64,000 bases of DNA from Deltaproteobacteria bacterium. Its GTDB lineage: Bacteria > Desulfobacterota > Desulfobulbia > Desulfobulbales > Desulfocapsaceae. Positions 1 through 64,000 of the stretch are shown one piece after another (position 1 is the stretch's first letter; every line of letters begins with the position of its first letter). The DNA lies in the NCBI GenBank assembly GCA_026388715.1, contig JAPLJF010000033.1:62001-126000 (forward strand), in the 5' to 3' direction. Both the position numbers and the translations under genes were made by a program. The notes beneath the pieces are model-generated. The model worked only from the letters and a program-made list of their open reading frames with translations. It did no database searches and was not told where the DNA came from.

Positions 1-699
1 TAAATCACCGCAGAGGCCATAAAATCCGAAGGCTGCAGCCGTTGCCTTGGCCATGTTTTTCTCTTCAACTGCACAAAACGCAGCGGTAACGGCTGTCAGG
101 CCGCAACCGGTCCCTGTCACCCTGGTCATTATCGGCTGGCCATTCCGCACTCGGAATACCTGATCGCCATCCGTTACGAAATCTTCTTCTCCGGAAATGG
201 CAATGACACATTCATTGTCAATGGCCATCTGTTTGGCCACTTCCATCATCTCATCGGATAATGACAGGGTTGAATCCACCCCTTTGGTCTTGATATCAGA
301 AGCAGCGAGGGAAAGAATCTCTGAGCAGTTCCCGCGCAGGACGGTGACAGAGCAATTCTCCATGATTTTCCTGACTGCTTCGGTACGGAGTCTGGTTGCT
401 CCTGCCCCGACAGGATCAAGGATTACAGGAATGCCAAGAGTATTGGCAGTTTTGCCGGCCAAAATCATGGATTCAAGCCAATCCTCTTCAATTGTCCCTA
501 TGTTGAGGACCAAGGCACTGGCTAAAGAAGTCATCTCTTCCATTTCCGCCAGGCAATGGGCCATGACAGGAGAAGCGCCGATGGCCAGCAATATATTGGC
601 GGAACTGTTCATCACCACAAAATTGGTGATGTTATGAATAAGGGGAGCTCTCTGCCTGATCCGGGCAATAGCTTCAATGGTATAGGGTATCATTTCCAT
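1..699 (-). CDS. thiM: Hydroxyethylthiazole kinase (C-terminus runs off window edge)
   Basis: Minus-strand translation MEMIPYTIEAIARIRQRAPLIHNITNFVVMNSSANILLAIGASPVMAHC...ILDPVGAGATRLR...TRVTGTGCGLTAVTAAFCA matches ThiM motifs; open to position 1. Confidence 0.9.
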   Translation of the reverse strand, partial: MEMIPYTIEAIARIRQRAPLIHNITNFVVMNSSANILLAIGASPVMAHCLAEMEEMTSLASALVLNIGTIEEDWLESMILAGKTANTLGIPVILDPVGAGATRLRTEAVRKIMENCSVTVLRGNCSEILSLAASDIKTKGVDSTLSLSDEMMEVAKQMAIDNECVIAISGEEDFVTDGDQVFRVRNGQPIMTRVTGTGCGLTAVTAAFCAVEEKNMAKATAAAFGFYGLCGDL

Positions 700-985
700 C
701 CTGAATCCTTTTTAACATGCATGAATATGCATGGGTTTTGCCGTCGATGGCAGTTGTCCGGGATTTCCGGACAACTGCATTTTCGACAAGCTCACCTTCC
801 TTAAAGACATTACGGATATGCTCGGAAATTGTCCTTTTATCCCGCTCAAACAGCGCCGTCATCTGCGCCTGGGTGAGCCAGACCGTGTCTTCAATTAGAT
901 GCACATCAAACCGGGCCTGACCGTCATTTGACTGGTAGATGATTATTTTGTCTTGTTCGTTCTTCATGCTACGCCCCGGTATCAA
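674..985 (-). pseudogene. RhuM-family protein, N-terminal remnant only
   Basis: MKNEQDKIIIYQSNDGQARFDVHLIEDTVWLTQAQMTALFERDKRTISEHIRNVFKEGEL is the typical RhuM N-terminus; ORF stops after about 100 aa. Confidence 0.7.
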
Positions 986-1090
986 AAATTCGGAAAGAAA
1001 AAATAGTGATCACAGCAGGTCATTGGCTGCCATGCATCAATTCCGGCGACACAATGCTCAATTGCTGGCAACCAGATCAAATGATCCGAC

Positions 1091-1249
1091 TCAGTCAGCT
1101 TCAAAAAAATCTTCTTTGGCGGCACCACATTTAGGACAAACCCAGTCTTCCGGGACGTCTTCCCACGGGGTACCAGCATCTACTCCATGCTCATAATCTC
1201 CTTCTTCAGGATCGTAAATATAGCCGCAAGGGCATTCCCACTTTTGCAT
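1091..1249 (-). CDS. Rubredoxin
   Basis: [52 protein letters not shown]; two CxxC knuckles; 52 aa. Confidence 0.93.
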
Positions 1250-1357
1250 GACACGCCTCCTCTTGAGAAAAGATGAATAAATTCAAAGTTGTTTTATAAT
1301 TGAGGCTCTGGCAAAAAGCTAAAAAATTCCTTTCCCGCTTGTTTGCTCACGATCGTG

Positions 1358-1445
1358 CCCCCACCCCGGCCCTCCCCCGCAAGCGGGGGAGGGAAAAATG
1401 GCCCCCACCCTTGCGCACAGCGCGGGGGAGGGTTGGGGTGGGGGC
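1358..1445. repeat. GC-rich palindromic repeat (cccccaccc...cctcccccgcaagcgggggaggg)
   Basis: Self-complementary; related element at 10532-10640. Confidence 0.7.
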
Positions 1446-1523
1446 AAGAAGCTAAATTATAAGGTTTTTTTTCGTACTGTTAAGAAGATGGCAGATCAAC
1501 AAAGAGCCACGTCAATCTCTGCA

Positions 1524-2609
1524 CTATTTCTCCAATGGCACCTTGCACAGGTAATGGAGATTGAAAAGATCATATTCCATCTCGGCAACCTCAATCTGTT
1601 CAAAGCCGGCTTCTCTGAGCAGGGCTTCCGCCTTTTCCCGCCCCCACATCATTCCCAACCCGCTACCCTGGTCGTTCAGTCCCACCGGCAGACAGTGCAT
1701 CAGGCTCACAGTATAGAGAAAGGGTCCCATGGGGTGATCCATATTGCCAGCCTGGTTTGAACCGGCTTTAATCTCAATCATTGAAAACAGCCCGCCAGGA
1801 GCCAGCATGCGCCTGATTCCCTGCAAAACTTCCAACGGATGGCTTTGATCGTGGATGGCATCAAAGGCACAGATATAATCAAAGACGCTGAAAAATTCTT
1901 TTTTGCCGTGGATTGCCGCAGCATCCAGAACCTTGTAAACCGCGTTGCCGATGCCTGTCTCCTGCGCCGCTTCCGCAGCTTTCCTGACCGCATCCCCGTG
2001 GTTGTCAATGCCGACAAAGGTACTTTTAGGGAAGGCACGGGCCATGAGATTCATAGCAACGCCAAGGCCACAACCCAGATCACAGACACGGATGCCGGCG
2101 GTGAGACGGGCAAGCAGTTGTCCATTGTCAACGGTTGGCAAAAACTTGTCGATAAGCACCTTTTGGTGTTTTGCATCGGAAAGTTCCGCCATGAATGCCT
2201 GAAAATCAGGATAGCTTGAGAAGGGAACCCCTGCCCCGGTTTTAAAGGCAGTGCTGACCGGGGCCATGGCACAGGATGTCAGGAGAGGAATTTCCTGGGT
2301 ATAAACCCCCATATTCATGCTTCCTGCCTTGCGGGTCAGAAGGCACGCATGTTCGGGTGGCAGGAAATAGGTATCTTCTGCATTTTGATCACTGAACAAT
2401 TCAATGATCTTCCCTGTCACCATTATCCCTAGCCATTCTTGGAGATACCGGGGATGGAGTCCTGAAGCAGAGGCAAGTTCCGGTACTGTTACCGGCTTGT
2501 TCAGATCTGCAAGGATATCGAAGATCTGATTTTTGTATCCTATGGCCATGGCAAGATTTAAAGCACCATGGTTGAGGATCTCAGTCATCCTTTGGGCAAA
2601 ATCACTCAT
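1524..2609 (-). CDS. Class I SAM-dependent methyltransferase with N-terminal winged-helix-like domain
   Basis: VCDLGCGLGVAMNLMARAFPKSTFVGID SAM-binding motif; N-terminal ELASASGLHPRYLQEWLG. Confidence 0.85.
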   Translation of the reverse strand: MSDFAQRMTEILNHGALNLAMAIGYKNQIFDILADLNKPVTVPELASASGLHPRYLQEWLGIMVTGKIIELFSDQNAEDTYFLPPEHACLLTRKAGSMNMGVYTQEIPLLTSCAMAPVSTAFKTGAGVPFSSYPDFQAFMAELSDAKHQKVLIDKFLPTVDNGQLLARLTAGIRVCDLGCGLGVAMNLMARAFPKSTFVGIDNHGDAVRKAAEAAQETGIGNAVYKVLDAAAIHGKKEFFSVFDYICAFDAIHDQSHPLEVLQGIRRMLAPGGLFSMIEIKAGSNQAGNMDHPMGPFLYTVSLMHCLPVGLNDQGSGLGMMWGREKAEALLREAGFEQIEVAEMEYDLFNLHYLCKVPLEK

Positions 2610-2612
2610 TTC

Positions 2613-2951
2613 CTATTTTTTTGATTTCTTTTCCTTCTTTTCCATTACTTCCTGGGACCAGGACAGGGCGGCCATGGCCTGGGGAAAGCCTATCGTTGTA
2701 ATCAGAAGCAGCAGGGTCTGAGAGATCTCTTCGGGACTGGCTCCCACCTCCAGTGCCCTGCGGGTATGGGAACATACCGATCCTTCCGAATGCATCGCGG
2801 CGGCGGCCGCTAACTGGATCAGATGAGAAGTCTTCTCGTCGAGGGGGCCGGCCGTGCGCAGAGTTGTGCCGAGACCTGCAGCGGCACTCATAACTTCCGG
2901 AAACTGTTTGCTCACTTTCTTGTAAAACGACGGTTTGTTTTTCTCAGACAT
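2613..2951 (-). CDS. Carboxymuconolactone decarboxylase family protein
   Basis: LDEKTSHLIQLAAAAAMHSEGSVCSHTRRALEVGASPEEISQTLLL, AhpD/CMD-like pattern. Confidence 0.85.
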   Translation of the reverse strand: MSEKNKPSFYKKVSKQFPEVMSAAAGLGTTLRTAGPLDEKTSHLIQLAAAAAMHSEGSVCSHTRRALEVGASPEEISQTLLLLITTIGFPQAMAALSWSQEVMEKKEKKSKK

Positions 2952-3387
2952 TGGATGTCTCCTTGTACAAGGTGTTGTAAGGTGGATAGCCTGAAGAGAT
3001 TTTCAGTCCCCCACCATACTTGAAGTGGCATTTCCTGGATTCTCATGACTTTGTTTGCTTGATATCTTCTGCAAATCTCTCATTTAAGAAACCTTTCTCC
3101 CGCCCTCGATCTGACAAATAACTATTTTCCCATGTTCGTTCTTCATGTTCAGCCGCCGCCGTCTCGCTCAATTGAGCGATAGGGCATATCTCAATCAAAA
3201 GGAGTATTCTTGTCTCGCTTGTGGTATATTAAACGCATGAAAAATAAAAGCCTGAAAGAAACCAATCCCTACCTGGAAGACCCTGTAATGCGAGAAAAAG
3301 GGCTCTGGTCTACCGTGTCCTCATCTTCAGCGATTGAAGGTGTCCGGGTCGCGAAAGAAAAAGTAACCATGAGCTCCAGGGTAACGG

Positions 3388-4089
3388 TTACCTCCTCTCG
3401 TAAGCCTGCAGAGTCCGGGAAATCACCGCATTAAAGAATTTCTCCATGGGCTGGTAGTCTCTGTCCAACCCTTTTCGTACTGCCGCAAAATACTCCTCTT
3501 TTCTTTCCCCCTCAAATTCGCTGAAATCCAAGGGTGGCAATCCTGCCTGCAGAGCCATGAGCATTGCCAGGAGCCGCGACAATCTGCCGTTTCCTTCCCG
3601 AAATGGATGAATAAGCAACAGTTCAGTATGCACAATCGCCAGGGCCTGTATCTGCTCTTCTCGATCTGCAAAATTACAGGGTGTATATCGGCTCAGCTCT
3701 GATTTCTCAAAGTCAGCCATCAGTTGAGGGATAAATTGGGGTATGGCAAAGGTGAACCCTCCCTTGCTGATGGTTACCTAACGGTATTTCCCTGCCCATC
3801 CATAAACAGTCCCGAGCCAATTTTCATGCATATTGCAGATATCTGCCGCAGTGAATCGATGGTCCTGATCATAGATCTCCGTCAACTTGTCGGTGGCACG
3901 ATAAAGTTCAGAGGTTTCAACCTCGTCGATTTCAAGCTTATCTTGTATGTGAAGGAGATTTTGAAGCACCAATCCGTTAGATCCAGCTTCATATTGATCC
4001 TCGACAAGCCCATCAGTTTTATATCGACCGGATTTTTTCATGAAATCTTTCCTGTATGTCATCGGTCTCAATACCGAGGTCGGCGGCAA
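3388..4089 (-). pseudogene. Fic/DOC family protein interrupted by one in-frame TAG (3778-3780)
   Basis: ORFs 3778-4089 and 3388-3720 are in the same frame; read-through gives GWAGKYR[*]VTISKGGFTFAIPQFIPQLMADFEKSEL...HTELLLIHPFREGNGRLSRLL with intact Fic motif HPFREGNGR. Confidence 0.85.
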
Positions 4090-4317
4090 TAAGGTTGATT
4101 GCCGACTTCTTCTTTGTCATATCAAAAATACACACAAACAATCATATCACATATTTTACCATGAAAAACATAATATGGACTGACTTGCACTGTTTTCGAT
4201 CTGGAAAATATCCAATACACCTTTGAAAAATAAAAATTCGATTGCGCTGATAACCGGTAATTTCCTTTTCTTTCTCCTGATAATTTAATTTTGTAATCCA
4301 CTGATAAACTGTGATAA

Positions 4318-4415
4318 CCTGAGCAGGAAGTTGGATGTTACAGAGGTGGTTCCTCCTGAAGGTCCCATGACGGTATGAAAGTCATGACGGTGGTGAATAA
4401 AGGAGGCGAGTCAGG
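4318..4415 (+). promoter_or_regulatory. Structured 5' leader of the formate dehydrogenase operon (riboswitch-like)
   Basis: Nested pairing CCTGA/TCAGG, CCTCCT(4352-4357)/AGGAGG(4401-4406), CATGAC(4366-4371)/GTCATG(4381-4386) upstream of fdnG. Confidence 0.45.
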
Positions 4416-4477
4416 CCGCAAAACCGGAAAGAATTCTGGAAAGTCCCATTATTATTCCGATCCATGAGGAGAAAACC

Positions 4478-7400
4478 ATGCAAGTGACGAGACGGCAGTT
4501 CTGTAAAATTTGCGCCGCCGGGCTGGGCGGTTCCAGCCTGGTTATGATGGGCTATTCGCCCGGCGAGGTCCTGGCCCAGACGAACAGCTTCAAACTGACA
4601 CGGGCCACCGAAACGCGCAGCACCTGTCCGTATTGCGCGGTGAGCTGCGGTCTTTTGATCTACAGTATGGGTGACAAGGCCAAAAACGCCAGATCAGAGA
4701 TCATCCATATCGAGGGCGACCCGGACAATCCGGTCAACCGCGGCACGCTCTGCCCGAAAGGAGCCGGCCTGCTCGATATGATCCAGAGCCCGGACCGGCT
4801 CAACTATCCGGAAGTGCGCGAACCCGGCTCCAATGCATGGAAACGTATTTCCTGGGACGAGGCATTCACCCGCATCGCCGGACACATGAAGGCCGACCGC
4901 GACACAAATTTCGTCACTGAAAACAGCGCCGGTCTGAAGGTCAACCGCTGGCCCACCTTCGGCTTCCTGGCCAGCTCCTCCTCGCTCAACGAGGTCGGCT
5001 ATATCTCGCACAAGGTGCTGCGCGGCTTAGGCGTTGTCACCATCGATACCCAGGCCCGCATCTGACACTCTCCCACGGTGGCCAGTTTGGCCCCCTCTTT
5101 TGGACGAGGCGCGATGACGAACCATTGGGTCGATATCAAGAACGCCGATCTGATTCTCATTATGGGCGGCAACGCCGCCGAAGCCCATCCCTGCGGCTTC
5201 AAGTGGGTCACCGAAGCAAAGGCGCACCGCAAGGCCAAACTGGTCGTGGTGGATCCCCGTTTCACCCGCTCGGCTGCTGTGGCCGATTATTATGCACCCC
5301 TCCGCTCAGGCACCGATATCGCCTTTCTGGGCGGGGTGATCAACTATCTCGTGACCCATGACAAGATCCTGCACGAATATGTAAAACCCTATACCAACGC
5401 GACCTATCTCGTTAATCCGAAGTTCTCGTTCGCGGACGGGATGTTTTCCGGCTATGACGCGGAGCACCGCCGATACGATACCGAAACCTGGTCGTATCAA
5501 CTGGACGCCGACGGCTATGCCAAAATTGATGAAACCATGCAGGATCCCAACTGCGTCTTTCAACTCATGAAGAAGCATTTCTCGCGCTACACCCCGGAGA
5601 TGGTGAGCCGGATCACCGGTACTCCCGAGAAACAGTTTCTGACGATCTGCGAAATGATCGCCACCACGGCGGTGCCCGACCGGACGATGACAAGTTTGTA
5701 TGCCCTGGGCTGGACCCAGCACTCGGTGGGTTCGGAGAACATCCGAAGTATGGCCATGATCCAGCTCCTGCTCGGCAATATCGGCGTGGCCGGCGGCGGC
5801 ATCAATGCCTTGCGCGGTCACTCCAATGTCCAGGGGATCACTGATATGTGCCTGTTCGGCGAAAAGCTGCCGGGCTACATGACCCTGCCCACCGAAAAGG
5901 ATCCAACCTACGGGGATTACGTTAAGAAGTGGACTCCGAAACCCCTGCGCCCCAACCAGGTGAATTACTGGAGCAATTATCCCAAGTTTTTTGTCAGCCT
6001 GATGAAGGCCTGGTATGGCAAGGCCGCGACCAAGGAAAACGATTTCGGGTTTGACTGGCTGCCCAAAATCGAAGGACCGTCCGATGCCCTGGCGATTTTT
6101 GAGCGCATGTACCAGGGGCAAATCACCGGTTTCTTCTGCCAGGGCTATAACCCCCTCGCCGCCGTGGCCAACAAGAAAAAGGTCGGTATAGCGCTTGCCA
6201 GGTTGAAATATCTGGTGGTAATCGACCCGCTCGCCACAGAAACCTCCGAGTTCTGGAAAAATCACGGCGTGCTGAACGATGTCGACCCCGCCGCGATTCA
6301 GACCGAGGTCTTTCGTCTGCCCTCGACCTTGTTTGCCGAGGAAGAAGGATCATATACCACCTCAAGCCGGGTCATCCAGTGGCATTGGAAGGCGGCTGAC
6401 GGACCTGGCGAGTCCAAGGGAGACGTAGAGATTGTCGCCGGCATCTTCATCAAGTTGCGGAAGATGTATGCCAAGGACGGCGGCGCCTACTCCGAGCCGG
6501 TCTTGCAGCTTTCCTGGCCGTACCACATTGCGGATCAGCCCTCGTCGGAAGAACTGGCGCGCGAGATCTCCGGGCGATCGCTGGTCGGCGACGGTGAGCA
6601 GTTGGCCGGGTTCGCTCAGTTGCGCGATGACGGCTCGACTACGTGCGGCAACTGGCTCTATAGCGGCATGTGGTCTCCGGCCGGAAACCTCGCCGCCCGG
6701 CGGGACAACAGCGACCCATCCGGTCTCGGCCAGACCCTCAACTGGGGTTTTGCCTGGCCTGCCAATCGCCGCATCCTCTACAACCGCGCCTCATGCGATC
6801 TTGCGGGCCGGCCCTGGGATTCTTCACGTCTGGTCATCGAATGGAACGGCAGCAAATGGGTCGGCAACGACATTCCCGACATGCGCCCCGATGCCAAACC
6901 CGAGGAGATGATCATGCCCTTTATCATGCAGCCGGAAGGCGTAGGCCGCCTGTTTGCACTAGGCCAAATGGCGGACGGCCCATTTCCGGAACACTATGAG
7001 CCGTTCGAATCGCCGCTTACCAAAAATCCGATGCACCCCGATAATCCGGAAACCAAAAGCAATCCGGCGGTGCGGATCTTTATGGGCGACCTCGACGCCT
7101 TCGGCAAGCCGGATAAATTCCCCTATGTGGGGACCACGTACCGGCTCACCGAACATTATCACTATTGGACCAAGCACTCCAAAATCAACGCCATTCTGCA
7201 ACCGGAGCAGTTCGTCGAGATCGGTGAAGAACTGGCCAGGGAGAAAGGCATCAAGTCCGGCAGCCAGGTGACGGTGAGCAGCAACCGGGGATTCATCAAG
7301 GCCGTGGCCGTGGTGACCAAGCGGATCAAGGCCCTTGATGTGGACGGCCGCAAGGTCCACACGATCGGCATCCCGATCCATTGGGGCTTCATGGGCCTGG

Positions 7401-7504
7401 CCAAGAACGGTTACCTGACCAACACCCTGACACCCTCTGTCGGTGATGCCACCACGCAGACCCCGGAGTTCAAGGCGTTTCTTGTCAACATAGAAAAGGC
7501 ATAA
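4478..7504 (+). CDS. fdnG: Formate dehydrogenase major subunit, selenocysteine-containing, Tat-exported
   Basis: Tat signal [24 protein letters not shown] Fe-S motif; in-frame TGA at 5063-5065 in [28 protein letters not shown], codon 196, matching the Sec context of FdnG-type enzymes. Confidence 0.95.
5077..5095 (+). promoter_or_regulatory. Candidate bacterial SECIS hairpin
   Basis: GGTGGCC-AGTTT-GGCCCCC stem-loop, apical loop about 19-23 nt after the TGA. Confidence 0.7.
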
Positions 7505-7515
7505 GGAGGCGGACC

Positions 7516-8385
7516 ATGGTACAGCAATCACTGAACATCGAACGCCGCTCCGCCACCACCACTCCATCCCCCGGCGTGCGGCATAGTGTGGAGGTGGCCA
7601 AGCTCATTGACATCTCCAAATGCATAGGTTGTAAGGCGTGTCAGGCGGCATGCATGGAATGGAATGATATCCGGGACGAAATCGGCACCTGCAAAGGTGT
7701 TTACGATAACCCCGCTGACCTGTCGGCCGGGTCCTGGACCGTCATGCGCTTCTCGGAGGTGGAGACGGACAACGGCAAGCTTGAGTGGCTCATCCGCAAG
7801 GACGGCTGCATGCATTGCGCTGATCCCGGCTGTCTGAAGGCGTGCCCCGCTCCCGGGGCCATTGTCCAGCATGAAAACGGCATTGTCGACTTCCAGCAGG
7901 AAAACTGCACCGGCTGCGGCTACTGCATCACCGGCTGTCCTTTCAACATCCCGCGGCTGTCACCGAAGGACCACAAGGTCTATAAGTGCACCCTCTGCTC
8001 CGACCGCATTGCAACCGGCCTGGAGCCTGCCTGCGCCAAGACCTGCCCCACCGGGGCCATCATGTTCGGCAGCAAAAAAGAGATGATCACCCAGGCCGAA
8101 GGCCGCATCGCCGACCTCAAGGAGCGTGGCTACCAGAACGCCGGATTATATGACCCGAAGGGCGTCGGCGGCACGCATGTGATGTATGTGCTACAGCATG
8201 CCGATAAGCCGGAGCTTTACAGCGGACTGGCCAAAGACCCGCAGCTCAGCCCGCTGGTCATTTTCTGGAAGGGCATTGCCAAGCCGCTGATGAGCTACGG
8301 TCTTGGGGTGGCGGTTCTGACCGGTATCATGCACTATGTAACCGTCGGGCCAAACGAAGCGGAAGAGGATGAAACCGAAAAGTAG
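7516..8385 (+). CDS. fdnH: Formate dehydrogenase iron-sulfur (beta) subunit
   Basis: Four ferredoxin-type clusters ([44 protein letters not shown]) and a C-terminal TM segment. Confidence 0.95.
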
Positions 8386-8448
8386 GGAGCGGCGGGGAAC
8401 GGCCTGGCCCGTTCGCGCCATACCTGCTCGACTTATCAAGGAGTCACC

Positions 8449-9081
8449 ATGAATAATAAATCTGGTTTTATACTACGCCATCCCCCCCAGGTCCGGGCAA
8501 ACCACTGGTTTGTGGCAATTGTGTTCATCCTGGCAACCCTCAGCGGGCTGGCTTTTTTCCACCCGGCGTTCTTTTTTCTGAGCAACCTCTTCGGCGGCGG
8601 CCCCTGGACGAAGATCCTGCATCCTTTTGTCGGCGTCGTCATGCTGGTGGCCTTTTCGATGCTGGCATCACGGGAATGGAAATACAACCGCGTCACCGAC
8701 GCCGACCGGCAATGGCAGAAAAAGGCGATGGATATCATGCTGAACCATCCCGTCAAGATGCCTGACATCGGCCGCTATAACATCGGCCAGAAATACCTGT
8801 TTCGGACGTTGCTGGGAATGATTGGCATATTATTCCTTACCGGGATCGTCATCTGGCAGCCTTACTTTGCGCCGATGTTTTCCATCAATCTGGTGAGGCT
8901 CGCGGTGGTGGCCCACGGAATCGCCGGGTTCATCACGATTGTCGCAATTATTGTCCACATCTACGCGGCCTACTGGACACGAGGCGCCATTCGCGGCATG
9001 ACGCGCGGGACAGTGACCGCGGCCTGGGCCAAACACCATTATCCCGGCTGGTATAAAGAAATGTCCAAGGGGAGCAAGTAA
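8449..9081 (+). CDS. fdnI: Formate dehydrogenase cytochrome b (gamma) subunit
   Basis: Multi-TM protein with conserved His residues; operon position. Confidence 0.93.
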   Translation: MNNKSGFILRHPPQVRANHWFVAIVFILATLSGLAFFHPAFFFLSNLFGGGPWTKILHPFVGVVMLVAFSMLASREWKYNRVTDADRQWQKKAMDIMLNHPVKMPDIGRYNIGQKYLFRTLLGMIGILFLTGIVIWQPYFAPMFSINLVRLAVVAHGIAGFITIVAIIVHIYAAYWTRGAIRGMTRGTVTAAWAKHHYPGWYKEMSKGSK

Positions 9082-10007
9082 TGGCAACCACCATTATTCA
9101 GCCCGGCAAGATCGAGCCGCTGGCCAGGAAAGCCCCCTGGCTGCGGCTCCCTGAACGGGAGACCTTATTCGCCAGGCGGGAGAAGCGCTGCAACGCCTTA
9201 GCCAATGGGCATCCTCTGGAGAAGTATCTCCTGTTCATGGCCAGGGTGGCCCGGGCCCAACAGGACGCCCTGAACGCCTATGGAAAGGTTGCACTGCCGG
9301 AAGCAGACCAACTACGCCTGAGCCGCCGGCAAGGCATGCCGCCGCTTGCCATGCAGAGTTGGCGGCGTGATGCCAGTTGGCATGAGGCGTTGCGGATGAT
9401 TATCGAGATGGTGCGCGATGCCGCAGAACCGGCTGCGGCTGACAGCTTGGCCCGTCTGCTGGCAGGAGGCGGGCTGGCATTTGAGTCCATGGCGGACGGC
9501 CTGCTCGCCGGTGACTATGCGGGCATGGATCTGGCGGCGGCGCCCCTCGTTGGAGCCGCGTTGCAGGTGTACTGGGTGCACATGGCCACATCCCTTGACC
9601 GTGAAGCCTTCGCAGTCAGCGCCGCACCAACCCTCTGTCCGGTCTGCGCCTCCCCGCCGCTTGCAAGCATCGTCCACAACGGTGGGATTGAAAACGGACA
9701 GCGTTATCTGCACTGTTCGCTGTGCGCCTCCGAATGGCATATGGTTCGGGTAAAATGCAGCAACTGCCAGTCGACCAAAGACATCGCCTACCACGGGATC
9801 GAAGGGGACTCGGGCGCGGTCAAGGCGGAGACCTGCGACGAATGCCAAATCTATCTCAAGATCATGTCCATGGATCGTGACCCGAATATCGAACCCACAG
9901 TCGACGATCTGGCCACCCTCCCCCTCGACATCCTGATGGATCAAGCCGGCTTCATCCGCAGCTCTTTTAGTTTCTTTTTAATCCCGGCGGAAGAAGTGCC
10001 CGCCTGA
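9081..10007 (+). CDS. fdhE: Formate dehydrogenase accessory protein FdhE
   Basis: CPVCASPP...YLHCSLCASEWHMVRVKCSNCQ...ETCDECQIYLKI zinc motifs. Confidence 0.93.
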   Translation: MATTIIQPGKIEPLARKAPWLRLPERETLFARREKRCNALANGHPLEKYLLFMARVARAQQDALNAYGKVALPEADQLRLSRRQGMPPLAMQSWRRDASWHEALRMIIEMVRDAAEPAAADSLARLLAGGGLAFESMADGLLAGDYAGMDLAAAPLVGAALQVYWVHMATSLDREAFAVSAAPTLCPVCASPPLASIVHNGGIENGQRYLHCSLCASEWHMVRVKCSNCQSTKDIAYHGIEGDSGAVKAETCDECQIYLKIMSMDRDPNIEPTVDDLATLPLDILMDQAGFIRSSFSFFLIPAEEVPA

Positions 10008-10041
10008 TCTGCACATTTTGCGCCACTCGTTTTACGGCAAC

Positions 10042-10084
10042 AAAAAAGCCCCTGTACTTGATGATTAGGCACAGGGGCTTCATT
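10042..10084. terminator. Bidirectional Rho-independent terminator
   Basis: aaaaaaGCCCCTGT-acttgatgattagGC-ACAGGGGCtt between convergent genes. Confidence 0.8.
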
Positions 10085-10117
10085 ATTTGACTGCAAGCAG
10101 CTACGAATCCTAAAATA

Positions 10118-10495
10118 TCACCAGAGAACGATGACCTTTTTACCGTCCTGCATGGCCGCGCGTATTTTTTCCATATGACGCAGGGCGGCGATTTCTCTTT
10201 CGATATCTCCCTGACGTACAGACAGTTTTTCGGCAAGTTCGGCCAGGCTCAATCCTCCTGATTTTTGAATCAGCTCAAGGATCTTCTGCTGGAGGCCGCC
10301 ATCATGTTCTGTTGTATCTCCACGCTCTTTGGCCAGACCAGCGCTACGTACAGCCCAGGGATCACATGTCCTTGCCGGGGACAATGCATCCATGTAGCAG
10401 TCATCACACAATAACTGCCCATGAAATTCTCTTCCCTCACCCTCTTCAATCTCTGCCTGGCAATTTTCTTTTTGACACAACATGGGCAACTCCAT
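10118..10495 (-). CDS. Hypothetical protein with zinc-binding N-terminus and winged-helix-like C-terminus
   Basis: CQKENC...LLCDDCYMD Cys pairs; ILELIQKSGGLSLAELAEKLSVRQGDIEREIAALRHMEKI. Confidence 0.7.
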   Translation of the reverse strand: MELPMLCQKENCQAEIEEGEGREFHGQLLCDDCYMDALSPARTCDPWAVRSAGLAKERGDTTEHDGGLQQKILELIQKSGGLSLAELAEKLSVRQGDIEREIAALRHMEKIRAAMQDGKKVIVLW

Positions 10496-10531
10496 TTACT
10501 CCGTAATTTCCGGTTAGGTTTTTGCATTTAA

Positions 10532-10640
10532 CTCCCCCTCCCTTGACAGGAGGGGGTTGGTGGGGGGGGGAAGTGCCGAGATGGTCTCATGTGGTAACTT
10601 CCCCCCACCCTAACCCTCCCCCTCCAGGGGGGAGGGAACT
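10532..10640. repeat. GC-rich palindromic repeat related to 1358-1445
   Basis: ctccccctccc...ttccccccaccctaaccctccccctccagggggg. Confidence 0.7.
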
Positions 10641-10662
10641 TTTAGAAATCCTGGGTATAATC

Positions 10663-11811
10663 TTATTTTTGTTTATTCGTCTGTTTCATTGCAGCTTGAG
10701 CACCTCTGCCACCAGTTTTGGCTTTTTTCCGCTTCTCAGTATAGGCCGTCTCATTCAGCTCCGACTCCTTCTTGAGCTTCACATAATTGCCATAGTGTTC
10801 CGGCTGCAGTTGACCGCCTGCTATTGCCTGCAAAACTGCGCATCCAGGTTCATTGGTATGGCTGCAGTTGGCGAAGCGGCAACTGAGTGCTAATTCCTGG
10901 ATATCATCAAAACATTCACCGATTCCTTCACTCGCACCAAAAAGACCGAACTCTCGCATGCCCGGAGTATCGATAAACATGGCGCCCTGGTCAAGGACAA
11001 CAAGTTGACGGCGTACCGTCGTGTGTCGCCCTTCCCCGGAATCACTTACTGTTGCTGTTTTCAATGTATCCTGGCCAGTGAGTCGGTTAATGAGCGTTGA
11101 TTTACCCACACCTGAGGATCCAAGAAGACAGTATGTTTTCCCAGGGCCCATAAGCTCTTTAATCTGATCAAGTCCTGCTCCGGTTACATTACTGAGTCCA
11201 ATAATTCTGGTGCTGATCCCTCCACGACGAATCTGCAAAATTAATTGCTCCAATTCATCACCACTGACCAGATCGGTCTTGGTCAGAACGAGCACTGGTT
11301 CAACATGACCTTCATTGGCCATCACCAGATAGCGTTCCAGTCTGGCCACATTAAAATCGTAGTGGCACGATTGAACGATGAAGGCTACATCAATATTGGC
11401 CGCGATCATCTGCATCTCAATATTCTTGCCGGCAGATTTCCGATGCAGAAACGATTTTCTGGGCAGAACAGTATGGATGCTCGCGGAATCTGCAGAGTCG
11501 TAATGCACACAGACCCAATCACCGACGCAGGGCATATCCATAGTTGATTCGGTAGAGTTCAGAAATCTGCCTGTTGCCCTGGCAGGTACTTCCCCATCCT
11601 CATTCCTGACGACATACCAGCCCCGATCAACCGCCGTTACCCGGGCAATTCGCTGCTCAGCTTGACAGAGTTCACCGGCCTGGTCCTGAAACCAACGGTC
11701 CAATCCAAGTTTGCTCAATTCCATGGGACTAATTTCCATTTTTCGGCCTGAATTCGCTTCTTCTCTCTCAAAATGGGTGCCAAGGTGTATGTGCCATAAG
11801 GGCAGAGACAT
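10663..11811 (-). CDS. rsgA: Ribosome small subunit-dependent GTPase A (start may be internal)
   Basis: GSSGVGKSTLINRL P-loop, DTPGMREFG, circular permutation order, C-terminal Cys/His knuckle CRFANCSHTNEPGC. Confidence 0.95.
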   Translation of the reverse strand: MSLPLWHIHLGTHFEREEANSGRKMEISPMELSKLGLDRWFQDQAGELCQAEQRIARVTAVDRGWYVVRNEDGEVPARATGRFLNSTESTMDMPCVGDWVCVHYDSADSASIHTVLPRKSFLHRKSAGKNIEMQMIAANIDVAFIVQSCHYDFNVARLERYLVMANEGHVEPVLVLTKTDLVSGDELEQLILQIRRGGISTRIIGLSNVTGAGLDQIKELMGPGKTYCLLGSSGVGKSTLINRLTGQDTLKTATVSDSGEGRHTTVRRQLVVLDQGAMFIDTPGMREFGLFGASEGIGECFDDIQELALSCRFANCSHTNEPGCAVLQAIAGGQLQPEHYGNYVKLKKESELNETAYTEKRKKAKTGGRGAQAAMKQTNKQK

Positions 11812-11844
11812 TCACTCTCTGTTTTCTCCGAAGACTATTTTCTT

Positions 11845-12999
11845 TCAACTTTTAATACCTTGCTTGAAAGCCAAGCGGCCCCATAAATTCCTGATGCCGG
11901 TATAGGCCAGGGCGTACAATACGCAAAAGAAAAGAACTACAAGAAAGACAAGCGGCGACCATGGATGATATGGTTTCAGACTGGTGAACACAATGAGAAT
12001 AATACTGCCGTGAATAAGCCAGATTGCGGCCGAATAATTACCGAGAAAGGAGAGGATGGGACTCTTGTGCCGATACGAGAGCAAAACAAGAGCAAAAATA
12101 AACACGGGAGCAAGAATGAAATCTGCACGGGTATTGATCATTATATATTGAAAAATGTTAATGCCCTTTTTGGAGAGTACTCCGAAAAACTCCCCAATAT
12201 CGACAAAAAAATAACGAAACGACAAAACTGCGGCAATCAGGACTAACGCCGTAGCATAGCGCCAGAAAGAAGGATGCAGCCTGTTGAGCGATCGCCGCAG
12301 GATCATTTCAAAGATTCCCGAGACAGCGAGACAAAACCCGGTAAAAAAATAAAGCTGGTTGGGCCAGAACAGATTGACCGGGAAGGTTTTGTACAGGGTG
12401 GAAGTCAAGCCCATGCTCTCAATTACTCGGGCAAAATAGGGGAAACCGCTTACCGGTGCTGACAATAGATAAAGGATAAAAGACAGGCACAGCAAAAGGC
12501 CCCAGGAAAATCGACGAACAAACAACACCGCCATTGGTGTTAAGAGCAGCAGCTCAACATAGATGATAAAAAACCACCAGGAACCGTTTATGGTCACATT
12601 GAATCCCAGGAAGGTCTCAACCGCATGCCGCCAAGACTTCAGGGGAAAAACTCCGGTCCAGAGAAAGAGCAGCAACACGGTCACCAGCACTGTGACTATG
12701 TAAATAGTATAAATATTCTGCAACCGGCGGAGCATACTCTGCCACAAATGACAATCATCACGGGATGACTGCCAGAGCCCATAACCGCTAACAAAAAAGA
12801 AAAGTGGAATACAAAGCTTACCGACGGATGAGAGAAAGAATTCAAAACCACCCCCGCTGCCACCGAAAATACCGGTAAGAAAATGATTTTGTGAAGGAAG
12901 CAGAAACAGATGATGCAAAATCAGCATAACGATAGCCACACCTTTGATCGAGGTGGACTGCTGTCTGCTAAAAATCAATGTTTCTCTTTGTTCCTGCAC
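11845..12999 (-). CDS. Membrane acyltransferase family protein
   Basis: Multi-TM protein with SIKGVAIVMLILHHLF N-terminus typical of acyltransferase_3 proteins. Confidence 0.85.
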   Translation of the reverse strand: MQEQRETLIFSRQQSTSIKGVAIVMLILHHLFLLPSQNHFLTGIFGGSGGGFEFFLSSVGKLCIPLFFFVSGYGLWQSSRDDCHLWQSMLRRLQNIYTIYIVTVLVTVLLLFLWTGVFPLKSWRHAVETFLGFNVTINGSWWFFIIYVELLLLTPMAVLFVRRFSWGLLLCLSFILYLLSAPVSGFPYFARVIESMGLTSTLYKTFPVNLFWPNQLYFFTGFCLAVSGIFEMILRRSLNRLHPSFWRYATALVLIAAVLSFRYFFVDIGEFFGVLSKKGINIFQYIMINTRADFILAPVFIFALVLLSYRHKSPILSFLGNYSAAIWLIHGSIILIVFTSLKPYHPWSPLVFLVVLFFCVLYALAYTGIRNLWGRLAFKQGIKS

Positions 13000-13294
13000 A
13001 AGAAAAGGGGATAGAATTATTTTTTTCTTAGACCTGCCAGCCCACGTAATTCAATATGAAGGTCTAACTTTTAGTCTCTTTCATCAGTCCTTGACAGAGA
13101 TAGAAAGAAGTGCGAAGTTACCATACTCCGGTCTCTTCAATAATAAGATCGGACTGATCGAGAAACAATACGTCATTACTGTCCAATCAGATCAAAATGC
13201 TGCTGAACTTATGATTGAAATCAATCTACCCGAGAAAGGCCTTTTAGCAAACAATTCGTTAGACACAAGAAATTTGATTCATCTGACTAAAGCG

Positions 13295-14502
13295 TACTTC
13301 GTTTCATGAAGGGCGTAGATTTTCAGTTTGAAGAACTTCATATCTCGAAATCCATACGCCTGTTTCTGCAATGTTTTGATTTTGTTATTAGTTCCCTCCA
13401 AGGGGCCTGTTGATATAGGGTGATCGTAATAAGCTAAGATACCGGCACGATGGATTCATGGTATCTGCAAAACTATTGAGTATTTTAATGCCGGAACTTC
13501 CGGCTCGCAGGATCCAATCATCCAGAAAAGCAACAGCGGTGTTTTTATCCTTCTGTAACCAAAGCTGGCGCATGTCTTCCTTTCAATAATAGGCCGTGGA
13601 AGTGGTTTATTGAGTTGCAAAGCGGCTTCGAGACGCTGAGGTTCATTATTTTTTTCTTTGAGGTTTTGAAGGTTTTTCAGCAGCAGCCACAGGGTGTCCT
13701 TCAGGATTTATTGGTCAACCGTTTTAACCTTTCTCTGGAGATCTCGACGAAGATCACAAAGTTTGTCGTTAAACATTTTGACGATATGAAAGTGATCAAA
13801 GATAATGGCGGCCTTTGGAAGATGTGTTGAAACTGCTGAGATATACGATGGAGACATATCCATGGCAACCGCTTCTATCTTCGCTTTTACAATTTTGAGT
13901 CTTTTCCAAAAAGGAAGCAAGGCATCAACTCCTTTACCGTTGCCAACAAAAACAACGGCACCGGAAAGAAGATCGAGCACGACGGTAAGATAACGATGTC
14001 CGTGGCCGATTAATATTCCATCAATAGCAATGAGTTTAAGGTGTTTCAATCTCGGATGGGAATAGTGAGCCGAGAGATAAAATGTCTCCGCATATCTTTA
14101 ATAACATCCCAGCTGACACCAAGATGGATGGCAACAACGTCTTGAATGGTCATATGGCTTGCAAGCTCCAGAGCATAACGCTCGAACGATTTGGTGTATG
14201 TACGGCGGACATCGATTAATTCGATCTTAATTTTCCGGACAATCCCACAATACCTGCATTGAACACGAGGGATATGCAAAGCAATATATACCTGTTTGCT
14301 ACAGATCGGCAGAGTGTGAAACCAGCGCGCAGCACTTCACCACACCTACTGACATCCCAGGTATTGCAGCAGGGACAGCGCAGAGAAAACGGGTCTTTCT
14401 CAATTGAAAAAACAATTGCTCCTTGCTGAAAACGAGAACGTTTATACCGATAGCCTTGGATGCCAAAGCCATGATACAATATGTTTGAGGACATACTTCC
14501 AC
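13295..14502 (-). pseudogene. Degenerate ISL3-family transposase
   Basis: Pieces in several frames: CPCCNTWDVSRCGEV; HIPRVQCRYCGIVRKIKIELIDVRRTYTKSFERYALELASHMTIQDVVAIHLGVSWDVIKD; LIAIDGILIGHGHRYLTVVLDLLSGAVVFVGNGKG. Confidence 0.85.
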
Positions 14503-14758
14503 CTCCTTTCTAAAGTGATTGGTCTCACAATAAAAAGGATAGTATGTCCATATTTCAATTTTAAAGTATGCTTAAACCGGAAGAGCCATATTTTTTGGGT
14601 GACACACGGGCTCTGCGTTTGTTATTCTTTGCGTTCATAAAAAGGTGATCTCCTTTTTACTTAATTCCGTCGTTAACCTTTTGATGATATGACCTTTTTA
14701 ATATCATTTTGTCGCTTGTTTGTAATATTCAGGTATCACTTCTCACCCTATCAAAAAC

Positions 14759-16855
14759 TTGAAAACTTCACACAGACTGTCTTGCAATATGAAGCATACC
14801 CCTGAAGAACCGATTCGCCGCAGGATACTGATACCTTTGTCCCTGACCTTTGCGGTTCTTTTCTGCACCTTTATCTACAGCGCTTATCAAATCCGCGCCG
14901 ACCAGAACCTGATCGATATGCGCCACAACTATGAGGTCACCCAGGCCTACATCGATGTGTCCAAGGACCAGCGGGAGACGTTGCTGCTCAATCTTATGAT
15001 CGAGATCTCGCACGACCCTCAACTGCGCAAGGCGATGATGGCCAACGACCGTGACGCCCTTTACCAGCAATCCCTGCCGCTGTTCAATCAGTTCTTCCAT
15101 GACCACGGAATCTCTCACTTTTACTACCATACGACGGCTGCTACGACCTTGCTCCGGGTCCACAACCCCGATGAATTCGGCGACAAAGTGGCCCGCAGCA
15201 CCTTTTTACAGGCGGCCCACAGCCAGAAATTTGCCTTTGGCCTGGAACTCGGCAAATTCGGCATGCTGACCTATCGGGGCGTTTTGCCGTGGCAGGTGGG
15301 AGATAAGTTGATCGGCTATATCGAGCTGGGGATCGAAGTCGATTACGTCCTCAAACAACTGCAGTCGATTGTCAAGAAAGACTTCCTTGTCACCCTTGAT
15401 AAACAGCAGCTTGATCGTGAACAGTGGGAACTTGCCCGGGAGCACACCGGCCGCTCGCACAACTGGGATTTATTCAGCGACCAGGTGATTGCCTACCAAA
15501 CCCTGCCTGATTCCAGCAAACTGAACAAAATCAAGCTTCTATCCGTGAAGAGCCTTGCTGCCGAAGAAGCATACAGCGACATTGTCATCGACAAGCAGAT
15601 CTATCGCATCAAGGGCTTTCCTCTGTTCGACTTTTCAGACCAGTTGATTGGCGGCTTCTATGTGTTGCACAACATCACGCAGCAGACAACCTCCTTCAAG
15701 GCGTTCATCGTACCGATTATTCTGGCGAGTGCCAGCCTCTGTCTGGTGCTGTTTTTCTTCGCCTATACTGTGCTGGGCAGAATGGACCGGCAATTGGCGG
15801 AGACCCGGAAACGCCTCAACGATGAAGTCGCTAACGTCACGCTGGCCAACCGGCAACTGGAAGAGGAGATCGGCCACCGGCGCCTGGCTGAATCGGAACT
15901 GCAGCTTCTCAACCAGACACTGGAAGAGCGGGTGGCGCAGCGCACGGTGGCGCTGGAAGAGATGAATCGGGAACTGCAGGAAACACATGCCACTATTTTG
16001 CATCAGGACAAGATGGCCTGTATCGGTCAGCTTGCCGCCGGCATCGCCCATGATATCAACAATCCGATCGGCTTTGTCAGTCATAATCTGGACACCTTTG
16101 AGCGTTACCTGGAGCGTCTGAGCCAATTCTTCACCCTGCAGATAGGAGTGATCGAACGCCGCGGCGATAACGAGCTGGCTGCCGCCTGCATGAAAGGGCG
16201 ACGGGATTTCGGCATCGATGAGATACTGCGCGAGATGCCGGTCATGCTGGCGGAATGCCGCGACGGCACCACCCGCATCAGCCAGACCGTACAGGGTCTG
16301 CGCAACTTTTCGTGCAAGGAGATCCCGCGGCGCGAATTCACCGATCTGCATCAATGTATCGACAGTACCCTTGCGCTCATTCGTCACGAGCTGCACGCCA
16401 AGATCGAAGTCGTGCGCGATTACGGGAACATTCCCCGGTGTTACTGCTGCGCCGCGCAGATGAACCAGGTGTTCCTCAATCTGTTCATCAACGCCACCCA
16501 GGCCATTGCCGGGCAGGGGAAAATCCATATTCAGAGCTGGGCCGAAGACAAAAAGATTTGGATTACCATCAGCGATAACGGCTGCGGCATCCCTCCTGAC
16601 CAGCTCGAACACATCTTCGAACCCTTTTTCACCACCAAAGAGGTCGGTGTCGGCACCGGTCTCGGCCTGAGTATTGTCTACGACATTGTCACCCGGCATA
16701 AGGGCATCATCGAGGCTGTCAGCAAGCCCGGCACGGGAACCACCTTCACCCTGTGCCTGCCCATTGATCTGAGAACAAAACCACGCGACCCGAATGCAGC
16801 GGCCCCGTTCTCAGCAAACCTGATCCGGACCGAGAAAGGAGATCACCGTGGCTGA
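14759..16855 (+). CDS. Sensor histidine kinase with periplasmic sensory region
   Basis: Two TM segments; [27 protein letters not shown]-box; [41 protein letters not shown]. Confidence 0.93.
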
Positions 16856-18206
16856 GAAACAAACCCGCCTTCTCTATGTGGATGACGAAGTGGCCTACCG
16901 CAATATTTTTTGTCGGGAAATGGGGGAGGATCAACGGTTTTCGATTGAAACCGCTGCGGATGGCCCGACCGCCCTGCGCATGCTTGAAACCAAGCGCGCC
17001 GACATCGTCCTCACCGATCTGAGCATGCCCGGCATGGATGGCATCGACCTGCTGCAGGAAATCCACCGGCGCTATCCCGAGATTTTCGTCTTGATTCTCA
17101 CCGGTGTCAATTCGGCCCATGAAGCGGTCCGGGCGATGAAGGCGGGCGCCTACGACTATATCCTCAAGCCGTTTGATATCACCACGCTGCAGATGCAGCT
17201 GGAAAAAATCCTCCAGCATCGCCATCTGCTCGACAATAACAAAGAAGGGCAAAGCGAGGCCCATTTTGAACAGCTGATCGGCCAGGACCCCGCCATGTAC
17301 GAACTGTTCGAGGGGATCAGGCGCATCGGCCCGACCAACATCACCGTCCTGATTCGCGGTGAAAGCGGCACCGGCAAGGAACTGATCGCCGCCGCCATTC
17401 ACGTCCGCAGTGCCCGCCGCAACCAGAAATTTGTCCCGGTCAACTGCGCCGCCCTCACCGAGGGCCTCATTAACAGCGCCCTGTTCGGCCATGAAAAAGG
17501 CGCCTTCACCGGCGCGGGAGCCCGCAAAATCGGCTTTTTCGAGCTCGCCCAGGGCGGCACCATCTTTCTCGACGAAATCGGCGAGATCCCCCTACAGACC
17601 CAGGTCGCCCTGCTGCGGGTGCTCGAGTTGGGTACCTTTCACCGGGTCGGCGGCACTGAAACCATCCAGGTCGATACCCGCATCATCTGTGCCACCAACA
17701 AAGACCTGGCGGCCGCCATGCGTGAAAAAACCTTCCGCGAGGATCTCTTCTATCGGCTCAATGTCGTCACCCTCAACGCGCCGCCCCTACGCGAGCGACA
17801 ATCCGACATCCCCCTGCTCGTCAACTTTTTTCTGCGCAAGTTCAACCGCGAAAGCGGCAAGCTGATCAGCTCCGTCGACCAGGCCACCATGAACCGGCTC
17901 TGTGCCTACCGCTGGCCGGGCAACGTGCGCGAGCTGTCCAATGCCATCGAACGGGCCGTGGCCTTCTGCCCCGGCAGCGAACTGCGTCTCGAACATTTCC
18001 CCGACGAACTGCAGCACGCTGTTGTTGCGGAGAAAGACTTCTCCCTTAAACTGAGCTCCAGCTCCCTGCCTGAAATCGAAGCCGAAGTGATCCGTAAAGT
18101 CCTTGAAGAAAAACACTGGAATCTGTCGCAGGCCGCCGACGCACTCGGCATTGCCCGGGGCACCCTGTACAGTAAGATCAAACATTACGGCATTGAAAAA
18201 AGCTGA
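16848..18206 (+). CDS. Sigma-54-dependent response regulator (REC-AAA-HTH)
   Basis: YVDDEVAYRN REC; GESGTGKELIAAAIH, GAFTGA(G), GTIFLDEIGEIPLQTQVALLRVLE; C-terminal Fis-type HTH; overlaps the kinase stop. Confidence 0.95.
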   Translation: MAEKQTRLLYVDDEVAYRNIFCREMGEDQRFSIETAADGPTALRMLETKRADIVLTDLSMPGMDGIDLLQEIHRRYPEIFVLILTGVNSAHEAVRAMKAGAYDYILKPFDITTLQMQLEKILQHRHLLDNNKEGQSEAHFEQLIGQDPAMYELFEGIRRIGPTNITVLIRGESGTGKELIAAAIHVRSARRNQKFVPVNCAALTEGLINSALFGHEKGAFTGAGARKIGFFELAQGGTIFLDEIGEIPLQTQVALLRVLELGTFHRVGGTETIQVDTRIICATNKDLAAAMREKTFREDLFYRLNVVTLNAPPLRERQSDIPLLVNFFLRKFNRESGKLISSVDQATMNRLCAYRWPGNVRELSNAIERAVAFCPGSELRLEHFPDELQHAVVAEKDFSLKLSSSSLPEIEAEVIRKVLEEKHWNLSQAADALGIARGTLYSKIKHYGIEKS

Positions 18207-18254
18207 TTCGTAACTGTGGGCAGCAGCGCTTTTTATTGACTTGCTGAACCGCTA

Positions 18255-18366
18255 TGTTGAAAATTGAAACAGCTGTCGAAATTTGAACAACTTCTTTTTT
18301 CACAAATAATACCTAAAAACAACATGTTGGGCTGGTTTCGATGTCCTTGCTGTTGATAATTGAACA
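18255..18366 (+). promoter_or_regulatory. Three upstream activator-like inverted repeats (TGTYGAWAWTTGAAACA)
   Basis: TGTTGAAAATTGAAACA (18255), TGTCGAAATTTGAACA (18274), TGTTGATAATTGAACA (18351). Confidence 0.6.
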
Positions 18367-18450
18367 GTAGCGGTGCGGACTGAAGCCGGCATGGTTCCAG
18401 CCGTAACTCCATAACATCATGATACTGAACGATAAATAGTTTTTTGCAGA

Positions 18451-18467
18451 TTGGCATCAAAATTGCT
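18451..18467 (+). promoter_or_regulatory. Sigma-54 (-24/-12) promoter
   Basis: TTGGCATCAAAATTGCT with GG and GC separated by 10 nt. Confidence 0.8.
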
Positions 18468-18572
18468 TTTAAGGACCCAGAAATGAGAAACGCGCCCCTT
18501 AGGAGGTGTATGTCTCGAAAACGGTTGTTGGACCGCTCTTGACGGAACAGCAAAGGATTTTTAAGGACGGCG

Positions 18573-19931
18573 ATGGCGGCGACAACCTACAAGGTTATCG
18601 CCTATAACGACCTTGGCATGCATTGCGCTTGTCCCACCTCTTCAAGTTTTTTGCTTCTGCCGCCGTTCAATACCATTCGCGCCCAGGTGCTCCAGCTCGG
18701 CACCAATGATCCGATCCTGCCGACCACCGGCCTTACCGTTTCTTACCAGATGGTCGAAAATACCGATGCTGGTTTGATTGCGGATGCGTACTTCTCTACC
18801 TGGATTTCCTATGCACCGAAGATTTTTCCCGGTTACCAGCCGCTGGTCGGTGGCAAGGTCATGGGTCTGACCGGTAATGGCCTGTCCGGTACCATGAAGT
18901 ATGATGCCCTTTCGAAGTCCTGGATTGCCACCGGTATTCCGGCCTTCCCGCCGGTGACCGGCACTTCCACCGACGTGATGACCGATCCGCTGGGTGGGCC
19001 AAACCGGACGCCGTATCTGACCGCCAATGTCACGGTCAAGAATACTGCGGGCACTACCCTTGCCACCACTTCCACCGTGGTTCCCGTCGCCTTTGGCGGC
19101 TGCTGCAGTTGCCATCTGGACGTGGCGGTGGCCAATGGTTTCCCGAGAACCCCGGATGGCTCTTTCCAGGCCATGGGTAAACTGCATGGGCAGAATTCTT
19201 CCAAGATCAATCTTGCCCTTCTTGATCCGGATGGAGACGGCGTAGGCGGTCCGATCCGTTGTTCGGAGTGCCATCTTGATCCGGCCATGGGTGAAACGGT
19301 TGCTCCGGGATTTGCAGCGACCCATCCGAACTATACGATTCTGCCGGGCGCCACCTTTACCAAGGCTGACGTGAAGACTTCCACCTTGACCTTTTCCCAG
19401 GTTCTCCATAACTTCCACAGTGGCAATGCCAAGGTGCTTGCCATGAAACCCGATATCGATACCAACTGCTATGCCTGTCATCCAGGCAACGGCATTGAGT
19501 GCTATCGCGGTTCCATGAAGACCGATGGTTTCACCTGTGTCAGCTGCCACGGCACCCTGTCAGTGAGGGCTTCTTCCGGACAGACGGCACAGCCATGGAA
19601 CGCCGCCACCCTGCCGAGTTGTAATAAACCGGCCATGGGCGTCACGGGTAGCTGCCATTCTTCCGTCTCGTATCCTGACGGTGGTGGTTGGGCCTCGAGC
19701 TTTGAGGGTAAGTACATCAATAACCGGGGCCACAAGGGCAGCATCCTGTGCACCACCTGTCACGGGGCGCCGCATGCCGATGCCCCGGCCACGACTGCCA
19801 AGGATAACGTGCAGAACCTGGCCCTGCAGGGCTCAGCCAGAGCGCTGGGCAAGTGTTCGGTTTGTCATCCCCATAAGTCTACCTCTTGGGGTACGCCGAA
19901 TCACACCAGTGGCAATACCGTTATTAAGTAA
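18573..19931 (+). CDS. Multihaem c-type cytochrome-like protein, copy 1
   Basis: Six CxxCH motifs (CCSCH, CSECH, CYACH, CVSCH, CTTCH, CSVCH); YNDLGMHC N-terminus. Confidence 0.85.
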   Translation: MAATTYKVIAYNDLGMHCACPTSSSFLLLPPFNTIRAQVLQLGTNDPILPTTGLTVSYQMVENTDAGLIADAYFSTWISYAPKIFPGYQPLVGGKVMGLTGNGLSGTMKYDALSKSWIATGIPAFPPVTGTSTDVMTDPLGGPNRTPYLTANVTVKNTAGTTLATTSTVVPVAFGGCCSCHLDVAVANGFPRTPDGSFQAMGKLHGQNSSKINLALLDPDGDGVGGPIRCSECHLDPAMGETVAPGFAATHPNYTILPGATFTKADVKTSTLTFSQVLHNFHSGNAKVLAMKPDIDTNCYACHPGNGIECYRGSMKTDGFTCVSCHGTLSVRASSGQTAQPWNAATLPSCNKPAMGVTGSCHSSVSYPDGGGWASSFEGKYINNRGHKGSILCTTCHGAPHADAPATTAKDNVQNLALQGSARALGKCSVCHPHKSTSWGTPNHTSGNTVIK

Positions 19932-19968
19932 CAAGGCACTTCACAACGCCCTTGTTGTGGCGTGAAAT

Positions 19969-20010
19969 AAAAAGGGCACCTTATCCGCTGGATAAGGTGC
20001 CCTTTTTTGT
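19969..20010 (+). terminator. Rho-independent terminator
   Basis: aaaaAGGGCACCTTATCCgctGGATAAGGTGCCCTtttttt. Confidence 0.85.
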
Positions 20011-20105
20011 TGCTCGGCGTCAGGCAGATCAAACATTACGGTATTAAGAAAAGCTGAGTCGTAACCGTGGGCAGCTCCACCTTTTCTTGACTTGCCGAAC
20101 TGCCC

Positions 20106-20286
20106 TGTTGAAAATTGAACAGTCGCCGGACGCGGCCCAATTCTGCCATATCCCCCTCTTCTCACGATCAGCCGCTGTTGTTCAGGAACTGTCGAAATTT
20201 GAACAATTTCTTTTTTTCTAATAAATAACGTCGAAAAAACAATATGTTGAGCTGGTTTCGAGGTCCTTGCTGTTGATAATTGAACA
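20106..20286 (+). promoter_or_regulatory. Three activator-like inverted repeats, copy 2
   Basis: TGTTGAAAATTGAACA (20106), TGTCGAAATTTGAACA (20190), TGTTGATAATTGAACA (20271). Confidence 0.6.
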
Positions 20287-20370
20287 GTGGCGGTGCGGAC
20301 TGGAACCGGTATGATTCCAGTCGTAACTCCATAACATCATGAAACTGAACGATAAATAGTTTTTTGCAGA

Positions 20371-20387
20371 TTGGCATCAAAATTGCT
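20371..20387 (+). promoter_or_regulatory. Sigma-54 (-24/-12) promoter, copy 2
   Basis: Identical TTGGCATCAAAATTGCT. Confidence 0.8.
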
Positions 20388-20485
20388 TTTAAGGACCCAG
20401 AAATGAGAAACGCGCCCCTTAGGAGGTGTATGTCTCGAAAACGGTTGTTGGACCGCTCTTGACGGAACAGCAAAGGATTTTTAAG

Positions 20486-21844
20486 ATGGCGGCGACAACC
20501 TACAAGGTTATCGCCTATAACGATCTGGGCATGCATTGCGCTTGTCCCACCTCTTCAAATTTTTTACTTCTGCCGCCATTCAATACCATTCGCGCTCAGG
20601 TGCTCCAGCTCGGCACCAATGATCCGATCCTGCCGACCAGCGGCATTACCGTTTCCTACCAGATGGTCGAAGATACCGATGCTGGTTTGATTGCGGATGC
20701 GTACTTCTCTACCTGGATTTCCTATGCACCGAAGATTTTTCCCGGTTACCAGCCGCTGGTCGGTGGCAAGGTCATGGGTCTGACCGGCAATGGCCTGTCC
20801 GGTACCATGACGTATGATGCCACTTCGAAGTCCTGGATTGCCACCGGTATTCCCGCCTTCCCGCCGGTGACCGGCACCGCCACCGACGTGATGACCGATC
20901 CGCTGGGTGGCCCCAACCGGACGCCGTATCTGACCGCCAATGTCACGGTTAAGAACACCGCGGGCACTACCCTTGCCACCACTTCCACCGTGGTTCCCGT
21001 CGCCTTTGGCGGCTGCTGCAGTTGCCATCTGGACGTGGCGGTGGCCAATGGTTTCCCGAGGACCCCGGATGGCTCTTTCAAGGCCATGGGCAAACTGCAT
21101 GGGCAAAATTCTTCTAAGATCGACATTTCTCTGCTTGATCCGGATGGAGACGGTGTTGGCGGCCCGATCCGTTGTTCGGAGTGCCATCTTGATCCGGCCA
21201 TGGGTGAAACGGTGGCTCCGGGATTTGCCAATGTGCATCCGAACTTCAAGATTCTGCCGGGCGCCACCTTTACCAAGGCTGACGTGAAGGTTTCCACCTT
21301 GACCTTTTCCCAGGTTCTCCATAACTTCCACAGTGGCAATGCCAAGGTCCTTGCCATGGACCCCAATATCGACACCAATTGTTATGCCTGTCATCCAGGC
21401 AACGGCATTGAGTGCTATCGTGGTTCCATGAAGACCGATGGTTTCAACTGTGTCAGCTGCCACGGCACCCTGTCAGTGAGAGCTTCTTCCGGACAGACGG
21501 CACAACCATGGAACGCTGCCACCCTGCCGAGCTGTAATAATCCGGCCATGGGCGTTACGGGTAGCTGCCATTCTTCCACCTCGTATCCTGACGGTGGTGG
21601 TTGGGCCTCGAGCTTTGAGGGTAAGTACATCAATAACCGGGGCCACAAGGGCAGCATTCTGTGCACCACCTGTCACGGTTCGCCACATGCCGATGCCCCG
21701 GCCACGACTGCCAAGGATAACTCGCAGAACCTGGCCATGCAGGGCTCAGCCAAAGCCTTGGGCAAGTGCTCGGTTTGTCATCCTACCAAGTCTACAAGCT
21801 GGGGTGTGCCAAATCACACCGCTGGTAATAGCGTTCTTCCTTAA
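20486..21844 (+). CDS. Multihaem c-type cytochrome-like protein, copy 2
   Basis: Near-identical to copy 1, same six CxxCH motifs; ATG matches the conserved start of copy 1. Confidence 0.85.
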   Translation: MAATTYKVIAYNDLGMHCACPTSSNFLLLPPFNTIRAQVLQLGTNDPILPTSGITVSYQMVEDTDAGLIADAYFSTWISYAPKIFPGYQPLVGGKVMGLTGNGLSGTMTYDATSKSWIATGIPAFPPVTGTATDVMTDPLGGPNRTPYLTANVTVKNTAGTTLATTSTVVPVAFGGCCSCHLDVAVANGFPRTPDGSFKAMGKLHGQNSSKIDISLLDPDGDGVGGPIRCSECHLDPAMGETVAPGFANVHPNFKILPGATFTKADVKVSTLTFSQVLHNFHSGNAKVLAMDPNIDTNCYACHPGNGIECYRGSMKTDGFNCVSCHGTLSVRASSGQTAQPWNAATLPSCNNPAMGVTGSCHSSTSYPDGGGWASSFEGKYINNRGHKGSILCTTCHGSPHADAPATTAKDNSQNLAMQGSAKALGKCSVCHPTKSTSWGVPNHTAGNSVLP

Positions 21845-21884
21845 CAAGGCACTGCACAACGCCCTTGTTGTGGCGTGAAAAATA

Positions 21885-21925
21885 AAAAAAGGCCACCCTG
21901 TAAAAGGGGTGGCCTTTTTTTATTC
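21885..21925 (+). terminator. Rho-independent terminator
   Basis: aaaaaaAGGCCACCCtgtaaaagGGGTGGCCTttttttt. Confidence 0.8.
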
Positions 21926-22345
21926 CCTGCACTTAAAGGTAATGAGGTTCACAATCAATCTGATCATCAAATCCTTCTCCCGTGGATCGCTCTCAGCAAT
22001 CAATAACGCCAGGGCCACCAGTCCGGCTTGAAATATCCAACTCGCTTGGAGAAAAAACAGAGAGAAAAAAATAGGGTCACCCATTAAAAGGCCCCTTGTC
22101 AATGAAGAATCAATATCCCTCCTGTCGATCAGCCCCATTCAGAAAGTCAAGATCTCTCTGCCGGGAATTGACCAGAGCTGAGTCACCATATCTCCTGTCC
22201 TGACTGAACCCGCATTGCCGCAGAAAAGGATATTCCTTGGCAGCCCCCGGTTTGGCAGGACACCTGATGGCCGGAGATGCTTCCTGACTCTATGATCGAA
22301 GCAAGGTGTCAGCTTAAGTCTGAACAACTACCCTTAACAATATAA

Positions 22346-22394
22346 AAAAAGGGTGCGACCCACTTTCCCCAGGGAAATTTGGATCGCACCCTTC
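22346..22394 (-). terminator. Terminator downstream of DUF6600-like gene
   Basis: aaaaAAGGGTGCGACCcactttccccagggaaatttGGATCGCACCCTT; homologous element at 24957-25003. Confidence 0.75.
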
Positions 22395-22420
22395 TTCATC
22401 CTGTCACCATCGTCCTGTTG

Positions 22421-24625
22421 TCAATCTTTCTTGTCTGCCTCCTGCTGTTTTTTGAGACGTTTCAATGTCTCTGGATCAAGATGGGGCGGTTGCCCCGGGC
22501 CACGCGCAGGTGGCGGCGCGATCTGGGGTCGTGGTGGCGCTGGTGGTGGCACATTCTGTGGCCTTACAGGCGCAGGTGGCGGCGCCGGCCTGACAGCCTC
22601 CCTGTCCATGGCTGGCCGTCCCCTGAACTGACCGGGCATAACATTTTGTTCAGGAGCCTGGGGCCGCCCGCGAAAACCGGGGGCATTCCTCTCTTCATTC
22701 TGGGCCGGTGGTCGCGGAGCAGGAGGAGGTGGCGGCGCGATCTGTGGCCTTGATGGTGGAGGTGGCGACGCTGACCTGACAGCCTCCCTGTCAATCGTTG
22801 GCCTGCCCCTGAATTGTTCGGGCATAACGTTATGCTCGGGAGCCTGGGACCGCCCGCGAAAACCGGGAGCATTCCTCTCTTCATTCTGAGCAGGTGGTTG
22901 CGGAGCAGGCGCAGGTGGCGGCGCGATCTGTGGTCTTCCAGTTTCAGGTGGCCTTGCCGCCTTGATGGCATCGGTATCTATTGTCGGCCTGCCCCTGAAT
23001 TGGCCGGGCATAACATTATACTCGGGATTCTGGGACCGCCCGCGAAAACCGGGGGCATTCCTTTCATCACTCTGGGCCGGTGGACGCGGGACAGTAACAG
23101 GTGGCGTCGCGTTCTGTGGCCTTCCGGTGGCAGGCGGCATTGCCGACTTCATAGCATCGGCATCAATAGGTTGCCGGCCCCTGTACTGGCTGGGCATAAC
23201 GCTATGCTCCAATATCTGTTTCCGCTCATCAGGCCCTGGCGTCATCCTGACAGCAGGCGCTAATGGTCGCGGTGTCGCCGTTGGCGCGAAAACCGAACGA
23301 TCACGCTCTCTGACCATAGGCCTTGCTCCCTCTGCTGCCCTTCCCGGCAATGACCGAATATTGGCAGGCGGCAGATTTATCCTGGGGATATTCTTGATGA
23401 TCGGCATCTTGGTAATCCGGCCCGGCTCAATTCTGGGTCGGCCAATACTTATCCGTTCCCGCAAAAAAGGATTTTCCCGATGTCCGACATCATGATGCCG
23501 TCCTGTCAGGAAGGTATCCCGATTGACAACGGTAACGGCGTTATGCACATGGGCATTCCGGTAATTGCTGCCAGGTATCTCTGCATAGATATTGGCATTA
23601 ACAATATTGACACTATGGGGTCCATAATTGCCGTAACCGTAATAAACTTCGGCAGGCGCCAGGGGCACCCAGGCGACATCGTTTTCGGTTGCAACCCAAC
23701 TGACATAGCCGGGCCCCCAATAGACCTCATTGCGCGGCGGTGGAACCCAGCACCAGCCATAAGAAGAGATGTACGACCAGCGCCCGTAATGATAAGGGGC
23801 CCATCCCCACGGTTCACTCGCGATCCAGACATAATCGTCACCAATCCACACCCATCGGCCCTCACGATAAGGGGCCCAGTCAGCATCGATATGCGTGGTC
23901 GGGGTCCAGACATTTCCATATTCAGTGGTCTCAATCCATCGGCCATTCCTGTTCAGATCCCGTCCATATTCTGACAGTTCCTGCGGAAGATATTGATCGC
24001 TACCCACATCTTCGGTCAGGGATTCGTCCCAATCCCTGTTCCATTTTTCCCAATCGCTGGGCGGCTCCAAGGCCATCAGTGAGGGCATGCCCTCATCTAA
24101 GGAGAGCATCTTGCCCGCGCCGACCCTGACCTCACCGTTTCTGTTTTCCGCGTACACGGCACCCCGGTACACGGAAATATCGGTATTGCCATTTTGGACA
24201 AGGGCAACATTGAAGGTCGAGCTGTCATACACCCTGAGTGAAGAAATCGGGGTATCCATCTGGAGCATGGCATCATCCATCTTCCTGAAGTTCAAATATG
24301 CCTGCCCCTGACTGAGGTACATCTGCAGAGAATCCTTCTCTACCGCCAGAATCTCAAGAGAGCTGTCCGCATCAATCCTGATGACACTTCCTTCCCGTGT
24401 CTCTATCTGGGCCCACGCATTGTTTGGCACCCAAAACCGGTCTCCCGCCTGAATAGGAAGATTGATGGCCGCCGGGAACCATTCGGTCGCCCCCTTGGAT
24501 TGAATCTGGACATCACCCTCCAACTGACTCAGACGCAAGTACCCAAGGTCCTCAGCGTGAGCCCAGAGTGGGAAAAGAATCACAATCCAGAGCATCATTA
24601 TTTTCAACAGATAATTTCTTTTCAT
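22421..24625 (-). CDS. FecR-like / DUF6600-like exported protein with proline-rich repeats
   Basis: Signal peptide MKRNYLLKIMMLWIVILFPLWAHAED; FecR-like GDVQIQSKG...VIRIDADSSLEI; GRWVWIGDDYVWIASEPWGWAPYHYGRW; repeated NVMPxQFRGRPxID units. Confidence 0.85.
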   Translation of the reverse strand: MKRNYLLKIMMLWIVILFPLWAHAEDLGYLRLSQLEGDVQIQSKGATEWFPAAINLPIQAGDRFWVPNNAWAQIETREGSVIRIDADSSLEILAVEKDSLQMYLSQGQAYLNFRKMDDAMLQMDTPISSLRVYDSSTFNVALVQNGNTDISVYRGAVYAENRNGEVRVGAGKMLSLDEGMPSLMALEPPSDWEKWNRDWDESLTEDVGSDQYLPQELSEYGRDLNRNGRWIETTEYGNVWTPTTHIDADWAPYREGRWVWIGDDYVWIASEPWGWAPYHYGRWSYISSYGWCWVPPPRNEVYWGPGYVSWVATENDVAWVPLAPAEVYYGYGNYGPHSVNIVNANIYAEIPGSNYRNAHVHNAVTVVNRDTFLTGRHHDVGHRENPFLRERISIGRPRIEPGRITKMPIIKNIPRINLPPANIRSLPGRAAEGARPMVRERDRSVFAPTATPRPLAPAVRMTPGPDERKQILEHSVMPSQYRGRQPIDADAMKSAMPPATGRPQNATPPVTVPRPPAQSDERNAPGFRGRSQNPEYNVMPGQFRGRPTIDTDAIKAARPPETGRPQIAPPPAPAPQPPAQNEERNAPGFRGRSQAPEHNVMPEQFRGRPTIDREAVRSASPPPPSRPQIAPPPPPAPRPPAQNEERNAPGFRGRPQAPEQNVMPGQFRGRPAMDREAVRPAPPPAPVRPQNVPPPAPPRPQIAPPPARGPGQPPHLDPETLKRLKKQQEADKKD

Positions 24626-24956
24626 CGAATCACCCTTTATACTTTTCTGAACTACAGGAACTATTATTTCTTTAGACTAAGGAGCTTCAAGGCAAGCCCG
24701 GCCGCCTGCTGCGAGGCGCCGGGTTGTCCAAGACAAGCAAGGTATCAGATTAGCCCTGATCTTTTTCCGAAATCATGTCAAATTATTAAGAGCTTGTCCG
24801 TAAATAAATCTTTGGTGCTCGCATCCGGCTTTTGGCCGTCTTTGACCGCTCCTCAATCGCAAAATCCTCGCCGTAGCGCTGCTACGGCTGCGGTTTTACT
24901 CAATCGTCTCGGCCAAATTCGTCTTAAGTCTGATCAACTACACCTAACAATCTTAA

Positions 24957-25003
24957 AATGGGTGCAACCCACTATCTTCAGGGAAATTTGGGTCGCACCC
25001 TCC
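24957..25003 (-). terminator. Terminator downstream of second DUF6600-like gene
   Basis: atGGGTGCAACCcactatcttcagggaaatttGGGTCGCACCC. Confidence 0.7.
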
Positions 25004-25023
25004 CGCATTCTGTCACCATCGTC

Positions 25024-26926
25024 CTATTGTTTTTCTTTCTTGTCACCACCCTGCTGCTTTTTTTTGAGACGTTTCAATGCCTCTGGGTCAGGTTTGGCCG
25101 GTTGTCCCGGAGCTGGCGCAACACGGGGTCTTGCTGGCGCGGGAGCTGGTGCGACACGGTGTCGTGCTGGTGCATGAGCTGGTGCGACACGGGGCCTTGC
25201 TGGCGCAGGAGCTGGCGCTGACTTGACAGCCTCCCTGTCAATAGCTTGCCTACCCCTGAATTGTCTGGGCGTAACGTTCTGTCCCGGCAACTGCGGCCGC
25301 TCGCGAACAACTGGGCCATTTGTTTCATCTTTCCGAACCGGACGTCCATGAGCAGCAGGAGCAGGTGGCGGCGCACCATGTGGTTTTATAGAGGCTGGAG
25401 GCGGTGCAAACTTGACAGCTTCTCTGTCAATGGCTTGCCTACCCCTGAATTGTCTGGGCGTAACGTTCTGTCCCGGCAACTGTTTCCGCCCACCAATCCC
25501 TGGCACATTCTGTTCCTTACCCTGTTTTACAGCGGCGTCAGGATTCATCCTGATTGTGGGTGTCAAAGTTCGTGGTGCAACAGTTGGCGTAAAAGAAGAA
25601 CGATTACGCTCTCTGACCATAGGCCTTTCCGCTGTCCGTCCCGGCAATGACCGAATATTAGCAGGCGGCAGATTTACCTTGGGGATTTCCCTGATAGTCG
25701 GCATTTTGGTAATCCGCCCAGGCTCAATCCTGGGTCGGCCTACATTGATCTTTTCCCGCAAAAAAGGATTTTCTCGGTGTCCCACAACCGCATGGCGCTT
25801 GCCTGTCAAGAAGGTGTCCCGAGGAATAACTGTTACTGCGTCACGCACATGAGCATTTCTGTAATTGCTTCCAGGCACCACTACTGTAGCGATATTAACA
25901 TTAACAATATTGACACTATGGGGTCCATAATTGCCATAACCGTAATAAACTTCGGCAGGCGCCAGAGGCACCCAGGCGACATCGTTTTCGGTTGCAACCC
26001 AACTGACATAGCCAGGCCCCCAATAGACCTCATTGCGCGGCGGTGGAACCCAGCACCAGCCATGAGAAGAGATGTGCGCCCAGCGTCCGTAATGATAAGG
26101 GGCCCAGCCCCACGGTTCACTCGCGATCCAGACATAATCGTCACCAATCCAAACCCATCGGCCCTCACGATAAGGAGCCCATTCATCAGAAATATGCGTA
26201 GTCGGGGTCCAGACATTTCCGTACTCACTCGTCTCAATCCACTTGCCATTCTTGTTCAGATCCCTTTCATACCCTGTCAATTCCTGTGGAAGATATTTCT
26301 CGGAATCCCCATCTACAGCCAGAGATTCATCCCAATCCCTGTTCCACTTTTCCCATTCACTTGGGGGCCCCAAGTCCATAATTGAAGGTAAACCTTCATC
26401 CATAGAGAGCATCTTTCCGGCATCGACGCTGACCTCACCACTCTTGTTTTCCGCATTCACGGTGCCCCGAAACACGGAGAGGTCGGTATTGCCATTTTCA
26501 GCAAGGGCCACATTGAAGGTCGAACTGTCATATATTCTGATCGAAGAAATCGGGGTATCCATCTGGAGCATGGCATCATCCACTTTCTTGAAGTTCAGAT
26601 ATGCCTGCCCCTGACTGAGGTACATCTGCAGAGAGTCCTTCTCCATTGTCTGGATCTCAAGTGAACTTTCCTCGTCAATCCTGATGACACTACCTTCGCG
26701 CGTCTCCACCTGGGCCCACGCATTTTTTGGCACCCACAACCGGTCTCCCGTCTGAATAGGAAGATTGATGGTGGCCGGGAACCATTCGGTCGCCCCCTTA
26801 GATTGAATCTGGACATCACCTTCCAGCTGGCTCAGACGCAAGTACCCAAGGTCCTCAGCGTGTGCCCAAAGTGGTAAAAGAGTCACAATCCAGAGCACTA
26901 TTGTTTTCAACAGATAGTTTCTTTTC
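25024..26926 (-). CDS. FecR-like / DUF6600-like exported protein, tandem paralog
   Basis: MKRNYLLKTIVLWIVTLLPLWAHAEDLGYLRLSQLEGDV..., colinear with 22421-24625. Confidence 0.85.
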
Positions 26927-27078
26927 ATCGAATCACCCTTTATACTTTTCTGAACTACAGAAATCATTATTTCTTCTGATTCCAAGTTTCCTTCAAGCCA
27001 ATACCTTCGTCGGCTACACTGCGCGGCTCCTCACCGTACTACCCGTACTGCTTCGTCACCGCTCGCTTGCCTTCGGTC

Positions 27079-28272
27079 TTAACTTGAATGCAACGTGGAA
27101 TGACGAATGAGCTTCAAGGCAAGCCCAGCCGCCTGGTGCGAGGCGCCGGGTTGTCCAAGTTTACTGCGAACTTCGGCCAGGGCCATCTGCATTTCGTGTC
27201 TGGCCTTGTCATCAAAGAGGAGGCGGGCAAGTTCTGCCTCAATCTTTTCAGGATTGACCTCTTCCTGCAAAAGCTCGGTCACAACCAACCGCTCAGCAAT
27301 CAGATTGACCAGAGAAAAAAACTGCATATGCCTGACGAGTAATCTGCCTATATAATAAGTATGGGAAGATACCTTGTAAACGACCAGCATGGGGATGCCA
27401 AGGATCGCAAGCTCAAGGGTAACGGTACCCGAGGCCGCGACAACGGCATCACAGGCCGCCATCATATCATAGCGATCCTCGCGGATCAGGTGGATATCGA
27501 TGAGCTTTGAATAGTCATCCAGGCCATTGTTCCGCAGATCCTCTTCCGAGACAGTGGAGGCGACAGGCAGGAGAAAGACGAATTCCTGATCGTATTTTTC
27601 CGACAGACGCCGGGCGGCGGCCAGAAAGTCAGGGAGCAGCGCCGAGATCTCTTTCCGGCGGCTGCCGGGCAGAAGGCCGATCAGCTTATGCTCCGGGTTG
27701 ATGCCATGCCTCCGGCAAAAAGAGTCCCGGTCGGTTGTCACCTTGACCGAATCGAGCAGAGGGTGGCCGACATACTGGGCCGCAACCCCGCGGGTGCGGT
27801 AAAAGGACTCCTCGAAGGGCAGAATCACCCCGATGGTATCGACCAACCGGCCGATGGTCTTCACCCGCCCTGCCCGCCAGGCCCAGACCTGCGGGCTGAT
27901 ATAATAGAAGACCGGGATGCCGAGTTTTTTTGCCCTCTTGGCCAGCATCAGATTAAAATCGGGGAAATCGATCAGGATCAGCAGATCGGGACGGTCATCC
28001 GCCATCCTCTTTTTGAGGATTCTCTGGGCCGTAACAATATCAGGGAGATGGGTCAGCACCTCGATCAGGCCCACGACCGCAATCCTGCTGGCATCAAAGA
28101 GCAGCTCCACGCCTGCGGCTGCAAGCTCCCTGGAACCCATGCCGCAAAAGACCAGCTCCGGCTCCTGCCGGCGCATGGCCTGCACCAGACGGGCGCCATG
28201 AAGATCACCGGAGGCCTCGCCGGCAATGATCATTATTTTTTTAGGCACAGCCGGAACAGTTTCAGAGTTCAT
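27079..28272 (-). CDS. lpxB: Lipid-A-disaccharide synthase
   Basis: [43 protein letters not shown]. Confidence 0.95.
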
Positions 28273-28277
28273 GGCCG

Positions 28278-29276
28278 TTATCTCTTTTGCAGGGCCGCGG
28301 CAACAAGCCGGTACACTTCAAGCTCCTGATTCTGGCGGATCTGGGCCATCACCTGGAGGGCCACATCCAGGGCATGACGCCCGACCCGTCCGGAGACCAG
28401 AGGTTCGCTCCGGGTGCGGACGCATTCCACAAAATGGGCGATTTCATCCTTTAAGGCATCGCTGGCCGGAAAGGAGGTGACCTCGACATTCTGCCCCGGC
28501 GCGCCATTGGCCTGGATCTCGTCAGTCAGGTGGATGGTCATCACCTTTCTGTTGCTGAAATCGACATTGATATAAGAACCGGGTTGAAAGATCTGCATCT
28601 TCCGGATATTGGTGCGGGCAATCCTGCTTGCCGTCACATTGGCGGTGGCCCCATTCTCAAAGACGAGACGGGCGTTGGCAATATCCGTGGTAGCGGTCAC
28701 CACCGGGGCACCCACGGTCTGGATGGACTTCAGGGGTGATTTAACAATACTGAGAATAATATCAATATCATGGATCATGAGATCCAGCACCACATCCACA
28801 TCCACGCCCCGGTTTTTAAACGTTGATATCCGGCTGCTCTCAATAAAGACCGGAACGGTCAGAAATTTCTCCATGGCCTGAACCGCCGGATTAAAGTGTT
28901 CCAGATGCCCCACCTGCAGGATCAGTTTTTTGGCATCGGTCCGCCGGATCAGATCATCGGCCTCCTCCAGGGTGGTGGTGATCGGCTTTTCGAGCAGGAT
29001 ATCAACATCTGCCTCAATACAGTCGAGTGCCACCTGATGATGATAGCTGGTGGGCACGACAATGGAGACGGCATCAACCAGGGCCAGCAGTTCCCGGTAA
29101 TCGGTAAAGGCTGCGCAGCCACATTCAGCGGCAATCTTGCCGGCCATGACCGGATCGACATCGACCACGCCGATCAGCTCCACCCCTTCCATCCCTGCGT
29201 ATTTCTGGGCATGAAATTTTCCCAGATAGCCGACACCAATCACTCCAACCTTAATTTTCTTCACTGTATTCATCAC
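28278..29276 (-). CDS. Gfo/Idh/MocA family oxidoreductase
   Basis: [48 protein letters not shown]. Confidence 0.93.
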
Positions 29277-29304
29277 TCAACCCTAAGATATTTCAATAAA
29301 ATTA

Positions 29305-29404
29305 AGCCGCTGTTAAAAAATAACTGTAACTTTAAAACATCGTAAGCGGCATAAGGGGCCGTAACGAAATGGATAAAAACATAATTGTTATTTCGTAACG
29401 GCCC
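29305..29404. repeat. Palindrome-containing interspersed repeat, MITE-like
   Basis: GGGCCGTAACGAAAT(29356-29370)...ATTTCGTAACGGCCC(29390-29404); homologous 100-nt element at 50629-50730. Confidence 0.7.
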
Positions 29405-29490
29405 ATTGTATGATCTCCGGCAGATGTAATTTGCTAGACGCCACACCAAGAAACAGCAGTAAAGATTGCTGTTTCTTGGATGCGGCATAA

Positions 29491-29542
29491 GAGGCCGTTA
29501 TAAAAAGAGCAAGAAAAGCTTTGCTCTTTTTATAACGGCCTC
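29491..29542. repeat. Perfect 22-bp stem hairpin at the livF 3' end
   Basis: GAGGCCGTTATAAAAAGAGCAA / TTGCTCTTTTTATAACGGCCTC. Confidence 0.85.
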
Positions 29543-30249
29543 TAAATCCCCAGATACGCCTTTTGCACCTCGGGATTGTCCAGCAGTCTCTCGGCGCTAT
29601 CGGTCAGAATAATCCGGCCATTTTCAATAACATATCCCCGGTCAGCAAGATGCAGGGCCTGATGCGCATTCTGCTCCACGAGGAATATGGTGGTATTGTG
29701 CTCCTTGTTGATCGTCTTGATGATTGCAAAGATCTGTTTAATCATAAGAGGAGCAAGGCCCATCGACGGTTCATCAAGGAGCAGGAGCTGCGGCCGGGCC
29801 ATCAAGGCCCGGGATATGGCCAGCATCTGCTGTTCGCCGCCGCTGAGCGTCCCTCCTGACTGATGCCGGCGCTCGGCAAGAAAGGGGAACAGCGAGTACA
29901 CATAGTCCAGATCCCGCCTGATCCCCGCCTTGTCGGTGCGCAGAAAAGAACCCAGGTCCAGGTTTTCCTGGACGGTTAGCTCGGCAAAGATATGCCTTCC
30001 TTCCGGGACCTGGCTGACCCCCATAGCCACGATCCTGTCAGGGGCAAGGCCCTGTATCTCCCGGCCCTGCAACAGGATCTGCCCGCCCCGGCACGCAACA
30101 ATCCCGGAGATGGCCATGAGCGTGGTGCTTTTGCCGGCGCCATTGGCCCCGATCAGGGTAATGATCTCGCCGGCATGGATTGTCAGACTGACATCCCGCA
30201 AGGCCTGGACATTACCATAACTTGCCTGAATATTCCTCAATTCAAGCAT
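29542..30249 (-). CDS. livF: Branched-chain amino acid ABC transporter ATP-binding protein
   Basis: GANGAGKSTTLMAISG Walker A; LSGGEQQMLAISRALM signature. Confidence 0.95.
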   Translation of the reverse strand: MLELRNIQASYGNVQALRDVSLTIHAGEIITLIGANGAGKSTTLMAISGIVACRGGQILLQGREIQGLAPDRIVAMGVSQVPEGRHIFAELTVQENLDLGSFLRTDKAGIRRDLDYVYSLFPFLAERRHQSGGTLSGGEQQMLAISRALMARPQLLLLDEPSMGLAPLMIKQIFAIIKTINKEHNTTIFLVEQNAHQALHLADRGYVIENGRIILTDSAERLLDNPEVQKAYLGI

Positions 30250-30253
30250 GGCA

Positions 30254-31057
30254 TCACCCCACATCCTCGCCGAGATAGGCCTTGATCACTTCCCGGTTGG
30301 TGCGGATTTGAGCCGGCGTCCCCTGGGCGATCTTTTCCCCATAATCCATGACCACGATGCGATCAGAGAGGGTCATCACCAGTTTCATATCATGCTCAAT
30401 CAGGAGAATGGCATGACCCTCATCACGGATCTGGCGGATAAGGGCGACAAGGACAGCTGTTTCCTGGGGATTCATCCCGGCTGCTGGTTCGTCCAAAAGC
30501 AGCAGGAAGGGTTCGGTGGCCAGGGCCCGGCCGATCTCCAGACGCCGCTGCGCCCCATAAGAAAGATTGCCGGCAAATTCATTGACCTGCCCGGCGAGCC
30601 CAATTTTCTCAAGGATCTCGTAACTCTTATTGACGGTCTCCTGCTCTTCCTCTCTGGTCCTGCGATCACGGAGGATGGCGCCCAGGATCAACGAGCGGGT
30701 CCGGCAGTGTCTACCGATCATCACATTTTCCAGCACGGTCATCCGGGAGAACAAGCGGATGTTCTGAAAGGTCCTGGCCATCCCCTTTTCCGTGATCTTG
30801 TTGGGCTTCAGGTCATTCAACCGGGTCTGTTCTCCCGTTTCCGGGCACACAAGCTGGATATCCCCGCTGCTGGGCCGATAAATCCCGGTCAGACAGTTAA
30901 AAAGTGTGGTCTTGCCCGCGCCATTGGGGCCGATCAGGGCCACAATCTCCTTGTCCTGCACATCAAAATCAAGATGATCGAGGGCACGAATCCCGCCAAA
31001 ATCCATGGTCAGACCGCTGACGTCGAGAATCGGCTTATTCATCCGCTTATTCATCAT
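30254..31057 (-). CDS. livG: Branched-chain amino acid ABC transporter ATP-binding protein
   Basis: GPNGAGKTTLFNCLTG; LSYGAQRRLEIGRALA; LLLLDEPAAGMN. Confidence 0.95.
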   Translation of the reverse strand: MMNKRMNKPILDVSGLTMDFGGIRALDHLDFDVQDKEIVALIGPNGAGKTTLFNCLTGIYRPSSGDIQLVCPETGEQTRLNDLKPNKITEKGMARTFQNIRLFSRMTVLENVMIGRHCRTRSLILGAILRDRRTREEEQETVNKSYEILEKIGLAGQVNEFAGNLSYGAQRRLEIGRALATEPFLLLLDEPAAGMNPQETAVLVALIRQIRDEGHAILLIEHDMKLVMTLSDRIVVMDYGEKIAQGTPAQIRTNREVIKAYLGEDVG

Positions 31058-32363
31058 CCTGTAAGGCGGCAGCGTTTTTTCGTCCCTGGAAACAATACGT
31101 TCTGCGGACACCCGCAATCAAGCCCTCTGGTTTGAAAATCATCATGGCCACCAGAATCGCGCCAAAGGCCAGCATCCGGTACTCTGACAGGGCCCGCAGA
31201 TACTCAGGAAGCAGGATCAGGATCAGGGCGCCAAGAATCACGCCGACAATGGAACCCATCCCCCCAAGCACGACAATGGCGAGGATGATGGCCGACTCCA
31301 TGAAGGTAAAACTTGCCGGATTGACAAAGGTGGTCTTGGCGGCAAAGATCACCCCGATCAGGCCGGCCCAGAAGGCGCCGAGGGCAAAGGCAGTCAATTT
31401 TATTCTGGTCTTGTCAATCCCCATGGCCTGGCAGGCGATCTCATCCTCACGCAGGGCCAGCCAGGCCCTTCCCAGCCGTGAATGCTGGAGCCTGTTCACC
31501 ACAAAGATGGTCAGGATCACCAGTCCAATCATCAGATAATACATATAAATCATGGCCTGATCAAGCGACATCTCCACCCCGAAAAATCCGGGACGGGGAA
31601 TATTGCTGATGCCGCTTGGCCCCTTGGAAAAGGCGTTCCAGTTTTCGAGAATCAGGCGGATGATCTCGCCAAATCCGAGGGTGACGATGGCCAGATAATC
31701 CCCGCGCAGACGGAGTACCGGGAACCCCAGCAGCACTCCGAAGAGTGCGGCCAGAAGCCCGCCGATGGGCAGCGCCGCCCAGAAGCCCAGATGAAAATGC
31801 AGGTTGAGCAGCGCGTAGCTGTAGGCCCCGATTGCATAAAAAGCGACATAGCCAAGATCAAGGAGGCCGGCCACCCCAACCACGATATTCAACCCCAGCC
31901 CGAGGACGATATACATCAGGGCGGTGGTCATGATATTGGCCTGATAGGTGGAGAAAAGATGGGGAAACACCAGGGCCACCCCTGAAAACAAGATGATCAG
32001 GGGATAGCGATAGCCCGGTCTTTGCAGGAGATCGTGAATGATCGAGTCCCGCGCCGGGCAGGCCGCCGCCTGTTGCCGGGCCGCCAGCCTCTCCTTCCTG
32101 ACCAGCCAGGCCTTGGCCAGCAGAGAGATGACAAAGCTGCCAATGGCCACATAAAAAATATTACCCCAGCGCCAGGAGACCGTTCGCTCAACGGGATTCA
32201 CCTTGATCACCATGATCGGAAAGGTGAGAAAAACAAACCAGAGCGAGACCAGCAGCGATCTTTTTAGTGCCTTACAGATTATTTTCTTGTTTTTTTTACA
32301 AGAAAATAATCTGCGAAAGGCACTTATCCCGTCTATCGGGGTTACTCCCTTTACGGTAATCAT
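31047..32363 (-). CDS. livM: Branched-chain amino acid ABC transporter permease
   Basis: YIVLGLGLNIVVGVAGLLDLGYVAFYAIGAYSYALL; GFPVLRLRGDYLAIVTLGFGEIIRLIL. Confidence 0.93.
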   Translation of the reverse strand: MITVKGVTPIDGISAFRRLFSCKKNKKIICKALKRSLLVSLWFVFLTFPIMVIKVNPVERTVSWRWGNIFYVAIGSFVISLLAKAWLVRKERLAARQQAAACPARDSIIHDLLQRPGYRYPLIILFSGVALVFPHLFSTYQANIMTTALMYIVLGLGLNIVVGVAGLLDLGYVAFYAIGAYSYALLNLHFHLGFWAALPIGGLLAALFGVLLGFPVLRLRGDYLAIVTLGFGEIIRLILENWNAFSKGPSGISNIPRPGFFGVEMSLDQAMIYMYYLMIGLVILTIFVVNRLQHSRLGRAWLALREDEIACQAMGIDKTRIKLTAFALGAFWAGLIGVIFAAKTTFVNPASFTFMESAIILAIVVLGGMGSIVGVILGALILILLPEYLRALSEYRMLAFGAILVAMMIFKPEGLIAGVRRTYCFQGRKNAAALQDDE

Positions 32364-32373
32364 AATGGCCCGC

Positions 32374-33276
32374 TCACACCTTCTTGGCCTCAGCCTTGCC
32401 AAGAAGGCCGGACGGTTTGAAAATCAGGATCAGGACCAGCAGGGAAAAGGCAAAGACATCTTCATAATCACTGGAGACATAACCGGTGGCAAAACTCTCG
32501 GTCAGGCCCAAGACCAGACTGCCGAGCACGGCGCCAGGAATCGAGCCGATCCCGCCCAGTACCGCCGCGGTAAAGGCCTTGATCCCGGCGATAAAGCCAA
32601 TGGCAAAATTAATCTGACCGATATGCGAGGCAATCAGCAGGCCACCGATGGCGGCCAGGGCTGAGCCGAGGATAAAGGTCGCGGAGATAACCCGATCCAC
32701 ATTGATGCCGACCAGCAGGGCCATGGTCCGATCCTGGGCCGTTGCCCGCATGGCCTTGCCTATTCGGGTAAATTTAATGAGAAGGGTCAGCGCCAGCATC
32801 ACCACAGTGGTGGTCAGCAGAATGACCAGATCAGAAGAACCAATGATATGGGCCACCGGTTCCATGAAGGCGAATTCAGGGATCAATGCGGGAAACGGCA
32901 GAAAGTCCGAGGTCTGGGCCAGGAGGACATAGTTCTGCAGCAGAATGGACATACCGATGGCGCTGATCAGCGGGGCCAGCCTTGGCGCGTGACGCAGAGG
33001 TTTATAGGCAATTTTTTCAACCGTGTAGCCATAGGCCGATGACCAGATCGCCGCCGCGACTCCAGCCACCACCACAATGGCGGCCAGGGGAAAGCCATAA
33101 ATCGACAGCACCGTAGCGACGATAAACGAGGTAAAGGCCCCGATCATGTAAATCTCGCCATGGGCAAAATTGATCAGCCCAATAATCCCGTAGACCATGG
33201 TATAGCCCAGGGCAATCAGGGCGTAGATGGAGCCCCTGGTCAAACCGCTTAAAAAGAGTTCAATGAAATAATCCAT
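32374..33276 (-). CDS. livH: Branched-chain amino acid ABC transporter permease
   Basis: LTRGSIYALIALGYTMVYGIIGLINFAHGEIYMIGAF. Confidence 0.95.
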   Translation of the reverse strand: MDYFIELFLSGLTRGSIYALIALGYTMVYGIIGLINFAHGEIYMIGAFTSFIVATVLSIYGFPLAAIVVVAGVAAAIWSSAYGYTVEKIAYKPLRHAPRLAPLISAIGMSILLQNYVLLAQTSDFLPFPALIPEFAFMEPVAHIIGSSDLVILLTTTVVMLALTLLIKFTRIGKAMRATAQDRTMALLVGINVDRVISATFILGSALAAIGGLLIASHIGQINFAIGFIAGIKAFTAAVLGGIGSIPGAVLGSLVLGLTESFATGYVSSDYEDVFAFSLLVLILIFKPSGLLGKAEAKKV

Positions 33277-33462
33277 ACGATTTTCAAGCCGGGAGTTCAC
33301 GTCTCGAATGTCAGCAACCAACTTGAAGCGACACAACCATATTTCTGATTGGGTTGGGATGCTGCAAGTTACCAAACCATACCGACTTTCAAACCGGACA
33401 AGTCAATCTGTTGCTGATATCCAGCAATAATGTCTTCATTCTTCTTCCCAGAGGGCTAACCA

Positions 33463-34605
33463 TTATTTCAAGTCCGGCACTGTGCAATCCGTATTTAATA
33501 GGTGCCCCGCATTGTCATCACAGGCCACACAAGTATATTCACCACCGGAGACGCCATTGATGATGGTTGACTGGCTTATTACGGTGACTGAGCTTCCAGC
33601 ATTACTGGCAAGCCCAGCAGTATCACCGGAAAGGGTACTGCGTCGTATCTTCACAGAGTTGGAACCGGCATCAATTGAGCTGTTATATACACCTTGACTT
33701 TTTACCCCCGACGCAACGATATTAACCCCGGTCATTACCGGCGAAGATGAATAGTTTTCTACACCAGAATTAGCAAAAAATCCCCCCGACACTACAATCT
33801 TAACCCCGGTCATTACCGGTGAGGAGGAATGGTTACTTACGCCAGCACTAATTCCCGCCACCGAGACGACAGAAAGGTTGCCCCCAATCATCACCGGCGA
33901 GGAAGATTCATTGGCAACGCCAAAACAGTTGGAGCCTCCAGGCGCAGGCAAAAGTACATTCACATCGGTCATTATCGGCGAGGAAGAATTCTTATTCCAA
34001 ACGCCATAATTTCCAACAGACTCCCCTGACACAGTAATATTCATCTCGGTCATTATCGGTGAGGAAGAGGAGTTCAACACGCCAATATTATTAGCGGCCC
34101 CACTCGATATTACATTCACATGTTGCAGTCGGGCCGTATTGTCAAGCCCGGTGGTATAAATGCCTAATGAACAATTAAAACCGCCAGTATGTGTAATAGT
34201 GAGATTGGACATGGTCGCATGATTGGCACCCTTGACAATCGCCGATGTTTCATCGGAGGGACCGTTAATCGCACCGGTCAACAGGGTAACGTTTTCACCA
34301 CCGCCGGCGACATCGACGTACTCCTTCATTATAAGGGGAGTCGTTATCGTATATTGCCCCGGGGCGATAAAGATGAGATAGGGATTAGTCGCGCTGGCAT
34401 CGGTGATCGAGTTCATCGCCGCCACCGGATCGGTAAATTTACCGTTATTCTTGGCCACGGTAACAACATTCTGCAAGGGTTTACCGCCACTTCCCATGGG
34501 AATCACCACTACCTGGTCTGCGGCTTGTGCGTATGAAAACAGCCAGATATATAAAAAACCGGCCAGCAGCAACATCATCCTGAAGCTGATCTTTCTGGTG
34601 TTCAT
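33463..34605 (-). CDS. Exported repeat protein, predicted right-handed beta-helix
   Basis: Signal peptide MNTRKISFRMMLLLAGFLYIWLFSYAQA; five or more SSSPVMTGVNIVVSG-type repeats. Confidence 0.75.
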   Translation of the reverse strand: MNTRKISFRMMLLLAGFLYIWLFSYAQAADQVVVIPMGSGGKPLQNVVTVAKNNGKFTDPVAAMNSITDASATNPYLIFIAPGQYTITTPLIMKEYVDVAGGGENVTLLTGAINGPSDETSAIVKGANHATMSNLTITHTGGFNCSLGIYTTGLDNTARLQHVNVISSGAANNIGVLNSSSSPIMTEMNITVSGESVGNYGVWNKNSSSPIMTDVNVLLPAPGGSNCFGVANESSSPVMIGGNLSVVSVAGISAGVSNHSSSPVMTGVKIVVSGGFFANSGVENYSSSPVMTGVNIVASGVKSQGVYNSSIDAGSNSVKIRRSTLSGDTAGLASNAGSSVTVISQSTIINGVSGGEYTCVACDDNAGHLLNTDCTVPDLK

Positions 34606-34835
34606 ACTCCATCCTCTCTCGATAAAGTTATAAATTCCCTGAAGATGACGCATTCAGAAAGGGGTTTTCCATGCGACACAAAGTAGCATCTTTAGAGTTC
34701 AGCATATGGGAATCAGACAACAAGATCAACGCATAAGTCAAAAAAAAAACCAACTACTATGACTAAAAGAGCCTGAGACAAAGAAAGTTCTCAATCTCAG
34801 GCATTGCTTCAAACATTATTGCAACAAAAAAGCAT

Positions 34836-35954
34836 TTATTTTACTTCAACAAACCGGCCATTCTTGACCTGATACATGGCAAAGCCAACACCCACGGCAT
34901 CTCCCTGCGCATCAAAATTGATAGTCCCCACTGGCGTATCAACTCTTTCTGCCTGCAGGGCCTTGGTCACCGCCGCTATCTCGGTGGAACCAGCCTTGTC
35001 AATGGCATTAAGAATGGCCAGGGAAGCGGAATAGGCACTTTCATAAAAGGCGCCGGGGTCACTGTTATAGGCCTTTTTATGAGCGGCAACGGCAGCCTGG
35101 GACAAGGGGTTTTTCGAGTTATCCTTTGGACCCGTGGCATAGACCCCTTCCGCATCCTTGCCGGCCACCTTGATAAAGGTATCATCCTTCACCCCGTCAT
35201 CGGAGAGAAAGGCTATGCTCATCCTTTTTTTACGCATCATGGAGACGATCTTTGAGGCCTCGGGATGATACCCGCCAAAAATAACGGCATCTGCCTGAGA
35301 CTGTTTGATCTTCTGGACAATGGCTGAATAATCGACAGCCCCGGGAGTGACCCCTTCAAACAGGACAACCTCACCCTTGCCGGATTTTTCAATAAACCCT
35401 TTGGCCAGCTCGGCCACACCTTTACCGTAGTCACCCTTGTCATGAATCACCGCAATTTTCTTAACCCCCAGCACGTTCAAGGCAAACTCTACTTCAGGTT
35501 TGGCCTGCATGTTGTCAGGGGCAATGGTCCTGAAAAAATTCGGATACCCACCACTCTGGGTCAACTCCGGACTGGTGGCCGATGGTGAGATCAAGATAAC
35601 ACCCGCCGCCTTATAGATAGGGAGGGCGGATTTAGTGGCACCGGAACAGGTATGGCCAAGAACGATATCAACCCCCTGAGAGACCAGCTTGGTGGCAATG
35701 TTGGCTGCAACCTCCGGTTTACACACATCATCCTCAATCAGCAGTTCCACTTTTTTGCCATTGACGCCACCCTTGGCGTTCACTTCATCCACCACCAGTT
35801 TTGCGGCATTCACGGTCGGCAGGCCGTAGGATGCCAGATCCCCGCTATGCGCCCCGGCAACACCCAGCTTTATGGTATCACCAGCCATGCCGGCTCCTGG
35901 AAGCATCATGGCCAGGACAACGGCCGCCGCTGCCACCAGAGTATTTATTTTCAT
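34836..35954 (-). CDS. livK: Branched-chain amino acid ABC transporter substrate-binding protein
   Basis: Signal peptide; IKLGVAGAHSGDLASYGLPTVNAAKLVVDEVNAKGGVNGKKVELLIEDD. Confidence 0.93.
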   Translation of the reverse strand: MKINTLVAAAAVVLAMMLPGAGMAGDTIKLGVAGAHSGDLASYGLPTVNAAKLVVDEVNAKGGVNGKKVELLIEDDVCKPEVAANIATKLVSQGVDIVLGHTCSGATKSALPIYKAAGVILISPSATSPELTQSGGYPNFFRTIAPDNMQAKPEVEFALNVLGVKKIAVIHDKGDYGKGVAELAKGFIEKSGKGEVVLFEGVTPGAVDYSAIVQKIKQSQADAVIFGGYHPEASKIVSMMRKKRMSIAFLSDDGVKDDTFIKVAGKDAEGVYATGPKDNSKNPLSQAAVAAHKKAYNSDPGAFYESAYSASLAILNAIDKAGSTEIAAVTKALQAERVDTPVGTINFDAQGDAVGVGFAMYQVKNGRFVEVK

Positions 35955-36230
35955 TCTTGATTCCCCTTTTTTCCCTTCAATTGATGGATACTGAGCTGTA
36001 ATCTGTTAAATAATATCAAACTATTTCATAGGGTTTGATATTATGACCAATTCAGTTCACATATTACAGGCTGAAACTCTTTACAAAAGAGAGTATCATT
36101 TGTCATACTCCTCAACCCAAAAAACAGTTTTGATAATACCATCTGACAGAAAAAAAACACCTTTTTTCAGTATTTCTGGCACGCGGCACACCCTGCAAAA
36201 GAGTCAATTCACCTCTAAATATAATTATCC

Positions 36231-37295
36231 ATGTCTGATTCCTTCAAAAACCTGTACCTTCTGGGCCGTCCTTTCAGCCCACTCTACAGCACGGCCATGA
36301 AGCTCCGCTCCTCCCTGTATGATCGAGGATTCTTTCGCCGATACAAGATGGACGTTCCCGTTATCTCGATCGGCAATCTGACCATGGGCGGAACCGGCAA
36401 GACCCCCATCGTCAGTTACCTGGCCTCTTTTTTACAGAGCCATGGTTACAAACCGGCCATCATCAGTCGTGGCTATGGTGGTGGTGCCGACAACAAGGTC
36501 AACGTGGTCTCGGATGGAGAAGAACTCTACCTTGATGCCAAACAGGCAGGAGACGAACCACGGCTGCTGGCCGAGACCCTGCCGGGAATCCCTGTCCTCA
36601 CCGGTATTGTGCGCGCCCTGCCCTGTAAACACGCCATTCACACCCTTGGCTGTGACATCCTTCTCCTTGACGATGGATTCCAGCATCTGGCCGTGGAGCG
36701 GGATATCAATCTGGTGCTGTTCAGCGCCGATTCACTGGCGGGCAACAGCCGGGTCTTTCCCGGCGGTGATCTGCGGGAACCGGTTTCCGCACTCCAGCGT
36801 GCTGATGCCTTTCTGCTGACGGGTACGACCTCAGCAAACAAGGAAAGGGCGGAGCGTTTTGCCGCTCTTCTCCAGGATCGCTTTCCCCATAGACCTGTTT
36901 TTTTCAGCAGGTACAGCCCTTACGACGCCAGAAACGAGAAAGAAAACACAACGCTTCCCCTTGCGTCCCTGCCAACACCGCTCTTTGCTTTTTGCGGGAT
37001 TGCCAGGCCGGAGGCCTTCCAGCAGACCCTGGCCGCACAGGGTCTTATTTTAAGCGGTTTTACCGCTCTCAAGGATCATCAACACTATACCCCCCGCATC
37101 TTGCAGCAACTCCGAAAAGAGGCCGGAGACACTGGAGCCCAAGGGATCATTACTACTGCCAAGGATATGGTCAAGCTCAAGAACTGCAATTTTCCCCTCC
37201 CCTTTTATAGCCTGCAAATGCAGACCCATGTTGACGATGGACTGCAATCCTTTATCATGGAGAAGCTGGCACTGCTTACGCGAACTACCAGATGA
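36231..37295 (+). CDS. lpxK: Tetraacyldisaccharide 4'-kinase
   Basis: VPVISIGNLTMGGTGKTPIVSYLA; LLLDDGFQHLAVERDINLVL. Confidence 0.95.
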   Translation: MSDSFKNLYLLGRPFSPLYSTAMKLRSSLYDRGFFRRYKMDVPVISIGNLTMGGTGKTPIVSYLASFLQSHGYKPAIISRGYGGGADNKVNVVSDGEELYLDAKQAGDEPRLLAETLPGIPVLTGIVRALPCKHAIHTLGCDILLLDDGFQHLAVERDINLVLFSADSLAGNSRVFPGGDLREPVSALQRADAFLLTGTTSANKERAERFAALLQDRFPHRPVFFSRYSPYDARNEKENTTLPLASLPTPLFAFCGIARPEAFQQTLAAQGLILSGFTALKDHQHYTPRILQQLRKEAGDTGAQGIITTAKDMVKLKNCNFPLPFYSLQMQTHVDDGLQSFIMEKLALLTRTTR

Positions 37296-37502
37296 TGTGT
37301 TTTTCCCCACCTCCTGCCGCTATCGTGTTTTTTATCCCACAGAAAATCTACCCACAAGCAAACCATAAAAAACGACACAACATGCTGAATACAAACAATA
37401 ATTTTATTTAATATTGCAAAATGCACATTATGGTTTATTTTTTGCATAGTTCAAGTTAATAGAACGCTGTACTTATTCCTGAACAAACAAGGTTTTTTTT
37501 AT

Positions 37503-38504
37503 ATGTCACGTCAAATAGAACTCCATCAACATACTATCCGCAAGACCATTCGTTGTGAAGGCGTTGGTCTGCACTCAGGTGAGCCTGTCAATATGGCAAT
37601 CAAGCCAGCCCCTGAAAACAACGGCATTCGTTTTTTCCGTTGCGACCTGACCTCTCATCAGCATATTCAGGCCCATATGGATAAGATCGTTGACACCCGT
37701 CGTTCCACAACCATCAGTGACAACGGTATAACCGTCGCCACCACGGAACACCTCATGGCCGCCCTCCTCGGATTCGGCATTGATAACGCCGACATTGAAC
37801 TTGACGGGGTTGAAGTTCCGATCATGGATGGCAGCGCCGGTCCTTTTATTCATCTCCTTGCCCAGGCAGGAAAAAGAAAGCAGACGGCCTTGCGTAAAGT
37901 GCTGCGTATCACCAAGGAAATCATTTATCAGGACGGCGTCAGCTTTCTCCGGATTCTCCCCTATAATGGCTTCAAGATCAGCGGCAAGATTGACTTTAAC
38001 GATCAGGTCATCCAGACCCAGCACTATTCAATCAACCTGACAGAAGATCGCTTTGCCAAAGAAATCGCCATGGCCAGGACCTTCGGATATGCTGAACAGG
38101 TTGAGGAATTATGGAAGCAAGGACTGGCGCTCGGCGTCAACCTGAGCAATGTAATCGCCATTCATTGGGATCGAAAAAGCGTATTAAATGAAGAAGGTCT
38201 GCGATTTGACAATGAATTTATCCGTCATAAGGTCCTGGATCTGGTAGGCGATCTGGCGCTGCTTGGCTGTCCTGTCCTTGGCCATGTTACTGCCCATTGT
38301 GCTGGTCATACTCAACACCTTGCCTTTATGCAGGCCATTGCCAATGCCACCGACTGCTGGGAGCTTATTGAACTGAGCCAAAACGGCAACTACTCCGTGC
38401 TGGATCAAGTCATCTCCAGCACGAAAGCGGCTGGAGACATGCTCGTGCCCCTTTTCAGACCACAACCCGCACAGCCAGATATCGCCCCGGCGGCATCCTA
38501 CTGA
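37503..38504 (+). CDS. lpxC: UDP-3-O-acyl-N-acetylglucosamine deacetylase
   Basis: TIRKTIRCEGVGLHSGEPVNM; TTEHLMAALLGFGIDNADIELDG; RHKVLDLVGDLALLG. Confidence 0.96.
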   Translation: MSRQIELHQHTIRKTIRCEGVGLHSGEPVNMAIKPAPENNGIRFFRCDLTSHQHIQAHMDKIVDTRRSTTISDNGITVATTEHLMAALLGFGIDNADIELDGVEVPIMDGSAGPFIHLLAQAGKRKQTALRKVLRITKEIIYQDGVSFLRILPYNGFKISGKIDFNDQVIQTQHYSINLTEDRFAKEIAMARTFGYAEQVEELWKQGLALGVNLSNVIAIHWDRKSVLNEEGLRFDNEFIRHKVLDLVGDLALLGCPVLGHVTAHCAGHTQHLAFMQAIANATDCWELIELSQNGNYSVLDQVISSTKAAGDMLVPLFRPQPAQPDIAPAASY

Positions 38505-38529
38505 CTTTTTGACTTTCATCTTCCGGAAT

Positions 38530-38578
38530 AAAAAAAGGGGCTGCGTAAGTTAATCTTACCGCAGCCCCTTTTTTTATT
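38530..38578. terminator. Rho-independent terminator
   Basis: aaaaaAAGGGGCTGCGtaagttaatcttacCGCAGCCCCTTttttt. Confidence 0.85.
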
Positions 38579-38606
38579 CCTTGCCACAGAGATTAACCAA
38601 GCGACG

Positions 38607-39614
38607 TTACTGATAATACTCTTTATACCACGCCACGAATTTACGCACCCCTTCGACCAACGACGTTGCCGGTTTGTAACCAAAATCCCGTTTCAGATCA
38701 TCCACATTGGCATAGGTGATCGGGACATCACCTGGCTGCATAGGCAGGAAATTCTTATCCGCCTTGCGCCCTAAAGCTTCCTCAAGAACATGGATGAAGT
38801 GCAGCAGCTTTTCCTTGTCATTATTTCCTATATTATAAATACGATACGGGCAGTAGGAGGTCGCCGGATCAGGCAGGTCGCCATTCCACAACGGATCCGG
38901 CTCCGGCACCTTGGCAATGACCCGGACCACGCCTTCGACGATATCGTCAATATAGGTAAAGTCACGCTCCATATTGCCGTTATTAAAGACATTGATCGGC
39001 TCACCGGCCAGGATGGCCCTGGCGAAAAGGGCGGGGGCCATGTCCGGCCTGCCCCACGGGCCATAGACCGTAAAAAAGCGCAATCCGGTTGTGGGCAGCC
39101 CAAAAAGATGACTGTAGGTGTGTGCCATCAACTCGTTGGCCTTCTTTGAGGCCGCATACAGAGAGACCGGATGATCCACATTATCATGCACCGAATAGGG
39201 CTGCCTGGTATTGGCCCCATACACCGAACTTGATGAGGCATAGACAAGGTGTTTGACTCCGGAATGGCGACAACCTTCCAGGATATTGACAAAGCCCACG
39301 ATATTGGTATCCACATAGGAATACGGGTTGATGAGGGAATAGCGAACCCCGGGCTGGGCGGCCAGATTGACCACCGCGTCAAAGCTGTTGTCCTGAAACA
39401 GCTTTTCCATGGCCGGTCGATCGGCAATATCAATATTCACATGGCGGAAACGCTCTCCTGCTGCCAGATGGGCCAGCCGATCTTTTTTCAACTGGGGGTC
39501 ATAATAGTCAGTCAGGTTGTCAACGCCAACCACCTCCGCACCATTATCCGTCAACCTTCTGACCAGATGGGCCCCAATAAAACCGGCTGCTCCGGTCACA
39601 AGTATTTTTTTCAT
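38607..39614 (-). CDS. NAD-dependent epimerase, UDP-glucuronate 4-epimerase-like
   Basis: MKKILVTGAAGFIGAHLVRRL; YASSSSVYG; YAASKKANE; GLRFFTVYGPWGRPDMA. Confidence 0.92.
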   Translation of the reverse strand: MKKILVTGAAGFIGAHLVRRLTDNGAEVVGVDNLTDYYDPQLKKDRLAHLAAGERFRHVNIDIADRPAMEKLFQDNSFDAVVNLAAQPGVRYSLINPYSYVDTNIVGFVNILEGCRHSGVKHLVYASSSSVYGANTRQPYSVHDNVDHPVSLYAASKKANELMAHTYSHLFGLPTTGLRFFTVYGPWGRPDMAPALFARAILAGEPINVFNNGNMERDFTYIDDIVEGVVRVIAKVPEPDPLWNGDLPDPATSYCPYRIYNIGNNDKEKLLHFIHVLEEALGRKADKNFLPMQPGDVPITYANVDDLKRDFGYKPATSLVEGVRKFVAWYKEYYQ

Positions 39615-39628
39615 GATTTCCATCAATA

Positions 39629-40912
39629 TCAATCGTCAAAATGGCCTTCTGGCCCCTTATTTACATCAAGCGTTCTCGCGCGTTCAATAATCATTTCCCG
39701 GGTCCATTGCCCCGGGTCTTCAATCCGCCCCACCTTGGGTCCAAGATCATACGACCCGGCCTCAAGAATCACCTCGCGGGCCAGGGTGGCACTGCCTCCG
39801 GCATAGAACACATCCATCAGCATGGTATAGACAAAATCCTCCACCCGTTTGGACATCCGCTCACGGATTGCTCGGGGCTGGCCAAGGAGCCTGGGCTCAA
39901 AGGGCAGATTCAGTTTTTTGTAGTCGCCACTCTTCCATTCCTTGGCCTCGGCATAGGCCGTCATCTGCTCCCACATCTCCTCACTGACACCCTCACCTTC
40001 AACCTTCTGCAAATTGCCGCTGCCATCGAGGATAGCATTGCCATAATCATTGACCTCCACCCCCCAGGAAACCATCTGCAGGGCTGTGGCCACATTGGCC
40101 TTGGTGGTGCTGGTCTGCCTGGCAATGGCCCGCAGACGCTCCGAGCTGTTGCCGGAGGTCCCGTGCTGGGCGCCGGATGTCCCATACGGGGTGAGATGTT
40201 TATGGATATCCATGGTCAGCTCCACCTGAATCCCCTGACTGCTGGCCTCAAGGCCATGGGTGGTGCCATTGTTCAAGGCGATCCAGTCGGGGCAGATCCC
40301 ATGGGCGTTCAGTCCCTTGATCAGGAAAGAGGCGTCATCAACGGTGGAGAGCCCCTGCGAACCTTTGATCTCACCCACCTCGGTCTCAAGCCCTGCCCAG
40401 GCGGGGATCATGGGGTTCAGTTCGATGTTGGCCAGCAGGTTCAGGTCATCAGGCATGTGCGAGGCGTCAATGGCAATCGAGGTGATACCCGCCTCAAAGA
40501 TCGTCGGAATCTCCACCCTGGCCATGGGCAGATCCCCTTCCTTCTTGATCCCGTAATGATCGGCATGGATGGCAACCGGCACGGTGATTCCCAGCTCATT
40601 GCACATGGCATCCACCTGCCGGGCGATATTCCAGTAATTCACCGCACAGTAGGCAGAGGCCCCGCCCTCGGACCGGGCAATCTCGATGATCAGCGCCGCA
40701 TCAGCCCGCTCTGCTGCCTGCAAGGCGCCGCGGATAATAAACAGATTCCGGCCATTGGCGGCCATGGTCATGGCCCCGCCTTTGGCCCGCAGGGCGCGGT
40801 CAATTACCTTGCCGCTGACCAGCAGGGCCTGGGAGTGGGGAAACAACTGTCTGATATTGGGGGGACGTCCAATATCCAATGCCTTTGCAAAATCTCCGAT
40901 AACACTCATCAC
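39629..40912 (-). CDS. Class II fructose-bisphosphate aldolase family protein
   Basis: IHADHYG, EVGEIKG, HGTSGNSSE metal/substrate-binding motifs; 427 aa. Confidence 0.85.
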   Translation of the reverse strand: MMSVIGDFAKALDIGRPPNIRQLFPHSQALLVSGKVIDRALRAKGGAMTMAANGRNLFIIRGALQAAERADAALIIEIARSEGGASAYCAVNYWNIARQVDAMCNELGITVPVAIHADHYGIKKEGDLPMARVEIPTIFEAGITSIAIDASHMPDDLNLLANIELNPMIPAWAGLETEVGEIKGSQGLSTVDDASFLIKGLNAHGICPDWIALNNGTTHGLEASSQGIQVELTMDIHKHLTPYGTSGAQHGTSGNSSERLRAIARQTSTTKANVATALQMVSWGVEVNDYGNAILDGSGNLQKVEGEGVSEEMWEQMTAYAEAKEWKSGDYKKLNLPFEPRLLGQPRAIRERMSKRVEDFVYTMLMDVFYAGGSATLAREVILEAGSYDLGPKVGRIEDPGQWTREMIIERARTLDVNKGPEGHFDD

Positions 40913-41022
40913 AACCTCCAGTTCATATAATCAGGGGAAAAATCACAACCTCTTCCTATAACGTACCCCAATAAAAGAGTCCAGCAGATGAGGTAACAGA
41001 CAATCTTTTCCGGACAAAACCA

Positions 41023-41864
41023 TCATTCTTCGGTATCAGCCTTTTCCGGTACGACAGGTTCCGGCTGAAAATCGGCAAAGCCTTTCCGGCCAAAAACCCA
41101 CACGGCAACGACACTGATTTCATACAATATCATCAATGGCACCGCCATCATGAACTGATTCACGACATCAGGAGTTGGCGTTAGAATCGCCGCAATAATA
41201 AAATTGGCAAGAATGGCATACTTGCGATGACGATTCAAAAAAGCAAGATTAATAACGCCAATCTTGGCCAGAAAAACCATCAGCACCGGCATTTCAAAGA
41301 TTACCCCAAAGGCAATAAGCAGATGGAGGGCCAGGGAAAAATATTCGGTGACAGCCGGCATTGATATCAGAAAATCATTGCTGTACCCAACAAGAAAACG
41401 GAAGGCGGGTGGAAAGACGACAAAATAGCCAAAGGTCGCGCCACTCAAAAAACAAATGGTGGAGAGAAAGGAAAAGGGCAGCAGCACGCGTTTCTCATGT
41501 TTGTACAGACCAGGGGCCAGAAAACGCCAGATCTGATAAAAAATGACCGGACTGGCCAGAAGCAGACCACAGACTACGGCGAGCTTTAGATAAAAAAAAA
41601 CCCTTCCTGGTACGAGGTAAAAATCAGTGATGAGCCTTTGGGCAGGACATCAGTGAGTGGCTTGAAAAACCAGACCCCAATGGATTCGATATAGTTGTAC
41701 GCCGCGGTAAAACCAACAACGACGGCAGCCAGGGAGATAATAAGGCAGGAGCGCAGATCACGCAGATGACCAGTCAAGGACTGGGCATTGAATTGCTCAT
41801 CTTCTGTTCCGGGGACTTGTTCAGGGATTTCCACCTGTTTTGAAGCATTATTCTGTTCCATCAT
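41023..41864 (-). pseudogene. tatC: TatC, reading frame split at an A9 homopolymer (41592-41600)
   Basis: N-part ends TSYQEGFFFI*; adding one T gives [40 protein letters not shown] continuous with the C-part. Confidence 0.85.
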
Positions 41865-41986
41865 TGTTATTCTTGGTATTTTCTTCTCTTAAATGATATT
41901 GTAGCCGGGTTATTTTCTGCTGAATCTTCTCAGGGGACACCCACTGAAAAGATCATTATTCACAGCCTGTCTTCCCGAAGAACACC

Positions 41987-43792
41987 ATGAACTACATACC
42001 ATCCAGAATCACTCTTTGCAACTCATTCAATAAAGGATCAATATTGCAAAAAACACTCTTATCCATCGTAATTCTGCTTTGTGCCCTTCTTCACTGCCCC
42101 GGAACTGCTCTTGCTGTCACCGCGGAAAGGTTGAATCTAGCCCTCCGTGATCGTCTCGAACAGACCAGCATTAACTTTTCCGATATTCAGACTGATAAAG
42201 AAGCCAATAAGATGCAGCGCTGGCTGGCTGTCATCTATACCAAGACAGGCTTACAACCCCTCTGGGTCACCACGGACGGCCCTGGGAAAAAAGCGGAAAT
42301 TCTGTTCTCGGTTTTAATAAATTCCGAAGCGGATGGCCTGATCCCGGAACAATACCATGTGAACCGGATTACCTCCCTCTGGAATAGCACGACACCAGAA
42401 GAGTTGATTGATCTCGACACCCTGTTGACCCTTGCCTTCATCACCTACGCCCATGACGCCCAGGAAGGAAGGACGCATTCCAGAAAAAGCAACCCCGATC
42501 TTCTGGTGAAGGATGAAGACACTTCTGCTTTTTATAAACTGGCGTTCATAAAAACAGCCCTCTCTGCTCCAGATTTCAACCAATTTATGGATAGTCTGTT
42601 GCCGTCACATAAATTTTATAGAAATCTGCGTGCTGCCTTGCCACGATATCAAGTTCTGGCCACCGCCGGTGGCTGGTCTCCTGTCGCAGCCGGCAAATCC
42701 ATCCATCCAGGCGAACAGGATTCAAGAATCCCGGCAATAGGGAAAAGATTACAGATTGAAGGCTTTCTCCAATCGGCGACAACCGACTCCCCTGTTTATG
42801 ATAAGGCGCTTGAACAGGCCGTCATCCAGTTTCAGCTTCGCCACGGCCTGACCAGCGATGGCGTGATTGGTAAATCCACCATCACTGCCATGAACATACC
42901 CGCCGAGCAGAAAGTCAGACAAATTATCATCAATCTTGAGCGTTGGCGCGAGGAAGCCCATGATCTTGGTAAAAAATATGTGCTGGTGGATATTGCCGGT
43001 TTTACCCTGAAAGGCATTGAAAACGATATGGTCATGCTGGAAATGCCCGTTATTGTCGGCACCCAACTCCACGAAACACCAGTATTCAGTGATCTGATCC
43101 AATATATAGACCTCAACCCTTACTGGAATATTCCACCCAGCATTGCCCGTAATGAACTGCTGGCCGATCTGAGAAAAAATCCTCAATATCTTAACAAAGA
43201 GCATATCCGTCTCTTCAGTGACAGGACATCTGAGGCCAGAGAGATAAATCCCCTGTCCATTGACTGGAACCAGGTGAGCCCAAATCAAATGGGCCAGTTC
43301 GTATTACGGCAAGACCCTGGCAAATGGAACGCCCTTGGTGCAATCAAATTTGTCTTTCCCAATCATTTTAATGTCTATATGCATGACACCCCTGCGCAGG
43401 CCTACTTTAAACGTTCCAACCGGGCCTTCAGTCATGGCTGTATTCGTCTCGGCAATCCTCTCAAACTGGCGGAATTCCTCCTGGGTGGCAGTGAAAAAGG
43501 CTGGTCTTCAGAACAAGTCAATAAGCTCATAAGCACGGGTAAACGCACCATTATCCGTCTGCCAACACCTCTACCGGTTCATATCACCTACCAGACCGTC
43601 ACAAGCGACCAGAATGGCATAATCTCTTTTTATACGGACATCTATGATCGTGATCAGCAGCTTGAAGACATACTTTTCAAGTTACAACATATAGATACAA
43701 CAACAGATAAAGGCATGGTTCAAGTCAGGAAGAGCAACTTTTCAATCGTCACTCCGGCAAAGACAAAAATTGATAACTCGTTGAGGCAATGA
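41987..43792 (+). CDS. Murein L,D-transpeptidase with peptidoglycan-binding domain (YcbB-like)
   Basis: AVIQFQLRHGLTSDGVIGKSTITAMNIP; SHGCIRLGNP YkuD catalytic motif. Confidence 0.93.
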   Translation: MNYIPSRITLCNSFNKGSILQKTLLSIVILLCALLHCPGTALAVTAERLNLALRDRLEQTSINFSDIQTDKEANKMQRWLAVIYTKTGLQPLWVTTDGPGKKAEILFSVLINSEADGLIPEQYHVNRITSLWNSTTPEELIDLDTLLTLAFITYAHDAQEGRTHSRKSNPDLLVKDEDTSAFYKLAFIKTALSAPDFNQFMDSLLPSHKFYRNLRAALPRYQVLATAGGWSPVAAGKSIHPGEQDSRIPAIGKRLQIEGFLQSATTDSPVYDKALEQAVIQFQLRHGLTSDGVIGKSTITAMNIPAEQKVRQIIINLERWREEAHDLGKKYVLVDIAGFTLKGIENDMVMLEMPVIVGTQLHETPVFSDLIQYIDLNPYWNIPPSIARNELLADLRKNPQYLNKEHIRLFSDRTSEAREINPLSIDWNQVSPNQMGQFVLRQDPGKWNALGAIKFVFPNHFNVYMHDTPAQAYFKRSNRAFSHGCIRLGNPLKLAEFLLGGSEKGWSSEQVNKLISTGKRTIIRLPTPLPVHITYQTVTSDQNGIISFYTDIYDRDQQLEDILFKLQHIDTTTDKGMVQVRKSNFSIVTPAKTKIDNSLRQ

Positions 43793-43965
43793 ATTTTTCC
43801 CCTTCACCAGGATGACCATGTTGACAAGAGGGATGTTTTTAGGGTACAAATTGTCATCTTATCCTCCACACCCGAAATGGTGACAACGGAAAGGACAGAA
43901 AAACGCTATCTTGATTATAAAATCGAATAAAAGATAAGATCAACTTAAGGATACAGGCAAAGCCA

Positions 43966-44496
43966 ATGAATCGACGAAATTTTCTTGGGCGGGCAATGGC
44001 CATGGTCCCCCTTTTTTTACTCTCTTCTCCCAGCTCCTTACTGGCCAGCTTTGAAGAAAAAACCCTCTCCTTTTATCACACCCACACCTTAAAAGAACTG
44101 TCCATCGTCTATTTCAGAAATGGTCGCCATATTCCCAGCGCCCTGGCCACAATTAACAATTTCCTGAAAGATTTCAGGACGGGAGATATCCATCCCATTG
44201 ATCCAGCCCTGCTCGACCTTCTCCATGACCTGCAACTAGCCACAGGCACCAAAAAATTCTTTGAAGTGATTTCTGGATACAGATCGCCTCAGACCAACGC
44301 CATGCTCCATAGTAATAGCGGCGGGGTTGCCAGCCATAGCCTGCACATGCTTGGCAAGGCTATAGATATCCGTCTCCCCTCTTTCAGTACTGGCCATCTG
44401 CACAAGATTGCCCTCGCCTTCCAGCGGGGTGGAGTTGGCTATTATCCTCAATCCGATTTTATCCACATAGACACAGGCCATGTCCGCACCTGGTAG
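43966..44496 (+). CDS. YcbK/DUF882-like peptidase with Tat-like signal
   Basis: MNRRNFLGRAMAMVPLFLLSSP; SGYRSPQTNAML...SHSLHMLGKAIDIRLP...VGYYPQSDFIHIDTGHVRTW. Confidence 0.9.
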   Translation: MNRRNFLGRAMAMVPLFLLSSPSSLLASFEEKTLSFYHTHTLKELSIVYFRNGRHIPSALATINNFLKDFRTGDIHPIDPALLDLLHDLQLATGTKKFFEVISGYRSPQTNAMLHSNSGGVASHSLHMLGKAIDIRLPSFSTGHLHKIALAFQRGGVGYYPQSDFIHIDTGHVRTW

Positions 44497-44531
44497 CGGA
44501 CTCATTTTCCCATTTGCATGAAGAGACAGAT

Positions 44532-44843
44532 ATGGATTTCTGGTATGTCTATATCGTCCGCTGCAGTGATAACACCCTCTATACCGGCATCACCACAGAC
44601 TTAAGTAGACGCCTCCTGGAACACAACTCCGGGCCAAAAGGAGCGCGATATACCAGGTCACGCCGGCCAGTCGCGCTTGTCTATTGCGAACAGGTCGCAT
44701 CCAGATCTGCCGCAACCAGCCGTGAGTCTCATATCAAAAAGCTCAAGATATCCCAGAAAGGCCAACTGGTGGCGCAACAAGAGAAAATATCCTTGATGAC
44801 TTCTTACAAGACTATCTACCATGACCTCAATCCTGATTGTTGA
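44532..44843 (+). CDS. GIY-YIG nuclease family protein
   Basis: WYVYIVRCSDNTLYTGITTDLSRRLLEHN...GARYTRSRRPVALVYCE. Confidence 0.95.
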   Translation: MDFWYVYIVRCSDNTLYTGITTDLSRRLLEHNSGPKGARYTRSRRPVALVYCEQVASRSAATSRESHIKKLKISQKGQLVAQQEKISLMTSYKTIYHDLNPDC

Positions 44844-46200
44844 CGACGAACAAAGCATGCGGGATTTTCTCACGATCCTGCTGCAGAAAGAAGGGTACGA
44901 GGTCGAGACAAGAGCCGATGGCGCCAGTGCCCTTCGCTGCCTGGAGGACAAGACCTTCGATCTGGTCATCAGCGACATCCGTATGCCCGGCATTGGCGGC
45001 CTTGATCTGCTGCACAGCATCAAGGGAAAATATCCGACCCTGCCCGTAATCCTGATCACCGCCTTTGTCTCCCCGGATGACGCTGTTGCCGCCATGAAAG
45101 ACGGGGCCTTTGACTATATCAGCAAACCGTTTAATGTGGCCGAGATCAAGAGCATCATCCGCTCTGCCACTGCCCGCAAGGGTTCCGAACCCCCAGGCCC
45201 GTCAGCCGCCGACGCCTTTCCGGGCATCATTGGCAAGAGTCAGGAGATGATCAAGATCTTTGATCTGATCCAGCGCGTTGCCCCGACACCTGCCAATGTC
45301 ATCATCTATGGTGAGTCAGGCACCGGCAAGGAACTCGTTGCCCAAGCCATCCATCAGCACAGCAAGGTAGCCGACCAACCTTTTGTGCCGATAACCTGTA
45401 GCGCCATCCCTGAAGACCTTATGGAGAGTGAGCTCTTTGGCCATGTCAAGGGGGCCTTCACCGGGGCCATCCATGACAAGGCCGGGCTTTTTCAACTGGC
45501 CAATAACGGCACGGCCTTTCTTGATGAAATCGGCGAACTGACCCCCATCATTCAGACCAAGCTGCTCAGGGTCCTCCAGGAACGGGAGGTCAAACCCGTG
45601 GGTTCAACTCGAATTGAAAGGGTGAATGTCCGCATTATCGCCGCCACCAATCGCGTACTTGAACAGGAGATCATTGCCGGTCGCTTCCGCGAAGATCTTT
45701 TCTATCGTCTGGCAGTTGTGCCTATTCGCATCCCCCCTTTACGTGAACGCAAGGGTGACGTGCCGCTGCTGGTGAACCATTTCCTGCAGAAGCATTCAAT
45801 ATTACTAGGGAAAAAAGTCCAGGAAATTTCCTCGTACGGAATGCAGGTCCTTATGGACTATGATTTTCCCGGAAATGTTCGGGAACTGGAGAACATCATT
45901 GAGCGGGGAGTTGCCCTTGAGAGCTCCAACATTATCCTGCCGGAAAGCTTAACTCTGTCGGCGCACCGATCAGAGCAGAGAAACAAGACTGGTGGCGATC
46001 CCCTGTTTCAGGCCGTGGCCAGCAAGGAAGAGCTCTTTGAGCGTGGCCTGGAAGAGGTCATCAATGACCTGGAAAAAAGAATTATCTGTTTTGCCCTGGA
46101 GAAAAGCAACCACTCCCGGATGCGGGCAGCAGAACTTCTAGGGATCAGCTTTCGCTCTCTGCGCTATAAGATCCAGAAATATGGCATTGAAGACGCGTAG
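44821..46200 (+). CDS. Sigma-54-dependent response regulator, PilR-like
   Basis: REC + GESGTGKELVAQAIHQHS + GAFTGA + Fis HTH. Confidence 0.93.
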   Translation: MTSILIVDDEQSMRDFLTILLQKEGYEVETRADGASALRCLEDKTFDLVISDIRMPGIGGLDLLHSIKGKYPTLPVILITAFVSPDDAVAAMKDGAFDYISKPFNVAEIKSIIRSATARKGSEPPGPSAADAFPGIIGKSQEMIKIFDLIQRVAPTPANVIIYGESGTGKELVAQAIHQHSKVADQPFVPITCSAIPEDLMESELFGHVKGAFTGAIHDKAGLFQLANNGTAFLDEIGELTPIIQTKLLRVLQEREVKPVGSTRIERVNVRIIAATNRVLEQEIIAGRFREDLFYRLAVVPIRIPPLRERKGDVPLLVNHFLQKHSILLGKKVQEISSYGMQVLMDYDFPGNVRELENIIERGVALESSNIILPESLTLSAHRSEQRNKTGGDPLFQAVASKEELFERGLEEVINDLEKRIICFALEKSNHSRMRAAELLGISFRSLRYKIQKYGIEDA

Positions 46201-46241
46201 CTAAACCCTGGTGATTACCCGAATCTCAATTTGAAGATATA

Positions 46242-47957
46242 ATGGATTTCAAGACCGTCATCACCCGGCCCCACCTAACCGGGAGCTCCCCTGACAACCT
46301 GCTGAAAGGTCAGCTTCTGTGGATGCTCCTGCTCCGGGTTATTCTCTATACCCTGCTCCTCGGAATCAGTGTCTTTCTTCAGAGCGGTCAGCTTGAGATC
46401 ATTTTGCCCCCCTATTACTGGCTCGTTTTTTTTATCTGCTGTGTATATCTCTCGGCCATCGGTTCGGCCTTTTTTCTACTGACCAACAAGAGAGAGGTTC
46501 TTCATTTTGGTTTCTTTCAGAATCAACTTGATATCTTTTTAGTCACCCTCCTTATTTATTACACTGGTTCCTCACACTCTGTGTTTTCTCCTCTCTACTT
46601 TTTTCCTATTATCGCCGGCGGTCTGATTTTTCCTCGTAAAGGCGGTCTGATAGCGGCAGCCGCGGCAAGCCTGCAATACGCATTGGCCCTTGGCCTTGAG
46701 CAAATGCACATTTATCCTGCTTTTCTCAACCGCTACGAATTTTTTAAAGACCAGAACCTATTCACCAGTATCAACCATTTTGCCGTGCTGGGACTGACCT
46801 TGTTCCTGGCCGCCATCCTCAGCGCCATTTTTTCGCGCCGCTTGCTTAAAACAGAGGCCGCACTTTCTAATACGGTCAGAAGCCTGGACAGTCTGTCGCT
46901 GCTCTACAAACAGATTTTTGATGATATCGCCACCGGCATTATCACCATTGATGATAGCAACCGAATCACATCGGCCAACAATGCCATTGGCCGCATCACC
47001 GGCTACCTGCCAATTGATCTTTCCGGACAGCTCTTCTCTCAGTTCTTTCCAACCCTGGATCTGCACAACAAAGGTTCACGACTCACTGCCGATCTTATGC
47101 GCCAGGATGGAGTCGGGATCAGGGTGGGATACTCCTGCGCCAAACTGCAATTCCCGGCAGAGCCGCCAAGTCATGAGCATGAAATGCACCAGTGCCGGAA
47201 CTGCAAAATCCTGACCATTCAGGATATCAGTGAGGTAGAACGCCTGGAACAGCAGATGCATCAGACTGAAAAATTGGCCGCCATAGGACGGATCAGCGCC
47301 GGGATTGCCCATGATTTCAGAAATCCGCTTGCCGCCATCTCAGGTTCTGCTCAGGTCCTTGCCAGTGAGTTCTCCCTGAATGATTTTCCCGAACAAAAAA
47401 CCAACCGGGCGCTCATCAATATCATCCTCCGTGAATCAAACCGCCTGACCCACACCATCTCTGATTTTCTTAAATTTGCCAGACCGGAGTCAGTGGAGCG
47501 CGAATGGTTTGCCCTGAGGAAATGTCTGGATGAAGTCCTCCAGGTCAGCAAAGCAGATCCTCTCTGGCCAGCCGGTTGCACCCTCCAGATCGAGGTTGAT
47601 CCCAGCTATTCACTGTGGGCAGACCAGAACCAGATCTTCACGGTTCTCAATCATCTGCTCCACAACGCTCTGCCTTTCTGCCCGCAAGGCGCGGAGGTTA
47701 TCAGGATAGAAGCGGAAGAGCTGAATCTTTCCGAGAATCAGGGAGAAATCATCGTGCGCATTGGTGATAACGGAACAGGCATTGAGGAAGAAAACCGGGA
47801 GAAGATCTTTGAGCCTTTTTTTACCAAACGGGTCGATGGGACCGGGCTTGGCCTGGCCATTGTCAAGCAGATCGTCATGGCCCATCATGGCACCATTGAG
47901 GTGAGCCGCTCCGAACTGGGCGGTGCCTTGTTCACCGTGCATCTGCCCCTGCCATGA
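46242..47957 (+). CDS. PilS-like membrane histidine kinase with PAS domain
   Basis: Six N-terminal TM segments; AAIGRISAGIAHDFRNPLAAISGSAQ; GDNGTGIEEENREKIFEPFFTKRVDGTGLGLAIVKQIV. Confidence 0.93.
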   Translation: MDFKTVITRPHLTGSSPDNLLKGQLLWMLLLRVILYTLLLGISVFLQSGQLEIILPPYYWLVFFICCVYLSAIGSAFFLLTNKREVLHFGFFQNQLDIFLVTLLIYYTGSSHSVFSPLYFFPIIAGGLIFPRKGGLIAAAAASLQYALALGLEQMHIYPAFLNRYEFFKDQNLFTSINHFAVLGLTLFLAAILSAIFSRRLLKTEAALSNTVRSLDSLSLLYKQIFDDIATGIITIDDSNRITSANNAIGRITGYLPIDLSGQLFSQFFPTLDLHNKGSRLTADLMRQDGVGIRVGYSCAKLQFPAEPPSHEHEMHQCRNCKILTIQDISEVERLEQQMHQTEKLAAIGRISAGIAHDFRNPLAAISGSAQVLASEFSLNDFPEQKTNRALINIILRESNRLTHTISDFLKFARPESVEREWFALRKCLDEVLQVSKADPLWPAGCTLQIEVDPSYSLWADQNQIFTVLNHLLHNALPFCPQGAEVIRIEAEELNLSENQGEIIVRIGDNGTGIEEENREKIFEPFFTKRVDGTGLGLAIVKQIVMAHHGTIEVSRSELGGALFTVHLPLP

Positions 47958-48027
47958 CCATATCTCTCCAATATCTTTCGTAACTCTCAAAAGCACTTTC
48001 AATCAAACACCAAAGGTTTGGAAGCAT

Positions 48028-48822
48028 ATGCCGCTTATCTTCATTACCAATGACGATGGAATCCATAGCCCAGGTCTCCAAATTCTTGCATCTGCCCTGC
48101 GCCCCCTGGCCCATTGTGTGATTGTCGCCCCCGACCGGGATAATTCGGCGGTATCGCACTCACTGACCATGAATCGTCCCTTAAAGGTCACCAAGGTTGA
48201 GGAGAATTTCTACTCCATAGACGGCACACCCACCGACTGCGTGGCCATCGGTTTGAAGAAGATCCTTGAACAGCAACCGGATTTGCTGATCTCAGGGATC
48301 AATCCCGGCCCCAATCTGGGTGACGATATCGCCTATTCAGGCACGGTATCGGCGGCAGTGGAAGGAACCATGTACGGGATTCCATCCCTGGCGGTCTCCC
48401 TGGCCGGAAACCACCCCTATGATTTTGGTGTTGCCGGGCAAGTGGCAGCCTGGCTGGCCAGGATTATCCTGGAAAAGGGGCTGCCCGAAAGCACCCTTCT
48501 CAACGCCAATGTCCCGGCAATTGAGACGATACGCGGGGTGAAAGTCACCCGCCAGGGACGAAGACTGTGGCAAAATGCCATTCAGGAGACCCTGGATCCC
48601 TGGGGGCGTAAACATTACTGGATAGGAGGCGGTACGCCCCATCTGGATCCGGATGAGGATACGGACGCGAATGCCATCAGCGCCGGATATATCTCAGTCA
48701 CTCCCATTCATCTCGATCTGACCAATCATGCCGGACTGGACTATTTGAAAGAGGAATGTGCCCTGGAACGGAAAAATGACCAGGGGCGTTGGGAGTGGCA
48801 AACAGACTTGAAAAATGGATAG
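48028..48822 (+). CDS. surE: 5'-nucleotidase SurE
   Basis: MPLIFITNDDGIHSPGLQILASAL; APDRDNSAVSHSLTMNRPL; ISGINPGPNLGDDIAYSGTVSAA. Confidence 0.96.
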   Translation: MPLIFITNDDGIHSPGLQILASALRPLAHCVIVAPDRDNSAVSHSLTMNRPLKVTKVEENFYSIDGTPTDCVAIGLKKILEQQPDLLISGINPGPNLGDDIAYSGTVSAAVEGTMYGIPSLAVSLAGNHPYDFGVAGQVAAWLARIILEKGLPESTLLNANVPAIETIRGVKVTRQGRRLWQNAIQETLDPWGRKHYWIGGGTPHLDPDEDTDANAISAGYISVTPIHLDLTNHAGLDYLKEECALERKNDQGRWEWQTDLKNG

Positions 48823-48938
48823 TAACGGGGAATGATTTCATCCCCGGTTCGTCATTTTCAGGAAAATGGCAGAAAGATTCCCCGTTATTGTCCAGCCGGA
48901 AATAACAGGATTACTTTTCGATTTAACCGGTCAATTCC

Positions 48939-48978
48939 TTCATATCTCCAAGGCGCATCCGGGCCTTGGAGATATGAA
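48939..48978. terminator. Perfect 15-bp hairpin between surE and rubrerythrin genes
   Basis: TTCATATCTCCAAGG-cgcatccggg-CCTTGGAGATATGAA. Confidence 0.6.
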
Positions 48979-49009
48979 ATAACAAAACCGTACTGGGAAG
49001 AGATAGACA

Positions 49010-49510
49010 CTAACTGACTTGTTCAAAGATGTGGCTTTTAGCACCACAGATAGGACATTTTTCAGGAGGAGCCCCGAGTTCAATGTGACCACAGACCGGG
49101 CAAAGGTAAAAGCCTGTCACGTCCAGATCAACGCCGTTTTTCACGGCCTCCAGGGCCTTGGTGTACAAAGCAGCATGCACCGCCTCGGCCTTGACCGCAA
49201 ATTTAAACATGACCTTGGCTTTATGGCCCTCGGCCTCGGCCTGGGCAACCATGGGCGGGTACATATCCTGAAATTCATGGGTCTCGCCATGAATGGCTTC
49301 CTGCAGGTTGTCAACCGTGGAGCCGACCTTATCCAGGGCCTTCAGATGACCCTCAGCATGGATCCGCTCAGCCTCGGCCGTGGTGCGGAACAATCTGGCA
49401 ATATTGACAAAACCTTCCTTTTCCGCTTTTTTGGCAAAGGCCCGGTATTTCTGATTGGCCTGACTTTCACCGGCAAAGGCATCCATGAGATTTTCTGTAG
49501 TTGATGGCAT
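49010..49510 (-). CDS. Rubrerythrin
   Basis: MPSTTENLMDAFAGESQANQKYRAFAKKAEKEG; C-terminal CPVCGHIELGAPPEKCPICGA. Confidence 0.96.
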   Translation of the reverse strand: MPSTTENLMDAFAGESQANQKYRAFAKKAEKEGFVNIARLFRTTAEAERIHAEGHLKALDKVGSTVDNLQEAIHGETHEFQDMYPPMVAQAEAEGHKAKVMFKFAVKAEAVHAALYTKALEAVKNGVDLDVTGFYLCPVCGHIELGAPPEKCPICGAKSHIFEQVS

Positions 49511-49575
49511 GATTTCCTCCTCAAAAGTTTGTTTATGACTGGAACGGTGACCAAGTACAAGAAAACAACAAAAAA

Positions 49576-50493
49576 TTATGGAGCCTCACCCTTCTGTTTC
49601 CGGGCAAAATTCGCCGCCTCCATGCCGGCGACACAACCCTCGCCAACCGCCTTGGCCATCTGATAAGGATAGCCGGTGATATCTCCGGCACCATAGACAC
49701 CAGGGACATTGGTCTCGGCCAGTTTATTGGTTTCGATATGGGTCATGGTATCCTGATCAAGCTGGACCCCTATTTCCAGTGCCAGTTCCATGGCCCCCTT
49801 GGCCCCAAGTTCGATGAAAATGCCATCGACCATCACTTCGTTTCCGTTGTCAAGAAGGATGGATTGCACTGCTTTCTCACCCTGGATCGCCTTGACCCAG
49901 GTGCCGGACAAGAGTTCAACAGTCGAGCTTTTCAACTTTGCCAGGATATCGGTAGAGGCCACCAGTCCCTGACTTATCAGATAGACTTTGGAGGCATAGC
50001 CGGTAAGGGTCAAGGCCCCGTCAATGGCAGCGCTGGCATTACCGACGACCGCAACCGTGGCGTTCCGGTAAAAATTGGCGTCACAATCCACGCAATAGGA
50101 AACCCCGCGGCCAGCAAATTCCTGTTCACCCGGCACCTTCAGTTTTTTTCTGGCCGTGCCGGTGGCAAAGATAACCGTGCGGCTGGTGATCGTTGCCCCG
50201 CCTTCCAGTTTAAGCACAAACAAGGCCTCTTGCTGATGGATCTTCAAGACATCGTCATCCAGCAGTTCGGCGCCAAATCCCCTGACCTGAGCAATCCCCA
50301 CCTCCAGCAGTTCCTGGCCACTCTTCACCCCTTCCACACAGGCATAGTTCTCCACATGGGCAGAATAGAGCGAACTCCGCTCAATCCGTCCCAGCAACAA
50401 GACCCTGCTTTTCTTGCGAACCGCATGGATTGCGGCCTGGATCCCGGCCGGACCGGCCCCAACAATCACCACATCATAGACTAAAGGTTCCAT
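49576..50493 (-). CDS. Thioredoxin reductase-like FAD oxidoreductase
   Basis: VVIVGAGPAGIQAAIHAVRK; GVSYCVDCDANFYRN; GVYGAGDITGYPYQMAKAVGEG. Confidence 0.92.
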   Translation of the reverse strand: MEPLVYDVVIVGAGPAGIQAAIHAVRKKSRVLLLGRIERSSLYSAHVENYACVEGVKSGQELLEVGIAQVRGFGAELLDDDVLKIHQQEALFVLKLEGGATITSRTVIFATGTARKKLKVPGEQEFAGRGVSYCVDCDANFYRNATVAVVGNASAAIDGALTLTGYASKVYLISQGLVASTDILAKLKSSTVELLSGTWVKAIQGEKAVQSILLDNGNEVMVDGIFIELGAKGAMELALEIGVQLDQDTMTHIETNKLAETNVPGVYGAGDITGYPYQMAKAVGEGCVAGMEAANFARKQKGEAP

Positions 50494-50628
50494 TTTCCCC
50501 TCCCAAAAACCAGAATTCCATCTCCAATAAAAAGCACTTTTTCCATACCACCCTGCATTCCTCTTGAATTATCAGGTAATATATCCTATATATAAAGGGT
50601 TTCAGCTTTATTTTTCAAGATACCCTGA

Positions 50629-50730
50629 GCCGTTGTCAAAAAACAACTGTAACATTAGAACATCTCTGATCAGTATAAGGAGCCGCGGCAAAATGGTCAA
50701 AGATGTAATGGTTATGTTATAACGGCTCCT
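50629..50730. repeat. Second copy of the interspersed palindromic repeat at 29305-29404
   Basis: GCCGTTGTCAAAAAACAACTGTAACATTAGAACATC...ATAAGGAGCCG...CGGCTCC, parallels 29305-29404. Confidence 0.7.
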
Positions 50731-50784
50731 AAAATAACTTAACCCATTTATAATAAGCCTACCTCCATTCGTCAATCAACCATC

Positions 50785-52026
50785 ATGAATAGCAATCAGC
50801 AAAGAATCGTCATAACAGGGATCGGCCTGGCCGCGCCGGGCGCTGACAATCTCAAGGATTTTCGCGAGCAACTCCTGACCGGAACCAGCGCCATCAAAGA
50901 GATCGATCTCCGCTATTTTGGTCCGGCGGCCGCCGGGATCTGCACCTTTGACGAAACCAGATACCGTAAAAAAAAGGAAAATAAACGGGGAACACGGGCG
51001 GGCTGCCTTGGTGTCTATTGCGCCCACGAGGCCATGGCCGACGCGGCACTCGATATTGGTTACTATGACCGCTCCCGCATCGGCGTCTATGTCGGACTCA
51101 CCGAACATGGCACCGTGGAGACAGAAAACGAAATTTTCAATATCAGCCAGTATAATTATGACGTAAATTACTGGACCCACCACCACAACCCCCGAACCGT
51201 TCTCAACAACCCCCCAGGCGAGATCACCATGAGCCTGGGAATCACCGGCCCCCATTACGCCATTGGCGCTGCCTGTGCCGCCGGCAATGCCTCTCTGATT
51301 CAAGGCGTCCAGATGCTCCGCCTGGGCGAAGTGGATATGGCCCTGGCCGGTGGTATCTCTGAATCAACCGGCTCCTTTGGGATCTTCGCGAGCTTCAAGG
51401 CCCAGGGCGCACTCGGTGAGGCCGAAGACCCGCGCATGGCCTGCCGGCCTTTTGATATGGCGAGAAACGGGATTGTGGTTTCAGAAGGGGGTGCCATCTA
51501 CGTCATGGAAAGGCTGGAAAAAGCCCTTGAGCGCGGAGCCAGGATCTATGGAGAGATTGCCGGCTACTGCATCAACTCCGATGCTCGTGATTTTGTGCTT
51601 CCCTATGGCAAGAGACAGGCAGAATGCATGCAGCAGGCCCTGCATCGCGCCGGATTGCAACCTGCCGATATTGATATCATCAATACCCATGCCACCGGCA
51701 CCAGGCAGGGAGATATTGAAGAGTGCAAGGCCATCCGTCAGGTTTTCGGTGAGGCGCCGTCCACCTATATCAACAACACCAAATCCATCATTGGTCATGC
51801 CATGGGGGCCGCCGGTGTCCTTGAACTTGCCGGCAATCTGCCCTCCTTTGAGGATAACAAAGTCCATCCCACCATCAATATCAGCAACCTTGATCCGGAA
51901 TGCGCCCTGCCCAACATGGTCATCAACAAACCGGTACAAATCCCGTCCGTATCCACCATTCTCAACAACTCTTTTGGTATGGTTGGCGTCAATTCCGTTA
52001 TCATTGTCAAAAAATACAAGAAATAA
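50785..52026 (+). CDS. Beta-ketoacyl synthase (FabF-like)
   Basis: Catalytic GAACAAGNASL, NTHATGT, SIIGHAMGAAG. Confidence 0.95.
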   Translation: MNSNQQRIVITGIGLAAPGADNLKDFREQLLTGTSAIKEIDLRYFGPAAAGICTFDETRYRKKKENKRGTRAGCLGVYCAHEAMADAALDIGYYDRSRIGVYVGLTEHGTVETENEIFNISQYNYDVNYWTHHHNPRTVLNNPPGEITMSLGITGPHYAIGAACAAGNASLIQGVQMLRLGEVDMALAGGISESTGSFGIFASFKAQGALGEAEDPRMACRPFDMARNGIVVSEGGAIYVMERLEKALERGARIYGEIAGYCINSDARDFVLPYGKRQAECMQQALHRAGLQPADIDIINTHATGTRQGDIEECKAIRQVFGEAPSTYINNTKSIIGHAMGAAGVLELAGNLPSFEDNKVHPTINISNLDPECALPNMVINKPVQIPSVSTILNNSFGMVGVNSVIIVKKYKK

Positions 52027-52177
52027 ATGTGTTTTTCAAAAAATATATAAAAAAGAGTGGCAAGGTATGGTATAAAGAATGTTTTCCTTGGATAAACGCT
52101 CTCGTTTATACCGACCTATGCACAATAACATATACAAAAATCACTCTTTTTAGTGAGAGATCGAATCTGGAGCCAAC

Positions 52178-52429
52178 ATGACCCGTAACAATATTAAGGA
52201 TCTCATACTCGAGATCATCAAAGATATAGATGAAGATGCCGATTTTGCCACGCTGCAATCCGAGCTGCCGCTGCGTGACCAGCTTGACCTTGATTCTATG
52301 GATTTTCTCGATATCGTGATGGAGCTCCGCAAACGGCATAAATTGCAGATCCCTGAAGAAGATTATCCGCAACTGGCCTCCCTCGACAGCTGCGTCAACT
52401 ACCTCGAACCCATGCTTAAAAACGTCTAA
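52178..52429 (+). CDS. Acyl carrier protein
   Basis: LRDQLDLDSMDFLDIVMELRKRH, phosphopantetheine Ser in DSM context. Confidence 0.93.
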   Translation: MTRNNIKDLILEIIKDIDEDADFATLQSELPLRDQLDLDSMDFLDIVMELRKRHKLQIPEEDYPQLASLDSCVNYLEPMLKNV

Positions 52430-52431
52430 AG

Positions 52432-53817
52432 GTGCACGTCCCCCTGCTGATTATCGGCGGCGGTCTCTCGGGACTGGCCGCCGCAATTCGTTTCGCCCGT
52501 TTCAATCCAGAAGTCCTGATCCTGGAAAAACACACCCGCGTCGGTGGCCTCAACTCCTATTATTACCGCAACAACTCCCTGCTGGAGACCGGCCTCCATG
52601 CCATCACCAATTTTGCCCCGCCCCACGATAAAAATGCGCCCCTCAACCGGCTGCTCCGCCAACTGAAACTGCGGCGCAAGGACTTCACGTTTCATGAACA
52701 GATCGCCAGCGAGATCTCCTTTGTCAATCAGGAATCACTGACCTTCTCTAATAATTTTGAAATATTACACCATGAGGTAATGACCAAATTCCCCCGCAGC
52801 GCGCCGGGATTCACCCGGCTGCTGCAGGCCATCAAGGAATTTGATCCGTTCAAGGCCGCGCCCTTCCGCTCGGCCCGGACCTTTCTGGCCGCGACCCTCG
52901 ACGACCCGCTGTTAGTAGATATGCTGCTCTGCCCGCTGATGTATTACGGATCAAGTGTCGAAAACGACATGGATCTTGGCCAGTTTGTCATCATGTTTCG
53001 GGCGATCTTTCTGGAAGGGATGTTCCGGCCTGAGGGCAGCATCAAGGATTTTCTCGATATCCTGCTCAAGCAGTATCAGGGATTCGGCGGCAAAATCCGC
53101 ATGCAGGCCCCTGTGGCCCGAATCATCCTTCAGGGCAGAAAGGTGACGGGAGTGGAACTGGCAGACGGCGAGGTGATCGAGTGCGACGCCCTGCTCTCGA
53201 CCATCGGCTATGAAGAGACCCTGGCAGCTCTTGCTGTGCCGCCTGTGCCCAGGCCCAAACCCCGTCTTGGTTTTGTCGAATCCATCTTCCGGCTACCCGC
53301 CGATTGTGAGAAGGTTCTGCCCAAGGATAAAACCATTATTTTTTACAACACCAGCGATAAATTCCGATACCAGCGGCCAGAAGGGCGCGTTGATTACAGC
53401 AGTGGCGTTATCTGCTTTCCCGGGAACTTCCAGGGGCTTGACGCGAAGACATATCTTGAGGTTCGCGCTACCCATCTTGCCGATTATGCCGGTTGGAAGT
53501 CTCTTGCCGCTGACAGGCCCGCCTACCTTGCGGCCAAGAACGACACGGCCAGCCAGTCGAAAAAGACGCTCGAGAAAATCATTGGTAATTTCAGCCAACA
53601 TATTGTATATGAGGATACCTTTACCCCCCTTACCATAGAACGTTTTACCGCCAAAAAAGAAGGCGCTATTTACGGCTGTCCTGATAAGATCAAGGATGGC
53701 GACATCGGCTATGACAATCTCTTTCTTGCCGGCACCGACCAGGGCTTTTTAGGTATTGTCGGCTCCATGCTGAGTGGTGTCTCCATGGTTAACCAACATA
53801 TTCTGTCCCGACTGTGA
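52432..53817 (+). CDS. CrtI/phytoene desaturase-like FAD oxidoreductase 1 (GTG start)
   Basis: LLIIGGGLSGLAAAIRFARFNPEVLILEKHTRVGGLNSYY; C-terminal NLFLAGTDQGFLGIVGSMLSG. Confidence 0.92.
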   Translation: MHVPLLIIGGGLSGLAAAIRFARFNPEVLILEKHTRVGGLNSYYYRNNSLLETGLHAITNFAPPHDKNAPLNRLLRQLKLRRKDFTFHEQIASEISFVNQESLTFSNNFEILHHEVMTKFPRSAPGFTRLLQAIKEFDPFKAAPFRSARTFLAATLDDPLLVDMLLCPLMYYGSSVENDMDLGQFVIMFRAIFLEGMFRPEGSIKDFLDILLKQYQGFGGKIRMQAPVARIILQGRKVTGVELADGEVIECDALLSTIGYEETLAALAVPPVPRPKPRLGFVESIFRLPADCEKVLPKDKTIIFYNTSDKFRYQRPEGRVDYSSGVICFPGNFQGLDAKTYLEVRATHLADYAGWKSLAADRPAYLAAKNDTASQSKKTLEKIIGNFSQHIVYEDTFTPLTIERFTAKKEGAIYGCPDKIKDGDIGYDNLFLAGTDQGFLGIVGSMLSGVSMVNQHILSRL

Positions 53818-53821
53818 TGGC

Positions 53822-53935
53822 GTCGCGAAAAGGCCCGAAAACTGCGTTGCGTTGCATCCTTCGTCACTGCGGCGTACCTGAAAGTACGCCGCAATCCTCA
53901 GGATTTGCGCGCCTTGTCTTTTAGGTCTTTTTGTT
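53822..53935. repeat. REP-like imperfect palindrome between the two CrtI-like genes
   Basis: Core TGCGGCGTAC-ctgaaa-GTACGCCGCA (53868-53893) with flanking imperfect inverted arms. Confidence 0.7.
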
Positions 53936-53975
53936 TAACCATCCCCTTGATGACTTTTAACAATAGATTACTTCG

Positions 53976-55382
53976 ATGCCCTTTTCTTTAGACAAAGCAG
54001 CTGACAGCTACGACGTGATTGTTATCGGGTCAGGCCTGGGTGGCCTGACCACGGCCAAACGGCTTTCTTATTGCGGCCACAAGGTGCTGCTCCTTGAATT
54101 TCACCACCAGCTTGGGGGTCTTGCCACCTGGTTCAAGCGCAAAGGCCATATCTTCGACATCTCCCTGCATGGTTTTCCCTACGGCATGGTTAAGACCTGC
54201 AAAAAATACTGGACCAAAGAAATCACCGGGTCCATTGTCCAGCTCAAGAATATCGTTTTTGACAATCCGCAGTTTTCTCTGAAAACCACCTTTGACCGGG
54301 TTGATTTCACCGCCCTGTTGATCAAGAAGTTCAAGATTCCCCAGACGATTATCGATCGGTTCTTCGCCACGGTGGCAGGGATGAACTTTTACGATGACCA
54401 GACCATGACCACCCGGGAGCTGTTTGAAGAATTTTTCCCCGGCAGAACGGATGTCCATCGCCTGCTCATGGAACCCATCACTTACGCCAACGGTTCCACC
54501 CTTAACGATCCGGCCATCACCTACGGCATTGTTTTCTCCAACTTCATGAACAAGGGGGTCTTCACCTTTGAAGGCGGTACGGACAAACTCATCCAGATGA
54601 TGACCGAGGATTTGGAGCGAAACGGGGTGATGATCTGCACCAACGCAAAGGTTGACAGAATCCTTGTGGAAAAAGGGAAGGTGCGGGGTGTTGAGGTGAA
54701 CGGCAGGGTGATTACCGCCCCGGCCGTGGTCTCCAACAGCGGAATTACCAATACCATCTATAATCTGGCGGGACGGGACGCCTTCACACCGGATTTCCTG
54801 GAAAAAGCCGATGCGATCCGGGTTAACAACTCCAGTTGCCAGGTCTATATCGGGTTGAAAAAGGAAGCCGCCATTGAGGACAAGGGCGACCTCCTCTTCA
54901 CCTCCACCGCGCCTGTTTTCGACTCTTCCGAACTGCTCGACATGCACACCCGTTCCAAGACCTTCTCGGTCTATTACCCGAAGACACGTCCTGGCCACGA
55001 TCGCCATACCATTGTCGCCTCCATGAACAGCCGTTATGATGACTGGAACAGCCTCACCCCAGCCGCCTATGAAACCGAGAAACAGGCCCTCATCGAGCGG
55101 ACCCTGGTGGACCTGAATCGTTACTTTCCCGGGGTCAAGGAAAAAATTGACTGGCTGGAGGCGGCAACACCCAAAACCTTTAACCGCTACACCCTGCATA
55201 CCCGCGGCACCTCCTTCGGCACCAAATTTGAGGGGCTGGCCGTCTCCCGTTCCTTCTTCAAAGAGGTTCCCGGGCTCTTTCATGTCGGATCAGTGGGGAT
55301 CATCATGTCCGGCTGGCTCGGGGCAATCAATTACGGGGTCATCGTCGCCAATGATGTTGACGGCTATATCCACAGTGTGTAA
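53976..55382 (+). CDS. CrtI/phytoene desaturase-like FAD oxidoreductase 2
   Basis: [40 protein letters not shown]. Confidence 0.92.
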
Positions 55383-55391
55383 TCAGACAAA

Positions 55392-56132
55392 ATGACCACC
55401 TTTATTGAGCAGAAAGTTGTTGTCACTGGGGCCAGCCGGGGCTTGGGCCGGGCCATCACCCTGGCCTTCCTCCGGCAGGGCGCGACGGTCATCGGCATCT
55501 ATGGCAGCAACAGTGAAGCGGCCAGGGCCTTCGCCCATGAATGCGGCCAGTTTGGCGACAGGTTGCAACTGCACCAGTGCAATGTCGCCGACAGCAAACA
55601 GGTAGAGGCGTTCTTTAGGCAGGTGGAAGAGGAGTTTGATGCCATTGATGTCCTGATCAATAATGCCGGCATCCGCCGCGATGGGCTCCTGGCCCTTATG
55701 GACAGCAAGGACTGGCAACAGGTCATTGACGTCAACCTCACCGGCACCTTTAATATGTCCAAACAGGCGGTACTTCTGATGATGAAGCAGAAATATGGCC
55801 GGATCATCAATATCACCTCACCGGTCGCCCATCTCGGCTTTGCCGGTCAAGCCAACTACGCGGCCTCCAAAGCGGGACAGATCGGCATGACCCGAAGCCT
55901 GGCCAGAGAAACCGCCCGCAAGAAGATCACCGTCAACTGTGTTTCTCCCGGTTTTATCGCCACCGATCTCCTTGACGATCTGAGCGCCGAGCAACTGGAA
56001 GCCCACAAAAAGCTGGTGCCCATGCGCCGTTTTGGCACTGCCGAAGAAGTGGCCAATGCGGTGCTGTTTCTTGCCGGCCGGCAGGCCTCCTACATTACCG
56101 GTGCGGTGCTGGATGTCAACGGAGGATTATAA
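55392..56132 (+). CDS. 3-oxoacyl-ACP reductase (FabG-like SDR)
   Basis: VVVTGASRGLGRAITLAFLRQGA; INNAGIRRDGLL; YAASKAGQIGMTRSLARE; TGAVLDVNGGL. Confidence 0.95.
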   Translation: MTTFIEQKVVVTGASRGLGRAITLAFLRQGATVIGIYGSNSEAARAFAHECGQFGDRLQLHQCNVADSKQVEAFFRQVEEEFDAIDVLINNAGIRRDGLLALMDSKDWQQVIDVNLTGTFNMSKQAVLLMMKQKYGRIINITSPVAHLGFAGQANYAASKAGQIGMTRSLARETARKKITVNCVSPGFIATDLLDDLSAEQLEAHKKLVPMRRFGTAEEVANAVLFLAGRQASYITGAVLDVNGGL

Positions 56133-56138
56133 TTCACT

Positions 56139-56585
56139 ATGACCCTTGACCCATTCATTACCGCCCTGATCCCGCACCGGCCGCCCTTCCTCTGGATTGA
56201 CAGGATTGTCAGTTATGAGGAGGGAACCATGGTTACGGAAAAAACCATCCCGGAAGACCTTGATATTTTCAAAGGGCATTATCCTGAACACCCGATCCTG
56301 CCGGGGGTGATCCTCTGCGAGGCCCTGTTTCAGACCGGTGCCCTGCTGATTGCCAGGATGGTACAGGATGAGCAAAAAACACAACACGGCTTTCCTGTCC
56401 TCACCCGGATTGGCGGAGCCCGCTTCAAACGTCCAGTTGGGCCGGGCAGCATCATCCAAATGCAGGTAAATCTGAGGGAAAAAGTTGCCGGTGCCTGGTT
56501 CCTGAAAGGAATCCTGCGCGTCAAAGAAAAAATCGCCGTTCAGGTTGATTTTTCCTGCACCTTGGTCTCTGACCTGAAGCCATGA
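56139..56585 (+). CDS. 3-hydroxyacyl-ACP dehydratase (FabZ-like hotdog)
   Basis: LIPHRPPFLWIDRI; FKGHYPEHPILPGVILCEALFQTGALL. Confidence 0.93.
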   Translation: MTLDPFITALIPHRPPFLWIDRIVSYEEGTMVTEKTIPEDLDIFKGHYPEHPILPGVILCEALFQTGALLIARMVQDEQKTQHGFPVLTRIGGARFKRPVGPGSIIQMQVNLREKVAGAWFLKGILRVKEKIAVQVDFSCTLVSDLKP

Positions 56586-56794
56586 ACGATTCCGCCACAC
56601 CATCAACAGACTTTAACGACAAGGAACCGACCTTTCTCTGCCTCTACTGTGATCAAAAAAAAGTGCGCCTGCAGGGACGCTGACACCAAGCCAAGGCCGT
56701 CTGCACGGGGTGTGGAATGATCACTGCAATCGATGAATATAAAGACCAGTTAGAAGCGCGGCAGGAAAAATTATGTATTGAAGCCAGCAGTTGA
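56582..56794 (+). CDS. Small two-CxxC zinc-ribbon-like ORF with in-frame TGA (candidate selenoprotein or nonsense allele)
   Basis: ATGA overlap with upstream stop; MNDSATPSTDFNDKEPTFLCLYCDQKKVRLQGR[TGA 56681-56683]HQAKAVCTGCGMITAIDEYKDQLEARQEKLCIEASS*. Confidence 0.6.
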
Positions 56795-56980
56795 TATTTT
56801 ATCCAGATGGAGTATTTTATCAGATATTCATCTGACAGGATTACCAGAAAGGACCTCCTCAAGTTTATATATTTACGGGTTATTTGTGACAGTATAATGA
56901 ATAGTAATTTTTGAATGACACAAAACCCACAATCAATACGTTTCGCTCGCTGCGAAATCAATACCTGAAGGAATACCAAC

Positions 56981-57682
<702 letters not shown>

Positions 57683-57716
57683 AGACACATCATACTTTTT
57701 ACTGGACACGAATAAC

Positions 57717-58160
57717 ATGGGAATGGGATCAAGCAGGGGCAATGGCCCGAGAGGGTTGGTTGCTGATATTAACGTAACGCCCCTGGTGGATGTTATGCTG
57801 GTGCTGCTCATCATCTTCATGGTGACGGCCCCGATGATGACCCAGGGACTTGATGTGGACTTACCGGCAACCACAGCAAATTCACTGAGCCAGAAAGAAA
57901 CTCCCTTTGTGGTGAGCATCAGGAAAGAGGGCGAGGTTTTTTTGGACAAGACTTCTCTTGGTAAGGGCGAAACCAGCCAGGCGATGTTACTGGAGCGACT
58001 GAAAAAAATAATAGATGAAAAAGGCAAGGAGGAACTCATCTTTCTCTCGGCTGACAAAGATGTCGCCTATGGAGTGGTTGCAGTAACCATGGCTAACATT
58101 AAAGCAGCAGGATTTGCCAAGGTGGGAATGATGACCAAACCAATTGAAGAAAAGCGGTAA
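57717..58160 (+). CDS. tolR: TolR/ExbD family protein
   Basis: DINVTPLVDVMLVLLIIFMVTAPMMTQGLDVDLP. Confidence 0.94.
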   Translation: MGMGSSRGNGPRGLVADINVTPLVDVMLVLLIIFMVTAPMMTQGLDVDLPATTANSLSQKETPFVVSIRKEGEVFLDKTSLGKGETSQAMLLERLKKIIDEKGKEELIFLSADKDVAYGVVAVTMANIKAAGFAKVGMMTKPIEEKR

Positions 58161-59235
58161 CGTGTCGCAGAAACATAAATCCCCACATATCCTGCCCGGC
58201 GAATGGAAGCTCCCTCTCAATCTGGCAATCGGCCTCCATCTTCTCGTCCTGCTGTCCGCCATATTTCTGCCAAAATTTCTGCAGCAACGTCCCATCCTGC
58301 CAGAAATCACCACCATTGATCTGATGAGTACCGCTGAACCTGCGGGAAAAAAAGAACCTGCGGCCCATCCTGCTGCCATAAAAGCGGCAAAACAACCGGT
58401 AAAAAAAGAGGTAAAAGAAGAGGTAAAAGAAGAGGTCGTACCGCCGAAACCTGCTGAAATAATTAAATCAGAAGTTGCAAAAAAGATTCCTCCTCCCGTA
58501 GAAAAACCCATTCCCGTTCCGGAGCCAACAGTCGCGCCTGAACCCGTAGCGAAGCCGGCACCAGCCGAGGCGATCTCCATCAAGCCATCAAAACAAAAAC
58601 AGAAAAAAGAGATCAAGGAGATCCCTGACACCCGTGCTGAAGATGCCAAAATCCGCAAAGAAGAGTTGAAAAACATTACCCAGAAGCTCCAGGAAGATGC
58701 GAAAAAAGAAAGCACCGCTCAGGAGACCATAAAACGGCAGCGGCAACAGGCTGCGGCCCGTGAGGAGTCCCGACGCGCGGAACAGGAAGCCAAACGCGCG
58801 GAACAGGAGGCCAAACGCGCGGAGCTGGAGGCCAGAATGGCGGCGGCCGACGCCAAGGACGCCCTGCGTGATCAGATTCGGACCCCAAGCGGCGGCGGCA
58901 GCAGTGCCGGCGCATCTCCGGCTGCATCCTCGCAAAGCATGGGAATACTGAATCAACAGTATTATGCCACCATCATGGCCCATATTCAACAGCACTGGCA
59001 ACCACCCGACGTCAAGACCTGGGCGCCCAATCTTCTCGCCATAGTCAGCATTACTATTGCCAGTGACGGGCAGATCGTCAGTCAAGACTTTGAACAGGAA
59101 TCAGGGGATAGACTTTTTGATCAGTTTGTCCTCAAGACCCTGGATGCCTCAAATCCACTGCCCCCGCCGCCAGCAGCCTTGCAAAAACAGCGTCTGGAAG
59201 TGGGCCTCCGTTTCAAGCCAAGCGGAATTCAGTGA
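58144..59235 (+). CDS. tolA: TolA-like periplasmic energy transducer
   Basis: N-terminal TM; Lys/Ala/Glu-rich coiled-coil; C-terminal TonB-like YYATIMAHIQQHWQPP. Confidence 0.85.
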   Translation: MKKSGNVSQKHKSPHILPGEWKLPLNLAIGLHLLVLLSAIFLPKFLQQRPILPEITTIDLMSTAEPAGKKEPAAHPAAIKAAKQPVKKEVKEEVKEEVVPPKPAEIIKSEVAKKIPPPVEKPIPVPEPTVAPEPVAKPAPAEAISIKPSKQKQKKEIKEIPDTRAEDAKIRKEELKNITQKLQEDAKKESTAQETIKRQRQQAAAREESRRAEQEAKRAEQEAKRAELEARMAAADAKDALRDQIRTPSGGGSSAGASPAASSQSMGILNQQYYATIMAHIQQHWQPPDVKTWAPNLLAIVSITIASDGQIVSQDFEQESGDRLFDQFVLKTLDASNPLPPPPAALQKQRLEVGLRFKPSGIQ

Positions 59236-59265
59236 TTTTTAAATCCATCAGTGGTACACTCTTTG

Positions 59266-59312
59266 GGAATCGTAACGAAATAACTTTTTTCTGATCATTT
59301 CATTACGGTTCC
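59266..59312. repeat. Inverted repeat related to the GGCCGTAACGAAAT family
   Basis: GGAATCGTAACGAAAT...ATTTCATTACGGTTCC. Confidence 0.55.
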
Positions 59313-59410
59313 TTATACCGTTTTTGCCATTCAGATGATTACGTTATTTGCTTAGAACGACATGGATATTAGAACCCTTACCTAGTTTCCTTTTACCCCC
59401 TTCAACGCAT

Positions 59411-60709
59411 ATGAAAACGATACGCTCTACAGTTACGCTCCTCTTTGGTATCCTCCTGCTCCTGGGCAGTACCACCCTTTCCGCGCATGCAGAGGGGAAG
59501 GTCTATCTCGACATCACCGCTTCGGGAACACGCAAGATCAACATAGCCGTTCCCTCGTTTACCAACACGGCGCAGCCTGGTGATGCACAGGGCCCTGGCC
59601 GCGAGATGGCCACCATCCTTGAAAAAGCACTGGAATTCCATGGGATCATTTCCATCATCCCCCCTCAGAACTACTCTGGTTCCACATCGCCTGACTGGAA
59701 GCAACTTGGCGCTGACTATGCTATCCTTGGCAGTTACTCCATGTCACCTGCAGGAATCAATTATGAAATGCGCCTTTTAGATACAGAAAAAGGTGATATG
59801 ATCCTCGGTAAAAAATATACAGGAACTATAGAGCAGAAGCAGGAAATACTCTTTAAATTCTGTGACAATGTCATCAAGGAACTCACTGGCGAACCAGGTA
59901 TTGCCTCCAGCCAGATCGCCTTTATTTCTGACAGCACTGGCGCCAAAGAGGCCTACCTGACAAACATCCTGGGCGACAAGACAAGACAAATCACCCGCCA
60001 TCGCAACCTGGTGATCTCTCCCCGTTTTACCCCTGATGGACAGAATCTCAGCTATACCTCCTATCATAAGGGCAATCAGAACCTCTATATCACCAACCTC
60101 AACCAGAGCACCTCGACCCAGGCCCTCTCAAGAAGAAAAGGGATGAATCTGGCTCCCGCCTGGTCGCCGGATGGGCAAAAAATGGTCTTGACCTTGAGCA
60201 AGGACGGAAATCCTGATCTCTATCTTCTTGACCGCCAAGGGAATGTTCTGGAACAACTGACCGCACGTACAGGAATCAATGTCTCGGCAGCCTGGTCACC
60301 TGACGGAAGACGAATCGCCTTTGTCTCTGACCGTAGTGGAAAGCCACAAATCTATCTCATGGACCTCAACAGTAAAAACGTTCAGAGACTTACCTTTCAG
60401 GGGACAGAAAATGCCGAACCCTCCTGGTCTCCCAAAGGGGATCTGCTGGCATATTCCAGCCTGACGAATGGTTCATACCAGATTTGCACCATCAATCCGG
60501 AAGTAGGGGCTAAGCCCGTTCAGGTTACAAAAGACTCTGGTCATCACGAGTCACCGGACTGGTCTCCTGACGGCAAACAACTGATCTTCGCAAAACGGGA
60601 AGGAGGCAGTCAGAAAATTTACGCCATTCTGAAAAACGGCACCTATCAGCGGCAACTTTTCTCGTTAAAAGGCAACCAAACATATCCCCGTTGGTCCTCT
60701 AAAAAATAA
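59411..60709 (+). CDS. tolB: Tol-Pal system protein TolB
   Basis: Repeated APAWSPDGQKMVLT / AAWSPDGRRIAFVSDRSGKPQIYLMDL / DWSPDGKQLIF propeller motifs. Confidence 0.95.
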   Translation: MKTIRSTVTLLFGILLLLGSTTLSAHAEGKVYLDITASGTRKINIAVPSFTNTAQPGDAQGPGREMATILEKALEFHGIISIIPPQNYSGSTSPDWKQLGADYAILGSYSMSPAGINYEMRLLDTEKGDMILGKKYTGTIEQKQEILFKFCDNVIKELTGEPGIASSQIAFISDSTGAKEAYLTNILGDKTRQITRHRNLVISPRFTPDGQNLSYTSYHKGNQNLYITNLNQSTSTQALSRRKGMNLAPAWSPDGQKMVLTLSKDGNPDLYLLDRQGNVLEQLTARTGINVSAAWSPDGRRIAFVSDRSGKPQIYLMDLNSKNVQRLTFQGTENAEPSWSPKGDLLAYSSLTNGSYQICTINPEVGAKPVQVTKDSGHHESPDWSPDGKQLIFAKREGGSQKIYAILKNGTYQRQLFSLKGNQTYPRWSSKK

Positions 60710-60746
60710 TATTTTATAAAAAGATATCATTGAACAGGTATATGCC

Positions 60747-61811
60747 ATGAATAAATCTCTTATTACCCTCCTGGTCCTTCTCTCCTTAACCCCTTTTCTT
60801 GTCCAATGCGCAAGTCAGGACGAGGTTCAAACCCTCTCCTATCAGTTACGGTCAGTAAATAAAAAGCTTGAAGATATGCAGGCCAATACTGTTGGCGAGA
60901 TGCAGAAGAAACAGGCCAGCTCATCCGGGCAGTTAAATGAGATGCAACAGGAAATTCTGGCACTCAAGGGTGAACTTGAAACAACAGCCATGACCAATCG
61001 TCAGCTCCAGGAAAAAAACAAAGGGCTGGAAAGCTCACTTCATGAGATAGTAAATAAGCAATCTTCGGAAACTGATGTCAAGATAACCCAGCTCAATGAT
61101 CAACTCAAACAACAACAGGACAGCATGGCGACCCTCCAGTCGGCACGGGTACAAGAGGCAGAACGGAAGGCCCACACCGCCGCCGAAGCTGCTGAGGCGG
61201 CAAGATTAAAGGTGAAGACAGCAGGAAGCAACCAGGGCATTGCCCATGTTCAGGCTGAACGAAAAAAACAGGTCAAGGGGCAGGCACCCGCAGCAGTGAA
61301 ACAAGAGGCAAGCACCTCACTCTCAACCGTGCATACGCCCCCAACAGCAACGGAACCAGTTTCCGCCGATGTGGCCTCAGCAACTCCAGCCGCACCAGAA
61401 CCAGCCCCGAAAAAAGGACAAGAACAGCCGGCTGCTGCGGCACCCACTGATGAGCTTTTTAATCAAGCGCAAAAGAAATATGAGGCCGGAAATTATCAAA
61501 GTGCCTACGAGACATTTGAGTCCTCTATCAACAAAAACGCCAACGGTCCCAATGCCATCCAGGCCCGTTACATGATGGGCGAAAGTCTCTACCAGCAAAA
61601 AGAATACGATCAGGCTATTCTTCAGTACCAAAAGATCATCTCCAGCCAGCCTAAACATCCAAAAACTCCAGCAGCCCTTCTCAAACAAGCCATGGCCTTT
61701 GAGCAACTCTCGGATAAGGATACGGCCAAGATCCTTTACCAAAAAATCATAACATCCTATGGCACCAGCCCCGAAGCACAACAGGCCAAGACCAAACTCT
61801 CTTCCTTGTAA
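60747..61811 (+). CDS. ybgF: Tol-pal system protein YbgF/CpoB-like
   Basis: Lipoprotein-like signal LVQCASQDE; coiled coil; C-terminal TPR FNQAQKKYEAGNYQSAYETFESSI. Confidence 0.88.
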   Translation: MNKSLITLLVLLSLTPFLVQCASQDEVQTLSYQLRSVNKKLEDMQANTVGEMQKKQASSSGQLNEMQQEILALKGELETTAMTNRQLQEKNKGLESSLHEIVNKQSSETDVKITQLNDQLKQQQDSMATLQSARVQEAERKAHTAAEAAEAARLKVKTAGSNQGIAHVQAERKKQVKGQAPAAVKQEASTSLSTVHTPPTATEPVSADVASATPAAPEPAPKKGQEQPAAAAPTDELFNQAQKKYEAGNYQSAYETFESSINKNANGPNAIQARYMMGESLYQQKEYDQAILQYQKIISSQPKHPKTPAALLKQAMAFEQLSDKDTAKILYQKIITSYGTSPEAQQAKTKLSSL

Positions 61812-61829
61812 GAGAGTTCCGCAGACCCA

Positions 61830-62564
61830 GTGAAACAACGTCTTGACGAAATCCTTGTCATCTCTGGACTGGCCGAGAACCTGACTAAGGCCAGGGCGCT
61901 GATAGGTGCCGGGCAGGTTTTGGTCAATGAACAGTTGGCAGATAAAGCGGGTTCTCCTTTTGGCCCTGATGTCAGGATTCAAATCAAGCCAGGTTGTCTC
62001 TATGTTTCCCGGGGGGGTATAAAGTTAAAGGGCGCTCTCGATGCCTTTGCTTACGATTCCACTGGACAGTGTTGCGTGGATATTGGCGCCTCAAGCGGTG
62101 GTTTTACCGACTGTCTGCTCCAACATGGTGCCCGTAAGGTGTATGCGGTGGATGTCGGCTATGGCCAACTTGACTGGAAGCTGCGTCAGGACCCTCGGGT
62201 CGTGGTGATTGAACGCTTTAATGCCCGAACAATCAGCAAGAATCAAATCCCTGAATCTATTGAACTGGCCGTTATTGACTCCTCTTTTATCTCGCTGACT
62301 AAACTGATTCCACCCCTACTCCCCCTTTTTGGTGGAGAAATCCACCTGATTGCCCTGATCAAACCACAGTTTGAACTACCCCGTGAGAATATTCCCAAGG
62401 GCGGGGTTGTTGTCGATCCTCTGCTTCATGAAGAGGCTATCACCAAGATCCTGCGTTTCGGCGAAAAAATTGGACTGACCAGCCAGGGAGTTACCCGCTC
62501 CCCTATTGTCGGTCCCAAGGGGAACAGCGAGTTTCTGATCCATCTGACCAGAATATCAAGATGA
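61830..62564 (+). CDS. tlyA: TlyA-family rRNA methyltransferase / S4-domain protein
   Basis: RLDEILVISGLAENLTKARALIGAGQVLVNEQ S4; CVDIGASSGGFTDCLLQHGARKVYAVDVGYGQLDWKLRQDPRV. Confidence 0.95.
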   Translation: MKQRLDEILVISGLAENLTKARALIGAGQVLVNEQLADKAGSPFGPDVRIQIKPGCLYVSRGGIKLKGALDAFAYDSTGQCCVDIGASSGGFTDCLLQHGARKVYAVDVGYGQLDWKLRQDPRVVVIERFNARTISKNQIPESIELAVIDSSFISLTKLIPPLLPLFGGEIHLIALIKPQFELPRENIPKGGVVVDPLLHEEAITKILRFGEKIGLTSQGVTRSPIVGPKGNSEFLIHLTRISR

Positions 62565-62586
62565 CAAATATAATAAAGTGGGTCCA

Positions 62587-62617
62587 CTATCACCTCATGA
62601 TAGTGAGAAAAAAAGAA
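62587..62617 (+). terminator. Probable terminator after tlyA
   Basis: CACTATCAcctcaTGATAGTGagaaaaaaag; weak U tract. Confidence 0.45.
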
Positions 62618-62719
62618 GGATCACTTGTCTTACCCTCTAAGAATGTTTATCCTGCCTGAATAATTTAGGTACTTTGAGGAGCTTGAACACTTTTATACCT
62701 CTAACCAGCAGAATCAACC

Positions 62720-64000
62720 ATGATCAGTATTGCCACCCTCGGGCCCGACGGCTCAGACGGCTGCCAGGCCGCACGCAAATACGCGCCTGACGCCACTCTT
62801 CGCTTCTACAATCGTATTCAGGACATTATCAATGCCTTTATCAACGAAGAGACCGATCTGGCCCTCATCCCCATTTATAATACCCGGGAAGGCGAGATTA
62901 AAGAATACTTCCGTCTCATGGAGCAACTTGAAGAGGGGTACTGGATTGACAATATCGTCCTTCCCATTCACCTCTCCCTTGGCGCCCTGCGGCAAAAAGA
63001 CGGGAAAAGATCGGTAAAGATCATCGTTGGACGCAGCTCTGTCTTCCGGCAGTGCGAAGAGTATATCGCCGAAAACTATCCCGGGGCTACCCTGATGATG
63101 GTCCAAAATATCGACATTGCCCTTGCCGATATTCAGACCCGCAATCTCGTCGATCATGCCGTCATTGAATCAGAAGAACTGCTGCGCAATTATGGCCTGG
63201 ACATCCTGGCCAGGGAGGTTGTCCCCCATAACCGCACCCGCTTTGCCATCCTTGGTTCAAATCTGGCCAGCCAGACAGGGTATGATGCCACGGCCATCAT
63301 TACCCGACCGCTCAAAGACCGGGTTGGTGTGCTTGTTGATATCCTCGGTGAGTTCACCCGTCGCGGCATCAATATTCTGGATCTTCGTTCGGAAAATGAC
63401 ATCAAAACCCAGAAACTACAGATTTACATTGAGGCGGAAGGACATATCGGCGACGAACTGCTGAGCCGTGCCCTGGAAAGTATCGAAAAAAATATCATCC
63501 AGGAAGAAGGCTCCCTGAAGCTGCTTGGCTCCTTTCCTCGTGTTGACATGCGGGTCAAGAAGATCAAGACCTTCGGCTTCATCGGCACCGGCGAGATGAG
63601 CAGCTGGTTTGCTGATCGCCTTGAGAATGAAGGCTATCGCACCCTGATGACCGGCAGATCAACTACCCTGCGGCCTGAAGAGATGATTCCCCAGGTTGAT
63701 GTGGTCATCATCTGTGTCCCCATCTCGGTCACGACTGACACCATCCGCCAGTATGGGGGCCTGCTGCGCGACGGCCAGGCCCTTATCCTGTTGGCCGGTG
63801 AATCTGAAAATACCTTGAAGACGGCCATGGATGTAACTCGTCAGGGCGTCGAGATCATGCTGGTCCACAATCTCTGGGGCCCCCAGGCAGTAACCATGAA
63901 AGACAAAAACGCCTCTGTGGTCCGAACACCCCGTAGCGGCAGTTTCTGCGGCGAATTTGAGGCCTTTCTCTACAAACACGGTGCCGACATTTTCCAGGAC
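62720..64000 (+). CDS. Prephenate dehydratase-like + ACT + prephenate dehydrogenase fusion (3' end beyond window)
   Basis: MISIATLGPDGSDGCQAARKYAP; ACT DRVGVLVDILGEFTRRGINILDLRSEN; TyrA-like KKIKTFGFIGTGEMSSWFADRLENEGY; no stop before the window end. Confidence 0.85.
   Translation, partial: MISIATLGPDGSDGCQAARKYAPDATLRFYNRIQDIINAFINEETDLALIPIYNTREGEIKEYFRLMEQLEEGYWIDNIVLPIHLSLGALRQKDGKRSVKIIVGRSSVFRQCEEYIAENYPGATLMMVQNIDIALADIQTRNLVDHAVIESEELLRNYGLDILAREVVPHNRTRFAILGSNLASQTGYDATAIITRPLKDRVGVLVDILGEFTRRGINILDLRSENDIKTQKLQIYIEAEGHIGDELLSRALESIEKNIIQEEGSLKLLGSFPRVDMRVKKIKTFGFIGTGEMSSWFADRLENEGYRTLMTGRSTTLRPEEMIPQVDVVIICVPISVTTDTIRQYGGLLRDGQALILLAGESENTLKTAMDVTRQGVEIMLVHNLWGPQAVTMKDKNASVVRTPRSGSFCGEFEAFLYKHGADIFQD

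Follow-up and report, generated by a model that had tools for sequence, protein, structure and literature searches.

Small selenoproteins with two CxxC motifs and selenocysteine (Sec) between them are described by the model NF041197 ('dual CXXC motif small (seleno)protein', CxxC_Se_CxxC). A 2026 review places two families under NF041197, OS_HP3 with the motif RxU and 'Hypothetical protein DW' with the motif GxU (PMC13188914). The review credits OS_HP3 to Zhang and Gladyshev 2007. DW was predicted by deep-Sep in 2025, with two reported hosts, D. widdelii PP31 and Desulfosarcina sp. BuS5 (PMC12013277). Here we analyze a gene at positions 56582–56794 of the window, by which we mean the whole 64,000-nucleotide stretch of DNA under analysis. 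A first-pass annotation had presented this gene as an undescribed selenoprotein. The two sources show that its family had already been predicted as DW (PMC12013277) and listed under NF041197 with the GxU motif (PMC13188914).

A reading frame that spans an in-frame TGA

The selenoprotein gene (56582–56794, forward strand) encodes 70 residues and ends at the TGA at 56792–56794. Its frame contains only one in-frame TGA, codon 34 (56681–56683, forward strand), which is the predicted Sec codon of a G-R-U motif. The read-through product is MNDSATPSTDFNDKEPTFLCLYCDQKKVRLQGRUHQAKAVCTGCGMITAIDEYKDQLEARQEKLCIEASS, and its layout across the TGA is CxxC-x10-Sec-x6-CxxC. The first CxxC knuckle (C20 and C23; 56639–56650, forward strand) and the second (C41 and C44; 56702–56713, forward strand) are both invariant in alignment A2, and a zinc-ribbon model predicts the cysteines of the first as zinc ligands. 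The start of the gene overlaps, as ATGA, the stop codon of a FabZ/FabA-like 3-hydroxyacyl-ACP dehydratase gene (56139–56585, forward strand; Pfam FabA, 9.4e-19). The 70-codon frame, both CxxC pairs, the TGA, and the overlap with the dehydratase stop were exactly as first annotated.

Phylum-wide conservation of the TGA

The read-through peptide was compared with 97 related genomes and matched 38 of them at E ≤ 0.1. Among the strong hits, nearly all contained exactly one TGA, in the same column. A subfamily model built from 24 rows was run on 396 phylum genomes at E ≤ 0.001 and matched in 57, and again the strong matches nearly all had one TGA. Named genomes were scanned with a DNA pattern that returned at least 80 loci, with the subfamily model as confirmation. 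The model confirmed 71 of the 80 loci listed; the nine unconfirmed loci include Pseudomonas, Dietzia, and Bacteroides. Confirmed loci belong to Desulfobacterota/Thermodesulfobacteriota wherever the title gives such a lineage, and the listed hosts include Desulfobulbaceae, Desulfosarcina, Desulfacinum, Thermodesulfobacterium, Thermodesulfatator, and Desulfothermus. The TGA thus falls at one column in 69 whole-genome copies (the window copy included) and in at least 71 loci of named public genomes. The frame and its TGA are spread through many families of Desulfobacterota/Thermodesulfobacteriota, and the TGA column is constant across the genus, the family, the order, and the phylum.

Both collections were pooled into a set of 140 listed sequences, in which some are counted twice and the coverage of named genomes is at least that given. 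The residue two before Sec is G in 140/140 of these sequences, and the residue directly before Sec is R in 111/140. A Cys beyond the last knuckle is found in 114/140, so a resolving Cys is not universal.

The claim that coding continues beyond the TGA was borne out, with both flanks conserved in relatives from many families, far beyond chance. Purifying selection within the genus is alike on the two sides, with pN/pS values of 0.37 before the TGA and 0.41 after it. These data were weighed against the possibility that the TGA is a real stop. The gene would then yield only an N-terminal peptide of 33 residues, and the frame beyond the TGA would reflect chance or a second start. TGA does ordinarily end translation, but the frame across it is kept in all relatives and there is no indel in the six residues that follow. 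The invariant G two before Sec, the selection on the C-terminal part, the replacement by Cys in one lineage, and the presence of a SECIS hairpin also argue against termination, and no conserved start codon was seen after the TGA in the alignment. A real stop is very improbable.

The homologue comparison suggested in the first-pass annotation found Sec (TGA) conserved at this position, Cys in one genus, and Arg in a single decayed copy. The Cys copies (QGKCDHSKVVCKSC in L111 and L112) come from two genomes of that genus, G216 and G556. They are nested within the Sec clade in a 97-row tree, and the Cys state is therefore derived. The Arg copy bears on the alternative raised at the outset, that a CGA (Arg) to TGA nonsense mutation has made a pseudogene of an ordinary zinc-ribbon protein. 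The two codons differ by one base, and genome G056 has a homologue with CGA at the Sec column (L115, G056:C82:22981-23106). However, this sole Arg copy is itself decaying, with a disrupted tail and a 6-bp relic of the SECIS hairpin, which is the reverse of the proposed direction. Genome G048 of the same genus retains the TGA (L016). The intact non-TGA homologues of the present clade have Cys, and the TGA is conserved phylum-wide together with both of its flanks. Its conservation in distant families refutes the nonsense mutation, to which we give a negligible probability. A second decayed copy, L015 (G003:C8:39905-40097), has its frame split in two. L115 and L015 appear to be genes lost recently in a lineage that uses selenium, unless their decay stems from assembly errors.

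A SECIS-type hairpin follows the TGA

A SECIS-type hairpin is located at 56700–56716 on the forward strand. It has a 7-bp stem (UCUGCAC/GUGUGGA) and the loop GGG at 56707–56709. The hairpin begins 16 nt downstream of the TGA and its G-rich loop 23 nt downstream; the codons of the second CxxC knuckle overlap it. The bSECIS geometry model (PMC13188914) has a loop of 3–9 nt, a stem of 4–16 bp, and a G in the first two loop positions, 16–37 nt after the UGA. The window hairpin fits this geometry (loop GGG, 7 bp, spacing 23), and a geometry scan located a hairpin at the same place in most family members. In the main class the loop is spaced 23 nt after the UGA, for example UCUGCAC-GGA-GUGCGGA, and in a second class the spacing is 17 (GGUAAGGUGUCUUACC). 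Another stem-loop had been suggested in the first-pass annotation, CCGT-ctgc-ACGG at 56697–56708. The string is present, but it is not the conserved hairpin, which is the one at 56700–56716. It overlaps that hairpin, is not kept in relatives (for example gccaTCTGCACGG in L004), and was rejected as the SECIS.

The stem was compared with synonymous-codon shuffles. Sixty-one of the 68 Sec copies have a stem of at least 6 bp, compared to a shuffle mean of 17.6 and maximum of 30; the family sequences share kinship, so these shuffle counts are not probabilities. Within the genus, stem length also exceeds the shuffles (12/13, shuffle maximum 8), whereas hairpin energy does not. The loop-closing pair covaries (CG 24, GC 8, AU 5, GU 2, and UA 1). 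Among all TGAs of the window, only 3.5% are followed by such a stem. The two Cys copies of the present subfamily, L111 and L112, have stems of 2 and 4 bp. In the sister family OS_HP3, whose proteins share this layout and which serves as the best control, the stem reaches 6 bp in 10/14 Sec copies (mean 6.9) and in 0/31 Cys copies (mean 2.7).

The SECIS scan downstream of the TGA that the first-pass annotation called for thus recovered the geometry and fell short in energy. The best hairpin of the window is −7.2 kcal/mol, and the bSECIS energy threshold is −7.5 kcal/mol, which is a threshold of the search model and not of function. The threshold is passed by 60/69 family members; a 17-mer in L006 that is identical to the window hairpin gives −6.3 kcal/mol. 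The Sec codon noted earlier in fdnG is a real FdnG-type formate dehydrogenase Sec site (window position 5063), and the same strict hairpin search finds no more than 5 bp there. The energy miss of the window hairpin is not telling for this reason. An Rfam search across the 64-kb window gave no match at gathering thresholds. The comparative data show selection on a putative bacterial SECIS hairpin after the UGA at 56681–56683, and they show this UGA to be a predicted Sec codon that is decoded rather than terminal.

The genome encodes the selenocysteine machinery

Sec decoding had been expected in this genome, and all four components were found. The genome has selA (614 bits), selB (392 bits), a tRNA-Sec gene (selC; anticodon UCA, 70.6 bits), and selD (377 bits; G000:C25:161437-162375, L276). 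The selD gene contains one in-frame TGA, and selenophosphate synthetase is therefore probably a selenoprotein itself. The presence of tRNA-Sec was considered as a predictor of the family and discarded as uninformative because 361/396 phylum genomes pass the cut-off. By analogy with known Sec decoding in bacteria, SelB with Sec-tRNA(UCA) would bind the hairpin and insert Sec at residue 34. As judged from sequence, 56582–56794 is almost certainly a Sec-decoded gene.

A second, divergent tRNA-Sec-like gene was observed in the same genome (G000:C4:19021-19119, reverse strand; L275:1501-1599, reverse strand). It scores 58.5 bits with Rfam, has the anticodon loop CUUCAAA, and has no ARAGORN call. 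It coexists with the normal selC (70.6 bits). The divergent gene is found in 7/17 genus genomes, the window's included, at 89–100% identity, and is absent from the other 41 relatives searched.

The gene is very probably an orthologue of DW

The genome of D. widdelii PP31 has exactly two TGA-bearing members. The first is of the OS_HP3 type (63.3 bits) and has QSU at the Sec position (...KQSURSV...CDRL). The second has GRU (36.4 bits), belongs to the present subfamily, and is the sole GxU copy found there. Its sequence, MPNLKCIFCGGRAKLRGRUANAKVACRDCGMETGPDEYRQQIEDWKETVC, scores 79.7 bits with the subfamily model. The window gene is assigned to DW because the only GxU copy of PP31 fits the present subfamily. 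The two proteins share the GxU motif and one subfamily; the window copy is ~40% identical and is longer by one residue in the stretch from the first CxxC to Sec. Host, motif, and domain label together identify the window gene very probably as DW. Taken whole, the best explanation is a real selenoprotein orthologous to 'hypothetical protein DW', and we hold it with high confidence.

The window protein shares with NF041197 the layout of two CxxC motifs with Sec between them, and it matches that model with an E-value of 1.2e-6. Its score of 28.6 bits falls short of the curated cut-off, which is 40 bits. Each of the 66 aligned members has a match to NF041197, 24 of them at an E-value roughly equivalent to the cut-off. 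OS_HP3, the core of NF041197, is the sister family. It has Sec at the same place between the two CxxC pairs, and its Sec copies have mostly the same SECIS position as the present subfamily. OS_HP3 differs in having R two before Sec and a CDRL or IIYD end, whereas the window protein has G two before Sec and another C terminus. The RxU and GxU types form separate clades in the 97-row tree with support of 100/98; the inner forks of this tree are uncertain because there are few alignment columns. The window protein lies outside the RxU clade and has neither the CDRL nor the IIYD C terminus.

The window's genome also carries a canonical NF041197/OS_HP3 member with Cys for Sec (G000:C36:26751-26909). 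In this order the OS_HP3 family is of the Cys type and has a nearly invariant IIYD end, and elsewhere in the phylum most copies are of the Sec type with a CDRL-like end. The Sec/Cys switch in OS_HP3 is accompanied by a matching SECIS difference.

Gene neighborhood

The dehydratase gene is preceded by a gene for a FabG-like 3-oxoacyl-ACP reductase (55392–56132, forward strand). The rest of the upstream cluster is FabF, ACP, and two CrtI-like genes (50785–55382, forward strand), and TolQ-TolR-TolA-TolB lies downstream (56981–60709, forward strand). The start/stop overlap is ATGA, or GTGA in two, in most relatives with this gene context, and translation would probably start by ribosomes terminating on the upstream dehydratase gene. 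A gene for a thioredoxin-reductase-like flavoprotein (Pyr_redox_2, 6.4e-36) was also observed at 49576–50493 of the window on the reverse strand, just upstream of the FabF/CrtI cluster.

This context would suit a protein that serves the FabF/CrtI/FabG/FabZ acyl-lipid cluster in an accessory role, for instance as redox partner to the CrtI-like desaturases. The order CrtI-FabG-FabZ-[selenoprotein]-TolQR, mostly with the start/stop overlap, is conserved in the genus members examined, in four other family genomes, and in one genome of another family (L021). However, the gene adjoins unrelated CobD, TopA, FAD oxidoreductase, KptA, FapA, or NrfD genes in most relatives. A lipid-cluster role is quite unlikely because the neighbors, that one genome apart, differ outside the family. 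The search for a functional partner in the neighborhood was set aside, the context being conserved only within the family and one other genome. The function is most likely general and not specific to the neighboring acyl-lipid cluster.

A predicted zinc ribbon with Sec on a turn

The AlphaFold model (pLDDT 77, pTM 0.50) has strands at residues 27–31 and 38–41, Sec34 in the turn, and a C-terminal helix at residues 50–69. The modeled fold is one of zinc-ribbon-like hairpins plus a C-terminal helix, with the selenol on a hairpin turn. C20, C23, C41, and C44 would hold one zinc in the ribbon. Sec34 would sit on the inter-strand turn, with one knuckle 11 residues before it and the other 7 residues after it, and this position suggests an exposed selenol that is not a zinc ligand. 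A profile search of solved structures gave no significant match (best E 0.061), and neither did Foldseek (best E 0.15). The fold and profile searches returned insignificant zinc-ribbon matches only, to ZifS, Elf1, RNA-polymerase subunits, and Lar. Lar (PF14354), LysW, Elf1, and ZifS share with the present family the layout CxxCGGxA...CxxCG, with weak profile or fold matches. The gathering score of PF14354 is 28.6 bits; the relatives shown score 15.5–19.4 bits, none passing, and the window protein has no match to it.

These matches are what would be expected of a zinc ribbon that binds nucleic acid or RNA polymerase, with Sec as a redox switch controlling the binding, since the nearest folds and weak profiles are Elf1, RNA-polymerase zinc ribbons, ZifS, eS27, and Lar. 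All of them fall below significance or curated cut-offs, however, and reflect the common zinc-ribbon fold. We regard redox-switched binding of nucleic acid or RNA polymerase as unlikely. Sec34 could instead be a ligand for zinc, mercury, or another soft metal and not a redox nucleophile, in which case the protein would sense or buffer metal. The presence of Sec and four invariant Cys within 70 residues is consistent with metal binding, and one alignment member matches the NCBIfam model 'metal-binding double selenoprotein MbdU'. That match is weak (E 0.0055), the modeled secondary structure places Sec on a hairpin turn away from the knuckles, and there are no metal-transport genes among the annotated neighbors. 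A metal-ligand role is somewhat unlikely.

The role that we tentatively consider the most likely is that of a small cytoplasmic thiol/selenol redox protein, with metal binding and redox-switched binding of nucleic acid or polymerase as live competitors. The Sec protein would react with peroxide, persulfide, or disulfide and would be re-reduced by a cysteine or an external thiol. A more speculative reading, to which we give only a small chance, is that DW and OS_HP3 are paralogues that diverged long ago, frequently occur together in a genome, and derive from a zinc ribbon bearing a selenol at the hairpin turn. They might form a novel redox switch, such as a peroxide or persulfide sensor in sulfate reducers. 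In DW, Sec is the usual state, and Cys is rare and derived.

Significance

An apparent pseudogene is shown by these comparisons to be a conserved selenoprotein. What is new here is the evidence for the SECIS, the paralogy with OS_HP3, the finding that Cys is the derived state, and the spread through the phylum. DW, until now a 2025 prediction for two strains only, can be given a SECIS with good support, a counterpart with Cys, a sister family that has a name, and a range across the phylum. The product is easy to make and test because it has 70 residues with one Sec. Finding what Sec does on a zinc ribbon would be new chemistry.
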